Assembly (NCBI GenBank): GCA_025526935.1
Contig: JAHLKD010000110.1
Location: forward strand, 62,001-126,000
Direction: 5' to 3'
Origin: Cladochytrium replicatum
Taxonomy: Eukaryota; Chytridiomycota; Chytridiomycetes; Cladochytriales; Cladochytriaceae
Length of the DNA stretch: 64,000 nucleotides
Positions 1-64,000 of this stretch are shown here, piece by piece. Numbering within the stretch: the first letter of the stretch is position 1; every line of letters starts with the position of its first letter. The notes below the pieces were generated by a model, which did no database searches, was not told the DNA's origin, and worked only from the letters and a program-made list of their open reading frames with translations. Position numbers and translations under genes: made by a program.

Positions 1-181
1 GGTGATTTGATCCTTCCATAGTACTCGTCATTGGTTCCCAGTGTCTTCTCCACGGTCAAAACAATTTGACATAAGAGAGAAGATTTTAAGCGAAAGAAGA
101 AAGCTTTGTGTTTAATTAGAAAGAGCAAATCATGCAGTATTCAATTAAGTGTTTCTCTTTTGTAGATTGAGTCCACTTTCT

Positions 182-702
182 TTACGCCCTGAACACTTGA
201 CCTTGGCCGTTCGGTTGTGCCCTCGAAATGACTGATTCACCAAAACACCTCACTTTCATCTGAAGACCGCTGACCTTCCACCACCGAAGGACATCCAAAT
301 GCCCTTTGCGCTAGCTTCCTCGATTGCCCCAAAGGTGTATCTCAAGGGGCGACCGCTCTCTTTCCACCCCTGCAGAACGTGGACGTGGTCACGCTCGCTT
401 GCGACGCCCATCTCCATATACAAGGGGTTATTTCAATGCCATTGTTCTTCCACCATTCCAAAACGTCAACCCGGCCATCGGAGCTGGTGTAGAGGTGCGA
501 TACATATGGATTCGAGTTGAGGGTTGTTTCCTAGCATACGTTCACATGTCCTTTAATGCTTGCAGCCTTCACCAGGCGATCATCTCTATTCAGACAGAAT
601 TTGGTCCATTTAAGCTCGAGTTCACTTTTGATCTACCAGTCAATGATATCGCTGTAACCGAAGATGCCCGCCCTGTCCATTGCATCGCTGTGTACTCTGC
701 TA
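182..702 (-). pseudogene. Decayed ankyrin-like VLEWW repeat gene
   Basis: Reading the minus strand gives about five successive 29-residue units like those of the intact gene at 18970-19938, for example GRVDVLEWWKNNGIEI and GHLDVLRWWKVSGLQMK. The units lie in different frames. There are in-frame stops where the second Trp of a WW pair and a Leu would be expected, and at least two single-base frameshifts (near 400 and near 300). It was probably a full repeat protein that is no longer expressed. The parent family is known from chytrid genomes as ankyrin-like repeats behind an F-box-like start; the family name is an inference from repeat shape. Confidence 0.7.
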
Positions 703-961
703 GTCTTTGTTTCTGTTTGTGAACAACTTGAAAGAATTTTAGTTTCAGACATTCATTATCCCTTCTGTTTTCAATACAGCGTCTTGTCATAGGGGGTTGT
801 TACTGATAGCACATGTGATAAGGTTTTTGTGTGGTTAATCATTATCCACCTCATTTGCTATCTAAGGCCACACAATGACGATAATAAGAAACACCAGCGG
901 TACAAACCTAAAGAGAGTGGGGAATAGCTGAAATGTGGAGTACCACAAAAATCGGTTAGGT

Positions 962-2439
962 TTAACGCCGAGTCATCACCCAAACAGAAATACAGCTTAC
1001 CGATCTCGCCATCCAGTATCCCTCTCCATAAGACACCGTGATTTCTTCTCCGCGTGCAATGTACCTATTCGATACATACACGACCCTCCACACGTTGTTT
1101 TTCCAGTCGGGTACGCCCACGACATTGCAGTTTGGATTCTGGTCGTGATTGACAAACCGCACTAGATTTCCGTAACGCTGCGCATCGATGTAAAGCTTCG
1201 TCTCTTTTCGGGGTGTGTGTAGGTTATCTCCAGTGATGAACTTTGAGTTGTAGTCCCAGCTGTAGTCGGTGCCCGTATCCGTGAGCTTTCCTGCATAGTT
1301 CCCGATAACATGTTCCGGTGGGATGTCCACTGGAAACGAAACAGTTCCATTTAAGCAACTGCTGAGCAATCATAGATCGTTCATATCCTACCTGCAGCGA
1401 ACAACCCATACCCACGGCCAGATCCCGATGCCGGTCCTTTCGCCCGCTCGAACCACCGCACGATACGTTCCCACGTACTCATATCCATTCCGCTCCCCCC
1501 AGATATATCATACTGCTCTTCACCTGTGTACCGGATATAAAACCTTCTGTCCCGGTCCAATATTCCATTCTCGTTGTCGAATATGTGTCTGTAATTCCGT
1601 GCGAGCCGTTCCATCTCCGTAGGACTACGCTTATAGTACTCGTCCTGCGTGAGGTTGTGTGAAGCGACCATGTCCTTGAAGGCCAAGTCGACTATCAGAT
1701 CGTGCGTGTACACGACGCCAAAGTAGCTCGCGAGCTCTTCTGGAGTGGTGTAAAAGATTCGCGGGGTGCCGAATGCAGTTTTTATTCTGGATTCCGGGAC
1801 CGGAGGCGTGTCTGGTTGTGGTGCGGACGCAGCGGCGTGGGCTTTGGCTGCGTCACGCTGGAGCGCTTCGTACGCGATCGAAGGGTCAGTGGAGAAAACA
1901 GAGGCTTCAGTTTCTCCACCTATAGGTTCTGAAGGGGGCCAAAGAACCACAGAGACTTGCTCAAGACGGCGGATCGCATCGGCCACGGTTGATGACTCGG
2001 TAGAGGCCGGTGAATCGAGCGAATCTAGGTACCGTTTCGCAAGCGCACTCGAAGGGCTCCCACTACTCTCAGTGCTCTCAACTACTCGCAACAAGGTCTC
2101 TGTAAGATCCTTTTCGACGCTGCGAAGTCGGTTGAGCTGTGTTCGAACCAACGAGGCGCTGTTAAATGAATCGAATACCTAGAGAACAATCTGTAAATCC
2201 CTTGCTATGTTTGTATCAGCCAGTTCTGGTACCTGGATTGCAAGCATGACAACGGCAATCGACGCGACCAGCTGCTGATAGCCGTTCAAGCGCGGCAAAG
2301 AGAACATCGACAGGAACGAGCTTCGCTGCGGTTCGCCATCAGGGTCGCCCAGCTTTACCGAAGCGGAGCTAGGAATAGCGCTGGATGCCGCCTTTCCGTT
2401 TGCGTTTTTCGTGTGCGGCACAACTTTGAGTTTGGACAT
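962..2439 (-). CDS. SET-domain protein (putative lysine methyltransferase)
   Basis: Three exons join in frame: start ATG at 2439, first intron about 2225-2170, second about 1395-1330. The product is about 455 residues. The N-terminal 70 residues end in a hydrophobic stretch (LVASIAVVMLAIQ) that could be a membrane segment. A middle region is not recognised. The C-terminal 130 residues form a SET domain: GYGLFAA near its start, RFVNHDQNPNC (the cofactor-binding NH motif) and GEEITVSYGEGYW near its end. SET proteins transfer methyl groups from S-adenosylmethionine to lysine; the substrate cannot be told here. The 3' end is uncertain. A further GTAAGC...TTTAG intron after GYWMARS would move the stop to about 851. 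No pre- or post-SET cysteine cluster was seen. Confidence 0.75.
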
Positions 2440-2534
2440 TGAGAACCCTTGCGGTGTGCCGCCACATCAGGAAATCAACGGAACGTCGAAAGCGAGATCA
2501 ATGTGTTTATTTGGATGAGACTCAATCGATCCTT

Positions 2535-2678
2535 TCAATCTTCGACGGTGGCATCAAAAACGACAGGCTCGACGGTCTTCTTGCTCTGTGGTGCGTGCTT
2601 CCCGACAGTTCCTGCACCATTAATAGTCACTTTGATGGGTTGTGATACTTGCCATCTGAATTTTGAATCTTCTTCCAT
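2535..2678 (-). CDS. Small orphan ORF (47 aa)
   Basis: This ORF is too short to appear in routine ORF calls. From ATG at 2678 it reads 47 codons with coding-like composition, including QPIKVTINGAGTVGKHAPQ and ending VVFDATVED. A TTTTAG acceptor-like site lies just upstream, so it may be the last exon of a slightly longer gene. An ATG at 2759 could supply a first exon, but the intron implied (27 nt) is too short to believe. It sits between the SET gene and alanine aminotransferase on the same strand. I do not recognise the family. Confidence 0.4.
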   Translation of the reverse strand: MEEDSKFRWQVSQPIKVTINGAGTVGKHAPQSKKTVEPVVFDATVED

Positions 2679-2912
2679 CAGGTATCCACGAGGCTAAAAG
2701 AAAATAGCTGAAACTCATACTAGCTGCTGGGATTGGTTATCTGGTGATGCAGCCGCCATGCGACTCTCTGCCGATCTAGCTATGGAGTTGGATCGCCGCA
2801 GGCCACAAAGTTTTCATACGACGTGGTATTAAGATAGATGATGTTGACATGAGAATGTTGGAACACCTCCGCAAACACCCTCGAGTTTAACCACAACACA
2901 CGTCATCTCAAA

Positions 2913-4850
<1,938 letters not shown>

Positions 4851-5327
4851 GTTTGGGCAGAGAAGCAAGCAAGCGATGAGTTGAGTTCAGATATCGAGGG
4901 GATTAATACAAGGTTCAGTTTGAGAATGACGTTGAGCTGTTCAACGGGTGAATTTAAAGACGGGCAGATTTTGATGGAACACACGTGGGGGAGGGAGATC
5001 CGAGGGCACAAACGGAAACCGGGGTCGCTCACCTAGAGAAGAACTCATCGCTCGCGCACTGAGAGACCTTATCGTTGCTGAAACACTGCTGGCACCCGCA
5101 GGAAATGTGCGAGACCCAATGCTTTTCATCATGGCACTCATCTCGATGGGGTTGACGAATTATTAGAAAACAAGGTTGCCGTGGTGATTGACCGATCCGC
5201 TCCAGCGGTAAGAGTCGCCCTGGCTGGTTAGCGTAACTTCCGTGGCAATCGATCTGTGCGATGACCTCGGGTGTCCCGTCGTCCTCCCACTTTGAGTTTC
5301 TCGCCCAGAGATTCCAAGCCACGAGAG
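4851..5327. promoter_or_regulatory. Divergent intergenic region, ALT / syntaxin-8
   Basis: This 477-bp stretch separates the start codons of two divergent genes and should hold both promoters. Short ORFs on both strands lack recognisable motifs. No clear TATA element was picked out. Confidence 0.4.
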
Positions 5328-6407
5328 ATGGCCGACGATTCGCCGCTCACCAGCACCGGACGGACGGGCGAATGGTAGAGAGAGGATTGCATGCATGCAT
5401 GCACTGAAATAGGAAGCTGATTTGCTATTAAGGGAGAACGATGCACTTCGTCTGCAGTCCATAGCTGCAGAGACGTTGGCTGCCGTGCTGGAGAGGAACA
5501 GGAGCATTAAACTGGGTGGTGCTCGTCTGGAATCCTATGATCGAACTATTGCATCGGGTCTGTCGGAACTGAAAGGCGGAATAGCAGATCTTGAATCTCG
5601 CTTGACCTCTGTGGAGTCTCGGGCGATTCCGTCGTATGTTGTGCTTTTCTCCGTGCCACTTGAACCAAGTTGACCGTAAATAGGAGGAATGAAGATGACT
5701 TGAAGAAATGGGAGGAAGCCATCTTGCTGCTCAGTAAACAATGTGATCGAATCGAATTCCTCAATCGCGAAAATGAGGACAACCTTGCACAGAGGTAGGA
5801 TGCACAAAAATATTTATAATTCACTCACACGGATGATGCATAGGAGGGCGGAACTCATGAATAACCCATCATCCAGCTCCTCTCCTCGCTCCCGCACGCC
5901 ACTTCCAGAATCAAATCGCCGCTCCTCTCGCATCAAACCTCCAGCATCCACCCTCATAGACATCGACTCACCTAGCCCATCCGGTGCACTCAACGAATCC
6001 GAACTCCTGTCATTACAAGAACGCATAATTGACGGTACAAAACTGAGATTTATCACCGCATATCCTCTAAACGCGCTTCGTTTCTAACAGACCAAGACGC
6101 TCACTTGGATGAACTATCAGCCACGATCTCGCGGCAAAAGTCTGTGGGTTTCATGATCAGCGACGAACTCGAGCTCCATGTCGACTTGTTGGAGCAGACG
6201 GACACAGCCGTTGAGAGAACCCAGAATCGTCTTGCGTCGGCTCAGAGACGACTAAATACTGTAGAATCCAAAGCAGAGAACTCGATGGGTAAGCAGATGG
6301 TGCGAGTTCTATTTTCCGGCAGAATGCTCAAACCTTTATCAGGCAACAGGATCATATGCATTCTGATTATTGTACTCATCGTAGTGATCTTCCTCGCGCG
6401 GATCTAA
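5328..6407 (+). CDS. Syntaxin-8-like Qc-SNARE
   Basis: Tail-anchored SNARE for endosome/vacuole membrane fusion. Exons join in frame from ATG at 5328 (MADDSPLTSTG), with introns near 5376-5433, 5636-5682, 5799-5842, 6035-6090 and 6288-6343. The N-terminal half is helical. A Ser/Pro/Arg-rich linker follows. The SNARE motif begins at DQDAHLDELSATISRQK, and a Q (in LLEQTD) sits where the zero layer is expected. The last exon encodes a single hydrophobic anchor (IICILIIVLIVVIFLA) and ends 2 residues later. The HLDELSATISRQKSVG stretch is closest to the syntaxin-8 branch of Qc-SNAREs. It is followed at about 105 bp by Sas10 on the same strand. Confidence 0.85.
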
Positions 6408-6511
6408 CGACACTCTGTAAATCGTTCTGTTCTTTTGTGATCTCTTGCAGTATCAATATTGTTAAATTCACAACCGCGTGCTCACGTGTCAGACCTGTCA
6501 GAAAATCTCTC

Positions 6512-9061
6512 ATGCCCAAGAAGGCCCGCCGTCCCGTCAAGAGGCCCGTCGATGTCGTCGCTGACGAAGACATCGACTGGCGAAAAGGCGCAAGCATGAA
6601 GGCATGGCAGACTGCGAACGACATCCCATTGGACGAAGAAGACCAATGTATGCAAAAACGCATTCGTGTGTAAAACGCTTATGTCTAACCGTTCTCTTCT
6701 TCGCAGTCCACGCCGGTCGCGAAAAAATCCTTCTGGACGGCTCCTCAAACGTTCGCGTTCGTGGGATGCGTCGCGCGATGCCTGACGACGACGACGACGA
6801 GGTCCAAGAAGTCTACGGCCTCGACGTTCCATCGTCTTCCGACGAGGATGACGAAAGTTTGGACGCAGAGGAAGTCGAAGACGATGACGAGTTTGATGCA
6901 GAGGAAGCGCTTCTCGATCGGCTCGAGAGCCGACTGAGAACCGTGTCCACTTTGGACGACTCCGACGACGAGCGCTCGAAAAAGAAAAAGAGCGAACCGG
7001 AAACAGGGATCGACAGAGCCTGGGGAAAATCGAAAAGCATCTTCTACGACGCCGATGACGCGAGTGACGACGAGGAGCTTGCAAAGGAGGAAGAGGCCGA
7101 GGCGCTTCGGATCCAGAAGCGACGTCGTCAGGCGATGCGCGAGGAAGACTTTTTCGAGGACGACTCGATGGGTGCGCTTGCTGCGAAGGCAGCGTCCGGA
7201 GAGAAAGGCTCTGCACTTTCGGACGCGGCGAAAAATGTCGCTGTGGAGTCGCTTGTCGAAGATGACGAAGCAATTGGTGAGGCGCTTCTTGACGGAGTGT
7301 CGATCGAGGAAAGAGACCGGTTGGCCAGAGAACTGGCGAGCGACGCTGTGGAGATGGCGGCGGAGTTGAAAGAGCGATGGGAAGAGTGGGAGGAAGTCAA
7401 GTACCTTATCGAGCGACTCATCAGCATTGGCGGAAAGGATGGTGGTGAACTAAGCGATGGTCCTCTCAGAGTTTTACAATACTTGAAATTGAGGCACGGT
7501 GAGTCTACCAGTTGATGGGTAACCTAAAACTTCTGTCTCATTATTTCGTCTCCAAGGCATACTCACAAATTACCTGATGAACATTGCATACTACCTGTCG
7601 ATTCGCTCTAACCCTTCCCTCCTTCCTGCTGGAACCGTAAACGCCGTAAAGACGCATCCTGTAACGAAGACAATCGCCGCGACTCGAGCACTATTGGATC
7701 GTTTGGAGCGCGCAGTCGAAGGCAAACACAACGATCAAGATGAAACAGAAGCCAAAAAATTATCAAAGAAGCGCGGGGAATCGGGTGAAATCCGCGGGAT
7801 GCCCAGGTTGATGCACGAGCTGGAACAGGTCATTGAAGTTTTGGAAGATGACGAGGAAGAGGATCTGGATGGGTTTGTGGTGGACGACGATGAGGTCGAG
7901 TACGAATCCGGCGCAGGCGACGATGACGACGAGAGCTTTGACGATGTTGAGGATGAAGACGGAAATGACATGCCATCTGGACTCGAAGGGGATGAAGAAG
8001 AAGAACCTATCATCAAGATTCCAAAGAAGAAGACGAAAGACAACTGGGGACAGAAACGGCAGACAAATGGGAAGAGTTCAAAGAAGGATCCCTTGTCCCT
8101 CGGCATTACCGACACAGACGTACCGATCAAGCCACTCGTAATAGTCCGATCATCGACCAAAGCAAAACCAGCTAAATCGCGGGCCCAATCCATCGATGAC
8201 GATCTCGTCGAATCCGCAAAACCTACAGATGTCGACTACGAGGACAAAGCCGCAAAGCGCAAGTCGCTCCAGTTCCATGTCAAGCGAGTCGCTGGTGCGG
8301 CTCAAGCCCGTGAGCAGAAGCAAAAGACGCAGGCGGGTCTGAGCGGCGACGCGGACCTACCGCTCCGCGACAGGGACGGCAAGATCATCGAAACGAATGC
8401 GCCGCCAGAAGCCAAAGTGAACGACCGGAAGAGGAAGAAGAAGGACGGCGATGGGGAAGGCGGACTCGATGCAGCGACGCTTGCGATCTTGAACTCGGAC
8501 ATTGGGCTTGATGACGACGAGTACGACAACGAGCCATCGGCGAGAAGAAAGGACAAAAATAAGCGAAGGAGGGACGAGGAGGAGGAAGGCGAAGCGGAAG
8601 AGGAGAACGGTGATCGAGATGCTCTCGATTTCTACGAGAAGGTGGCGAAAGGTCGGCAGTTCAAGAAGCAAGCCAAAGAAGACGCGCACAGAGAGCTTCT
8701 GGATTCCATGGACGCCGAAAAGCTTTCACAATTGCTTGCAATGTGGGTTTTCTCACCATTTTTTACCAATTAAGTTTTGCTCACGACTCGATATTCTTAT
8801 TTTTTGTGCAGGGATGAAAGCGAACTGGGCGACGGAAAACGTGCATTGACGTACCAAATCCTCTCGAACAAGGGTCTCACCCCGTCGCGGCCGAAGGAGG
8901 TACGCAACCCGCGCGTGAAGCGTAGGAAGAAGTACGAGAAGGCGGTCAAGAGGCTCAAGAGCTTCAAGTCTGTTGCGGTCGACAGGGCGTCGATGCCTGC
9001 GTACGCTGGAGAGCGCACGGGTATTAGAAAGGGAATATCAAAGAGTGTGCGGTTAGGATAG
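6512..9061 (+). CDS. Sas10/Utp3, SSU processome factor
   Basis: Nucleolar protein of the small-subunit processome, needed for 18S rRNA maturation. Four exons join in frame from ATG at 6512 (MPKKARRPVKRP), with introns near 6648-6706, 7500-7557 and 8742-8811. A basic N-terminus precedes long Asp/Glu-rich tracts typical of the family. A Sas10/Utp3 helical domain spans the second-third exon junction (VKYLIERLISIG ... LRVLQYLKLRHG ... ILTNYLMNIAYYL). The last exon is the conserved C-terminal Sas10 domain (RALTYQILSNKGLTPSRPKE, NPRVKRRKKYEKAVKRLKS). Large antisense ORFs here are mirror artefacts of the acidic repeats. About 780 residues and apparently intact. Confidence 0.92.
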
Positions 9062-9366
9062 AATCAAACGATGATGTTCGCCAAAAACAAAAACAAAGAA
9101 AACGTGTTCTTGAAAATCTTGGAATCAGTTAGTTTGAAGCACTATCCATATGATACTACTGACGGTGCAAACATGCAACCAGATCACTCCAACACTCTAC
9201 TTTTTTCTCAAACTCTACATTTTCTTGAATAATAATTTGTGCTGCGCTTGTTGGTGGAATATTTGAAAACGGCACTGTTGTTACCAAGCCATTTCCATCG
9301 TGAATTCTCATCAAGGCGTAAAATTTTCGAAACTCGAACGGCACGGACGGTGGGAGGTTTCCAAAT

Positions 9367-9374
9367 CATATAAG
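9367..9374 (+). promoter_or_regulatory. TATA-like element of the DOMON/Cu monooxygenase gene
   Basis: CATATAAG lies about 50 nt before the ATG at 9423, followed by ATCCCTG. A matching CATAAAATCCCTG lies about 44 nt before the start of the decayed tandem copy (13061-13073). Conservation after duplication supports a core-promoter role. The rest of 9062-9366 shows no gene. Confidence 0.45.
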
Positions 9375-9422
9375 ATCCCTGCACAGATCCTGTTTTATCA
9401 CACACCAAATCAACATTTCAAT

Positions 9423-11632
9423 ATGCGAATTTCAATCTCTTCTTTCTCGGCACTCCTTTTGGCCCTTTTGGCCCAAGCATGGACGTCAATCGCCGCGCCA
9501 GCTTGGATCCCGTTTGATACAACCCAGTTCAAACGGCACTTGACACTGTTCACGCCTGCAAACAAGCCTGTTGAGTTGTACTGGACACTATCAGCGGATC
9601 TAGCCACAATCTCTGTTGGCGTTGCATCTAACAATTCCGCCGGTTGGCTAGCCGTGGGATTCTCCGAAACAAACGGTCAGTAACGTAAAACAATGATTTT
9701 TGAGCACTACTCTGAACTCTTTTGATCAGGCATGAAAGGTGCGGACATCGCCCTGGGTTATGTCAACGCAACCACAGTGAGCTTTGTTGTTTGCATCAAA
9801 ATGAACAAATCTTAATCACCTCCGTGTTTCCAGAGCAAGTTTGTGCTCGAGGATCGGTTCACTGAGGACTTTGTCACGCCCGTCCTTGACACAAAGCAAG
9901 ACCTCACCCTCACAGGCTCTTGGACCACCCCGTCCTACACCGCCTTCACCTTCACCCGACCCACCAAAGCCGGCTGCAACAACGACCAAGATCGCGACCT
10001 ATACGTTGAACTCAACACCCAACAACACGTCCTCGTTGCCTTTGGCACTTCTATGTCGTTTGGGCAGCACGCCCCGACCGACCGCACTTCTGCTGTCGTG
10101 GACCTTAATTCTCCCACTGACGCAGCTTCAGACCTCTTGATGAATCCACCCATTGCCGACCTCGACTTGATCCCATTCAGCATCATCGCGCCAAACACGA
10201 CTGTACCAGCACGGACCACGTCGTATTGCTACTCCTACTTTGAGGCTCCGACTGACGCAAAATACCACGTCATTCAGGAGCTGCCGGTCGTTCGAGACCC
10301 TCGTGTCCATCATTTGTAAGTGTTAATTGCCAAAGAAGTTCAAGGAAAGAAGCTAAACTTATTCTTTTCTTCCAGAATCATTTATGTTTGCGACACTCCT
10401 CCGACCAAGCTGTTCAACTCCACTTCGCCATCAGTTCAGTGCGACATCGTTAACCCGTGCTTGCGGTTCTTTTCCGAGTGGGCACCGGTATGGCCGCCCC
10501 GTCATAAATACTCACCACCGAATGCAGACTAAAAGACCCACTTGTTTTTCGTGTTCAGGGGATCGGGAACCGAACCTACGCTGAGGACTACGCCAAGCCA
10601 GTCGGTCAAGGCGATCTGTCTGCCAAGCACTTTATGCTAGGCACGTTAGAGCAAAAGTGACGCAGTTTCTCCGTTGTCTTACATGACTTCTAACATATAG
10701 AGGTTCATTACAACCAAGTTGACCCGACCGGATTCACTGACTCCGGAGCTGGATACCAACTTATGCTGTCGAAGAAGCTTCGCAAGAACGATCTTGGCAT
10801 TCTCGCTGTTGGAATGGATCCCGCTCTCATCTTTAATATTCCGGCGGGGTGTGTAGCCATGGCACACAAATAAGAGTTATTGGATGTTGACTCTTCTTGT
10901 TTTAGACAATTCAAGACGGCTACCTACGAGTTCCCCAAAGAATGCTCAAATCTATTGACTCAGAACGTGACGGTGTGTGCACACACGATTCCTGCCAGTT
11001 TCTGTGTTTCCATTCTCATTTTTGCCGTACAGATTATGGGCGTGGCTGTTCATATGCACATGCGTGGGCACGCTGGAGAGCTTTCGATCATCCGTCAAGG
11101 GACAAACCACAGCGAACCGCTTGTGAAAGTTGTAAGTAGCTCAGTTCTGGTTTTAAGCCTCCAATGTCGCTCACCCTGCTTCAAATAGAATTACTTCGAC
11201 TTCAATTCCCAGGGCTCCACCCGTATTACACCCAAAACTCTGGTTCCAGGCGACAGGATCATGACGACATGCGTGTGGGACTCGACAAACCAAGTCAACG
11301 CAACAACGGGCGGATACGCTTCGTCCCAAGAAATGTGTTTTGGTTTCGTCGAGTACTACCCCCTCCAAGCTCTCTCCATGGCCTGGCGTATGCCTTTGAT
11401 TGTGAATTCTACGGGCCAAGTTGTCAATATTACTGGGCCGCTTGACGGGAATGCTGCGTTCTGCCCTCACGGCACGAACAGCAGTTTGGTTCCGCTTCCT
11501 GCATTCAACCCGCCGTTGCCAGCCTTAGGCGCGTGCTCGACTTCTGGGGCTATTTCTGGGCAGATGAGGTGGAATATTTATCAGCTTTTGGGAGTGTTAC
11601 TAGTCGCGATGATTTCAGTCAACGGAGTTTAA
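9423..11632 (+). CDS. Secreted DOMON / copper type II ascorbate-dependent monooxygenase (DBH-like)
   Basis: Nine or so exons join in frame. A signal peptide (LLLALLAQAWTSIAA) leads to a DOMON domain (ELYWTLSADLATISVGVAS, GWLAVGFSE). Then come the two copper domains of the dopamine beta-hydroxylase/PHM family. All six copper-ligand positions are visible: HH in DPRVHHL, H in LEVHYNQ, HxH in HMHMRGHAGEL, and M in SQEMCFGFVEYYP. The family hydroxylates small substrates with O2 and ascorbate; the substrate here is unknown. The C-terminus ends in a hydrophobic tail (LLGVLLVAMISV), suggesting a GPI anchor or membrane anchoring. One intron, after FML at about 10638, keeps frame only with a GC donor. 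A decayed tandem copy follows at 13.1 kb. Confidence 0.85.
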
Positions 11633-12430
11633 TGTGGGAGGGATATGTTTTGGTACATTTTTGGAGCTCTTGTTACCTTGTCTACTCCATCTTGTCTTGG
11701 TCTAATCTAATGTGAAAGTTAACAAGTTTGACGGCCTTCTCTACGTCGTTCTTCAAAATGTGCATTTCACTTTGAATTGGTGGATATACCAGGGAAACAA
11801 GTTGCAGCTATGTAAGCTTGCGTTTACAAAACGATTGTTGGGCTTATCAATCTATGTCAATGTCGGTGATGTCTAACCGTATCGGAGCCTGTGTTTGACG
11901 CCTGTATGTCAGCCCACTGCCTCCACTACGGACGAGCTATCTTTCCAATCGCTCTCCGGATCCTCATATCTCCGTGCATACATCCATCCCTCTACGCTGG
12001 AAGCAGGGTGCGTTGTGTCAAAACCAACCCGTATTATCCCCAGCAGGGAGTGTCACATCAGCCCGTGACAAAGGCTTTCCGTATGGAGTAGTCCAAGGAG
12101 AACGGGAGTCAGCTGCACGAGCTATCGAGACGAAAAGACCAGCGACATAAGGAGGACGAAAGAGGGAGACAAACTTGGTCTGCAAAGGCTGGATGACTAG
12201 AGTGGCGAACTTCTCCAGTGAACCATGCATGGTCTGCATTCAACCAAGGGCAGAGCTCGTGTGGTGTGGAAGTGGAAGCGTGACTATTTATTCAACGGAT
12301 GTCCATATGAACGTTCCTGGAGCTTTTCAGAGTTGTCCAGAGTGAACGCTCCGTGATGGTGCAGATCCCGGGCTCCTCGCCTCTCAAGTAGCTGAGGCCG
12401 GTGATCGACTTGCGGCTCTTGGGTTGGAGT
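11633..12430. other. Intergenic stretch, nothing recognised
   Basis: Between the DBH-like gene and a decayed coiled-coil segment. Short ORFs on both strands show no motif or repeat I can support. Confidence 0.4.
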
Positions 12431-13030
12431 GGTGCCTAGAGGCGACTTGGGTATGCTTGCAGAAGCAGTGGCAGCATCGTAGGCAATTGTTTCTGGCAGC
12501 GATGCTTTCAAAGCCGAGTGTGAAGCGTTGCATCAAGCGGTGACGGATGCTGAGAAGCGAGCTGAGGACCTGTCTGCCAGCTTTGGTGTTCTAGTTCTAG
12601 CAAAACACTATATCCAAAGATCAACTGGCGAGTGCCTCTAAGGGTCTTGAGGCGAGTGAGTCCGTAGCAATACTGAGGCAAAGGTCGCAGGCGGAAAGCG
12701 ACCTTGTCTCAGTTGGTCTAGGTTGCAGACTTGAAGGAGGTGGTCGCTGTAACCCCCAAGCTCTCCCAAAGACAAATCCTTGAAGGCAGATGCTGATCAC
12801 GCGGCAACTGACGGAGAAGAACACAGAAGAACATGTCCCCTTTCGGCCATGCGGAGCTTGTGCAGCAAGTTGGGAGCACGCTAACACTACACAAAGCTGC
12901 TCAGGTACAAAGAGGCTGAAATCTCAAATTGAGCTGCTACGATAAGCGAGAATACTGCGCAATCACAAGTTGCAGCATCTGCCAGCATCTAAAAGTTGAA
13001 ATTGCTGGTTTGGATAAGAAGGTTCCGATT
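12431..13030 (+). pseudogene. Decayed coiled-coil gene fragment
   Basis: Plus-strand frames show heptad-like, Ala/Glu/Lys-rich segments: DAFKAECEALHQAVTDAEKR, then KDQLASASKGLEASESVAIL in another frame. In-frame stops occur (TAG before AIVSGSDAF) and the reading frame shifts at least twice. It resembles a relic of a long coiled-coil protein; the family cannot be named. It lies between the intact and decayed DBH-like copies and may have arrived with that duplication. Confidence 0.35.
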
Positions 13031-13104
13031 TTTATACAGCCGCCGGAAGAATTACAAGAACATAAAATCCCTGGACAGATAACATCCACGCAGTGTTCAG
13101 TAAT

Positions 13105-14592
13105 ATGCGCTTACCTGCTGCTCATCACCGCTGCTGCTTTATTGATTCAAGCATGGACTGCCGTCGCTGCCCCAGCTTGGATAACGTTCGATACCAACCA
13201 GGTCAAGACACTTGACGCTGATAACACAGCTGTTGAATTGTTCTGGACCCTATCAGCTGCCCTTGTTCACAATCAGCGTGGGCGTTGCATCCAAAACTCT
13301 GCTGGTTGGTTGCCGTCGGATTCTCGGAAACGAATGGTATGCATTGCCGATCGTTGTCGCAGAGCTTTATTCTCAACACATATTTACCAGGAATGAAAGG
13401 TGCGGATATTGCCTTGGGCTATGTAAACGCACCACGGTAAGTTTGGATTGCGCACCGTTGTCGATGATCTTAATCAATTCTTGTTTCCGGGAAAATTTGT
13501 ACTCGAGGATGAAGACTTTATAAAGCCCGCGCTTGACACCAAGCAAGATCTCACGCTCACGAGTTCCTGGACCACCGCCGCCTACACCGCCATCACATTC
13601 ACCCGACCCACCAAGCCGTTTGCAATAACGATGAGTATCGTGACCTGTTCGTTGAGCCAAACACACAGCAGCAGCACGTTCTTGTTTCTTTTGGCACTTC
13701 CACGACTTTTGGGCAGCACGCTTCGACACCTAGGTAATCGGTAACAGAACCTACCCTGAGGATTACGCCAAACCAATCGGCCAGGGAGATTTGTCTGCCA
13801 AATATTTCATGTTGGGGTAAGTCAGAATTTTTGCAAGTGCAATTAGTACGCTTGCTAGGGTGTTTATTGTTCTCTTACAGAAGAGTGAACCATCTACCTC
13901 CGAGTTTCCCAAGAATGCTCGAGCTTATTGACCCAGAACGTGACGCTAACCATACAGAGAGGATCTGTGCTTAGACACTGACTAATGCAAATACAGAAGG
14001 CGTAACAGTTCATATGCACATGCGTGGCCACTCCGGGGAACTGTCCATTACTCGCAAAGGAACGAATCGCACCGAGCCTCATGTTTGAAGTTGAAGGTTG
14101 ATCAATTTCCCACATTCAATCTGGTGCTCATTCTGTTTACTTCATAGAATTACTTTGATTTCAACTCACAGGATGTGACCCGGATTCAACCTCAAACACT
14201 CGTCCCATGCGGTAAGATCATGACGACATGCGTGTGGGATTCAAGGAACGAGGTGAACGCAACAACGGGAGTAGACTCGCATCGACCCAAGAGATGTGCT
14301 TCGGTTTTATAGAATACTACCCGCTTCAATCGGTGCCTTTGGGTTGGTGCATGCCGTTGAAGCTTAATGCTACAGGCCAAGTGGTGAACTTCACTGATCG
14401 CCTGAAGGAAATGCTGCGGTCTGGTCCCACGGGCCGGCGGACGTGTATGTTCCACTTCCACCGTTCAACACTCCGTTGCCGGCTTTGAGTACATGCTCAA
14501 CTTCTGACGCTGTTTCGGTGATGATGGAGTGGAACCTCTATCAGGTGGCTGGACTGTTGCTGCTCGCGACAGTGTCGATTTACAGATTTTAA
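13105..14592 (+). pseudogene. Decayed tandem copy of the DBH-like copper monooxygenase
   Basis: It runs in parallel with the gene at 9423-11632: signal peptide (AAALLIQAWTAVAAPAWITF), DOMON (TAVELFWTLSAA), then DTKQDLTLTSSWTT, HMHMRGHSGEL, QEMCFGFIEYYPL and the hydrophobic tail. It is broken in several ways. The start codon is out of frame with the signal peptide, and the DOMON region is frameshifted. A deletion near 13730 removes the segment holding the HH copper motif and joins GQHAS directly to the NRTYPEDYAKPIGQGD part. The LEVHYN segment is also missing. Its core promoter still resembles that of the intact copy. Confidence 0.85.
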
Positions 14593-15126
14593 CCTGAAGT
14601 TGGAACAAGCTTGAAGTTAGCCAGTTTTGGAGCTCCTAAATTTTGTTTTGTTTAATTCTAATGCGAAGAACCCAGCGAACCTCTTTGAGGCTTCGCATTC
14701 AAAGTGAACCTCGCAATCGTTATTCCTATCAGGCTTTGTGGGTCAATGTCCGACATAAACAAATCAGCAACCAAAAGCGAGTTGAGGAAGTTTTGATTGC
14801 TGATTGCTTATGGCAGTCCGAGACAAGCAAAGCCTGTTAACGATTACGAAGACTATTCAAATAACTTCGTAACATACGTCACGGCCCTGGGTTAGAAGCG
14901 CAATAACTTTGTTTCGCAGAGCCATCAGCCAGAATAAGCGATTTTGCACGCATATTCTTCGTTGAACTTTGATAAGGGATAACGTTTTGGCGGATATATG
15001 ATAATCCCACGCTGGGAATTGAGGTAGTGGCTTACAACAGCCTCTGTTGACAAACGAAATATCTGACTTAGGTTGGCGTGCGGCAAGCTTGATCCCCTCA
15101 AGTCTTGGCTTTTATTGGTCACGCAG
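14593..15126. other. Intergenic stretch, nothing recognised
   Basis: AT-richer sequence downstream of the decayed monooxygenase. No motif, repeat or RNA gene was identified. Confidence 0.35.
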
Positions 15127-15407
15127 GAAAGAAATATGCGTGAACGGAGCTCTCTTTTGATGATGGTGGAAACACATGTTTTGGCGGAATATGCAGCTGC
15201 TGGAAAGTCAGTTTGTGAACTGGCCAGTCCCGCTTTTGGCAGTTCTTATCTCAATCTTAATGGCTTTGCAGCTTGTATGAGAAAGTCACCATGCGGCATG
15301 CAAAGCATACTGAGATTGATCGGATTGGAGTTTTAGCTTCTTTGCTGGAAGACGATCCAGATGATTCTCCCGTTCTTTATTCAGGATTTTCATTCAGAGA
15401 TGTGTAG
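15127..15407 (+). pseudogene. Unrecognised two-exon gene fragment
   Basis: Two exon-like segments (15127-15206 and 15272-15407) join in frame across a GT...TTTGCAG intron. They give a helical, charged stretch: MRERSSLLMMVETHVLAEYA, then NLYEKVTMRHAKHTEIDRIG and VLASLLEDDPDDSPVLYSG. A TAG at 15405 interrupts, after which the same frame continues for 18 codons (QAELERRLLEAGITSPDL). It looks like the remains of a real gene of unknown family. Confidence 0.4.
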
Positions 15408-15596
15408 CAGGCGGAATTGGAGCGGAGGTTGCTTGAAGCGGGAATAACATCTCCGGATCTTTAATATCCTGCCCATTCTCGTTTTTCGAATCTGCGGAAC
15501 TCTAATTAACGACATTCAGATGTCTTGTGCCATGAGACTTTGAAACTTGAGTTTATCTCCTGCCGGGCTAGCTCGCTGCACATTTCATGAATCAAT

Positions 15597-16024
15597 TCAG
15601 TCGCTTTGAACCTCTGTTACGTCAAAGAGGTTCGTCTCGATTTCGATCTGTAGAATACAGACATGTCCCACTTCTCTGTGGGAATTCGCATGAACCACCA
15701 CGGCGATCTTGGGGAATGCACATGTGGAGAGGAAAGCGGAAAAGACGATAAATTTCGGTTTGTACTTCCTTCGAACACAGAGTGGTCTCAAACCAAACTT
15801 CGAAACAATACTTATTGCCTCAAGGCGCTAGCCCCAATCAACACCAGATCTCCAACGCTTACAGTATGCCTAAGAACGACCCCCCGCGACGGAAAACCAA
15901 AGCCTTTCGCTAGGCAAACGCTTGGGAGTTTCCCATGTTTTTCAAGAGCGACTTTGAAGAGATCGCCAAAACTATTCTCGCACTTGCACAGGATAGTCGC
16001 CAGCTTTTGCACGTTGGGGTCCAT
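15597..16024 (-). CDS. Possible hypothetical protein
   Basis: Two consecutive minus-strand ORFs, MDPNVQKLATILCKCENSF... (16024-15812) and ...KIAVVVHANSHREVGHVCIL... (15791-15597), could be exons of one gene around a short intron. Neither contains a motif I recognise, and the plus strand is also open here. Weak call based only on open frame and composition. Confidence 0.22.
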
Positions 16025-16280
16025 CGCAATGCCATTTCAGCTTGACAATCAGACCACGGAACAGGAACGCACAACATAGAAAATACCTCTGAAAGAATTG
16101 CAGTGAGTAAACCGACGGTATGAAACCATTTATCTCAGCGACAGAATTTGCGAAGTTTTTTAAACGTATGAGGAAAAGTGCATCACGAAGATAATGACGG
16201 TAAAACATAACATCATAGATGAGAAGGTCAAAAAAAGGCATAATAGAAAGACTCTCCAAAAATTACAGTTCCTATCCACC

Positions 16281-16964
16281 TTATCTCTTGCGCATAGGCT
16301 TAGCGAATAAGCGAGGATGCGAGGTTTCGTCAACCTTGAGATACTTTCTTCCCCCCACGAACGTGCCAAGTATCACTCTCCGCGGGGGGATCAGCGAAGC
16401 GATCACGCTTTTCGGAAAGTTCTTGTTTCTTCTTACGACAGTGATGGATTTCGATAAGAGGGCATTTGTCCCCATCGACTTCGCCGTCCCCTTTTTGGAC
16501 ATAACGGCCGTACCATTCAACGCAAACCGCCTGCTCTCAAGCAGCTCTCTTAGCACATCATCGTCACGCAGCGCTTTGACGCTCCGCATGAGGTTTTTAA
16601 ACTTCGACTTCGGAATGATTCCACTCGGTGCATGCGCACATTCGTTTCTGATTTTTGTAAGCCTCCTGATCGCCTCCGCCTCGCGCGTGTCAAAGAGACT
16701 TGTGGTGTACGAGAGCTTGTTGAAAGCTGATATGTCCCACTCTTCCAGCGGCTTACTAATGAACCGCGAGTTTGGCCTTCCCTTAGAGGATTGAGAGTTT
16801 TGCAGGATCCGAGAGAGCATTTGCTCGTGTGCGTTCTTGGAACGTGGAGTGACCCACTTCTGACCCGTGTTCTTTCTGAAGGCTATGCGGAAGATATCCC
16901 GGAGGATCGGCTCGCATTCGTGGTAGACTTTCTCCAGGCGGTTCTTGTTGGAGAGTCCCACCAT
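16281..16964 (-). CDS. Small HEPN-like domain protein
   Basis: Single-exon ORF of 227 residues from ATG at 16964 (the upstream frame opens only with GTG). Residues about 75-145 (EEWDISAFNKLSYTTSLF, EAIRRLTKIRNECAHAP, SKFKNLMRSVKAL) match the layout of the DZIP3-type HEPN fold. The R-X4-H motif is RNECAH (R106, N107, H111), with a polar residue after Arg as in active HEPN ribonucleases. The C-terminal 80 residues are strongly basic (MSKKGTAKS, RRNKNFPKS, MRKR end) and could bind nucleic acid. HEPN proteins cut or bind RNA in defence and RNA processing; a role here is inference. It is divergently oriented to the MAPEG pair about 185 bp away. Confidence 0.55.
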   Translation of the reverse strand: MVGLSNKNRLEKVYHECEPILRDIFRIAFRKNTGQKWVTPRSKNAHEQMLSRILQNSQSSKGRPNSRFISKPLEEWDISAFNKLSYTTSLFDTREAEAIRRLTKIRNECAHAPSGIIPKSKFKNLMRSVKALRDDDVLRELLESRRFALNGTAVMSKKGTAKSMGTNALLSKSITVVRRNKNFPKSVIASLIPPRRVILGTFVGGRKYLKVDETSHPRLFAKPMRKR

Positions 16965-17148
16965 GTTCGTGTGGAATGTGCCACCCAGCCCTGACCGCAC
17001 GCACTATATATCACAGGGTCCTGCTGATAACCAAGGAGTATTTGCGAAAATCATCCCTCATCCAAATCAAGATTCGATATTTAGCATAGGTGTTTTCAAC
17101 GATCCCTTCCTTGAGACAATACACGTGCGCTCGAAAATTTATTCCAGC

Positions 17149-17718
17149 ATGGCTTCAATCGCCGCCGCTCAACCCACAGCCGTGAAAGCACTCGCGCTCT
17201 CGACCGCGTTGATTTTTGTCAAGTTCTTCCTTGTCACCATGGTCCAGGGCGGAAAGCGCTTCCGTGCGGGTACGCGTCCTCCGGAAGATGCCGTGTTCAA
17301 AGGTCTGGCCGGGAAAACCCAACAAACCTTTGGCGTCCCCGTTACTGTCTCGGGTAGCGAACAGGATAAGCTCGAAAAGATTGAGAAGGCTCGCCTGGAG
17401 GAGATTCGTTGGACCCGTCTAGGTGAGCGTTTGTGATGAAAACGTAATTTGAACCTGATTCCCAGGGCCACAGTCCAAAACGACCTAGAGAATGCGTACC
17501 CCGGATTGATCATTGGAGCCATTTCAATTATCTGCAACGGGAATGAGACGGTGAACGTGGTTGCCCTTGCGGTATTCACTGCAGCACGACTTTTCCACAC
17601 CTATGCATATGCATCTGCACTTCAACCTCATCGGGCTATTGCGTATGGCGTTGGGATTGTGGGAATAATCGTGATGGCGGGAAACGCTCTTGCGGGAGCC
17701 TTTTCGGCGCAGCATTAG
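17149..17718 (+). CDS. MAPEG family, microsomal glutathione S-transferase-like (copy 1)
   Basis: Integral membrane enzyme of the MAPEG superfamily (glutathione transferase/peroxidase in ER or outer mitochondrial membrane). Four hydrophobic segments are visible, with the family signature around LENAYPGLIIGAISI and ARLFHTYAYA. Exon 1 (ATG 17149) ends at about 17421. A 4-nt deletion relative to copy 2 would shift the frame at the usual acceptor, but using the next CACAG about 8 nt downstream restores it and drops four residues. The gene therefore appears intact with a moved splice site. About 170 residues. It is in tandem with copy 2. Confidence 0.85.
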
Positions 17719-17898
17719 TAGCCAATCTATTAGCCTGATTTGTGCCGATGCTGCACAAGAAACACTCATATGGAATAGATTTGTTTTCCAATCTTTCTCC
17801 ACAATTGGAAGGGCCATTTTCTTTTGCACATGGTTCATTCATCTTAACAGAAAATCTCCGCCTCAATTTCCCACACGTGCCTTTCAAAATTGTCCACC

Positions 17899-18468
17899 AT
17901 GTCTTCTGTCGCTGCAGCTCAACCCACAGCCGTGAAAGCACTCGCTCTTTCGACCGCGTTGATTTTTGCCAAGTTCTTCCTTGTCACCATGGTCCAGGGT
18001 GGCAAGCGCTTCCGTGCTGGCGCGCGTCCCCCCGAAGATGCCGTCTTCAAACGCCTCGCCGGAAAAACCAAGCAGACCTTCGGTGTCCCGGTTGCTGTCT
18101 CGGAAGATGAGAAGGAAAAACTCGCAAAGGTCGAGAAGGCTCGTCTCGAGGAGATTCGTTGGACACGTTTGGGTGAGCGATTTTTATATGATGTCATTTT
18201 TGTACCTGATTTCCCAGGACCGGTTTCAGTTCAAAACGACCTTGAGAATGCGTACCCTGGACTCATCATTGGGGCAGTTTCCATTATTTGCAATGGAAGC
18301 GAGAAAGTGAACGTCGCTGCCCTTGCCGTCTTCACTGTCGGGCGGCTCTTCCACACTTACGCCTATGCTTCGGGCCTTCAACCACACCGCTTCATCGGTT
18401 ATATTACGGGCGTTTTGGGGATGGCGGTGATGGCAGGAAATGCTGTTGCCGGCGCCTTTTCGGCGTAG
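17899..18468 (+). CDS. MAPEG family, microsomal glutathione S-transferase-like (copy 2)
   Basis: Close paralogue of copy 1, in the same orientation 180 bp downstream. ATG at 17899 (MSSVAAAQPTAVKALALSTA). The intron is at about 18172-18219 with a canonical TTTCCCAG acceptor, giving the join WTRLG/PVSVQND. The same signature residues follow (LENAYPGLIIGAVSI, GRLFHTYAYASGLQPHR). Most differences from copy 1 are conservative. Likely detoxification or lipid-peroxide handling in membranes, by family knowledge; the substrate is unknown. Confidence 0.88.
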   Translation: MSSVAAAQPTAVKALALSTALIFAKFFLVTMVQGGKRFRAGARPPEDAVFKRLAGKTKQTFGVPVAVSEDEKEKLAKVEKARLEEIRWTRLGERFLYDVIFVPDFPGPVSVQNDLENAYPGLIIGAVSIICNGSEKVNVAALAVFTVGRLFHTYAYASGLQPHRFIGYITGVLGMAVMAGNAVAGAFSA

Positions 18469-18969
18469 ATGTTCGTCTCGCCAGTTTTTCCTCATTTTCA
18501 TAACTTGTCTATGATACACAGTTCGTATGATAATAGAATTTAGCTCTTGATTCTCTGAGATAATACTTTACCCTTCGAGTAAATGAGACGGCAAACTTCT
18601 GTGTGCATAGAAATAATCCCCCTTCGTCCATCATTGTCAGTAATACTACGGGAATCCCAGGATTCCGTTCACGCCTGCAGAGTGCAAGAACCTGGCAGAT
18701 TCTCACTGAATGAAATCTTGAGTGATATCTATTCCAAATTGAACACCTTTGTTTATCGATGTCATTTTCGAAGCAACTGTTTCCATTTTCAGTTTTACAA
18801 CGAGCGTGACTTCATCCGCACCCCCCGCGCTCACTTCTTCACTCGAGTTCTTGCGCCGCCACTAAGTTGTGCTGCGACTTATTCAACAACTAGTCTGATG
18901 CAATGATATGGAGACATATTCCTGTTCACACTCCTGAAGCTCTAAAATAGATGCCTCACTTGGATATAC
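18469..18969. other. Intergenic stretch, nothing recognised
   Basis: 3' region shared by the convergent MAPEG-2 and ankyrin-like genes. Short ORFs only; no repeats seen. Confidence 0.4.
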
Positions 18970-19938
18970 CTATAGCCGGTCAAATTTTCTTATTGAAGGC
19001 CACTCAGACCACCAACTTAATTCTGTACAGATCTTTTTGCACGACAACCATAGCTGATCGGAGCAATGTTTTCTTGAAGATTCCAACGAGCTCTGGGTCC
19101 ATCTCAGTTGCAGACCGCTGATCATCCACCAGTCGAGCACCTCAAACCATCCCTTGTTGCATGCAGAATCCAATGCCGAGTGAGAATATTTCAGTTCCAG
19201 GCCGCTGGTCCTCCACCACTCCAGCACCCCCAAATGCCCGTGCATGCTTGCATGGTCCATCGAGTCGTTGGTGTACTTCATGTGCAATCCACTTTGCTTC
19301 CACCACTCCAGGACTGCCAAGTGACCATTCTGGCTAGCTTGATCGATCCCGTATTCGGTCCAGGCGAGGTCCATCCCAGATCCCGCCCACCATTCGAGCA
19401 CGTCCAGGTGCCCACATTCGCTCGCGTAGTCCATCGCGCTCTCGCAGTACCGCAATTCGAGCCCGCTTGTCTTCCACCAGGCCAGCACGTGCACATGGCC
19501 GTTCCTGCTCGCAAAGTCGATCGCGTTTCTGGTCCAGTCCAGCTCCAGTCCACTCTTCGACCTCCACCACTCGAGCACCTCGATGTGGCCATTCATGCTT
19601 GCATAATCCCATGCCCATCGTGTGAACCTGATGTCCAGTCCGCTCTGGATCCACCAGTCAAGCACGCCGACCTTTCCATATCTGCTTGCAAAGTCCATCG
19701 ACATTTCTGTGTACGTGCTTCCTTTTGTTCTGTGCAGATTCAGAATGTCGATGTTGCTCTGAATGCTGGCTTCATCCATTGACATGATGTCCCCGACAAG
19801 TTCCAGACGAATCCGCGGCCGTCTCAGTACCAAAGCAGCTCTGAATGCCAGAAGTGGTTCCTGTGCCCATCGTCCGAGTCTGATGAGGATCTCGTCGACT
19901 ATTTCGAGCGGAATACGCCCAGGTTGCGTCGGTTGCAT
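18970..19938 (-). CDS. F-box-like protein with ankyrin-like VLEWW repeats
   Basis: Intact single-exon ORF, 322 residues from ATG at 19938 (an upstream in-frame extension begins only with GTG). The N-terminus (RIPLEIVDEILIRLGRWAQ) resembles the start of an F-box. From about residue 85 there are at least eight 29-residue units of the pattern GHLDVLEWW..SGL.L.YT..AMD.AS.., where WW and the Ser/Ala-rich turn are nearly invariant. Such proteins in chytrids may act as substrate adaptors for SCF ubiquitin ligases; that role is inference. Decayed relatives lie at 182-702 and 57483-57923. A long plus-strand ORF here is an antisense shadow of the repeats. Confidence 0.8.
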   Translation of the reverse strand: MQPTQPGRIPLEIVDEILIRLGRWAQEPLLAFRAALVLRRPRIRLELVGDIMSMDEASIQSNIDILNLHRTKGSTYTEMSMDFASRYGKVGVLDWWIQSGLDIRFTRWAWDYASMNGHIEVLEWWRSKSGLELDWTRNAIDFASRNGHVHVLAWWKTSGLELRYCESAMDYASECGHLDVLEWWAGSGMDLAWTEYGIDQASQNGHLAVLEWWKQSGLHMKYTNDSMDHASMHGHLGVLEWWRTSGLELKYSHSALDSACNKGWFEVLDWWMISGLQLRWTQSSLESSRKHCSDQLWLSCKKICTELSWWSEWPSIRKFDRL

Positions 19939-20249
19939 TTGGATCGCGGTGAGAGGTGGCACAGCGGGGATAGCCCGCAGGGAAGAGCAAGAATCAACGT
20001 GGGCGATTGCGATTTGGGGGAAGGAGAACACGACAGGCTGGGCAATTGGAGCACCCGCTCATCCCATACTCCAGCTTAATGGTGGGATGGACTGCCTGTT
20101 TGTTGGATCGTGCCGGGATTATGGTTGATGAGCTCGCGCAGCCTTGAAATAGAAAATTGGAAAGATCTCAATAAAATACCCATCATTGAGCTATTTTTCG
20201 TGCAGCATGGAGCTCCAGAGACTCGCCTTGGTTCGTTAACATCTCCCAG

Positions 20250-21095
20250 AAAGACAAGATTGCACCACTTCACAAGTCGCGCTCAATCACCCTCCAGGGA
20301 TCCGCACAAATCGTCGTAGAATACTTTGGCACGTGCCCATACGCTGCATGCGGCATGCAAATGAGATCCACGCCAACTCACTGTTCTTCCGTTTCTAGAC
20401 TTTGCTATCAACAGGCTTGGACGTCGAGAGCTTCAGCACTGCTCCCTCAATCGCTGACCAATCCCACCTCCTCAACCGCAACAGCATTCTTTATCAACGA
20501 GCAATCTATCCGTCTGAATGTTTGTGTTAGCCCGCTCGCGATCTCTCGCTTCTCATACTCTGATTACCCAGATTTCACCTCGTTAAACAATATGGGTTGA
20601 ACCTTCTGGTATCGAGTGACGAGAGCGTGCGCGCATACCTTAAGCAGATTCTCGCTCACGTTGAGAGTAGGTTCCCTGTCCACATACCCCCACAATCACG
20701 CTCCTCACCATAAGTTCATAAACGTTAAATAGAATAGGAAGGTCAATAAGTTGGTCATGGTGATCACCTCAAGAGAGACGCGAGAGGTATTGGAACGATG
20801 GCAGTTCGACGTCGTGCTGGAGACCGATACAGAAGTCCACGGGTAACCAATACCGCTGTCTCACAGCGTGCAGTGCAGTGCACTCGACTTCTTGAAAGAG
20901 TTTAAACACTCTATGTTCTTGCAGGAACGTGAAGCAGAAGAACAAAACTGAAAAGGAAGTCCAAAGCGAGATCGCCGCGATCCTGAGACAAATCACCGCG
21001 AACGGTCCTCCAGCCTCTGCCTCGCTGGCGCAAACCAAATCTCCAAAAACTTCCTTCCCACGCTCCATTTCGGGACAACCATTTTTACATTTTTG
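20250..21095 (+). pseudogene. Truncated, decayed Mad2 (HORMA) gene
   Basis: Exon pieces read in the order of spindle-checkpoint protein Mad2: SRSITLQGSAQIVVEYF, DFAIN + SILYQRAIYPSE, QYGLNLLVSS, AYLKQILAHVE, KVNKLVMVITSRETREVLER, WQFDVVLETD, KTEKEVQSEIAAILRQITAN and FLPTLHFGTTIFTFL. Two of the early introns fit only with GC donors. A single-base deletion lies between FTS and KQYGLN, the join before KVNKLV is out of phase, and a shift precedes FLPTL. The C-terminal HORMA safety-belt region is absent: the sequence passes at 21096 straight into a piece of an acyl-CoA synthetase gene. Mad2 normally binds Cdc20 to delay anaphase; this copy cannot encode the full domain. Confidence 0.8.
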
Positions 21096-22490
21096 AGTCC
21101 TCGTTCGAAAGAATTGGAACCAAGTCGTTGCTTGATCTACACAAGGTAATGTTCGTTGGGGTTCACTGGCACAATTAGCATTGACTGGCTGGGACGTAGC
21201 GGGACAAGCGGACTGCCCAAAGCCGCACAGATGTCCTGTATTCGATTCGTCACCGGCGGGTATGCTTTCACGACTAACTTCCAGATTCGTCCTGGAGACA
21301 GGATCTATTGCTGCATGCCTGTGTATCATTCCGCTGCACTTGTTGCCGGAGTTGTTGTATGTAGTGCTTTGCTCCAGCAGTTCCAACTCAACTAACAGCC
21401 TGTGAAACAGGCGTCTTGGTACGTTGGGGGAACTGTAATCCTTGCGCCTAAGTTCTCCGCATCAACGTTCTTCGCGGGTACTAAGCTATTTACATAACTC
21501 CAGAAGGTCGGTCATAACAACACCAGGATAGATTGCCATAGGTACAATGCTACTGCAGCCCAGTACATTGGTGAGCTGTGTCGGTACCTCCTTGCGAGCC
21601 CAAAGTCTCCTTACGACACGGCGCACACCGTTCGACTCATGTATGGCAACGGCCTTCGTCCAGACGTCTGGGTCCCATTCATCAAGCGATTCCAGGTGAG
21701 GATAAGTGAGCAAATATTGAGAACTGCCTGATTTGCCGCACTAGATCCGGCAGATTGGAGAGTTTTATGCATCGTCCGAAGGACCAGGAATCGCCACGCT
21801 GCATTGCTCGACCGTGGACTTTTCAGGACGTGTCGTGGGGACTCCTTACCCTGGCGCTGTTGGAAGAATTGGTGCACTTATTGGGTAACTCCGGGTGTCA
21901 TCTATCTCTGCTATTATCTGGGAGAGCTGAATTTCGTTTGATTCCCCTTTTACTAAGTCGGATGATCAAGATTGTAAAAGTCGATCCTGTTACGGGCGAA
22001 CTCAAACGGGGAAAGGATGGATTCTTGATTGAGGTTTGCTGATGGAAGAACTACTTGTTGAAAAAAGTATAAACAAAAAGGCGTTTTAGTGTCAGAAAGG
22101 AGAAGCGGGAGAATATCTGGGACGAGTTGACCCGAACTCGCCATTCGTTGGGTTTCTTGGTTACCATAAGAACAAAGAGGCGACGGAGAAGAAGATCGCT
22201 CACGGTGATTTGGAATCGCATTAAGTTCTTACTCTCAAACTTATTTTGAAATCGTATTGGCAGATTGCTTTGAGAAGGGAGATATGTTTGTGAGAACCGG
22301 AGATCTTGTTCGACTTGGTGACTATCGTTACCTTTACTTTGTTGATCGTATCGGAGACACGTTCCGTAAGTACTCTTTCTTTCAATATATCCGTGATTCT
22401 TGTTCTGACTTGCCGTTCTTCCCCGTATCCGCATAGGCTGGAAGGTTAGATAGTTCGAGTACTGCGGTGTTCGCATAGCTGATGATATGT
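21096..22490 (+). repeat. Inverted duplication, arm A
   Basis: About 1.4 kb nearly identical, introns included, to the reverse complement of 30515-31913. The left edge is inside an acyl-CoA synthetase exon; the right edge is just after the intron following an 8-nt microexon. Arm B lies inside the complete gene FAT-B, so arm A is the derived copy. Intron identity shows DNA-level duplication rather than retrocopying. Confidence 0.9.
21096..22490 (+). pseudogene. Partial acyl-CoA synthetase/FATP copy (FAT-A)
   Basis: Contains the internal exons of FAT-B: VLVRKNWNQVV, SGTSGLPKAAQM, GDRIYCCMPVYHSAALVAG, NATAAQYIGELCRYLLASP, MYGNGLRPDVWVPF, QIGEFYASSEGPGIATLHC, IVKVDPVTGELKRGKDGFL and the DRIGDTF exon. 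It lacks the start, the first exons and the C-terminal exons. One base is missing in the first exon (near 21133) relative to FAT-B. It abuts the Mad2 relic upstream. Not expected to make a functional enzyme. Confidence 0.9.
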
Positions 22491-22654
22491 AGGTGCAAAT
22501 GTACCCCTCCCTCAATGTTTGCGAGTCATCTCTTGATAGTGATGAGTCGAGCAGACTCTTACCAACAACGTCACGTCACGAGCAAAAAGGATACATCTGA
22601 TTGAATATTTCGACGCTGTTACCCAATACATTTTGGCTTATCTTTTAGTTCATG

Positions 22655-23760
22655 TGTAAACCGAAGGCGCTTTCACTAACCTTCGTGCTTGGAGTCTGCA
22701 TAGAAAGTCAATTTGCAGTTCGGAGCTCGGTTCGTTCAAGCCTGAAACCTTGCCCTCACAGATTGATTCCGGGCCGCTAGGGAGAACAAGGGTGTCGTTC
22801 ATTCCAAACACAACGAAGATCGGGTCTATGACCTGTTTCAAATAACATCATCAAAATCCAAGTCCGACCTGGGAATGCGGTAGCCATACCTTGTTGGCAT
22901 TCGCACGGGCGTTCTCACCACCAACGACGGCCTGGTTGGTCCAGCTGGCGGCACTACCGGCAAGCACGTTCTGGGGGTACAATCCCCACTCAACACCCTT
23001 TTGCTTGAACCAGCAAACGCGCGAGGCGGTACTTTCACGAAGGAAGGCAGCTTCGGTGATAGTGGTGTCAGCAACGGTGGCGGTCCCCGCGGGTGCGCGC
23101 AGAGGCCAGAAGCAGCAAGCTGCCTGAAAGTCTGACGGCCGCGTTCACAACACCGGGGTTGTTTGTGAGCCACAAGGCGGAGACGGCACCTCCCATCGAC
23201 TGTTCAAAGAATTAGAAATGGAACAAGGAGCCACAAAATGAAGAAGGAAAACATACGTGTTCGAAAATGTCTGTCTTCCGGAGAGCCTTGGGCCAGATGC
23301 TGTCGGATGCGTAGTTTGCCTTGAACGCCTTGATGACGGCTGTGAGTTCGTCAACGTAGTCGTCGAAGTCGTTAAGCGCAAGCAGTCTGCGGGAAGAGCA
23401 AGAGCGGGGCTCCAAGACCCCTTGTCCACGATGGTCCATGTCGCGGACATTGTAGCCGTTCCTGAAGGAGTCGTACGCTGTCTCACGCCACTTGAGCATC
23501 GCCCTTTCACGACCGGGAGCGACGATGATGGTGTCCTTGTAGAGCTTGGAGGACCACAGGTAGAATTGCGCCGTCACGTTGCCAGCACCGACGATCGAGG
23601 CTGAAAAACAAAACAACAAAACACGGTCAATAATCCGATAGCGAGGGCATACATCGGATCTCCTCTGATGGGCCTGACCATTCTTGCTGGTGTAGAAGAA
23701 CTTGGCCATGTCGGTGTCCCATGTCCTGTTCGTCATTGGTAAGCGACAGGAAACACACAA
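22655..23760 (-). pseudogene. Decayed alpha/beta hydrolase (lysophospholipase PldB-like)
   Basis: Minus-strand segments read, in order: SSKLYKDTIIVAPGRERAML, MDHRGQG, LNDFDDYVDELTAVIKAF, then across an intron HSMGGAVSALWLTNNPGVV (nucleophile elbow, Ser in HSMGG), ITEAAFLREST, KQKGVEWGLYPQNVLAGSA, IDPIFVVFGMNDTLVLPSG (acid loop) and CKLTFYADSKHE (catalytic His). The catalytic triad region is therefore recognisable. The frame breaks at least three times: before the second exon, after VRLS, and before CKLTF. It probably once cleaved lysophospholipids or monoacylglycerols. It sits between the inverted arm A and an 18S rRNA fragment. Confidence 0.7.
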
Positions 23761-23840
23761 AATACAATAGGCACGGATCGGATGTAATCCGCAGGCCAGC
23801 CTCTAGCATTTCTACCAGAGCGGCCTGATGTTTGTAATCC

Positions 23841-24461
23841 TTAATGATCCAACCGCAGGCTCACCTACGGTTACCTTGTTACGACTTTTACTTTCTCTAA
23901 ATAACCAAGTTTGACAAACTTTATAGAACTTCCGGCTAGTTGCCCAGCTTGAAGCTCCACTCCAAAGGTCTCACTAAGCCATTCAATCGGGAGAAGCGAC
24001 GGGCGGTGTATACAAAGGGCAGGGACGTAATCAGCGCGAGCTGATGACTCACACTTACTAGGAATTCCTCGTTCAAGTCCAATAATTGCAATGGACTATC
24101 CCCAGCACGATGAAGTTTCACAAGATTACCCAGACCTTCCGGCCAAGGTAGATTACTTGTTGCCTTCATCAGTGTAGCGCGTGCGGCCCAGAAGATCTAA
24201 GGGCATCACAGACCTGTTATTGCCTCAAACTTCCAAAGACTGAACGTCTAGAGTCCCTCAAAGAAGCCGGATGCAAACCAAAGTTAGCGTGACTATTTAC
24301 CAAGTTATGGTCCCGTTTGTTAACGGAATTAACCAGACAAATCACTCCACCAACTAAGAACAGCCATGCACCACCCATAGAATCAAGAAAGAGCTCTCAA
24401 TCTGTCAATCCTTCCATGTCTAGACCTGGTGATTTTCCCCGTGTTGAGTCAACTTAAGCGC

Positions 24462-24493
<32 letters not shown>

Positions 24494-24494
24494 C

Positions 24495-24527
<33 letters not shown>

Positions 24528-24636
24528 ACTGGAACCCAAACACTTTGATTTCTCTTAAGGTGCCGAATGGGTCAAAAATTAACACTGTCCGATCCCTAGT
24601 TGGCATAGTTTATGGTTAAGACTACGAGAGTATCTG
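23841..24636 (-). rRNA. Degenerate 18S rRNA 3' fragment
   Basis: On the minus strand this is the last ~800 nt of the small-subunit rRNA, ending at the hairpin/3' terminus (plus-strand ACCGCAGGCTCACCTACGG). Recognisable blocks include GCGACGGGCGGTGTATACAA (decoding region), CAGACCTGTTATTGCCTCAA, CTCCTGGTGGTGCCCTTCCG and GGCATAGTTTATGGTTAAGA. It differs from the eukaryotic consensus at positions that are almost invariant (GTGTATAC for GTGTGTAC; changes in the 3' terminal helix). It stops abruptly at about 24636, with no ITS, 5.8S or 28S alongside. It is a dead rDNA fragment, not a working gene. Confidence 0.88.
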
Positions 24637-24996
24637 CTGTGACAATGGGAAAATAATCTTTTAGGCTATTTTGACAGGACGATCCGATGCAGAAAACACT
24701 CTATCAATGTCGTGCAGGTGCTTTGAAACAGAGTATATGAGCATCGCTTCATACGTTGATGCCAACCAATTAGTGACAAACTTGCACGATGAATGTGCCG
24801 AGACTCGCCGGTGGGCTCTTGGCAGATTTTTTGGACCCGATCTATCGACCGAGGATGTTCTTGCTGGAGAAAGCCGAAGAATTTGATTGGAGCAAACAAA
24901 AGAATCAAATCATTCATTATTTCAAGGCTTAACCCCTTCAAAATCTTCCAGGATTTTCCCAAATCCTACGTACCTTTAATCGCTTAGTGACCCAAA

Positions 24997-27033
24997 ATGG
25001 AAGACGATTCAAGCGTAAAAGTTACTGTGAGAGACCTGGCAGTCACTGATGGCAAGGCGAAGCAAGGCCGATCGTGGCAGGGAGTCCCGTTAATCGCCCC
25101 TCTCACGGCGGTATTCATCCTCACCATTTTGGGTATCTGCCTCCCAGTAAGTACTAGGATGGTGTTCCTGATGTTGTAGCTGGGAATGCTAAATATAACG
25201 TAGTTAGGACTCGTTCTCTCCCTGACAAGTTCCCAGTCGGTGTCCGAGATCTCAGCGAGAAGTTTGCTCGTAAGCTCGATAACGTTTTGATGTTTCACAT
25301 TCTCTGACTCGACTTCCTGGGGTTCCAGCTGATCGACAGCCATGTTCGCACTTCTGTACGAGAGATCATGGGGATCACCTTTGCTACAGCGATGCTGCTG
25401 ACCAAAGACACCAAGCTTCGGAAGGTTCTGCGATCAAACTTTGATAAGCTCATAGATGAAGTGGATTCTCTTCACTTGCTTGTGAATGCCCAGTTGATGT
25501 CACCCTATACGACCACCTTGTCGTGCGTCAGTAGTCCAAACGTCACAGGTAAGGGTTTTCGAATGCTAAGCATCTAGTTGCTTTACTGAAAAATTACCTA
25601 GGAACTCTGAATCTCCAGGCTTTGAACGCAGACCCGCCAAATGTCACTTTGGTTGGGGTAAGCTTCTATACTCAAACTCAAGAAACTCAAGAATCGTGTT
25701 ATTGACAACGTTCCTTTACAAGGCGTACTCCATTCCGGCTTTTCTCGACCGCTCCACTAACAAGTCGATAGTGTACTACAACTTCACGGCTGATGGTTCG
25801 GCGTTGGACAAGGTTCAATTCGCCGTCGGACTTCCGGGTTCCAACCTCTCCCAGTACGATGACTATCGAGCTTTGGTAACCAAGCCGTACAACACTGAAC
25901 CTTTCTGGTATTCCGTCTACTGTAAGCGGATAATCCTACACAACCAGAATCGTTGAAAGCGATGAATGTTGACATGCTTGTAAAACATAGTTCCGATTCA
26001 AGGTGCTGACGGAGAAAATCGATTGCCTTGGCTCTATGTCGTAACCTCGCCTGTCTTCGCAAGCTCAACTGATGCTGCCGCTGGTGCAATGCCACTCTAC
26101 TCATGCGCTGTAGCATTGGAGGTCCAGGAAGGCTTTTCGAAAGGAATCGCAGGTGTCCGGGCCACCATTTCCAATGGGACTCGTATCGGAGTATTCGAAC
26201 GCAAGACTGGAATCTTTGTTACCGCAGATCGAGGGTCAACTGTAGCGCAAGGACCGGAAAAGGTTGATTTTGAAGTGCTTTTTGAAAACAAAGGCTCACC
26301 CTCGCCGTGTAGTATACTGCTACTTCAACTACTGACGTAACAATGTCATCGATAATGAAAGCTCTCATGCAAGCTGCTCCTGACGACAAGTCTGGCCCAG
26401 CTTTTCTCCCTGAATCTCTCCGAAATGGAACTCTTACAACGGTGCCAGGAACTGATGCAGATGGGACGACGCATGATTACATTGTTCAACTAAGCCCAAT
26501 GAAAGAGTACCACGCTGATCTCATGATACTGGTTGCCATACCGTACAACGACATTTTCGGGAACATTGTTTCAGCCCAGAGGAAAGGCGTCATTGTTTCA
26601 GTGGTAGTCGGTATATTCGGGACGCTTCTCGTTATAGTTCTCTCTTTCCTTACTGTCAGGCCCTTAACTATTCTCGGAAAAGCTATGACGTGAGTTAATC
26701 ACTTGCCAATTGACAACCTTCGCTGATTCCTGATTCTAAACATTGTAGAGAGCTCACCAACTTCGACTTTTCCATTCTTTCAACAAAGAAGGAAGAGTTA
26801 GAGCGGGGAAGCATAATCAAGGAAATAAACCAGCTGCAGCGTACTTTCATGATCATGGTGAGATATCTATTGTTGTAACCCAGCGGTTTGATTTCTTTTA
26901 ACAACTTTCAAAGGTTCACGCTTTCGCTGGTGCGATCAAGAGAAACCAGTCGCTTGTTAAAGGGACCGGGGCTGGCACGGGGAAGACGAGTACCATCGGA
27001 GGCAATCGACCAACAAATGAGCGATCATTTTAA
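24997..27033 (+). CDS. dCache-HAMP membrane sensor without output domain
   Basis: Nine exons join in frame from ATG at 24997 to TAA at 27031-27033, about 540 residues. Order: short cytoplasmic N-terminus; membrane segment 1 (LTAVFILTILGICLPLGLVL); a large extracellular region with Cache-like features (IMGITFATAMLL, YYNFTADGSALDKVQF, LYVVTSPVF, ISNGTRIGVFERKTGIFVT); membrane segment 2 (VVVGIFGTLLVIVLSFL); a HAMP-like coiled coil (VRPLTILGKAMTELTNFDFS, EINQLQRTFMIM); and a 35-residue Gly/Thr/Asn tail. It should sense an external ligand. No kinase, cyclase or methyl-accepting domain follows, so signalling must go through a partner or the tail. Intact, although surrounded by gene fragments. Confidence 0.7.
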
Positions 27034-27911
27034 TGTTAACCAAAGATCAAACAGCTGGGTGAACTCTATGCAAGGCATAACTTGGCATTAGAAAAGAGAA
27101 AAATTTTCTTTCTATATGTGCATGTCTGAGTAAATGTTTCTGACTTCAGAATGGGAAGAGGAATTTGAACTTGTTACTGTAGCGTTATGAAACATGCAAA
27201 ATCCTGATAGTACTAGTCCAGTGCTGGTCCAGCTCTCTCAAAAGTTGAGCAATAGTCCGTCCGTAAATTTGACTTGCTCAAGCACGAAGATGAGGATCGA
27301 CCTCAATACGGTGCACTAAGCGGCACACCAAGAGATCTGGTGCCAATGTAATGATTTTCATCGTCGGAGGGCTGAAACACGTCTGGGACGATGGTATTCA
27401 GCCCACCGAACTTCGACAATGAGGTTCATGTCGTGTTACCGAATGAAGGCACGTGAGATCCAACTATGGGATGACGGGCCGATGAGGGATGGACTAGTAG
27501 CCATGCATGTCAAATCAATCACCTTCTTTCTCCAGATATTCCGCACATTTCTGAATACAAATCCGATCGAGCTTCAAGTTTGGCGAGGAATGGTCCATGA
27601 TTAGCAAACATCTCAAGAGATTGTAAGCACGAAGTCCAGAACAGCCCATTATATGTTGAAATTGTGCGGTTACAAACAAAGCAGAGATTCGGAAGTGCGG
27701 TGGGATCAAGGCGTTGGTTAAGCTATTGGATTGTTGCCTCCTCAGTCAAACAAGCAGCAAATCCGCGCGGCTCTACCAAAAGATACTTGAATACGCGAGC
27801 CAAATCGCATCCGGGCGTCCATGTTTATGTCCTGTTTTGACAGAGTTGCTCATGAAGGTGGTTCATCCTTTGTCAGTGCATTAACCCAATCACTATTGGA
27901 GAGGTTGGGAA
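27034..27911. other. Intergenic stretch, nothing recognised
   Basis: Downstream of the sensor gene. No conserved motif or repeat seen; short ORFs only. Confidence 0.35.
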
Positions 27912-28007
27912 TATAGCAACATCGCCCTCGCCTCCGCTATTGCCCTCGTTGCGTCTGTCGATGCACAGTGTTCAAACCCTACTGTCCGCCGCGCTTGGAA
28001 TGAACTG
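27912..28007 (+). pseudogene. Signal-peptide fragment of a tyrosinase-like secreted protein
   Basis: One open segment reads SNIALASAIALVASVDAQ followed by CSNPTVRRAWNEL: a signal peptide plus the Cys-containing start typical of fungal tyrosinases. No initiating Met is in place and the rest of the enzyme (copper-binding His motifs) is not found downstream. Identification rests on a short stretch and is tentative. The following 28008-28504 shows no clear gene. Confidence 0.35.
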
Positions 28008-28504
28008 CTCTTATATCTATGTATCTTGCAAAGAGAAACTCCGTCCAGGCTCAATTATATGATCGAGATCATTGCGATCAACGCGGCGTCGTTGGCTCGC
28101 CGACATCCATTCATTGCTTATGGGTGCTTATCGGTTGGCACAAGGATCTTACTATTTACAGTTCACAAGGTTGATTGGGTGAAAACACTGTCTTGCCAGA
28201 TGCTTTGCGTTTAATGCAGGGAACAAAAATGTATTTGCAATTGAGGATTTAAATCTAAACGGGAACCTGTGCAAAAATGCTGCTCAATAATGCCAGATAC
28301 ACGGAGGAAGTGACTAACTCCGTCCTCTCCGTCATCCAGCGTGGGTGTTTGCTTGCGGATGATGAGCTGTAGTAAGATCAGAGCAGAGTTGACGAGCATG
28401 GTTGTGTTGCCGAGAGTGGTGCAGGAGGGGAGGTTTGTGGCTGCCAAGGTCGAGGGCGGGAAGATCGAAGGCGGGTTGAGCGGGGGCAGGAAGGTCTGAC
28501 TTAC

Positions 28505-28640
28505 CTTGTAGAAAGCCAAAGGTCCTTCGGCAGAGAACAACTTCACCGCGCAATCGATGCTGCCATTGTAAGGCAGCACACCATTCGCATCAAGCCTTTG
28601 CTGAGGGCAGAGTCCATCAGGCAGGGGATCTCGGCCGGTA
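28505..28640 (-). pseudogene. Mitochondrial carrier family fragment
   Basis: Minus-strand LPYNGSIDCAVKLFSAEGPL + AFYK, ending at a GTAAG donor, is the matrix-loop region of the third repeat of a mitochondrial solute carrier (PYNGSIDC...EG...AFYKG). No PX[DE]XX[KR] repeat or other carrier exon is recognisable nearby. The same open frame runs on upstream into Ty1/copia sequence, so it is a fused relic, not a gene. Confidence 0.6.
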
Positions 28641-28744
28641 TTTAATCTCAAGTTCCTCAGATCCTTGACGTTTTCGCACCGCTGAAACGGGCGCCGTTTT
28701 TTCGTCAGAATTTGGAAGTTTGTCACACAGATGGTGAGTGCAGG

Positions 28745-29720
28745 TGAGAAATGACACACATCGGTGCGATTTTGATTAAAACCTAAACTTGTATACGTTT
28801 TCCATAACGTTTGATACCATTCTCGAGCAGCTTGATGTAAAGCATAAAGGCTTTTGATCAACTTGCAAATAATAGAACGACCTTCATCGATTTCTTTGCA
28901 AAACCATGAGGCATTTCGACATAGTTCTCCTTTTTTCAAGTATTGTATTGAGATATCCTCCCTTGATATCATACTGGCGTATGTTAAGTAGAACTATTAC
29001 TGATAACGCAATGAGAAAACGAATCATTGAGGTTTTCGTTACAGGTGAATAGGTTTCATCGAAATCTAATCCTTCAATATGTGAAAATCCTCTAACTAAC
29101 CATCGAGCCTTAAAACGTTCAATGTTCCCATATAATCTGACTTGTGGGCTAAGACCCATGTTCCCGTTAATAAGTTTCTGCCATCAGGTAAAAATGTTTC
29201 GGCCCAAGTTCCAGTATCAATTAGTTGTGAAACCTCTTCTTTCATCGCAGATAACCAAAAAGGTAATTCATCTGGATGACTCAAAGCTTCCTTTAAATTC
29301 CTTTTCGTAAGTTTCCACCAGATATTGGTACTTTCGGGTATGATGATTCGGCTTTAAGGGACCAGCCAATGTTAGGAACGGACTGTGTAAATATACTCCT
29401 AGGTTTCAACTTTGGAGATAGTCCTTCATCAACATTACTTTCAATCGACTTAAATTTCCTCTTTGGCTTCTTCCTCTTTCGCCGTGCAGCTAGTGCACCG
29501 GGTTCAGCGTCGCTATCGACATTGGGACCCAGGAAGTAAGTATCATCCTCATCATATGGAATAAATTTGGTATCATCATCAAATATTCCATTTGGTTCAA
29601 CAATATCTTGGTCGTTAGAAGTTACTGTTGATTGATAATCTTCATCGGCATCTTGTCACCAACAACCTCCTTCATTGGATTGACAGCCAAAATTTGAGAG
29701 TTCGTTTGGTCATCTTCCAT
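28745..29720 (-). mobile_element. Ty1/copia retrotransposon remnant (linker and reverse transcriptase start)
   Basis: On the minus strand, an acidic linker (FIPYDEDDTYFLGPNVDSDA, then RRKRKKPKRKFK) is followed by the start of an RVT_2 reverse transcriptase: SHPDELPFWLSAMKEEVSQL, GTWVLAHKSD, ERFKARWLVRGFSHIEGLDF + DETYSPVTK, and later KSLYALHQAAREWYQ. Several frameshifts interrupt it. The catalytic DD region, RNase H and LTRs are absent or not recognisable. It lies just downstream of FAT-B and is inert. Confidence 0.8.
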
Positions 29721-29976
29721 TTTAATCGCCGAAAACTACTGCGCTGCTCTGTCGAAAGGTGCCTCTGTGGCATACTTTTTGTGGTTAAGCAATAGAAGCA
29801 TGATCTTTATCATGTTGATCCCAGTACACAGCAAACCTGCAGAACAATAGAGACATACATCGTCATGATCGCTTTTGTTTACGGTTTTAAGTGAGACTTA
29901 GATGAGATCATTTATCCACAACACTAAAGAAGAAAGCAAAAACCAGAAAGAAAGCCATAGAAATCCTGAAACCGCT

Positions 29977-32818
29977 TCACAGTTTGGATTGGCCAGCGAT
30001 CACCAAGCGGTTGTAATCTTTCGCATCGAACGGCCTATACATCCCAGCATCCTTCTTGGGCGAAGTCTTTCCATCCATAAAGGAGTCAAGAACAAAAAGC
30101 GGATCCGAAACCTTCTCCAGATCATAGGCATCTCTCTCCAACTCGCCTTTCACGTGCTTGAAGGTGGTCGTAGTTGTGACGCTGAAAGCTCAATGATTGA
30201 GAAATGATTGCCGCCACCAGCACTGTTTCATACCTCGACGAAATGCGGATAAACAGGGGTACTGCGTATTTTGGGAGATGCTTATGGGCATATGCACTGA
30301 GATTATTTATGTTGAAGTCTTGGTTCGGTGATATCAACACCATTCCCGCTTTCCCGTCGTAGCCTGTTGGAGCGAGAAGCATTCAGAATGTTCAGTCTAC
30401 TTACAAATTCATTTTGTGCTGACCAGGAATTGCAACTCCATAGACAACGGCTTCGGCAACTCCTTTGTATTTCGAGAGAATGTTTGACACCTCCAGCGTG
30501 GACACATTTTCACCCTACATATCATCAGCTATGCGAACACAACAGTATTCGAACTATCTAACCTTCCAGCCTATGCGGATACGGGGAAGAACGGCAAGTC
30601 AGAACAAGAATCACGGATATATTGAAAGAAAGAGTACTTACGGAACGTGTCTCCGATACGATCAACAAAGTAAAGGTAACGATAGTCACCAAGTCGAACA
30701 AGATCTCCGGTTCTCACAAACATATCTCCCTTCTCAAAGCAATCTGCCAATACGATTTCAAAATAAGTTTGAGAGTAAGAACTTAATGCGATTCCAAATC
30801 ACCGTGAGCGATCTTCTTCTCCGTCGCCTCTTTGTTCTTATGGTAACCAAGAAACCCAACGAATGGCGAGTTCGGGTCAACTCGTCCCAGATATTCTCCC
30901 GCTTCTCCTTTCTGACACTAAAACGCCTTTTTGTTTATACTTTTTTCAACAAGTAGTTCTTCCATCAGCAAACCTCAATCAAGAATCCATCCTTTCCCCG
31001 TTTGAGTTCGCCCGTAACAGGATCGACTTTTACAATCTTGATCATCCGACTTAGTAAAAGGGGAATCAAACGAAATTCAGCTCTCCCAGATAATAGCAGA
31101 GATAGATGACACCCGGAGTTACCCAATAAGTGCACCAATTCTTCCAACAGCGCCAGGGTAAGGAGTCCCCACGACACGTCCTGAAAAGTCCACGGTCGAG
31201 CAATGCAGCGTGGCGATTCCTGGTCCTTCGGACGATGCATAAAACTCTCCAATCTGCCGGATCTAGTGCGGCAAATCAGGCAGTTCTCAATATTTGCTCA
31301 CTTATCCTCACCTGGAATCGCTTGATGAATGGGACCCAGACGTCTGGACGAAGGCCGTTGCCATACATGAGTCGAACGGTGTGCGCCGTGTCGTAAGGAG
31401 ACTTTGGGCTCGCAAGGAGGTACCGACACAGCTCACCAATGTACTGGGCTGCAGTAGCATTGTACCTATGGCAATCTATCCTGGTGTTGTTATGACCGAC
31501 CTTCTGGAGTTATGTAAATAGCTTAGTACCCGCGAAGAACGTTGATGCGGAGAACTTAGGCGCAAGGATTACAGTTCCCCCAACGTACCAAGACGCCTGT
31601 TTCACAGGCTGTTAGTTGAGTTGGAACTGCTGGAGCAAAGCACTACATACAACAACTCCGGCAACAAGTGCAGCGGAATGATACACAGGCATGCAGCAAT
31701 AGATCCTGTCTCCAGGACGAATCTGGAAGTTAGTCGTGAAAGCATACCCGCCGGTGACGAATCGAATACTGGACATCTGTGCGGCTTTGGGCAGTCCGCT
31801 TGTCCCGCTAAGTCCCAGCCAGTCAATGATAATGTGCCTGTGAGCCCCCCACGAACAATACCTTGTGTAGATCAACGCAACGACTTGGTTCCAATTCTTT
31901 CGAACGAGGACTTCTGCTGGTAAGTCTGAGTCGGAATAGCTGCTCAGCGAAACCACTTGATCGACAGAATCCTGAGCAAAGAGAGGCACGCGAGCTTCCC
32001 CGGGAGACATATCGATCGTCCACGGACACGGCATACTGACAACCAACGAAACTCCAGGCAAGTGATCCTTGATTTCACCGACACTCTCAGTAAGCGATGC
32101 GTGGAAGAGGAGCATCTTGGGATTGGCCACAGTGATACTGTGGATCAATGCCTTGTCTAACGCCAGGACATCAAACTTTTTAGAAATGCTTTCGCGAGAA
32201 AGCCGATTATGATTCTCATACCGCGCTGGTTGTTGTTGACGAGTGCCCCACAAGCACCGACTTTCAAAACTCCTAGCCACCTGTAATAAGACATGATCCG
32301 GTTAAAAAATTCTCAATGCATGTACGGTACAGCAAGTGCGTCCTCACCAAAAGAGAAACTCGGGGCAGTTTGGAAACAGGAGCGCAACAATGTCTGATGC
32401 GATCTGTCAATTACGTAGCAGACCCACTCTCTACGAAATCACCTACCGCCATAACCAATACCGTGCTCCAAGAGCCATCGCGCCTATCCGTCCGCATTAG
32501 AATCTCCCGTCCCAGAAATACCCACCCAGCGATAATCCTTACATTTCGGTTTGATTCCGTGTGCAATTGAGCGAACGTCCACGAGTCGTTTCCGAACACC
32601 AACGCCTCTCTGTCGGGATTCTTGTTCACCTGCTCAATGAATTTGTGGATGAGACCCGCCCGGCCTTCCTGTTGTGCTTTTGCCGCGCTGTGGATGTGAC
32701 AATAAGTGCGATCATCATTGTCTCATGTGCTTGATCGGCTGATCTGTTACCTCTTGAGCAAGCTTTGAACCCCCAATAGCGCCCTGACGTCGCGTATGAT
32801 TCCAAGAGGGTCGTCCAT
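29977..32818 (-). CDS. Very-long-chain acyl-CoA synthetase / FATP (FAT-B), peroxisomal
   Basis: AMP-forming synthetase that activates long or very-long fatty acids to CoA thioesters. About sixteen short exons join in frame from ATG at 32818 (MDDPLGIIRDVRALLG). Motifs: ATP/AMP signature IYTSGTSGLPKAA (split by an intron), YASSEGPG, the FATP motif DRIGDTFRWKGENVST (including an 8-nt microexon at 30563-30570), GYDGKAGM and the C-terminal STTTTTFKHVKGEL-like segment (first residues read SVTTTTTF). The protein ends in QSKL; SKL is the classic PTS1 peroxisomal import signal. FAT-C lies head-to-tail upstream. The internal 1.4 kb (30515-31913) is duplicated in inverted form at 21096-22490. Confidence 0.9.
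30515..31913 (-). repeat. Inverted duplication, arm B (inside FAT-B)
   Basis: Reverse-complement partner of 21096-22490, about 8 kb apart. The sequence matches through exons and introns. Visible differences include one base missing from arm A's first exon and several changes in the intron before SGTSG. Flanks differ on both sides. This is the source copy because it lies within a full gene. Confidence 0.9.
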
Positions 32819-33068
32819 TCGCAGTGATTCTTCCGATGTTTTCGTGTGGTTGTTTGTTGGGGTGCTGAGGGGGCTGATCGGGTCACCTGCAGACCACAAT
32901 GTGTTGGTAAAGGCAAATTAATTGAAGAGAATTTCTGAAGTAGCTGTTTATGAAGAGTCTGTTGACAAGGGTAGCACCGCTGCGAGAAGAATAAACTTAG
33001 GAGGCCATCACACTAGCTGTGATCTATAAACGGTCCACTTTCCCTCCAAAAACATTCACCACCCTGCT

Positions 33069-35896
33069 TCACAGCTTGGATTGTGCTGCAATCACCAACC
33101 GGCTGTACTCCTTTTCACCGAATGGCTGGTACGACCCCACATCCTTCTTAGAAGCAGACCTGCCCTCCATGAACGTGTCGAGCACATAAAGCGAATCAGA
33201 GACCTTTTCAGGGTCGAACGCCTCCTTCTCCAAGTCAAACTTGACGTGCTTGAAAGTCGAAGTCGTTGTGACGCTGCAAGACAACACAAGACCGATTAGA
33301 ATTAAACAACAGGTTTCGGTGCGCATCATCTGGGGTACCTTGAAGAAATACGGATGAAAACAGGAACAGCGTATTTCGGGAGATGCTTGTGCGCGTACGC
33401 GCTGAGGCCCTTGAGGTCAAAGTCGGCATTTGGCGAGATCAACGCCATGCCCGCTTTTCCATCGTGACCTATGGGGAAATTGTTTGAATAGGGTTAAACC
33501 AAGAAAGCGGAGGGAGCTGACCTGGGATCGGAACACCGTAAACGACGGCCTCGCCAACACCTTTGTACTTTGACAAGGCGTTCGCAACTTCTAAGGTGGA
33601 AACATTTTCTCCCTGCAAGAAGAAAGTTGTCGTTATTGATTCGGGGATGCGTTTTGTGGAGCTGCAGTAGAGTTACCTTCCAGCCTTTAAACAAATGGTA
33701 GAAAACAGCAGTGAGCAATACTTTTGGGATGATGAAAAAAAAAACATACGGAACGTATCGCCGATTCGGTCAACAAAGTAGACGAAGCGGTAGTTGTCAA
33801 GTTTAACAACGTCACCTGTTCTAATAAACATATCGCCTTTCACAAAGCAGTCTTTGAGAATCAAGTAATGTTTCAGTGATGACTAGATTTGTTCGCTAAT
33901 CTGTTCACCTGTCGCAACTTTTTTCTGTGATGCTTCACTATTTCCGTGGTAACCAAGATAGGTTTTGATGGGTCCATTCGGATCAGTCTTACCCAGCAAC
34001 TCTCCAGGCTCTCCCTGTTTGCACTAAACGAGCATATATTTCAGAAAAGCCGGAGGAGTATAAATTTGAATTCACCTCAATCAGGAAGCCATCGGGTCCG
34101 CGTCTCAAATCGCCAGTGACAGGGTCGACCTTGACAATCTTGGACGTTGTTCGGCTGAGGAGACAAGCAAATAATCAATGAAGTGAAATAGTGACCTTTG
34201 TAATACGTACGTGAACAAAATTCCGATCTTGCCAACGGCACCTGGGAACGGTGTTCCAACGACTTTGCCAGAGAAATCTAGCGTAGACCTGTGCAGCGTG
34301 GCGGTTCCCGGACCTTCAGAGGAACCGTAGAACTCGCCAATTTCACGAATCTAAGAATCGAATGTTGAGCATCACTAGAAACATAGGCATGAAGAAGAGT
34401 ACTTGGAATCGCTTGATGAACGGAATCCAAATATCCGGCCGGAGTCCGTTGCCGTACATCATGCGAACATTGTGCGCATTGTCGGCAGGTGAACGCGGAC
34501 TAGCAAGCAAGTAACGACACAGCTCTCCGATGTACTGAGCAGCCGTTGCATTGTATCTGCGGCAATCTGTTCAAATTGTTTCTGCGTTCAGGAAAAATGC
34601 AATGCAGCCGGCGGACTCGATGTTACCGGCAAAGTACTGAGACGCAGAGAACTTCGGTGCGAGAATCATGGTTGCGCCCGTAATCCATGCGACCTTTATT
34701 ACATCAAATAACACTAATTAGAGTTGAAACCAGTGTGCAGCGGTGGTTTCCTTACGCCGAACCCGCAAACACTCGCGGCGGAGTGATAAAGCGGCAAGCA
34801 ACAGTAGACCCGATCAGTCGGACGGACTTGGAACACTTTCGAGAATCCTAGAGAACTTGAAAAGAATCGTGCGCTTGACATACGAGCCGCTTTCGGCAAG
34901 CCGCTCGTCCCGCTGCAAGCGGTTTCGGGGTTTATTTTGATGCCAAGAGACCGGGGTTACACGTACCTAGTGTAGATGAGTGCGACAACAGCGTTCCAGT
35001 CTTTGCGAACGAGCACTTCCGGAGGCAATTCCGCATCTGAATAGTTCCGCAGCGCGATCGCCTGGTCCACAGAATCCGCGGCAAAGGGAGGTACGCGAGC
35101 TTCACCAGCTGTTAGCTCGATCGTCCACGGAGAAGGCATGCTGATGACCAACCGCAAGTCTGAGAACTCATCTTTTATCTCGTCCACAGCTTCTGTAAGC
35201 GAAGCGTGAAAGAGGAGCATCTTTGGTTTCGCAACCTTAATGCTGTGGATCAGCGCCTTGTCTTGTGAAAAATGAATTTAAAGGTGACGATGGAAGAGCA
35301 GTGAATTCCATACCGCGCTGGTTGTTGTTGAGGAACGCTCCAGTCGCACCGACTTTCATTAGACCGAGCCACCTACAGTGACACGGTTCAGTCTCGTAAG
35401 AACGAAGAGTGGGAGTATAACTTACCAAAAAAGAAAGTCAGGGCAGTTCGGGAACATGAGTGCGACCATGTCTGAGAATATGAAGACATTTGAGTACTCC
35501 TTCCTTCATCTCTCCAGAATGCATACCTCCCGGACCAATACCCTGGTCCATAAGCCAACGCGCCTACGAAACAGAACCGAAACTGCCATCAGTCTCGTCC
35601 AGTGGATAAATATACTTCTCACTTACATTCCGGTTTGATTCGGCATGCAACTCTGCGTAACTCCACGCATCGTTTCCAAAAACCAAGGCATCGCGATGGG
35701 GAGCCTTTTCCACTTGCTCGATGAACTTGTGTATGAGGCCCGCCTTGCCCTGAGCAACGGCCTTCTCTGTGCTGTCAACAGGAGCCGTCAACTACACATC
35801 GTGATGAATGATCGGCTGGCTACGCTACCTCTTCAGAAAGCCGGTGAGGAGAAGGATGGTCCTGATGTCGTGCGCGATTCCGTAGGGGTCGGACAT
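33069..35896 (-). CDS. Very-long-chain acyl-CoA synthetase / FATP (FAT-C), peroxisomal
   Basis: Paralogue of FAT-B with the same exon plan, from ATG at 35896 (MSDPYGIAHDIRTILLL). Exons include FIEQVEKAPHRDALVFGNDA, WLGLMKVGATGAFLNNNQRG, IYTSGTSGLPKAARM, YCCLPLYHSAASV, MYGNGLRPDIWIPF, GEFYGSSEGPGTATLHR, DRIGDTFRWKGENVST (8-nt microexon at 33677-33684), GHDGKAGMALIS and LPKYAVPVFIRIS. The C-terminus is AAQSKL, a canonical PTS1. The second exon is best started after GTTGACAG, because an earlier acceptor would create a stop. Complete and probably functional. It is divergently oriented to the FSIP1-like gene. Confidence 0.92.
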
Positions 35897-36322
35897 TGTG
35901 GTTACACTGAGGATCAGAGGTTCAGATTCGTGGGGTTAAGGGCGTGTGGCGGTTGGGGAAGTGGAATTCCATATTTTTATACATATATTTTTCAATTTGT
36001 GAAACAATCATGAAGTCATTATACTGCTGGAGAGACAATACCTCCGAGCAACCGAGACTTGCTGTCGCTGGCAGCTCTTTCGAAGGCCCCACTTGAAGAT
36101 TTCCCCCAAATTATCAGCATAAGTGGCGGCGACAAGCAGGGTCTGGTCTTGGGTCGTGTGACGTCGCGAAGATCACCAACGATGCCAATGCCCCAAAAGC
36201 ACACCACTGATGTCACCGTTCAACTTTGTTCAACCGAACTAGCTCCGCTGGATAATACCAATATCAATTATTATTGTAAATTCTGTTGTCCCAGGTTTAG
36301 TCACCTGACGTCCATACTTGCA
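35897..36322. other. Divergent intergenic region FAT-C / FSIP1-like
   Basis: Should contain both promoters. Includes AT-rich blocks (TTTTTATACATATATTTTTC near 35973). No gene recognised. Confidence 0.35.
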
Positions 36323-38230
36323 ATGGATCACGGTAGCAAAACATCTCCTTTGCGAATCCAGCGAACAAATCGATGCAGCGCAGATTCACGCAGTCAGGGT
36401 GGATTGACTCCACTACCCGCTGAAGGTACAGCATGATCTCCTTGACCATGTATCAATGAACTGATCCCGCTTAAAATAAGATGAGCCCAGCCTTGTGATA
36501 CGGAGCAGTATCGATGTCAAAAACAGCAGTATCTTATCTTTCACGTCGCAAGAGCTTCAGCAAGATGAAGAAGGTGGCCTTTCAGCGGAAACGGATGCAT
36601 TGATCAATGATATTCTGAAGAGGCAAGAGTTGTGGGAAAGGGAACGTGTAAGCGGTGTTAACGTTAAACGTTTGCAAATGCCAATCTGTGCTTTTATCAA
36701 AGGCTGGCGCGGAGGCGTACGTGATGCATCTTAAAGCAGGACTTCCCCCGTCCACATTTAAGTCAGAAAACATGACACCGTTTGTTGAAGCCGAACGTGA
36801 GCATGTGTTGAATGCACTAGATTTCAGCTAGCAATAGCGTAACTTGAATTAGCTACCAAGATTAGCGATTCCGCGAAAGCCGAGATCGAGCAATACGACA
36901 AGATCATGCGTGGCCTCGAGGAAATTCGGCAGCTCGATGCAGTCCTTCTGGAGAAGACCACGGTAAACATAGCCAAATGCATTCATTTCAAAATCCCATA
37001 AAGCATCATTCAGTTTTCCAAGCGCGTGCTTAGTGGAAGACTCGATGATCGTTCGGATCACTCCATTGCGGACGACTCTCGCTCAGAGGCAGACGACGTA
37101 TCCGTCGACCTGAAGAGCGTCCATTCAATGGATACACGGACGTTTCTGACGGAGCCTAAATGGCGGTCTCGCGCAAAGCGTTTTGAAAGGGAAAGGAGCG
37201 ACCAGTCTCTTTCCGGTATCTAGTTTGCAAATACTACCCCATGCATATTTTGTAGTAAGATTTTTGAAATGTCATTCGCAAGATGCTCGAAAGCTTGGGG
37301 CCATTCATGTTCCACTCAAGAAATCCGATTATCGTCAGGGGGACTTTATACAGCGGAACATTGTCGTAAGGCAACAAATGAATCACATCAGGCACATTCA
37401 CAATTGTAAATAGCTCGGACCAGAGGCTCGATATTACTCTGCCATGACAGATACAGAAAAGGACAGAGTAGAATCCATACTCCAGAGAGAGGAATACGAA
37501 AACATCGACGGAGGCGATACCGTAGATGATGCAAATTCAACGGTCTGTTATTCCTGTAGCTTAGAATCGAGAATCTTATGAATATTCGTAAAGGCTGCAT
37601 CCACCATTCTCACGCGTCCAACCAGTACAGCTTCGATTTTGTTCACAGAGCCTGAGATGTCAAGACTTGCTGAAATTGACCGGTAGACAATTCACTGATA
37701 CAAATTATAAGTTTTGCTGAATCCTTTGCAGAGCTCTCGAAAACATCATCCCGGCTTCGGAATGGGATAGCAAATCTGTTGTCTGGTCGGCGATCGATGG
37801 TACAGATGGGCGGGCAACTCCTGTCTCCTTGTTTTCAGCCAAAGTTCGGGTTCGAGGTAGCTCAGAAAACATTGTGATGTGTTGCAGTAGGTGATCTAAA
37901 CAATCCGAACCAAGATGTGGAAGCGGTCATGCATGACAAGGATTTACTTGTAAACCAGACTCCCGAAAATGTGCACCTTATTGAACCTGATCAGGCCCGC
38001 CGACTTCAAGATATTGACACTGCGCTCTCGGAGCTCCAAAACCTCGAAAATGTCCGGGTACGTCCATGGCCCACGTCATATTAACGTTTTTGCAGAATCC
38101 GTACTGATTTCTCGTTGGATGGTAGCCACTCACCAGGGCGGACATGGAACAGCTACTTGAGATGGCGGAAGGACATTGGAATCAGCACATCCGTGTAGAA
38201 GAGTTCGACTACGTACCAAGTAGTGCGTAG
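36323..38230 (+). CDS. FSIP1-like coiled-coil protein (putative flagellar)
   Basis: Many short exons read in the order of animal fibrous sheath-interacting protein 1: EIEQYDKIMRGLEEIRQLDA + VLLEKTT, then YRQGDFIQRNIV joined to LGPEARYYSAM, TDTEKDRVESILQ, MSRLAEIDRALENI, ARRLQDIDTALSELQNLENV, and a final exon MEQLLEMAEGHWNQHI. The RNI motif, EK.R...L and two [RL]xxID.xL repeats support the match. FSIP1 relatives are linked to axonemes or sperm-flagellum structures, which suits a zoosporic fungus. The first exon is uncertain (ATG at 36323, MDHGSKTSPLRIQ, does not join cleanly). The last join, near 38140, also appears out of phase. One or two small errors or unusual introns must be assumed. Confidence 0.55.
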
Positions 38231-38396
38231 AAATGATTCAATTGGTGTAAACATTTTTTCACATTCTCATGTGGCTATATTGCTGGTGACGCTCTGACTA
38301 TTTCAATAAACTGTGAGAATTAATAGCGCTTGAATGCTGCTGATTGGAGGAAGCAAAGTTAATACACGCATCGGTAGACTCGGTTGTCCGAACGCC

Positions 38397-39431
38397 ATGC
38401 AGTCATCCATTCTCCTAGTGTTCGTGTTGTTCAACTTACTGGATCTTGCAGTGAAAGTGAAAGGTATATTGGTTTACTGGAAGTCCCACTGAGCCGGATG
38501 TCTGAAATCGAGTGAAACAGGTTGTTGCTACACCAGCACACCCTCCTACTATGCAGATCAATCCAGCTACCTTGTGTCCCTCAGCGTTCTAATGCGCTCC
38601 AACCTATCTGCGCCGATCGTGATCTCCTTCCCACCAACCGCAACTATCAGACCAGCCCAAACATGCACGATCTCTTCTTCCGACGCTATCTGTGTGGACG
38701 CTCGGGAGCTGTTCACACTATGGGTGTCTTTGTCCGACGGAGGTTGGCCCACTGTCCGAAGCATTGTCGTTGGCGGTGAAACTTGCACGCTCGGTTGCAC
38801 TGCTCAAGGCCTTCCGCAGGGTGTTCTCATCGGATCAGTCGCGGCCGCCGGTGGCGTTTTAGCCATCATTGTGTTCGTCGTGCTGAGAGGACGAGCGAAC
38901 GGTGGCTGGAAACAAAGGTTTGGGAAGAAAGGACGGGATAAACAGGATCAGGATACCGTGAGCACACCGACTCGGGAGAGTGGTGTGGTGAGTCGGAGCA
39001 ATTTGCAACATCGGAGGTCACCACGGTCCGACTCGTTCCCAGACGCGGACATCGCTGCCACGGGTCGCAAGGTGACACTACCTCCGACAATGAGAGAGAT
39101 CAGGGTTAGGGAGAGTTCGAGTGGGGGTTTGGTCAAGATTGAGAAATTGGACGACGGAGTTGAAAAGGGAACGCTGATGGATAAGTTGGTGCAGAATGCA
39201 AGGACTTCGGAAAAGGAGATGCCAGCTCCCGTGTCCGTGCGGAGAACAAGGGATCATGGAGCTGGTGGGAGGAGGGGTAGGGGAGACGAGGATGAGCGGC
39301 CTTTGTCAATTATACGAGATGAGAATCGGCCGCTTTCGCAACTATTTACGGATGGAGAGAGACACAGGGAAGAGGAGAGACCACTATCGATTATAAGAGA
39401 TAAAAATCGAGGCAAGAGAAACCACGGTTGA
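38397..39431 (+). CDS. Single-pass membrane protein of unknown function
   Basis: Two exons join in frame. Exon 1 (ATG 38397, MQSSILLVFVLFNLLDLAV) is a signal peptide. Exon 2 gives a Cys-containing extracellular region of about 115 residues (GCCYTSTPSYYADQSSYL, PAQTCTISSSDAICVDA, GGETCTLGCTAQG), a transmembrane segment (VAAAGGVLAIIVFVVL) and a basic cytoplasmic tail of about 180 residues rich in Arg, Ser and Glu. The motif ERPLSIIRD occurs twice near the C-terminus, with a related ENRPLSQLF between. I do not recognise the family. Topology suggests a small surface receptor or adhesion protein. Confidence 0.65.
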
Positions 39432-39838
39432 ACTTTGGTGTTCATTCGAGTCTTACGCTATTTGAATTAAGAGAATGATTAACTCAACAACGTTGAAATG
39501 CACGGACATTCTCGGCGGGAAAGCATTTTTCAGAAATTCCAAAAGCCGGTTTGGTACATCTGGAGCCATCCCAAAAAGTGCTTAAGATCGCTCTTATGAG
39601 TTTCCAGTCCAGATAAGGTGTGCCTGGTGCGTACTCCGCGGAGCGGCAATTGGACCCCAAAAGCCCGACATTCCCACAGCCCGGATGATTTCCGGCAAAC
39701 AATCAGCCGAACACGTGGCAGCCAAAAGCTTAAATTATCTGCCGCACCCTTTCATATTGACCGGTGTCGCTCGGTTGCAGGTATCACGAACGCAAGCAAG
39801 GCTCTGATCTCACACATCCAAAGGCGACACATCCAACA
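39432..39838. other. Intergenic stretch before FAT-D
   Basis: Presumed 3' UTR of the membrane protein and promoter of FAT-D. Short ORFs only. Confidence 0.35.
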
Positions 39839-42634
39839 ATGGTTTTCCCCTTAGATATCCTCGAGCGTAACGCTGTCCTGAACGACTTCAGGGCCATCGC
39901 GAACTTTCGGAAATGGATGACTGCGTGAGAACTTGCATGCTGCTAGTTGAGCCTTTCACTGATCTTATTTTGTGATGATCGCGTCAGTATGGACAAGGAC
40001 GCCAGCCTTGGCAGAGCGAGTACCTTTCACGTCCTCCAAAGCTTGGCCAGATCGTCACCAAATGGAGAGAGCCTCGTTTTTGGATCAAAGGTGTTCACTT
40101 ACTCCGACCTTGACAGAGGTGTGTTGAATACGTCTCTTCCAATTTTGTGAGGAACAGACTAACTCAAGCTTTTCTCAGAGTCCAACCGTGCGGTAATCCC
40201 TAACTCGAAACTTTCGGTGAAAAAACTCTTAAATCCAATGCTTTTATTGATCAGGCACGATGGCTCCTAGCAAATGATGTGAAGACTGGAGGTATGTAAA
40301 TCCTATATCGGGACGTCTAGTTTTAAATCTATGGCTGTGATGCATCAGATACCATTTCTCTTTTGCTTCCAAACTGCCCGGAGTTCATGATCTGGTGGTT
40401 CGGCGCAATGAAGATCGGCGCTATAACCGCATTCATCAACAACAGCCAGCGCTCAGCAGCACTCATCCACTCGCTCAAGATCGCCAAGGCCAAACTTATC
40501 ATTTTCGATGCAACATTCGCTGATGCTATCGAAGAGGTGCTTCCCGATATCAGCGATTTCGGTGCTCTCTTCGTGAACCCCGGGGCCTCGTGGTCGCTCG
40601 CCTCGTACTCTGGCCAGATTCCCTCGTTTGCCCCGGTTGTCGACGTGGAAGGTGCGCTCAGGGAGTTCGAAGACTCGGATCTGCCTGAAGATATTACGCG
40701 CCGTGACACCTGGCAGCAAAACTGCGCGCTGATCTACACTAGGTATGCTAATCGCTCCGATCAAGAAATTCATTTGTTGACTGATTACTTTTCTGCAGTG
40801 GAACTAGTGGTTTACCCAAAGCAGCCAACGTCACACATGGACGTGTGGTGCTTGCCGGTTACTTCTTTGTCGACGGTTTCCAGCTCAGGAAGGGTGACCG
40901 TACATACTGCCCTCTCCCTCTCTTCCACTCTAGCGCTGTCTTCGGTGGAATGGCTGTAAGTGCTGATGAAACCAAAATTTGCAATTCGACTGATTGTGTC
41001 TGAATAGGCAATGTTGGTCGCTGGAGGAACGATGATCCTTGTACCAAAGTTCTCTGCCACTCGCTTCTTCGAAGGTCACTTCATTTCTATGGCGAAAGAG
41101 GCTCTAAAGTTTACGAAATTCCATGTATAGAGTGCCGACAATACAACGCTTCTTGTGCTCAATACATCGGCGAACTTTGCCGGTATCTTCTTGCAACCCC
41201 TCCGTCTGCATCGGACACCAACCACCCCGTCCGGATCTTGTACGGTAACGGTCTGCGTCCAGACATCTGGAACGAATTCGTCCGCCGCTTCCAGGTAAAA
41301 GTGTAATCCTTTCTCCTGTTCGGTAACCTAAGTATTTCTGCTATCAGATCAAGGAGATCGGCGAGTTCTACGGTGCTTCGGAAGGTGCAGTTACTACAAG
41401 CTTGCTCTACCGTAGCCCCATCGATCGCAAGTGTCGCGTTACAGGAGGTGGTCCCGGTGTAGGATGTATCGGACGAATGGGTCCCATCGCAGGGTATGCG
41501 CTTCACAACAATTATGCTTATTTCTTCCTAAAACTCCATGTTTTTACTGCAGAGCACTTCTGAAGAACAAACTTGTGAAGGTGGACCCGGTTACTGGAGA
41601 TCCCGTACGAGGGAAGAATGGTTTCTTGGTGGAGGTACGCCACATTGTTGACGTTCTACGATGCTCGTCTTCTTAAAATGTTACCAGTGTAAGCTCGGTG
41701 AGACAGGAGAACTTATGCGTGAAGTTGTAAAGAACGCTCCTGTGGTTCTATTCAGCGGTTACCACGGAAACCCTGAAGCCAGCTCCAAGAAGCTTCTCAC
41801 AGGTGTGGGAAACACGCTCAGTTTCAGAATACAGATCTGATTGATTCGGCTTAGATTGCTTCGCGAAAGGCGATGTGTATTATCGATCTGGCGACTTGAT
41901 CAGGCGAGACTCGCTCTATTACATGCAATTTATCGATCGTGTTGGTGACACATTCCGTGAGTTTCCCTCCCTGAATTTCTTGCTGTATTCAATATAACTC
42001 CTCAACCTACTCGTCAACTTTATGATAATTAGGCTGGAAGGTAAATTGTCGGCTATCTGCTCCTTGCCTGTCTCTAACTTTTCAATGAGTAGGGCGAAAA
42101 TGTGTCAACAACTGAGGTTGCCGAGGTTCTTAGCAAATATCCCGGAATGCTTGAAGCTAACGTCTATGGTGCCGCAATCCCTGGTAATTGTCTTTGCCTA
42201 ATGACGATTGTACGATCTTGTGAATGCCATTGTTATTAGGACACGATGGGCGTGCGGGTATGGCAGCTGTCGTCGTCGGCCCCGATTTCGACATCTCTGG
42301 ACTTGCCAAGCATTGCGCTTCCAAGCTGCCCAAGTACGCGGTCCCACTCTTCATTCGCATTCTTCCTGAGTACGATTTCGCTCACGTACAATCATATTAA
42401 CTGTGACTAATTCATTCAATCACCAGCATTCCGAAGACTTCGACGTTCAAGCAGCTCAAGTACAACCTCCGCGAGGAAGGCGCTGATCCACAAGCGGTCA
42501 AGGAAGACCCTCTTTTCATTCTCGACTCGTTCGCTGAGGGACGCAACGTTACCAACAAAGATCCTGGAATCTACCGTCCCATGTCGTCTGCAGATTACCT
42601 GAAAATCCAGGGAGGCGTCAAGGCTCGTTTGTAG
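39839..42634 (+). CDS. Very-long-chain acyl-CoA synthetase / FATP (FAT-D), peroxisomal
   Basis: More divergent paralogue of FAT-B and FAT-C, on the opposite strand, from ATG at 39839 (MVFPLDILERNAVLNDF). The exons keep the family order: LLLPNCPEFMIWWFGAMKIG, IYTSGTSGLPKAANV (split by an intron), YCPLPLFHSSAVFGGMA, LYGNGLRPDIWNEFV, GEFYGASEGAVTTSLL, KVDPVTGDPVRGKNGF, DRVGDTFRWKGENVSTTEV (8-nt microexon at 42033-42040), GHDGRAGMAAVV and SIPKTSTFKQLKYNLREEG. It ends in VKARL; ARL fits the PTS1 consensus [SAC][KRH][LM], although it is weaker than SKL. Complete. Probably peroxisomal activation of fatty acids with a different chain preference, an inference from divergence. Confidence 0.9.
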
Positions 42635-42825
42635 GCCGGTTGTAGATTTGCATGCTTTCAAATTGATTGCGGTACTGTGCCTTGCAAGTAACTTTCGAGA
42701 TGTAAATCAGTGTTTTATGTTTCGCTCTCTTTTCGATTGCGCTCTTCGTTGTTTTTCATTTCCGTGTCCCCTCCACCTCATGTAATCGTTGAGAAACTCG
42801 AACTAAGCCCCTTTGAGGTCCCACA

Positions 42826-45800
42826 ATGTTTGCGTCGCAACAGTATTATGAAGAGGGTCCACGATCTGCGGAGAATCCGCATTCGTACAGCCAGCACGGA
42901 AACTATTATGACCCAAGCGTTCTCCAGCAGGCGCAAGAGTACGGCGAGCAAACTCAGTGGACGCAGGAGCAATACTATGAACAGGACAGATCTGTGCAGC
43001 CTTCTGACATGTCGGGACAGAGCCAATACTTGCCAACGAGTGAAAACTATACTTACAGCCAGCAGCCTTTTGATCCCGCTTTCCAGCCTCGAGCAATACC
43101 TCAAAACAATTATAATTTTGCACCACCAGCTTATTACCAACCTCAACCTGCAATGTATATGACTCCTAACAGCGGTTACGGTGAGCCTCCGAATTATCCG
43201 CAGAATACTGGATACAATTCTTACTGGCCAGGCCAGTATGGTGGGGATACAAATGTGTATGGGAGCGGGAATCAACCTCCGCAGTCAGACTTCCCAGTCC
43301 CTACCAAGAGAAGAAAGTCGAAGAAGGCTGTTGCAGACTCCATTGTTACTGCTGATCAACCAGTTAAGCCTCGCAGAAAGTCCAAGAAGTTTGGCACTAA
43401 TGTTGTTGAGCCTGTTGAGGATCAAACAAACAACGCCTTCGCTGATGCAATGTTTGGAAAACCAGTGCAGGTTGTGGCACCAGAATTCTCTTTCTCCCTT
43501 CCTGAAGAAGAACTTCGTGTGACGGCAAAGAAATCAAAGAAAAAGTTGAGAAAGTCAACTACTGTTCCAGTAAATACAGAAGAGTTTGGAAAGATTGAAA
43601 GTGCGACAATTCCAACTAAAGCAGGGAAAGTGGATTCCAATTTGGAACTAAAGCCTGACAGCAATAATGCTCCAATATCGAAAGACCAACAAAAGCCCCT
43701 AAAGTCTCCAATCGTGAACTTTGCAGATCCTGGCAGTGGTGCGAAAGATCCACAAAGCAATGGAGTTGTCATCAACACAAAGAATGAAAGTTCTAATGAA
43801 AAAGCTTCTAAAGTGGATCAATCTATGTCAAAAACTGAAGCAACAAAAGAAGAGAAAAAGAGTGTTGCAGCATCTGCAAATGGAACCAGCACAATACGGA
43901 TTGAAATAACAGAAGCACCAACAATACCTAGAGTAAAAAAAAGTGACATCTCCAAGGCTACAACCTCAGACTCTCCTAAAAAGATTGATGACCTGTCTGA
44001 AAAGACTCCATCAAAAAGTGAAAATCCAGCCTCAGATATAAAGGGAGATGTAACAGTATTACAAAGCCAAGAATCAAAAATTAAATTTAATAAGGAAGAA
44101 AAGCCACCTGCAACTATGGATAGTGCTGAGCATGCTTCAACAATCAAAATTGACATTCCAGTACTAAAAAACCAAAAATCAAGTGTTTCAGAAACCATCA
44201 AGAATGAATTGCCCATTATAGAGCCACCACAGAGCATCAATCAAAATAGTACAATCAAAGGTGAGATTAGCTCTTCACAGCAGCAAGAATCTCCTACAGA
44301 AAAGAGTGACAAGCCTAATTCAACACTTAAGAGTGACATACAAAAAGCACAGCAACTGGCAACTAATGTTGAAAAAACTGAAATCCAGGACTCAAATGTC
44401 AAAAGTGATCTTAATATTCAACTTGAGAATAAAGATAAACTTCCTGACAATCCCATGAAGTCTCCTACATCCGTTCAAGTCCAAAAGTCAAAAACAGACA
44501 TACTAAGCACTGAGATTCCCAAGAAAGATGTTGTTATAGAAGGGCAGCAAGCCGACCAGAAGAAACTGCCCTCTCGGACAGAACCAGAACGTATTCAGTA
44601 CATTCAAGATGCACAGTTGTTAGCAGGAAAGGAAGATGAAGGTAGTAATTTGTACTAATCTTCCAAGAAAATTGTTAAAAATACCAGCTCGTACAGGCAC
44701 GGATCAAGTTTCGGTACTTGGACGTTTGGTCGCTCGAACAGCCAAACTTATGAATATGCCAGTGTGCATTTTGAGCCTCATTGAAAAAAATTTTGTAGTA
44801 TGGAAGTGTAAATATGGTCTTGATAAATACATACCCAATAATGTTCAAGATGAGCCAAGGTAACTTGCTAATAATCATTTGCTTTCATCTACTTAAACTT
44901 CTAACAAAGGCAACAGTCAATTGATTCCTGGGTAATTACTCAAAATCCAGGAATGAATCACATTATAGCCGACACATCCCAAGATCCACTGTACTCAAAA
45001 ACACCACTGGTATGAATGTATATTGCAAATGTGGCTGTAAAATTGAAACAATGTTTGGTATTCAGACACTTGTTGGCCTAAATTTTTATGCTGGGACTAC
45101 TTTGATAACTTCGTAAGTACCCAGACCACAATATAGATGAGCGTTGTTGTTGATTACCTTTCTAGGAAAGGCCACAGAATTGGTATATAAAAGGCTTTGC
45201 TCTGATGCACTGAATCTTGAATTAATCATTTGAAGGAGTGCTAAGTGTACGGAACACTACTTCACAAAGATCAAATAAGGAGCTTTCTTCTCAGGAGCAT
45301 GAAATTCTACAGGATATGGCTTTTCTTGCTATGGGGATCATTGAAGCTCGTGGAGCACTTAGCGACCTGAAGTCAAGAGAATCCGAGCGAACTCTCATGT
45401 ATAATGTGGACTCAATGTTTCGAGAAACAATGTCTTCAGATGCTTTTGACTTGAAGAAAATACAGAGCTTTGTAGATAGGGTAAGGAATGAGAGTATAAT
45501 TCCTCAAACTTTACACAAATTAACTTGCGTGATTTCATAGACCATCTCCTCAACTCGAACTTGTCTTGGATGCACCCAGTTGCTCTTAGTGGACATCAAC
45601 GTAGATTCTATATCTTTTAGCACTTTGGTTAGGTCATTCAGTTCAGCATATGTAAATTTATGGAAGAGTGGCCAAAATGACTCTTCAAGAAATAATGCAG
45701 CTTTGGTGCAACTTGGGTCACTAGTTATTGAACTAAAGAAGGGGCAGTTTCCCTTTGTTCCAGAAAAACTTCCTGATACTTTAAAAGCTCAGTTGAAAAA

Positions 45801-47813
45801 GCTCTATGTTTCACAATCTGACTCGACAAATGATGAAGTGAAACAAATTCAATCTAAAATTGAGAAAGCTCAATCGACACTAATTGAAAATAAGGCCCTA
45901 AAGAGCACTAAGCCTACAGAACAGCCTACAGATATAAAAGAAAAGACACCTGAAAAAGTAATTGAAAACAAGAATTTCCTGGAAGACAAACCACAACCAA
46001 GAGAACTTCATAGTAACTTGAAGAATGTGGGAGAGCAAGATATAGTCTCTCTGCAAAAGAGCCAGACAGATGCTAGTTTGTTGAAAGAAAAATCCAAAGG
46101 TACTTTTGTTATTTAGTTTCACAGACATCTACTTATAGAAAACCTGGGTAGATGAGTTAAAGAAACAGGAAATAGCGAATCAGAATGTACTATCCACAGA
46201 AACAACAAAATCACAACCAGGACTAGTTATTTCCACAGGATTGCCAGATAGCTCAGAAAAATCAGTCAAAAGTCAATCAACTAAAGATTTGAAAGTTCCA
46301 GATCAGACCAAAGAGAATCAAAACTCTGGACATTCGGTACCAAACGATATATCTCGCATCATATCAGAAATAGTGTGGATTGACAATGCACCTGTTGCAA
46401 TACTAGTTTCTTGTTTTGAATCTGTACGGACAATTACAACCAGTGTATGTTTAACATGCTTTACCTTTCCTTTTTCACTAAGTTGCAGAATAGGATATTC
46501 GAGTGATTTCATCTGTAATTTCCCCTCTAACTGCTGCTGTAGAAGCTTATAACTTCTTGGAATTTATTGCTTCAGCAACCCAATTTAGCTGTGACTCTAT
46601 TTCAAGAACATTATTTGAAAAGGAAGAGACAAATTCTAATAATCAGGGAGACGCAATTGTATATGTTCTCTTAGTGGAGCCGACACTGCCACCTTTACCT
46701 GAATCAACAGGGAAGTCCACCAATAATGCAACTTCATCTAGTAAAAAAGCTGAAAATGAAGAAGAAACTGCTGGAGTTGCTTTTGAAACTCCCAGGAATG
46801 TTGTCGAAATGCTAGTGGATTTTGGACAGGTTTTGAAGACCATTAGATAGACATGTAATATTTAATTGACTGAACATTTTTGCTTATTTCCAGATGTTTG
46901 ATGTTCTGACAGGAAAACATGGTTTGTCGCAGACTTCAAAACGCTTTGGAAACAAGGTAGGAAAGGTCTAAACACTGATAGCATCTGAACCTCTTTTACT
47001 GCTTCAAATGTTATAAAATAGTTTGGTAGGTGTATTTTCTTTAGAATTTGCCTCTTTCTGAGTTGCTGAGTGTAGTGGTTCTTGCGATTGCACAATCTAA
47101 CAATACTGGAAATGTTGCTCAAGACATATCTGATCTTGCTTTGGAACTGGTCTTCACACTTCAAACATATGAAAAACAAGCAAAATTAAAAGTTGGAGCC
47201 CGTATGGGGTTACATGTTGGGAGAGGTTCTGGTACTACTCGCAATAGTACTGCTACTAAAAAAAGAGACTCGACTGCATCATCAGGCTCTCAAAAGACAT
47301 ATTGGGGAGGTATACTTCAATATGCAGTCCAATTAGTAAGAAAAATGAAACTGCATTTTCTTTTCCTGACACAGACTATAGGCAAGCTTAAGCAATGATA
47401 ACAAAATAGTAGTTTCGTCAAACATTCGTGAAGAAACACAGTTGAAGCACTTTGAATTTGGAGACATGAATACTGCAGCAGTCCGAATTAATTCCATTTT
47501 GAATCCTTCGTTACGTATGGCTAGTTTAACATGTCAACTCTGAATTCTAACATTTCTATTTTAAGAGCTAGCCTCAGTATTCACTCTTGATGGCCACAGC
47601 AAGGTTCAAGAGCTGCAAACCGAATCAACACCTCCCAAGACCGAGATGTCAGAAATAATGGATACCAAGTTGAGCCAAAGCTCTTTAAATTCATCGAAAG
47701 AAAGTGTGGTCGAAGCACAAGCAAACAGGACACAAGCAGAAGGTGCACCCAGTCCTGTTTCCAACGAAGATGAGATCCCAACAAAGACAAAAAAGAAATG
47801 TGCCATTCTGTAG
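42826..47813 (+). CDS. GAF + degenerate class III cyclase-like protein with CaaX box
   Basis: A large gene, noticeably AT-rich after its first few hundred bases. Exon 1 (ATG 42826) encodes about 605 residues: a Tyr/Gln/Pro-rich start, then a Lys/Ser/Thr-rich disordered region with short basic patches (KRRKSKKA, PRRKSKKFG). Next is a GAF-like domain (VSVLGRLVARTAKLMNMPVC, LIEKNFVVWKCKYGLDKYI, LVGLNFYAGTTLITS, EILQDMAFLAMGIIEARGAL). After another disordered region come segments that align in order with a class III nucleotidyl cyclase: VVEMLVDFGQMFDVLTGKHG, SDLALELVFTLQTYEKQAK, KVGARMGLHVG, YWGGILQYAVQL and LKHFEFG. The expected metal Asp (VAILVSCFES where FADI is usual) and the Asn/Arg of the catalytic helix are absent. 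The protein ends KKKCAIL, a polybasic CaaX box predicted to be geranylgeranylated. About 1,450 residues. Confidence 0.65.
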
Positions 47814-47904
47814 CTACTTTTGAGCAAATACAATTCATGGAAGAACAAATTACATTTATAGATTTTGAAGAGCACATAATACAAGCACCCTCTTGATCAA
47901 GACC

Positions 47905-49253
47905 TCAAAGTTCCAATACTGCTGGCAGAAGCTTGGGAGATAGCTCCATGTTAATTACGCTAGCTTTGACAAGTTCCAATCCAACCAGTTGCACCATCAC
48001 CTCCAATGTTGCACGTACAGCTGAGAAACATGCAAACTAAGTTTAGTAAAGATTTGTAAAATTGTTCACATCTTACCTCCAAATGCTGTTTGAGCAAAGA
48101 ACCATTTGCCATGCTTGAAACACCCCGATTCGTCAAATTTCACAGTAATACCCAAAATTGCAGAGAATTGCTCCACCAGCACATCTCCACATAGGATAAC
48201 GCAGACATGACTTGGGGTATTTGCCAGCTCCTCCAAAAATCCTCGGATATCAGACGATGATTTTGGCACCGAAGGCACAAACACAATGTCGGTTAACTCG
48301 TCCACGAGCGGCACTTGTGATTCCTTGCTCCAGCCTCGATCCGTTTGAGCTCGAATGAAATCGGCGTGCTTGTACCCCAATCCCCCGTTCACAGCTGGAG
48401 CACCTTCCCCCAAATGTACGAGATCGTACCAATGCGAGTCCCTGACCGCAAGCAAGGCTTCTCCGACGAATCCAACATCGGCGGCATCGAACCCCGGCGC
48501 GAGTACCGTTACAACCCTACGCTTTCCTTCCCTAATCTCCAACCTCTCCAGCGCTTGGGCAACCAACATTGGTCCCATCTCAAAGATCTTCCTATACGCC
48601 TCCTCGGATGCCTTCAGGTCCGGAACTGGGTGAATCGAAGCAAATGGATCGTCTCCATCGGCGAGCGGCTCGTATCCCCACTCACTCTCCACAGCCTTCG
48701 CCGCGTCCGCTCCAAACAGTTTCGCCGCAAGCGCAAAGCCCAGATCCACGCCCGCGCTCACCCCGCTTCCAGTCCACACCTTGCCATCCTCGACGAACCG
48801 CGCTTTGTGCACGTACGTCACTTTCTCCCTTGCGAACATGCTCATCACCCCGAAATGCATCTTGTTAGAGGTTGCGCGACGGCCGTCGAGGATTCCTGCG
48901 TTCGCGAGAACACAGCTGCCCGTGCACACGCTAACGATGTATTTGGCGAGCGGTGCTTGACGGCGGAGAAAGTCGAGAATGACGGGGTCAAAAGCGGCTG
49001 AGCGAGTACCGATGCCGCCTGGGACAATGAGAACATCGAATTGCGGGGCAGTGGCGAAATCGTAAGATGGAATGGTGGGAAGGTGGGAGGCGGATTCGTT
49101 TGTCTCGGTTGTGAGACCTACGAATGAGAAGGTAGTGTCTGAAGCGACGGGGTCGGTGGAATGCTCGGCCGCCTTGATCAGGACGCAGAGTGGACCCATC
49201 AGATCAAGCAACTCCCACATTGGGAAAAGGACAGCAGCAATCTTGAGAGACAT
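47905..49253 (-). CDS. DJ-1/PfpI didomain protein (copy 1)
   Basis: Start chosen at ATG 49253 (MSLKIAAVLFPMWELLDLMG), which matches the paralogue; an in-frame ATG at 49283 would add 10 residues. The N-terminal 225 residues form a DJ-1/PfpI domain with the nucleophile elbow VSVCTGSCVLA (Cys) and GILDGRRATSNK, where isonitrile-hydratase relatives have GRRATTHW. Residues about 240-400 look like a second, decayed DJ-1 fold (RRVVTVLAPGFDAADVGFV ... ILCGDVLVEQF). A short last exon (from about 48020 down) encodes VRATLEVMVQLVGLELVKAS and the stop at 47905. The enzymatic role is uncertain. In tandem with copy 2, and converges with the GAF gene. Confidence 0.82.
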
Positions 49254-49476
49254 TTGGGATGGAAAGCGCAAGTCATGCGCCATTTCGGCGATTTATAGAC
49301 TGCACCTTGCGCAGTCTTTAGCACCAAGATCATGCAAAACGAACTGCGAGAGAAGCTGCGAGATTGCTAGCGGAGTCAGTCAGGGCTGATAGTCTCATCT
49401 GAAAAATGATCTCGATTGTGTATGATATGGCATTAACTGCCCCAACATAAGAAACATGCAACAAAGACAAACAAGT

Positions 49477-50810
49477 TCACAGAGCAACACCTGGTGGCAG
49501 GAGTTTTGGGGACAGCTCCATTGCGACTACACCGGCTCTCACTGGCTCTATACCTACAAGTTCGATCATTGCTTCCAAAGACGCTCGCATGGCTGCCAAT
49601 CTGACAATAAGAACAGTGTTGAACATTGCGTGCACACATTACCTCCAAATACGTTCTTAGCAAAGAACCATCGACCGCTTTTGAACCAATCCGATACACC
49701 ATATTCGACCTTAATACCTAGAATGGCTGCAAGTCGTTCGACAAGCAGATGCCCACAGGCAATGACTCGAACGGTGCTGGGGGAGTTTGCTAGATCCTCC
49801 AAGGCAGCAACCATGTTTTCGCTCAAGGTATTCACCGAGGGAACGAATACGATGTCTGTGAGATCGTCCACGAGTTGGAAGTTGGAACGCTTCGACGACC
49901 ACTTCTGATCTGCGTTTATCCGAGCAACATCCAGAAATCGACCTGCACCCCCACTGACGGCTTCATCCACCTGCACCAGATCAAACCAGTGTGAACCCAC
50001 AACAGCGAGGTGTGCCTCCCCGACAAACCCAATGTCTGCGAGCTCGAATCCATTTCCAAGAATTGTCGCTATTCTGCGCTTCCCTGCTTTGCCCAACACA
50101 CTCTCCCTCTCCGCATCAATTATGCTGGGGCCAGACTCCAGCGTCCTCTTATACTCTGCCTCTGATGCATTAGTATCAGGGGCTGGATAGATCTTCGCGA
50201 AGGGATCATCCCCTTCCGAAAGCGGCTCGTAACCCCACTCCGCTGCAACCTTCCTCGCAGCTTTTTCTCCAAAAAGCCTCTCCGCAAAAGCAAATCCAAG
50301 ATCGACGCCCGCGCTTACCCCGCTCGCAGTCCACATCTTCCCGTCCTCAACGTACCGCGCTTCACGTACATATGTCACCTTCTCCCGCGCAAACATGCTC
50401 ATAAACCCAAACATGCTCTTGTTTGAAGTAGCTCGGCGACCGTCTAGTAGCCCTGTGTTCGCGAGAACGCAACTGCCCGTACACACACTGGCGATGAATC
50501 GGGCGTTAGGTTCCTGCCTCCGGAAAAAGTCGAGGACATCGGAGTCGAAGGCAGCCACTCGTGTCCCGACACCGCCAGGAATAATTATGACGTCGAACTG
50601 CGGTGCTGTTGAAAACTCATGTGTTGGAAAGGTGGGTAGATGTGAAGCAGACTCGTTGGGCTCGGATATCGAATGACCAACAAGGTGGAATGTGGCAGAG
50701 GAATCAGGATCGTCAGAAAATTCTGCGGCTTTCACGAGCACGCAGAGAGGCCCGATAAGGTCAAGAAGTTCCCACATCGGGAAGAGAACGCCAGCGATCT
50801 TCAAAGGCAT
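49477..50810 (-). CDS. DJ-1/PfpI didomain protein (copy 2)
   Basis: Paralogue of copy 1, same strand, about 220 bp upstream of it. ATG at 50810 (MPLKIAGVLFPMWELLDLIG). The same nucleophile elbow (SVCTGSCVLANTGLLDG) and a second C-terminal DJ-1-like half (RRIATILGNGFELADIGFV ... VIACGHLLVERLAAILGIKV) are present. The final exon joins after FFAKNVFG at about 49600, using an acceptor ending TTGGCAG, and encodes MRASLEAMIELVGIEPVRAG, ending at 49477. The conserved intron position confirms tandem duplication. The Cys nucleophile is kept in both copies, but the His/Trp after GRRAT is replaced by Asn/Lys. Confidence 0.83.
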
Positions 50811-50914
50811 CGAGATTTAAGGTTGGGATATGCGCCATTTGGGCTAAAGGTAATTATGAAAATCACAATTCCTCACTTTTCTTGGGATCTATTTTCCCAA
50901 GCTTCTTGACACTT

Positions 50915-51970
50915 TCATCGTCTTGCATCATTTACCTTCTTCTCAGACGTCGCTCGGATCTCATACAACTTCGACCCAACCAGATTCATCACCAACCCCT
51001 TCAGCTTCGAAACTGCCGCCCCGTGCAGTGCTGCAATTCATAGTTTAGAGTTACTTCTCAATATCGTTCTGGAATGGCTTCTTTGCGGATCAGGCGTCTG
51101 AGTTGCCTCTTGTGGAGCAGAAACGGAATCGGCCCCATACGCGTCCATATCATGCGACTCAGCAGCAGTCTCCGGGACAATGCGATGTGGAGATTGGATC
51201 CCACTTTACAGGGTTCTCTTTCTGCGCATCAAGCTGGGAGACATCGGCTGATTCGCTTTCGGTCGGAACTGCGGCGACTTGTCCTGATCCCGCGATCTCT
51301 GCTTCCACAGGGCCAGTGATCTCACCACCATTGGCATCTATTACTGGTTGTACTTGAGCTTCAACTGAAAAGTCGTGCTTTTATTTGTACATAAGGTAGT
51401 GCCAGAAGTATCTAAGGAGTTCATCAGCACAAGCGATGTCAAGCACTCAATCACGCGTAGCTCTTACGTGTTCAATGCGTAATCCCTGATGAGCTTGAGA
51501 TCATCCAGGGAAAAGATATTCTGGGAGTAAGGAAGCCGGTTCACGGAGTGCTGAAGAAGAAGAGTCTTGAAAAAGTCGAAATCTTCGGCAAGAATGAAGC
51601 TAGTGTCTGTTCTGCAAGAGCAAACTTTATTCAATTGTTTTACACGAAGATGGGTACTCTTTCAAACCTGTGCAACGCTCATGAATCTCAAGCATGATCG
51701 AGAACAACGCTGAGGTCTCCGATGGGCAAACCCTTCTGCTTGACGTTGCTTTGTGAAGAGATAAGGAGTGCAAATTTGCGAACAGCGTCAGGTGGTACAG
51801 GAAATCCATCAACTCGGCAATTTTTTGGCCAGGATCAAGTTTCATAACGCTCGCGATGTACCTAAACAGAGATATCAAGCTGTGGTAGCAGAATATGTCT
51901 CTCTCCGTGATCCCTACGATCGTCCTTTTTCAGGCCCGGGAAACCCCTTGAAATCATAAATGTGCTTCAT
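50915..51970 (-). CDS. CFAP119/CCDC189-like flagellar protein, with apparent disruptions
   Basis: Minus-strand exons read MKHIYDFKGFPGPEKGRS (ATG 51970), YIASVMKLDPGQKIAELMDF, ETSALFSIMLEIHERCT, DTSFILAEDFDFFKTLLLQH + SVNRLPYSQNIFSLDDL and KLIRDYALNT, then YFWHYLMYK. This order matches the cilia- and flagella-associated protein CFAP119/CCDC189 (DUF4498), with its SALFSI, LL.HSV.R.P and YF.HY..YK motifs. After YLMYK an in-frame TAA interrupts before HDFSVEAQVQPV, and a one-base shift occurs near 51190. The tail continues to KKVNDARR at 50915. It is either a recently damaged gene or the sequence has errors. It is divergent from PEX5 across about 207 bp. Confidence 0.6.
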
Positions 51971-52177
51971 CGACAAATGCTTCCTGACAGCTAGTTAATA
52001 GCTACATATTACGAATTAAAACCATATACCATACTCATGACTTAGCCTATTAAGGCCCATCAGTCTCCAATAGCACTGATCGTTTCTTTTCCAAACCCCA
52101 TATTTTCGGCTCATTGTTCACACCGTGCAGCTTTATGTGGCTTCCTCCGAACGTGACTGTCGTACACACGATTCGTG

Positions 52178-54527
52178 ATGTCATTCGAATCCTTCGTCGG
52201 CTCGGGGGCAGAATGCTCCACAGGAAACAACTTTTCAAAGCTTGTAAGCCATCTCGACAAGGACTCGGCTGCATCGCAGGTACGTAAATGCATCGCTTCA
52301 TTAAACAGTGTGACATTTGTAATGCTGACAAACATCCGCATTTTGCCAGGCATTCAGACCTGTTGACCCGATCATTGCAGGCCCGAGCTCCGTAAGTCCT
52401 TAAGTTAATTGTTACTGAAGGTAGGGGACTCACGCCATCGCTTTCTTTGCATGCTTTGCGATCCGTATTAGCGACCTGGTCGACAAGCTGTGTTCAACGA
52501 AACTCGAGTGAGTGAAGAATGGCTTGTGAAAGTTATCAAATATTGATACCACTGTATTTAGTTTGCCGATGAATTTCTGAGCAATGGGCCACCACCAGCA
52601 GCTGGACAGCTCACCCATTTGTCCCACCACTCATTGCCGGACCTCGAGCGGCACCTTGAGCGCCAATTCTCCGCTCCTGCACCGCTGCATCCTGCAGGTA
52701 GGTCCACATGAGTTGTTACGATTACTGCACGAAATTCACACACATAGTTTCTCAGGATGGGCAGACGAGTTTGGTCGGTTCCAAGGAGGAGCTGGCAGCA
52801 GCGGCAGCAACGCTGAATTCGAGGAGGTTTTCAACAAGCACGTTGTAGCGCGTGGACCACCAGCTGGTAGAACTAAATGAACTACTTTTGGCTAATACCC
52901 ACTAAATTTTCCGTGCAGATTGGAGGGACGAGTTCATGCAGAGCCACGGTGGCAGCCTATCCAACATTCATGCCGAATCTTCCCACCCCGAGCTCGAGCG
53001 GGCCTTCCAGGAGCACCACAACGCCGTCCTCGAACAAGAATGGTCGAAGCACTTTGAAGAGGTTTCCGCGACACTGACTTCGAAAGGCAAGGAGCACCTC
53101 ATTATCTCCTCCGGCAACGACGTCACGGATTGGGCCACGCAATTCGACAAACTACGTGCGGAAGCGGGAGAGGACGGAATGATGGACCCGGAGTTCATGG
53201 AAAAGTTTAACTCGCTATGGAGCGATATGGTGCAACAGGACAAGGATCTTGGCGCCGCGAGGGACTGGGAACAGGACTTCAACAACGAGTGGTTACCGTC
53301 ACATGCCGAGGCGATCACGGATCCCGATCCAGTCACAGCTCCACTTGCCCCGTACGTGTTTGAGAAGGAGAACCCGTATCTCGCGCATCCGGATCCGTTG
53401 GGCGTTGGGTTGAGGATGATGGACGGCGGGAACCTCAGCGAGGCTGCTTTGGCGTTCGAGGCTGCTTGCCAGAGGGACGAGAGGGACGAGCAGGCCTGGA
53501 TGTATTTGGGCCTGTGCCAGGCTGAGAATGAGAAAGAGGAGGCGGCGATCGCGGCATTGCAGAGATGCGTGCAAGAGAACCCTCAAAATTTGAAGGCGCT
53601 GATGGTAAGTGAATACGTTTGTCCCCGTCATTGTGAGTTGCTAAGCATATGTTGCGTTTCAGGCTCTTGCCGTGTCTTACACAAACGAAAACCAGGACAT
53701 TCAAGCCTACACCACACTCGAACGCTACATCAAAACCCAATACCCTTCGATCCCAGTCCCTAGCTCCGTTTCTGCCCTCTCCGCCATCGACCTTCAGAAA
53801 CACGTCACAAGTCTCTTCCTCGAAGCTGCACGTTTGGGTCGCTCTCACGCTGCCCAGCCGACCGTAAGCACGACTTCGACTTCCGACGACGTCAAAACAA
53901 GCGATATTGACGCTGATGTTCAAGTCGGACTCGGCGTACTTTTCTACAACTCCGCCGAATTCGAGAAGGCTGTAGACTGCTTCCGTTGCGCGCTTAGTGT
54001 CAGGCCCGGAGACTACGTGCTGTGGAACCGACTTGGTGCTACTCTCGCCAACTCTGGAAAGAGTGAGTTGCAATCGCTAGTAGTTACCTTGCATTGGCTG
54101 ATAAAATGTCTAGGCGAGGAAGCGATCTCGGCCTACCACCAGGCGTTATCGATCAAACCGACGTTTGTGCGTGGACGGTACAACCTCGGAGTGTCGTGCA
54201 TCAACATTGGTGTGTACGAGGAAGCTGTGGAGCACCTCCTCGGTGCTTTGGCTCTCCATGTTGTCGAACCGCCCACGGCAGGTCCAGGCGTGGCCGGCGA
54301 TGCTGATTTCCTGGGCGGAAGGGGTGGCTCGATGGAAAACAACGTGAGCGTGAACTTGTGGAACACACTTCGACGCACTTTTGTCCTTGTGAGTTTTCTC
54401 CCTGTTTCTGAGTTTTGGAGCGATGGTGTGCTAATCATATTGTTTCCAGATGGACCGGCAGGATCTTGCAGAAAAGGCGTATGCTGGTGCGGATTTGGGA
54501 CAATTCCGAGGAGAGTTTGATTTTTGA
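52178..54527 (+). CDS. PEX5: Peroxisomal PTS1 import receptor PEX5
   Basis: Cytosolic shuttling receptor that binds SKL-type C-termini and docks at PEX14/PEX13. ATG at 52178 (MSFESFVGSGAECSTGNNF): the N-terminal Cys is the conserved site of monoubiquitination that drives recycling. Five WxxxF PEX14-binding pentapeptides are visible: WADEF, WRDEF, WSKHF, WATQF and WEQDF. The C-terminal half carries TPR repeats (LSEAALAFEAACQRDERDEQ, AWMYLGLCQAENEKEEAAIA, VGLGVLFYNSAEFEKAVDCF, LWNRLGATLANSG, EAISAYHQALSIKPTFVRGR, YNLGVSCINIGVYEEAVEHL). Seven or so exons join in frame to TGA at 54527. Complete. Its likely cargo includes the three FAT proteins encoded 10-22 kb away. Confidence 0.93.
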
Positions 54528-54689
54528 AGTGGAAAAATACATTTTCAAAGCGACATTTGGTTATAGTGAACTGAAGATGCCTGATCCACGTTAAGAAGTT
54601 GTTTGGAGCGTAGTTAGTAGAGCGTACAATTGTCCAAGTTGTTTTTTGGTGGTGGTATGAGCAGGGTTGATTTTACCGGCTGGTTGATT

Positions 54690-55490
54690 ACCAGCTAGTC
54701 TCCCTTGCTGGAAGATTTTCAACGCTCATTACGACGGCTCCATCGACCAATTTTGGGAACGAAAGCTCAGGCACCTCTGCACAACGGCCGAGCTGTTGGC
54801 CGACGACATGGTCGGGTACTATTACCATACACGAGCAACTAACCGCGACTGCTCTTGGACACATAGACACGGGAAGTAGTTAGTGGGAACACGTTGCGGA
54901 AGAAGATCAAGTACACTCATTCGGTGGCCTCAGCACTCGATCAAGGGGAGGTGTTGTATGGGCATTCTGCACCGGTGACCGAAGATGTTGTAAATGGAGT
55001 CCTTGAATGGTTCTCTCGATACTGGACTCTACAAGAAGCTTGTCTCCTTTGTCAGTGCTTGTACAAGCTGGGCCGCGATAATCAAGCCGTCTATGCAACG
55101 GAGAGCAACTTTTCCTGGGTCACCGCAGCATCTTTTTGCCTTGGAGATAGCAATGCTCTCCAGTGCGGTTTCGAGCTTCTCGCGGGAAGCTGATAGTACC
55201 CCACTCTCGAACGTGGACTTCCGGAAACTGGCGATTCGGGAAGCCTACGAAAACATGGACGCAATCTATTCGATCACCACCACCTGGTCTGCCCGTTGTT
55301 CAAGGAGCCCTGACACGTCGACACGCACAGGCGGTATGATGAGGATCCAACGGTCGTCGTGCGTGAACTCGTTCTGGTAAAGAGGAGCGCTGTTTCGGAG
55401 ACGGTTGTTTATCATTATGTGGGATGGCGTGAGTCGTTCCTGGAGTTCGACAGGATGCCAATTATCAGACGCAGCTGATCTGGGTGGTCG
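54690..55490 (+). pseudogene. Decayed gene with HET-like motif
   Basis: Plus-strand segments in shifting frames: WKIFNAHYDGSIDQFW, VLEWFSRYWTLQEACL, AIREAYENMDAIYSITTTWS and RYDEDPTVVVRELVLVKRSA. SRYWTLQEA resembles the SRxWTLQE motif of fungal HET (heterokaryon incompatibility) domains. The WxDxxCINQ motif that should precede it was not found. The frame changes at least three times. The identification is tentative and rests on one motif. Confidence 0.35.
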
Positions 55491-56246
55491 GGGGAGCTGC
55501 CACATGTGGTTTAGAATGCCAGGGAGTTTTGAGTAGATCTGAGACGAACAAACTATGGTTGCAGTGCTGGCGAATTTCCTTAATCACCTTTCCATGTTCT
55601 CACTCTTGCGCATATTTGTACACCAAGCTCCGCTGACTTCGGCGTTTACTCACCTTGTCGCTCCTCTTTTTTGTTGGAATCTCAAAATATGCTCGCATCC
55701 AACATTGTACTTTGGCCTTTCTGTTTGGCACAAAATATCTTCCTTGATAGCACTGAGCGAGATCTCAAGACCCTGTATGCCATTGACGATAAGACGCTCA
55801 ATATGCTTTGTAACCGCAACTCAATAACTTTGCAACTCAATAACTTTGGTATACTTCCAAAAAAAGAACATTCAAACTTCCTTTTTGAGAAAGAACGGGG
55901 TGACGAGCGTACAATGGAAAACGAGATTGGCAGCGTCCTAAAAGAAGCATGTTGAAGCAAACGAAACACAAAAACAAAACGAAAAAAATGGAGAAGACGA
56001 CGCTCTCCTCAAACTGGGACATAAAAACAATGAGATATTTTTGGGAATCACGAACGATTATGTGAAAACTAAGGTACGGAAATGAACCCATAGCAAGAAA
56101 ACCTCCAGTGAATAGGATCTCAAATGCCAATGCTCAAAGGAAAACAAACCATCAACGGATGTGCACATCGAAAAAACCATCCTTGCCCCAAGAAGAAGTC
56201 TGGACATCTCTTCCCTTCTCAAACTCGTTTATGAAACGTGTTTTGT
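55491..56246. other. Intergenic stretch, nothing recognised
   Basis: AT-rich, A-tracts near 55975-55990. No gene, repeat or RNA motif supported. Confidence 0.35.
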
Positions 56247-57075
56247 TTACTTCTGGGCCTCAGCGGCGGCGGGCTTGGGGCCAGCGCCGATCTTTGCGAG
56301 AATGGGGTTGACGAGCTTCTCGATCTGCTCAATCACGTTCTGGATTGCGGGGATGTGGGTGATGGTTTCGACCGTGCCGTTGACCTTCGTAACGATGAAG
56401 CCGGTACCGGTGTGGACGGTGTCGGAGACAGACTTTGCTGTGGAGGAGATGTTGGCCTGGGTAGTCTCGACGGTGTGTGATACAACCTCGTAGGTCTTTT
56501 CGCCTGGTATTGGTTTAAGTAGTGAGTGACAGAACTGCAACACTTCCCGAGGAATCGTTTGTACATACCCACGTTGATGACGAAAAGGGGAATGTAAGGC
56601 TTTACTGTGCCGACGGGGTCTTTCTGGAGGGCCTTTGCGCCGTCGATAGCTGATGTAACGAGTTGGGCGACTGGGGACGGGGTGTAAGCGGAGATGGTGG
56701 TGGTGGCCCCGGAGACGGCAACTTTTCCAAGGTCGACGGTCTGCGAGACCTTCTGTGCGGCAAATTCGCGGGTGGCTGCGACATTGTCGGAGATGGCCTT
56801 CTGTGTTGAGGTCGCAGTCGAGATTCCGGACTCGATGACCTGAGTCGCGGTGTTGATGGCGTAGATGCCGATGTTCTTTGCGATGTCGGGGAGGTAGGCA
56901 GAGCCCGTGTTGACTGGATAGAGAGAGTAAGATCTAGGAATTTGGGGACCAGTCGGGAGAGATATTTACCGGCGTATGTGGAAGCGTCTTTGACGACCTT
57001 GGGGACGTAACCGTCGACAGCGTTCATGACAGCCTCAGCAGCCTCGACAGCCTTGGGGTTGATCTCGTTGGGCAT
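56247..57075 (-). CDS. Amphipathic helical protein, possibly lipid-droplet (perilipin/REF-like)
   Basis: Three exons join in frame from ATG at 57075 (MPNEINPKAVEAAEAVMNAV), introns near 56969-56914 and 56566-56504, about 234 residues. There is no signal peptide or membrane span. Long amphipathic helices rich in Ala/Thr/Val/Ser repeat through the protein (YAINTATQVIESGISTATS, AAQKVSQTVDLGKVAVSGA, SSTAKSVSDTVHTGTGF), separated by proline breaks (AYTPSPVAQLV, VKPYIPLFVI). This composition is like perilipins and plant rubber-particle/LDAP proteins that coat lipid droplets, but no diagnostic motif is certain. Its place near PEX5 and the FAT genes makes a lipid role attractive. The ORF is intact. 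Confidence 0.5.
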
Positions 57076-57482
57076 GGTGATTCTGGGTGAGAGAGTCTGG
57101 GGAAAGTCGTTTGCGTTTAAGTAGATCACAACAAATGGGGCGAGTGTGACGTCATCGATCAGTCGGGATTTAAAGAATGGGTTGGGGGACACTAGCGGGG
57201 GAGAGACATGGCGGGTGGTACGTCATTGTTATTATTATTTTTTTATAAAGTTGGAACTTATGTGATGATGAGGTTCATATTTACTTATTTATTCTGTACC
57301 TTTAGCGATGAGCCTGCACTAGTCTCTTACCCAAAGACAGCCATTGATGGACGATTGATTGACGATTGAAGTTTCGTTCTTTTTTGTTAAATTTCATCAC
57401 TTGCTCACGTGTTTCAATTAACCCAAGTTTGGCTCTTAATGTGCCAATTGTTTGACGAAGGTAGTACTTTGCGTAATCCAAA

Positions 57483-57923
57483 ATGGCCATCGATGTTCTC
57501 GAATGGTGGAGATCCGGCGGACTCGCACTGCAGATCGATCACCGGCCGATGGATGATGCGAGCTTCGAGGGGCATGTATCTGTGCTGGAACGCCCGTGGT
57601 TTGGAGTTACGCTGGTCGAAAAGCGCCAGGATGGTGCGAGCGCCTGCGGCCATATCGAATTTCTCGACTGGGGGAGGGGACTCGATTTGAAGTTGTCTGA
57701 TCGCGCAATGGACCAGTCACCAGTTTACAGATTCGCTTGGCTGGTGGCTGGCAAGCGGCCAGGAGTTACGATGAAGCCCCGGTGTTGTGGTTCCGCCGAG
57801 AGAGAAAGGGTACACATTCGTTCTTGACTGGTGGAAGACAAGTGGACTCATCGGTGTGAAGATTATGAGACCGATTCCGACGAAGATGAAGATGGTGAGG
57901 ATCACGACGAGGAAGAAAATTAA
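57483..57923 (+). pseudogene. Decayed ankyrin-like VLEWW repeat gene
   Basis: Starts with IDVLEWWRSGGLALQIDHRP and continues with degenerate units (GHVSVLE, GHIEFLDWGRGLDLKLS). It then shifts frame to FVLDWWKTSGLI and shifts again to an acidic tail (DYETDSDEDEDGEDHDEEEN) ending at 57923. Same family as 18970-19938, opposite strand. Several frameshifts; not functional. Confidence 0.65.
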
Positions 57924-60900
57924 GGAAGTATAGATTCTGACAATGATGGTAACAATGAAGGAAGTGAGGATGACGATTGAAGGTTAACTGATGACGAGAA
58001 TACTTGAGGAAAAGGTACCAAAGATGTTTTCTTGGAGCTACATTGTTTTCACCCTCACAAATGTTGGGAGGAGTCCACAAACGCTCAAGTTTTCAACTCT
58101 ATTCTTGCTATTTTTTTTTGCCTTCCTCCGTGTGCTATTTCTCACCTTAACCGGCCTTTTCTGTATCAGCTTCTGGGGTCGTGCATCCAATCACAAAAGG
58201 TTCAAACTTGCATTGCCTTACTTCGTATCCCCATCATCATGCGCAGGAGCCGCCAAAGCTGCAGATTGCTGGTCAGTAGATGACGGATAGATCCAACTTT
58301 TCGCTGTGATTGTCGTTGAACGTAAGGAATCCCCAGTTCGAAACACTGCGACGTGAAAGTCTGTGAAGAGGTAGGTAATTTCTTACCCGAAAGGGAAAGG
58401 AACGCTTAAGACAGAGTGTCTGGTACAACCTGGACTTTGACTCCGACCGATTGCGATCTTCGACATTTCGAGGATTTTCTCCAAGCAGCACCGAGAGTGG
58501 TCCACGCATGTCCATTGCCGGATCGCTGAGATCAAACAAGGATGCCCCTCGAGCTTTTTCACGCGGGCCTTCAAGTTTTGTCCAGGATAGAGAGGAACTT
58601 GACTACAGCTGTTTGACATGCAACAACGCGGGGGCGGTGCGAGCTGGATCCCAAATACTGAACATATTTCATTTGCAGAGGTTGATTTCTCGCCATCATA
58701 AAAAGCGCGGAACATTGTGGATCGTATCAAGGGTAGAGTTGGCCCACGGAGCTCCCGTTTCGTATTGTATCGTAAGCGCTTTGTTTCCGTTGAACAATGT
58801 TGGCAGGATGGTTGAGAGGTAGATCGGAGGCGAGTAAGACAAGTGTGGTCACGTCAAGATTAATGACGTCCGTGAATATTGACGGAGCCGGAGAACATTT
58901 AGCGAGACATGAAAGCGGAGGGAGTGTAGTCGAGTAATTTACGCCGTTCGATGCTTGTTGCGTGTTTCGGATGGTGTGAGAGACAGGTTCCGCTGGTATT
59001 GAGGGCAAGAGTTCCGGAAGATGCCCATTCTATTGTTGCGCCAACATTCTCCAGTCCTCCGATGATCCATTGATCGAGATTGAAGTCAGATTCTCCCAGG
59101 TGTGGAATGATGCAGAATCGGACTTCAGGACTTGATATGCAACAAGATTCTGAGTTGCAGCATGGATCAATCTTCGTGCAACATAAAACTCCCGACCGCT
59201 GTCAGTAAGAACGTCGACACGAACTCTGTTTTCTGATGTAAGAATACGAACTGTTTGAAAACAGCGAGAGAACGCGGAAATTTTTTGAGCTCACACTCAC
59301 CAAAAACAGGTTTCAAATTTGGAATGTTTGAGCAGTCGAGATGCACCAATTGAATGGAGAATGTTGAAACTAGCTTCAAACCAACAAAAGAATCACTCTG
59401 ATTTTCGTTTTTACAATAATGCTCACATTCTCGACAAAAATTAAAATTTCCCAAGACGGGGATACATTTTAGCGCGCATCGATCCTTTCCAGCAAATCCG
59501 TCCCCGTTGCGGGGAACGGATGGCACTTCAGCCAACTTTCCTTTTTTAGATCGAGTGTGTGCGCGGCGGTGGCCGCTGGTTTGATCGAAAGACGAGCGCA
59601 AGTAGTTCAACTTGTTATCGAAAATTTGTTGGGAGCGAGATTCTCCAATTTGAGAGTAACAACTCTTGTTGGCTTTCGATGACTTTCATTTATATCACTT
59701 TGATTCAAGCCTCTGGTCCAGGATCAGCCCCACCCACAAGAATCGCCAACGCATCAACAAATGCGGCGCTTGTTATCGAAAATGAGGCTCGGTCGCGTCT
59801 AGGAAGTTCAGTTTTTCGCTTGGATTTATTCTTCAGTATACCAGGGAAACGTTGAATGCGTGGAATTGGGGATGTCGTGGCAGCCCAGGTTGTTGTGGGA
59901 AGCCTGTGTCTTGCTGGGGCGTTGTAATAGAAAATGCGCTGTCCAATCAGGTGCGGGTGAGCGACGGCACACGAAGAGCGTCCAAAGTGGAATGGGAATA
60001 GCCATACAACAAAAATGGGACTGGTCGACACCTAAAAGCCAAAACATATCAAATAAATTTGAAGAGCTCGAATGACAGACTACAAGCATGTAATATATAT
60101 GGTATTAAGTCTCTATTGATGATGTAGGGAAAGAGGGGTTTTGCCTTAATGTACAAAGTACACTTTGACACTCAGAGTTTGCATGAGGTTTGGGTGCATT
60201 TGGATGAAGAACACAGGGATCCATTGGATCAGTGCCAGCTTTGACGAGAGACTTCAGCTCTACTTTGGCTGAGCGTGTGTGAAAATTGACGTGCTGACCT
60301 GAACCGTGACTCTTTGTTACTTCAAGCTGAATGAGGGTCCAAAACTTTTTTAGCATCGCAAGTAAGGTCCGCTTGTTGTGATCCACCACTCGAGCTGGTG
60401 GGTTCCCCTGGGCTGGTTGCTATTCGCTAGTATCATTGGTGGTGATTTGACCCATGAATTTGTGTAGCGCTTGTAGCTCTGGTCCTTCCTTCTGTAATTT
60501 AGTAATGACCTGCTCAGTAAATCTCCGTGTTGTCACTTGCTGTCATTTACAACTTTGCCTGGAGGGAATCATAGACCAAATTAGCAAAAGTTTGGATGGC
60601 ACTCTATAATAAATACGTTTTCACAGCCGAGCAAACAGCAAAATCAACCTGTGATATCGCTCTAACTACTCACTGTAGAGGAGCGCGGACAATACCGCTG
60701 GAACTGCAGCTGCCAAATCTATTGTTGATAGAGGTCTAATCTCTCTGGGATCAAATTTTTTGTGTTACTAGTACATCACCAGATCTCCCCTCAGATCCCC
60801 TAAACCTCAAGCAGGCCAGAGAGGCGCGCTATGTTAAAAACCAAGCGCTTCTCCTGCCAGCGGTGGGGCGTTTTTTAGCTGTACTATAGCTAGCACAACA

Positions 60901-61310
60901 GCTCCAGGTTCCGTCTCTTGGCCCAGTACCTGTTCTCCCAATTGTGTGTATATGCCAATAATCAGACAGGCTGTACACAACACTCAAGCTGCTCAGGCAA
61001 CCAGGGAATGCTGTGGTCAAAGACATTGGTTTAGCCTTTCAAATGACAACATCGATCGGTTCATCAGGACTGGGTGGCGAAGGAAGTAACCATTGGTGGA
61101 TGGGACTCTGACGATATGAACCAGATACAGAAGCTGATTTGGGCTGTTCCAACCTTCAACTTGTGATTGTTCAGTGGAGTTTTGTTCATCTTTACATAGT
61201 GTTTGTAAATAACACACTGTCCACACAGACACAAAGTGTTCATGTAAATCTCAAGCGTGTTCTAACTCAAGTTCAATCACTCCTCTCCTGGGCAGCAAAA
61301 ACCCCCGGCA
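57924..61310. other. Gene-poor stretch
   Basis: More than 3 kb without a gene I can support. A plus-strand frame at about 58390-58820 (SVWYNLDFDSDRLRSSTF, FSRGPSSFVQDREELDYSC) is open and coding-like but has no known motif. The rest holds only short ORFs in both strands. No rRNA, tRNA or tandem array was seen. Confidence 0.35.
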
Positions 61311-61460
61311 GGTCAGGGTCAGGTACGGGTTTCAACCACTTCAGGTCTGTGTATTCCCTTCGTACCTGTCAGTGACCCAGCAGGTGCCTGGACAAACATG
61401 ACCCAACATAAAGGGTTTAATGCTGGTCGCCACTGAAACCCGGACCCGACCGCGACCCTC
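61311..61460. repeat. Imperfect inverted repeat, GC-rich arms
   Basis: GGTCAGGGTCAGGTACGGGT followed by TTCAACCAC at 61311-61340 is an imperfect reverse complement of CACTGAAACCCGGACCCGAC plus CGCGACCC at 61430-61457. The spacer is about 90 bp. It could be part of a small transposon-like element or an LTR boundary; no target duplication was found. Confidence 0.3.
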
Positions 61461-61622
61461 CGAACTTTACAGAGGAGGCACGGGGGCGCGAACAGGTCTC
61501 AAAATCACGGTGCCACCAGAAAGTCCATCAGGGGGCACGGCGGGGGGTGCGGCGGGCAGCGTGGCATGCGGCGCATCAGGCAGCTGCGCATGCGGAGTGC
61601 TGGGAGGCGGCATTGATTTTTG

Positions 61623-61648
61623 AGTGTGTGTGTGAGAGAGAGAGAGAG
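61623..61648 (+). repeat. (TG)n(AG)n microsatellite
   Basis: GTGTGTGTGTGAGAGAGAGA run, followed within 10 bases by a T-tract at 61655-61665. Simple repeat next to retroelement sequence. Confidence 0.85.
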
Positions 61649-61989
61649 GAAGTTCTTTTTTTTTTAAACAATATTATTATTTATTTTGCACATACAATGC
61701 ATAACAATAAACAACACCCAAAGTGCCTTACAAGATGGTCATGGACCAGCACATAGGGAAGTGCGCGCAGCATAAGGAAAAACAACAAAGCAAAACAGAG
61801 AATGTAAACTCAAACCTGTGGCTACCCGTCAGATACTGCTAAGGTGCCAACAAAAACAGGTGAGTAATAAATAATGAAAAAAGAAACCGTTAAAGATCCA
61901 CAAATGCAGGGCCAAAGAGGGAGTCTGGAGGAGAAACTTCTAATGGCAGACCTATACAGTGAAGCCAAATCTTATAGAGACAACGAAAA

Positions 61990-64000
61990 ACTAGATACCA
62001 CGGTGCAAGATTCGCTGGGTTGACAATGCGAAGTGGACGAAGGCTATCAATTGCAACGTCAAGCGGAAGTTGTAAAACAGGAACAGGAACAGGACAGCGA
62101 CCATCATCATCTCAACAAAAGCCTAAAAAAGAACCGTCTGAAAAGTCAAAACGCCCCTTTCTGCCAGCAGAAGAGTTCAAGGTGAAGGTTGAAGATCCTG
62201 CGTGGCGAAAAGCAAATCCCAGTCCTTTCCATGTTGAAACGCTGCTTGCAAAGGAGCTAAGCATTATAGACTGGACTGCCCCAATTATCGGAATCGGAGA
62301 GACAATAGTAGTGGCGCTCCAGCTACCACTTCCTCATCTTACACGATTTTCAGCAGTAGTGTAGCGAGCGGAGATTCTTTGACTGAGGAGGATTTTTACT
62401 GAGGGCCCCCCTTGGGGGCAATAGGGTGGCCTTAGTCGAGTTAGAAGATTCTCTTTCAAAGCCCATATTCACTACAACACACAGCAGGCAGTTGGCGGAT
62501 CCCCCTCCCCCTGCTAGAAAGAATCAGCATCCGAGCGCTCAGTTAAATCCACGGTATTACCGAGCATTATGTACACATTTCAACGTCTCCCCAACAGTAG
62601 ATGTTTTGGGGATGGAGCTTCAAGATTGGCAAAGCAGTTTTGGAGCAAAGATCCAATAGATCTATCAGTTGAAGGTTGTTTAGGGCCCAATCCTATCAGT
62701 TTGGGTGTTCCCTGGCCAACTGAAGAGATTTTTACGCAAACCCACCTCCACATTTGCTTGAGAGCTTCTTGAAAAAGGTCAGAAATCAGCGCTTAAGCTC
62801 TGCTTTATTAGTATGCCCTTATCGGACAAGGGATCGATCATTTGCTATCATCAAAGCTTTTCTTCAAGCACAACCTGTTCAACTGCCTTTAGAGCGAGAC
62901 CTATTTTTACCACGATCGGCTCAAGTACCATTCAGAAATCGGAGGAAAGACTTTTAACCATTGCCTGATGAATGGGGTCCACCTAATTGGGGGCCGATTG
63001 GAGCTTTCTTGATTTCATGAGACATTAAGAAATTGACATCCTTCCAGAATATCTCAAATCAAGTGATTACATTTGAAAATTTGGAATCACGCCTGCTGAA
63101 TCTTTAGTCACCCCACGTATTCAGCAGTTTTTGGCAGCAACACCAATCTACTCGTACTCCCCAAAATGGTTTGCACAAAAAGTTTTCTACGCTTATGGAG
63201 GCTATCACCACACCTTGGAAAGATGTGATGGATGAGGTTGTTGGGGAATGTAACACTGAAGTGACATCTGCGTTGGAAACAGATAGAGATCACCCAGTCC
63301 CTCACCTCCTAAGCCAGTAGTGCCATTTTGGTGCATGGGAACTATTGATTGCAAAGAGCATCCAATAATTGTTGATACTGGATCATCCATTTCCGTTGTG
63401 TCGTACAATTTATATCATAAGTTGGGACTGTCTGCTCCACGACGTGAGTGTCACGAGCCACCAGAGGGCATAGGAGGTGCCAATACTGCCACTGAGGAGA
63501 TAGTGTCAGATATTGTGCTCTATGCGTATGGTGGTCGTGAATTGCGGATTGCTGTCAGGTTTGTGCTAGTGCAGCACTCTAGACCCCTTCACTTACTTGG
63601 TATGGATGTAATCCCTCTAATGTGTTTTGTCATTTGCATCCGCCCTCTTCCTCAGCCATCATTTATGCAATCACCTCGGGATCCTATGACAATTGTACAT
63701 GTTCGTCGACCCCGAACTTGGTTCTTCGCGGGGGCAGGGAGAAGAATGGCGCAAAGAAAAAATTAATAGTCTCAATGTCATCGTATTCAACGATAGAACT
63801 GAAATCCTTTCAGGCCATATTCACCATTGAGAACATCTCTGAAATTGAAAAATCAGAGATTCGACAAGCACATTTGGAATCAAAGTTAACACTCACAGAA
63901 GCAGATTAGCACTCTCTGTGATCGTGCAGGAATTGATCCTTTTAATCCACCAGAAGTTCCAAATGCATTCCTGAAAGTGTTGCTTTCTGATGGAAGATTC
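61990..64000 (+). mobile_element. Degenerate Ty3/gypsy-type retroelement, cut by window end
   Basis: A gag-like basic region (QKPKKEPSEKSKRPF, then FKVKVEDPAWRKANPSPFH) is followed by broken frames. A retropepsin-type protease comes next at 63320-63766: HPIIVDTGSSISVVSYNLYH with the DTG catalytic triplet, and LHLLGMDVI, the family's second LLG.D motif. After two or more frame changes, ISEIEKSEIRQAHLESKLTL and GIDPFNPPEVPNAFLKVLLS lead toward a pol region beyond the window. Stops upstream of the protease show decay. No LTR could be identified. Confidence 0.65.

Follow-up and report, generated by a model that had tools for sequence, protein, structure and literature searches.

The locus analysed here, in the chytrid Cladochytrium replicatum, raises the question of what role a relative of the GAF-cyclases would have if its catalytic residues are replaced and its C-terminus carries a CaaX box. 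The gene lies within a stretch of 64,000 nucleotides, referred to as the window, and all coordinates are those of the window. Among kinases and phosphatases, pseudoenzymes have been studied extensively, and a dead, membrane-anchored relative of the GAF-cyclases would open the question of how chytrids localise or restrain cyclic-nucleotide production to direct test. In some chytrids, zoospores are described as steering via rhodopsin-guanylyl cyclases (PMC12264004).

Gene model and domain order

A hand-built splice model predicts a coding region at 42826-47813 (forward strand), which consists of 13 exons and 12 GT-AG introns of 46-88 nt, starts with the ATG at 42826, ends with the stop codon TAG at 47811-47813 and encodes 1439 amino acids. 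The least certain intron of the model is 46100-46151. The exons and the features of the predicted protein are as follows:

42826-44641, 44688-44859, 44910-45009, 45066-45112, 45166-45182, forward strand: exons 1-5 (splice model)
45236-45480, 45541-46099, 46152-46444, 46494-46829, forward strand: exons 6-9 (splice model)
46894-46956, 47045-47335, 47382-47514, 47566-47813, forward strand: exons 10-13 (splice model)
42826..43305, forward strand: aa 1-160, low-complexity head without lysine, prion-like in composition
43306..44641, forward strand: aa 161-605, Lys/Ser-rich, Cys-free and probably disordered (composition, K 14.2%, S 11.9%)
43888..44412, forward strand: aa 355-529, six degenerate S-T-I-K-x-D/E-I copies with starts 24-48 residues apart
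44714..45333, forward strand: aa ~615-750, GAF domain, intron-interrupted (Pfam PF01590, PDB search, hhalign)
45721..46333, forward strand: aa 860-1046, second Lys/Ser-rich low-complexity stretch, intron-interrupted, with a composition like that of aa 161-605
46653..46682, forward strand: AIVYVLLVEP, possible beta strand 1 of the cyclase-like domain, with Glu at the expected site of the first metal Asp (placed by MAFFT only, outside the Pfam match)
46785..47486, forward strand: aa ~1181-1348, class III cyclase-like domain, intron-interrupted (Pfam PF00211)
47300..47335, forward strand: YWGGILQYAVQL, with Gln and Gln at the sites of the transition-state Asn and Arg (same register in three alignments)
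47784..47810, forward strand: KTKKKCAIL, basic residues followed by the C-terminal CaaX box, whose last residue is Leu (last exon read directly)

The original prediction had placed an AT-rich coding sequence, different from its neighbours, at 42826..47813, and the span is indeed readable as one gene at exactly these coordinates, with a GC content of 0.403 and a GC3 of 0.331, against a GC3 of 0.53-0.63 in three neighbouring ORFs. The terminal KKKCAIL motif that it had named is present in the last exon of the gene model. Its description of a Lys/Ser-rich head of about 600 residues is correct for aa 161-605 and incorrect for aa 1-160, which are composed of Q 15.0, P 13.8, Y 13.1, S 9.4, N 7.5, G 7.5 and K 0.0%. 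No Pfam family was matched within aa 1-605.

The low GC3 (0.33) relative to the three neighbouring ORFs, together with the strong divergence and the low-complexity insertions, would suit relaxed selection or decay, in which the cyclase part would be eroding and the protein would serve no particular function. This explanation is unlikely, as the reading frame is continuous over all 13 exons without a stop or frameshift in 1439 codons, GT and AG are found at 12 of 12 introns, and the polybasic CaaX end is complete. A division into two genes, a 610-residue low-complexity protein and a GAF/pseudo-cyclase/CaaX gene starting from the ATG at 44636, is suggested by the in-frame stop at 44656-44658, up to which the frame of exon 1 stays open and which lies only 15 nt beyond the proposed donor, and by the other frame that is open from this ATG into the GAF domain. 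Such a division is likewise unlikely, since the two genes would overlap with no gap to separate them, the proposed intron 44642-44687 contains a branch-like TACTAAT element and its CAG acceptor keeps the right phase, and both halves have a similar low-complexity composition. A single gene with the GAF, cyclase-like and CaaX architecture as read is very probable.

The cyclase-like domain and its catalytic residues

The relatedness of the C-terminal part to class III cyclases, which had been proposed from segments after residue ~1000, was borne out by several methods. PF00211 (Guanylate_cyc) matched the domain with 25.8 bits (E 9e-6, cut-off 21.9) over profile positions 26-171 of 183, and two trimmed pieces without the low-complexity inserts reached 27.8 and 27.9 bits; exons 11-12 alone scored 21.1 bits, just below the cut-off, and aa 1175-1260 alone, the N-terminal part of the domain, had no cyclase match in Pfam. 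None of the four controls (three shuffles and the reversed sequence) matched PF00211. With an HMM of 28 diverse cyclases, the domain obtained 15.0 bits and ranked first of 1001 (best of 1000 shuffles, 6.2 bits), and the comparison with cyclases by hhalign gave a probability of 88% and a score of 43 (best of 100 shuffles, 22). NCBIfam gave nothing above cut-off. It is very improbable that the similarity is due to chance and that the domain is something else: the identity in hhalign is ~17%, a single-sequence PDB search with the region found no cyclase, and in the search with a narrow HMM of 82 CyaB-like cyclases the domain was not among the matches listed and some shuffles were (best 10.6 bits), but the Pfam match lies beyond the curated cut-off across 146 of 183 positions, and all shuffles score lower (3 in Pfam, 1000 with the HMM of diverse cyclases and 100 in hhalign).

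The roles of the transition-state Asn and Arg in class III cyclases are treated in PMC4215837 and PMC6592433. At the transition-state sites, Asn and Arg are both replaced by Gln in three alignments (28-cyclase HMM, hhalign and MAFFT), as had been claimed. The metal Asp sites align ambiguously and less surely than the Asn/Arg sites; the first is Glu (MAFFT only) and the second is Asn (MAFFT) or Glu (hhalign), so the claimed replacement of the metal-binding Asp agrees with the alignments made, in which neither site holds an Asp, with the placement being uncertain. Based on these sequence comparisons, the cyclase-like domain has probably lost catalysis. The first residue of the base-specifying pair differs between hhalign and MAFFT, and the idea of a retained Lys/Thr base-recognition pair, which would make the domain an ATP sensor without catalysis, was dropped, the Lys being present in MAFFT and absent in hhalign. 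A Glu in place of an Asp may still bind metal.

A still-active cyclase with unorthodox residues (Glu for the metal Asp, Gln for Asn and Arg) is improbable. Ma1120 is reported to be active without the conserved Asn (PMC4215837), and a metal Asp is Glu in one cyclase domain of Toxoplasma (PMC6592433), but Ma1120 retains the Arg, the Toxoplasma domain can pair with a second one, and all four sites are altered here in the alignments made. Metal or transition-state residues are likewise replaced in the cyclase domains of the Toxoplasma protein, TgATPaseP-GC (PMC6592433); its two domains, each half complete, are proposed to make up for one another within a single protein, whereas here there is one domain with both sets altered. 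Because both active-site half-sets are altered, this domain is not expected to complete the site of a partner as tmAC C1/C2 do.

The GAF domain and other GAF-cyclases of the genome

The presence of one GAF domain, also part of the original prediction, was confirmed by PF01590 with 24.4 bits against a cut-off of 22.4, which is a modest match. The same stretch matched PDB chain 4zmu_A (E 0.0027), which is labelled a diguanylate cyclase, gave 47% in hhalign against a 22-sequence GAF alignment, and scored 19.0 bits with GAF_2, under its cut-off of 28.6. The GAF HMM of 22 sequences, whose four seeds were joined by eye and whose C1b seed had some out-of-frame letters, is weak, as 1 of 1000 shuffles reached 21.2 bits, above the 12.1 bits of the real GAF. 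A second GAF, suspected by eye in aa 772-843 plus 1047-1116 with a low-complexity insert between, was rejected: Pfam found nothing in three versions of it, the GAF HMM gave -1.3 bits, and the hhalign probability was 0.17%.

Some GAF domains of cyclases and phosphodiesterases bind cyclic nucleotides, and the NKFDE motif marks these domains, as described in PMC4411481. This could favour the cyclic-nucleotide sensor that had been offered as an alternative, but by eye only 2 of the 5 residues of the motif remain in this GAF (N and E are kept; K is replaced by T, F by L and D by Q), whereas the GAFs of C1, a GAF-cyclase locus of the same genome, retain it, likewise by eye. Cyclic-nucleotide sensing by the GAF is not supported, because the NKFDE motif is absent, and the sensor has little probability.

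At three further loci of this genome (C1, C50 and C115), a GAF lies beside Guanylate_cyc on one strand, and therefore a GAF-cyclase is ordinary in this genome. All four catalytic residues are kept in C1 and C115. C50 is degenerate as well: Asn stands in place of a metal Asp and, with a splice picked by eye, Lys and Val stand in place of Asn and Arg. Degeneracy of a GAF-cyclase is thus not confined to the CaaX-tailed gene. C115 contains an FHA domain and apparently has no CaaX box at its end; the sequences of C1 and C50 were read short of their C-terminal ends. The GAF of C50 is its second GAF-like stretch, the first having no Pfam match, and PAS domains, suspected in the C1 and C50 genes by analogy with CyaB, had no Pfam match and were dropped. 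The CaaX-tailed GAF/pseudo-cyclase gene is single-copy in the genome: the cyclase half gave 7 matches, 6 to the gene itself and one weak (E 0.22), and the GAF half gave 5, 4 to the gene itself and one weak (E 2.7). The viral contigs searched with the cyclase half yielded 2 pattern matches and no relatives, and the contigs of other genomes searched with the GAF half yielded 24 pattern matches and no relatives.

Similar to Anabaena CyaB1 and CyaB2, which are tandem-GAF class III adenylyl cyclases, the protein carries a class III cyclase domain on the C-terminal side of a GAF. CyaB2 is described as having two GAFs that bind cAMP and an active cyclase (PMC4411481); unlike CyaB1/CyaB2, the protein here has a single supported GAF that lacks NKFDE; its cyclase is degenerate, and it also has a long low-complexity head and a CaaX box. 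The earlier statement that no described protein has this architecture has to be restricted, as the GAF-cyclase part is found in CyaB1/CyaB2 and in the three places of this genome. Among the titles and abstract openings searched, there was no degenerate cyclase with a CaaX box, and no class III pseudo-cyclase that stands alone and combines a sensor domain with a lipid anchor. The combination of a degenerate cyclase and a CaaX box appears to be what is unusual. In photoreceptor PDE6, as here, GAF domains precede a cyclic-nucleotide enzyme domain and a CaaX box comes last, but PDE6 is active and has a phosphodiesterase domain, and no such Pfam domain was found in the four pieces scanned here. The rhodopsin-guanylyl cyclases of Rhizoclosmatium globosum likewise are class III cyclase domains in a chytrid, and RGC1 and RGC2 are reported to function only as heterodimers with NeoR (PMC7655827). 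In those proteins the cyclase domains are linked to a rhodopsin and highly conserved, whereas the present protein has no rhodopsin and a degenerate cyclase.

The C-terminal tail and the proposed role

CAIL (47799-47810) follows KTKKK and places a Cys at -4, with two aliphatic residues and a permitted last residue after it; only 7 of the 1439 residues are Cys, one of them exactly at -4. Judging from this CaaX box, the protein is likely to be prenylated. A Leu as the last CaaX residue directs geranylgeranylation by GGTase-I, and the lipid is probably geranylgeranyl. As for the capacity of the own genome for prenylation, PF00432, a family that also includes triterpene cyclases, matched on five contigs, and PF04140 (ICMT) matched on two.

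The best explanation, which we consider to have an even chance of being right, is that this single-copy gene encodes a membrane regulator or scaffold that is non-catalytic, probably geranylgeranylated and descended from a GAF-cyclase. A partner-binding regulator or scaffold is a plausible form of its action, with a chance just short of even. The lipid and the KTKKK stretch would hold the protein at the membrane, the GAF would sense a ligand or partner rather than a cyclic nucleotide through the usual NKFDE site, and the cyclase-like domain would act as a dimerisation or docking module. When paired with an active GAF-cyclase, the pseudo-cyclase would be expected to lower or relocate the activity. 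A more specific and rather unlikely proposal is that the prenylated pseudo-cyclase is a built-in brake: bound to the membrane, it would pair via its cyclase-like domain with active GAF-cyclases of the C1 or C115 type in the same cell, both composite sites of the resulting dimers would be crippled, and the place and timing of cAMP or cGMP production would thereby be set, with the low-complexity head and the STIKxDI repeats concentrating the partners.

As for these repeats, the region matches itself alone in the own genome at E <= 1. The six S-T-I-K-x-D/E-I copies were reached by none of 5000 shuffles, the pattern having been picked after looking at the sequence. In a pattern-free self-comparison of the region, the sum of the top eight diagonals was 384, equalled by none of 200 shuffles, and the top diagonal was 68, equalled by 2 of 200.

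Gene model and base composition of the window gene

In a hand-built splice model, the coding region of the window gene runs from an ATG at 42826 to a TAG at 47811-47813, and the interval of the original prediction (42826..47813, plus strand) coincides with it to the base. The model splits the gene into 13 exons; its 12 introns, all GT-AG, measure 46-88 nt each and add up to 668 nt. The modelled gene encodes 1439 residues, and the frame immediately upstream of the ATG is closed. The intron at 46100-46151, which has no clear branch site, is the least certain of them. The reading frame with its splice sites is read directly from the sequence, and the gene is presumably transcribed as a single transcript. 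The alternative of two separate genes is retained, because exon 1 runs into a stop 15 nt beyond the donor assigned to it, and a different frame, starting with an ATG at 44636, stays open as far as the GAF domain.

The modelled 1439-residue gene is AT-rich in comparison with its neighbors, as had been noted: GC3 of its coding sequence is 0.331 vs 0.53-0.63 in three adjacent ORFs (coding GC 0.403, intron GC 0.314). Two similar adjoining ORFs of 405 and 414 aa, which resemble DJ-1/PfpI-type proteins, lie at 48066-49283 and 49566-50810 on the minus strand.

The cyclase-related and GAF domains

The domains, the residue changes and the CaaX letters of the protein were read from its predicted sequence. 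Pfam Guanylate_cyc matched the protein with 25.8 bits (cut-off 21.9) and trimmed pieces of the region with 27.8 and 27.9 bits; exons 11-12 by themselves scored 21.1 bits, slightly under the cut-off, and no cyclase match was found in Pfam for aa 1175-1260 by themselves or for the controls (three shuffles and the reversed sequence). With a broad HMM of 28 sequences (7 seeds and the 21 of 30 bacterial loci that passed a length filter), the region ranked first of 1001, with 15.0 bits vs 6.2 for the best shuffle, and hhalign gave a probability of 88% and a score of 43 vs 22 for the top of 100 shuffles. The region was absent among the matches listed for an HMM of 82 CyaB-like cyclases, in which shuffles reached 10.6 bits, and a PDB search with the single sequence found no cyclase. 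The C-terminal domain is thus read as a real but very diverged cyclase relative.

The roles of the metal-binding Asp, Asn and Arg residues of class III cyclases are taken from the available text of PMC6592433 and PMC4215837. The proposed replacement of these residues held for all four positions in the alignments made, two firmly and two less surely. YWGGILQYAVQL stands where the transition-state Asn and Arg are expected, with Gln at both positions, in an identical register in three alignments. The first metal Asp is replaced by Glu in MAFFT only, at a position beyond the Pfam match, and the second by Asn (MAFFT) or Glu (hhalign).

One GAF domain was detected by Pfam (24.4 bits, marginally over the 22.4 cut-off); PDB chain 4zmu_A, named a diguanylate cyclase, aligned across it (E 0.0027), and hhalign gave 47% against a rough GAF alignment made for this analysis. 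The NKFDE motif is conserved in most characterised cyclic-nucleotide-binding GAFs, according to the available part of PMC4411481; read by eye, N and E alone are left of it here. A second, split GAF was suspected and was negative in every test run.

Low-complexity regions, CaaX end and possible role

The head had been described as Lys/Ser-rich, which fits aa 161-605 (K 14%, S 12%) and fails for aa 1-160 (Q 15%, P 14%, Y 13%, S 9%, N 7.5%, G 7.5%, no Lys); the head is therefore two regions. The composition of aa 860-1046 is akin to that of aa 161-605. The head contains the following feature:

43888-44412 (aa 355-529), six degenerate STIKxDI-like motifs, a pattern picked post hoc

In a pattern-free self-comparison of this repeat region, the sum of the top eight diagonals (384) was reached by 0/200 shuffles and the top diagonal (68) by 2/200. 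It had no match elsewhere in the genome at E <= 1, and it is possibly an array of short binding motifs.

The protein ends in KTKKKCAIL, and of its seven Cys (632, 646, 807, 810, 1073, 1116 and 1436) the last sits exactly at -4. The final Leu suggests geranylgeranylation. PF00432, a family that includes triterpene cyclases as well, matched on five contigs of the genome and ICMT on two. Prenylation and a membrane location are plausible.

A homodimer should be catalytically dead. Mammalian transmembrane adenylyl cyclases form one working site out of two half-complete domains, and the same was proposed for the Toxoplasma protein TgATPaseP-GC (available part of PMC6592433); the rhodopsin-guanylyl cyclases RGC1/2 of Rhizoclosmatium globosum require NeoR as partner (available part of PMC7655827). 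In the window protein, unlike in the complementing half-complete domains of the former two, both half-sets are changed; if it paired with an active cyclase, the expected result would be lower activity rather than a completed site, unless its Glu residues still bind metal. Taken with the basic CaaX end, this is most simply read as a regulator or scaffold held at a membrane, which would dimerise and have a regulatory role. The GAF-cyclase arrangement and degenerate cyclase domains are each known already, and PDE6 is a GAF-containing cyclic-nucleotide protein with a CaaX; the combination of GAF, degenerate cyclase and CaaX was not met in the literature searched, which was partly narrow in scope.

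Other cyclases in the genome

The genome (50.5 Mb, 198 contigs) has no close paralogue of the window gene. A GAF lies beside a cyclase on the same strand in three further places, on contigs C115, C1 and C50, and contig C58 carries a cluster:

C115:63000-71000, plus strand, FHA-GAF-cyclase gene with canonical catalytic residues, which appears to end without a CaaX
C1:922000-931000, plus strand, GAF-cyclase in which both metal Asp, Asn and Arg are kept and NKFDE motifs were recognised by eye; gene end not reached
C50:310000-319000, minus strand (~2955-5000 of the reverse complement), GAF-cyclase with degenerate catalytic domain; gene end not reached
C58:23000-32999, both strands, guanylyl cyclase cluster, five match rows

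The C115 cyclase keeps both metal Asp, Asn and Arg. The C1 protein resembles the cyanobacterial (Anabaena) GAF-cyclases CyaB1/2, here in a fungal genome. In the C50 cyclase the first metal Asp is changed to Asn, and the transition-state Asn/Arg pair reads Lys and Val with a splice chosen by eye; this degenerate domain still scored 81.9 bits in Pfam. Introns included, the C50 and C1 regions (GC 0.445 and 0.453) are AT-richer than C115 (0.496).

The C58 cluster probably comprises three guanylyl cyclase genes, and its stitched domain matched domains of known structure, from nucleotide cyclases and from rhodopsin/guanylyl cyclase fusions, with E ~1e-66. Such a rhodopsin/guanylyl cyclase-like cluster is fitting for a zoosporic fungus; three RGCs were reported in Rhizoclosmatium (available part of PMC7655827). 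According to the available text of a survey of early-diverging fungi (PMC8778642), guanylate cyclases are abundant in Glomeromycotina although none had been described from fungi; the latter statement overlooks the rhodopsin-cyclases.
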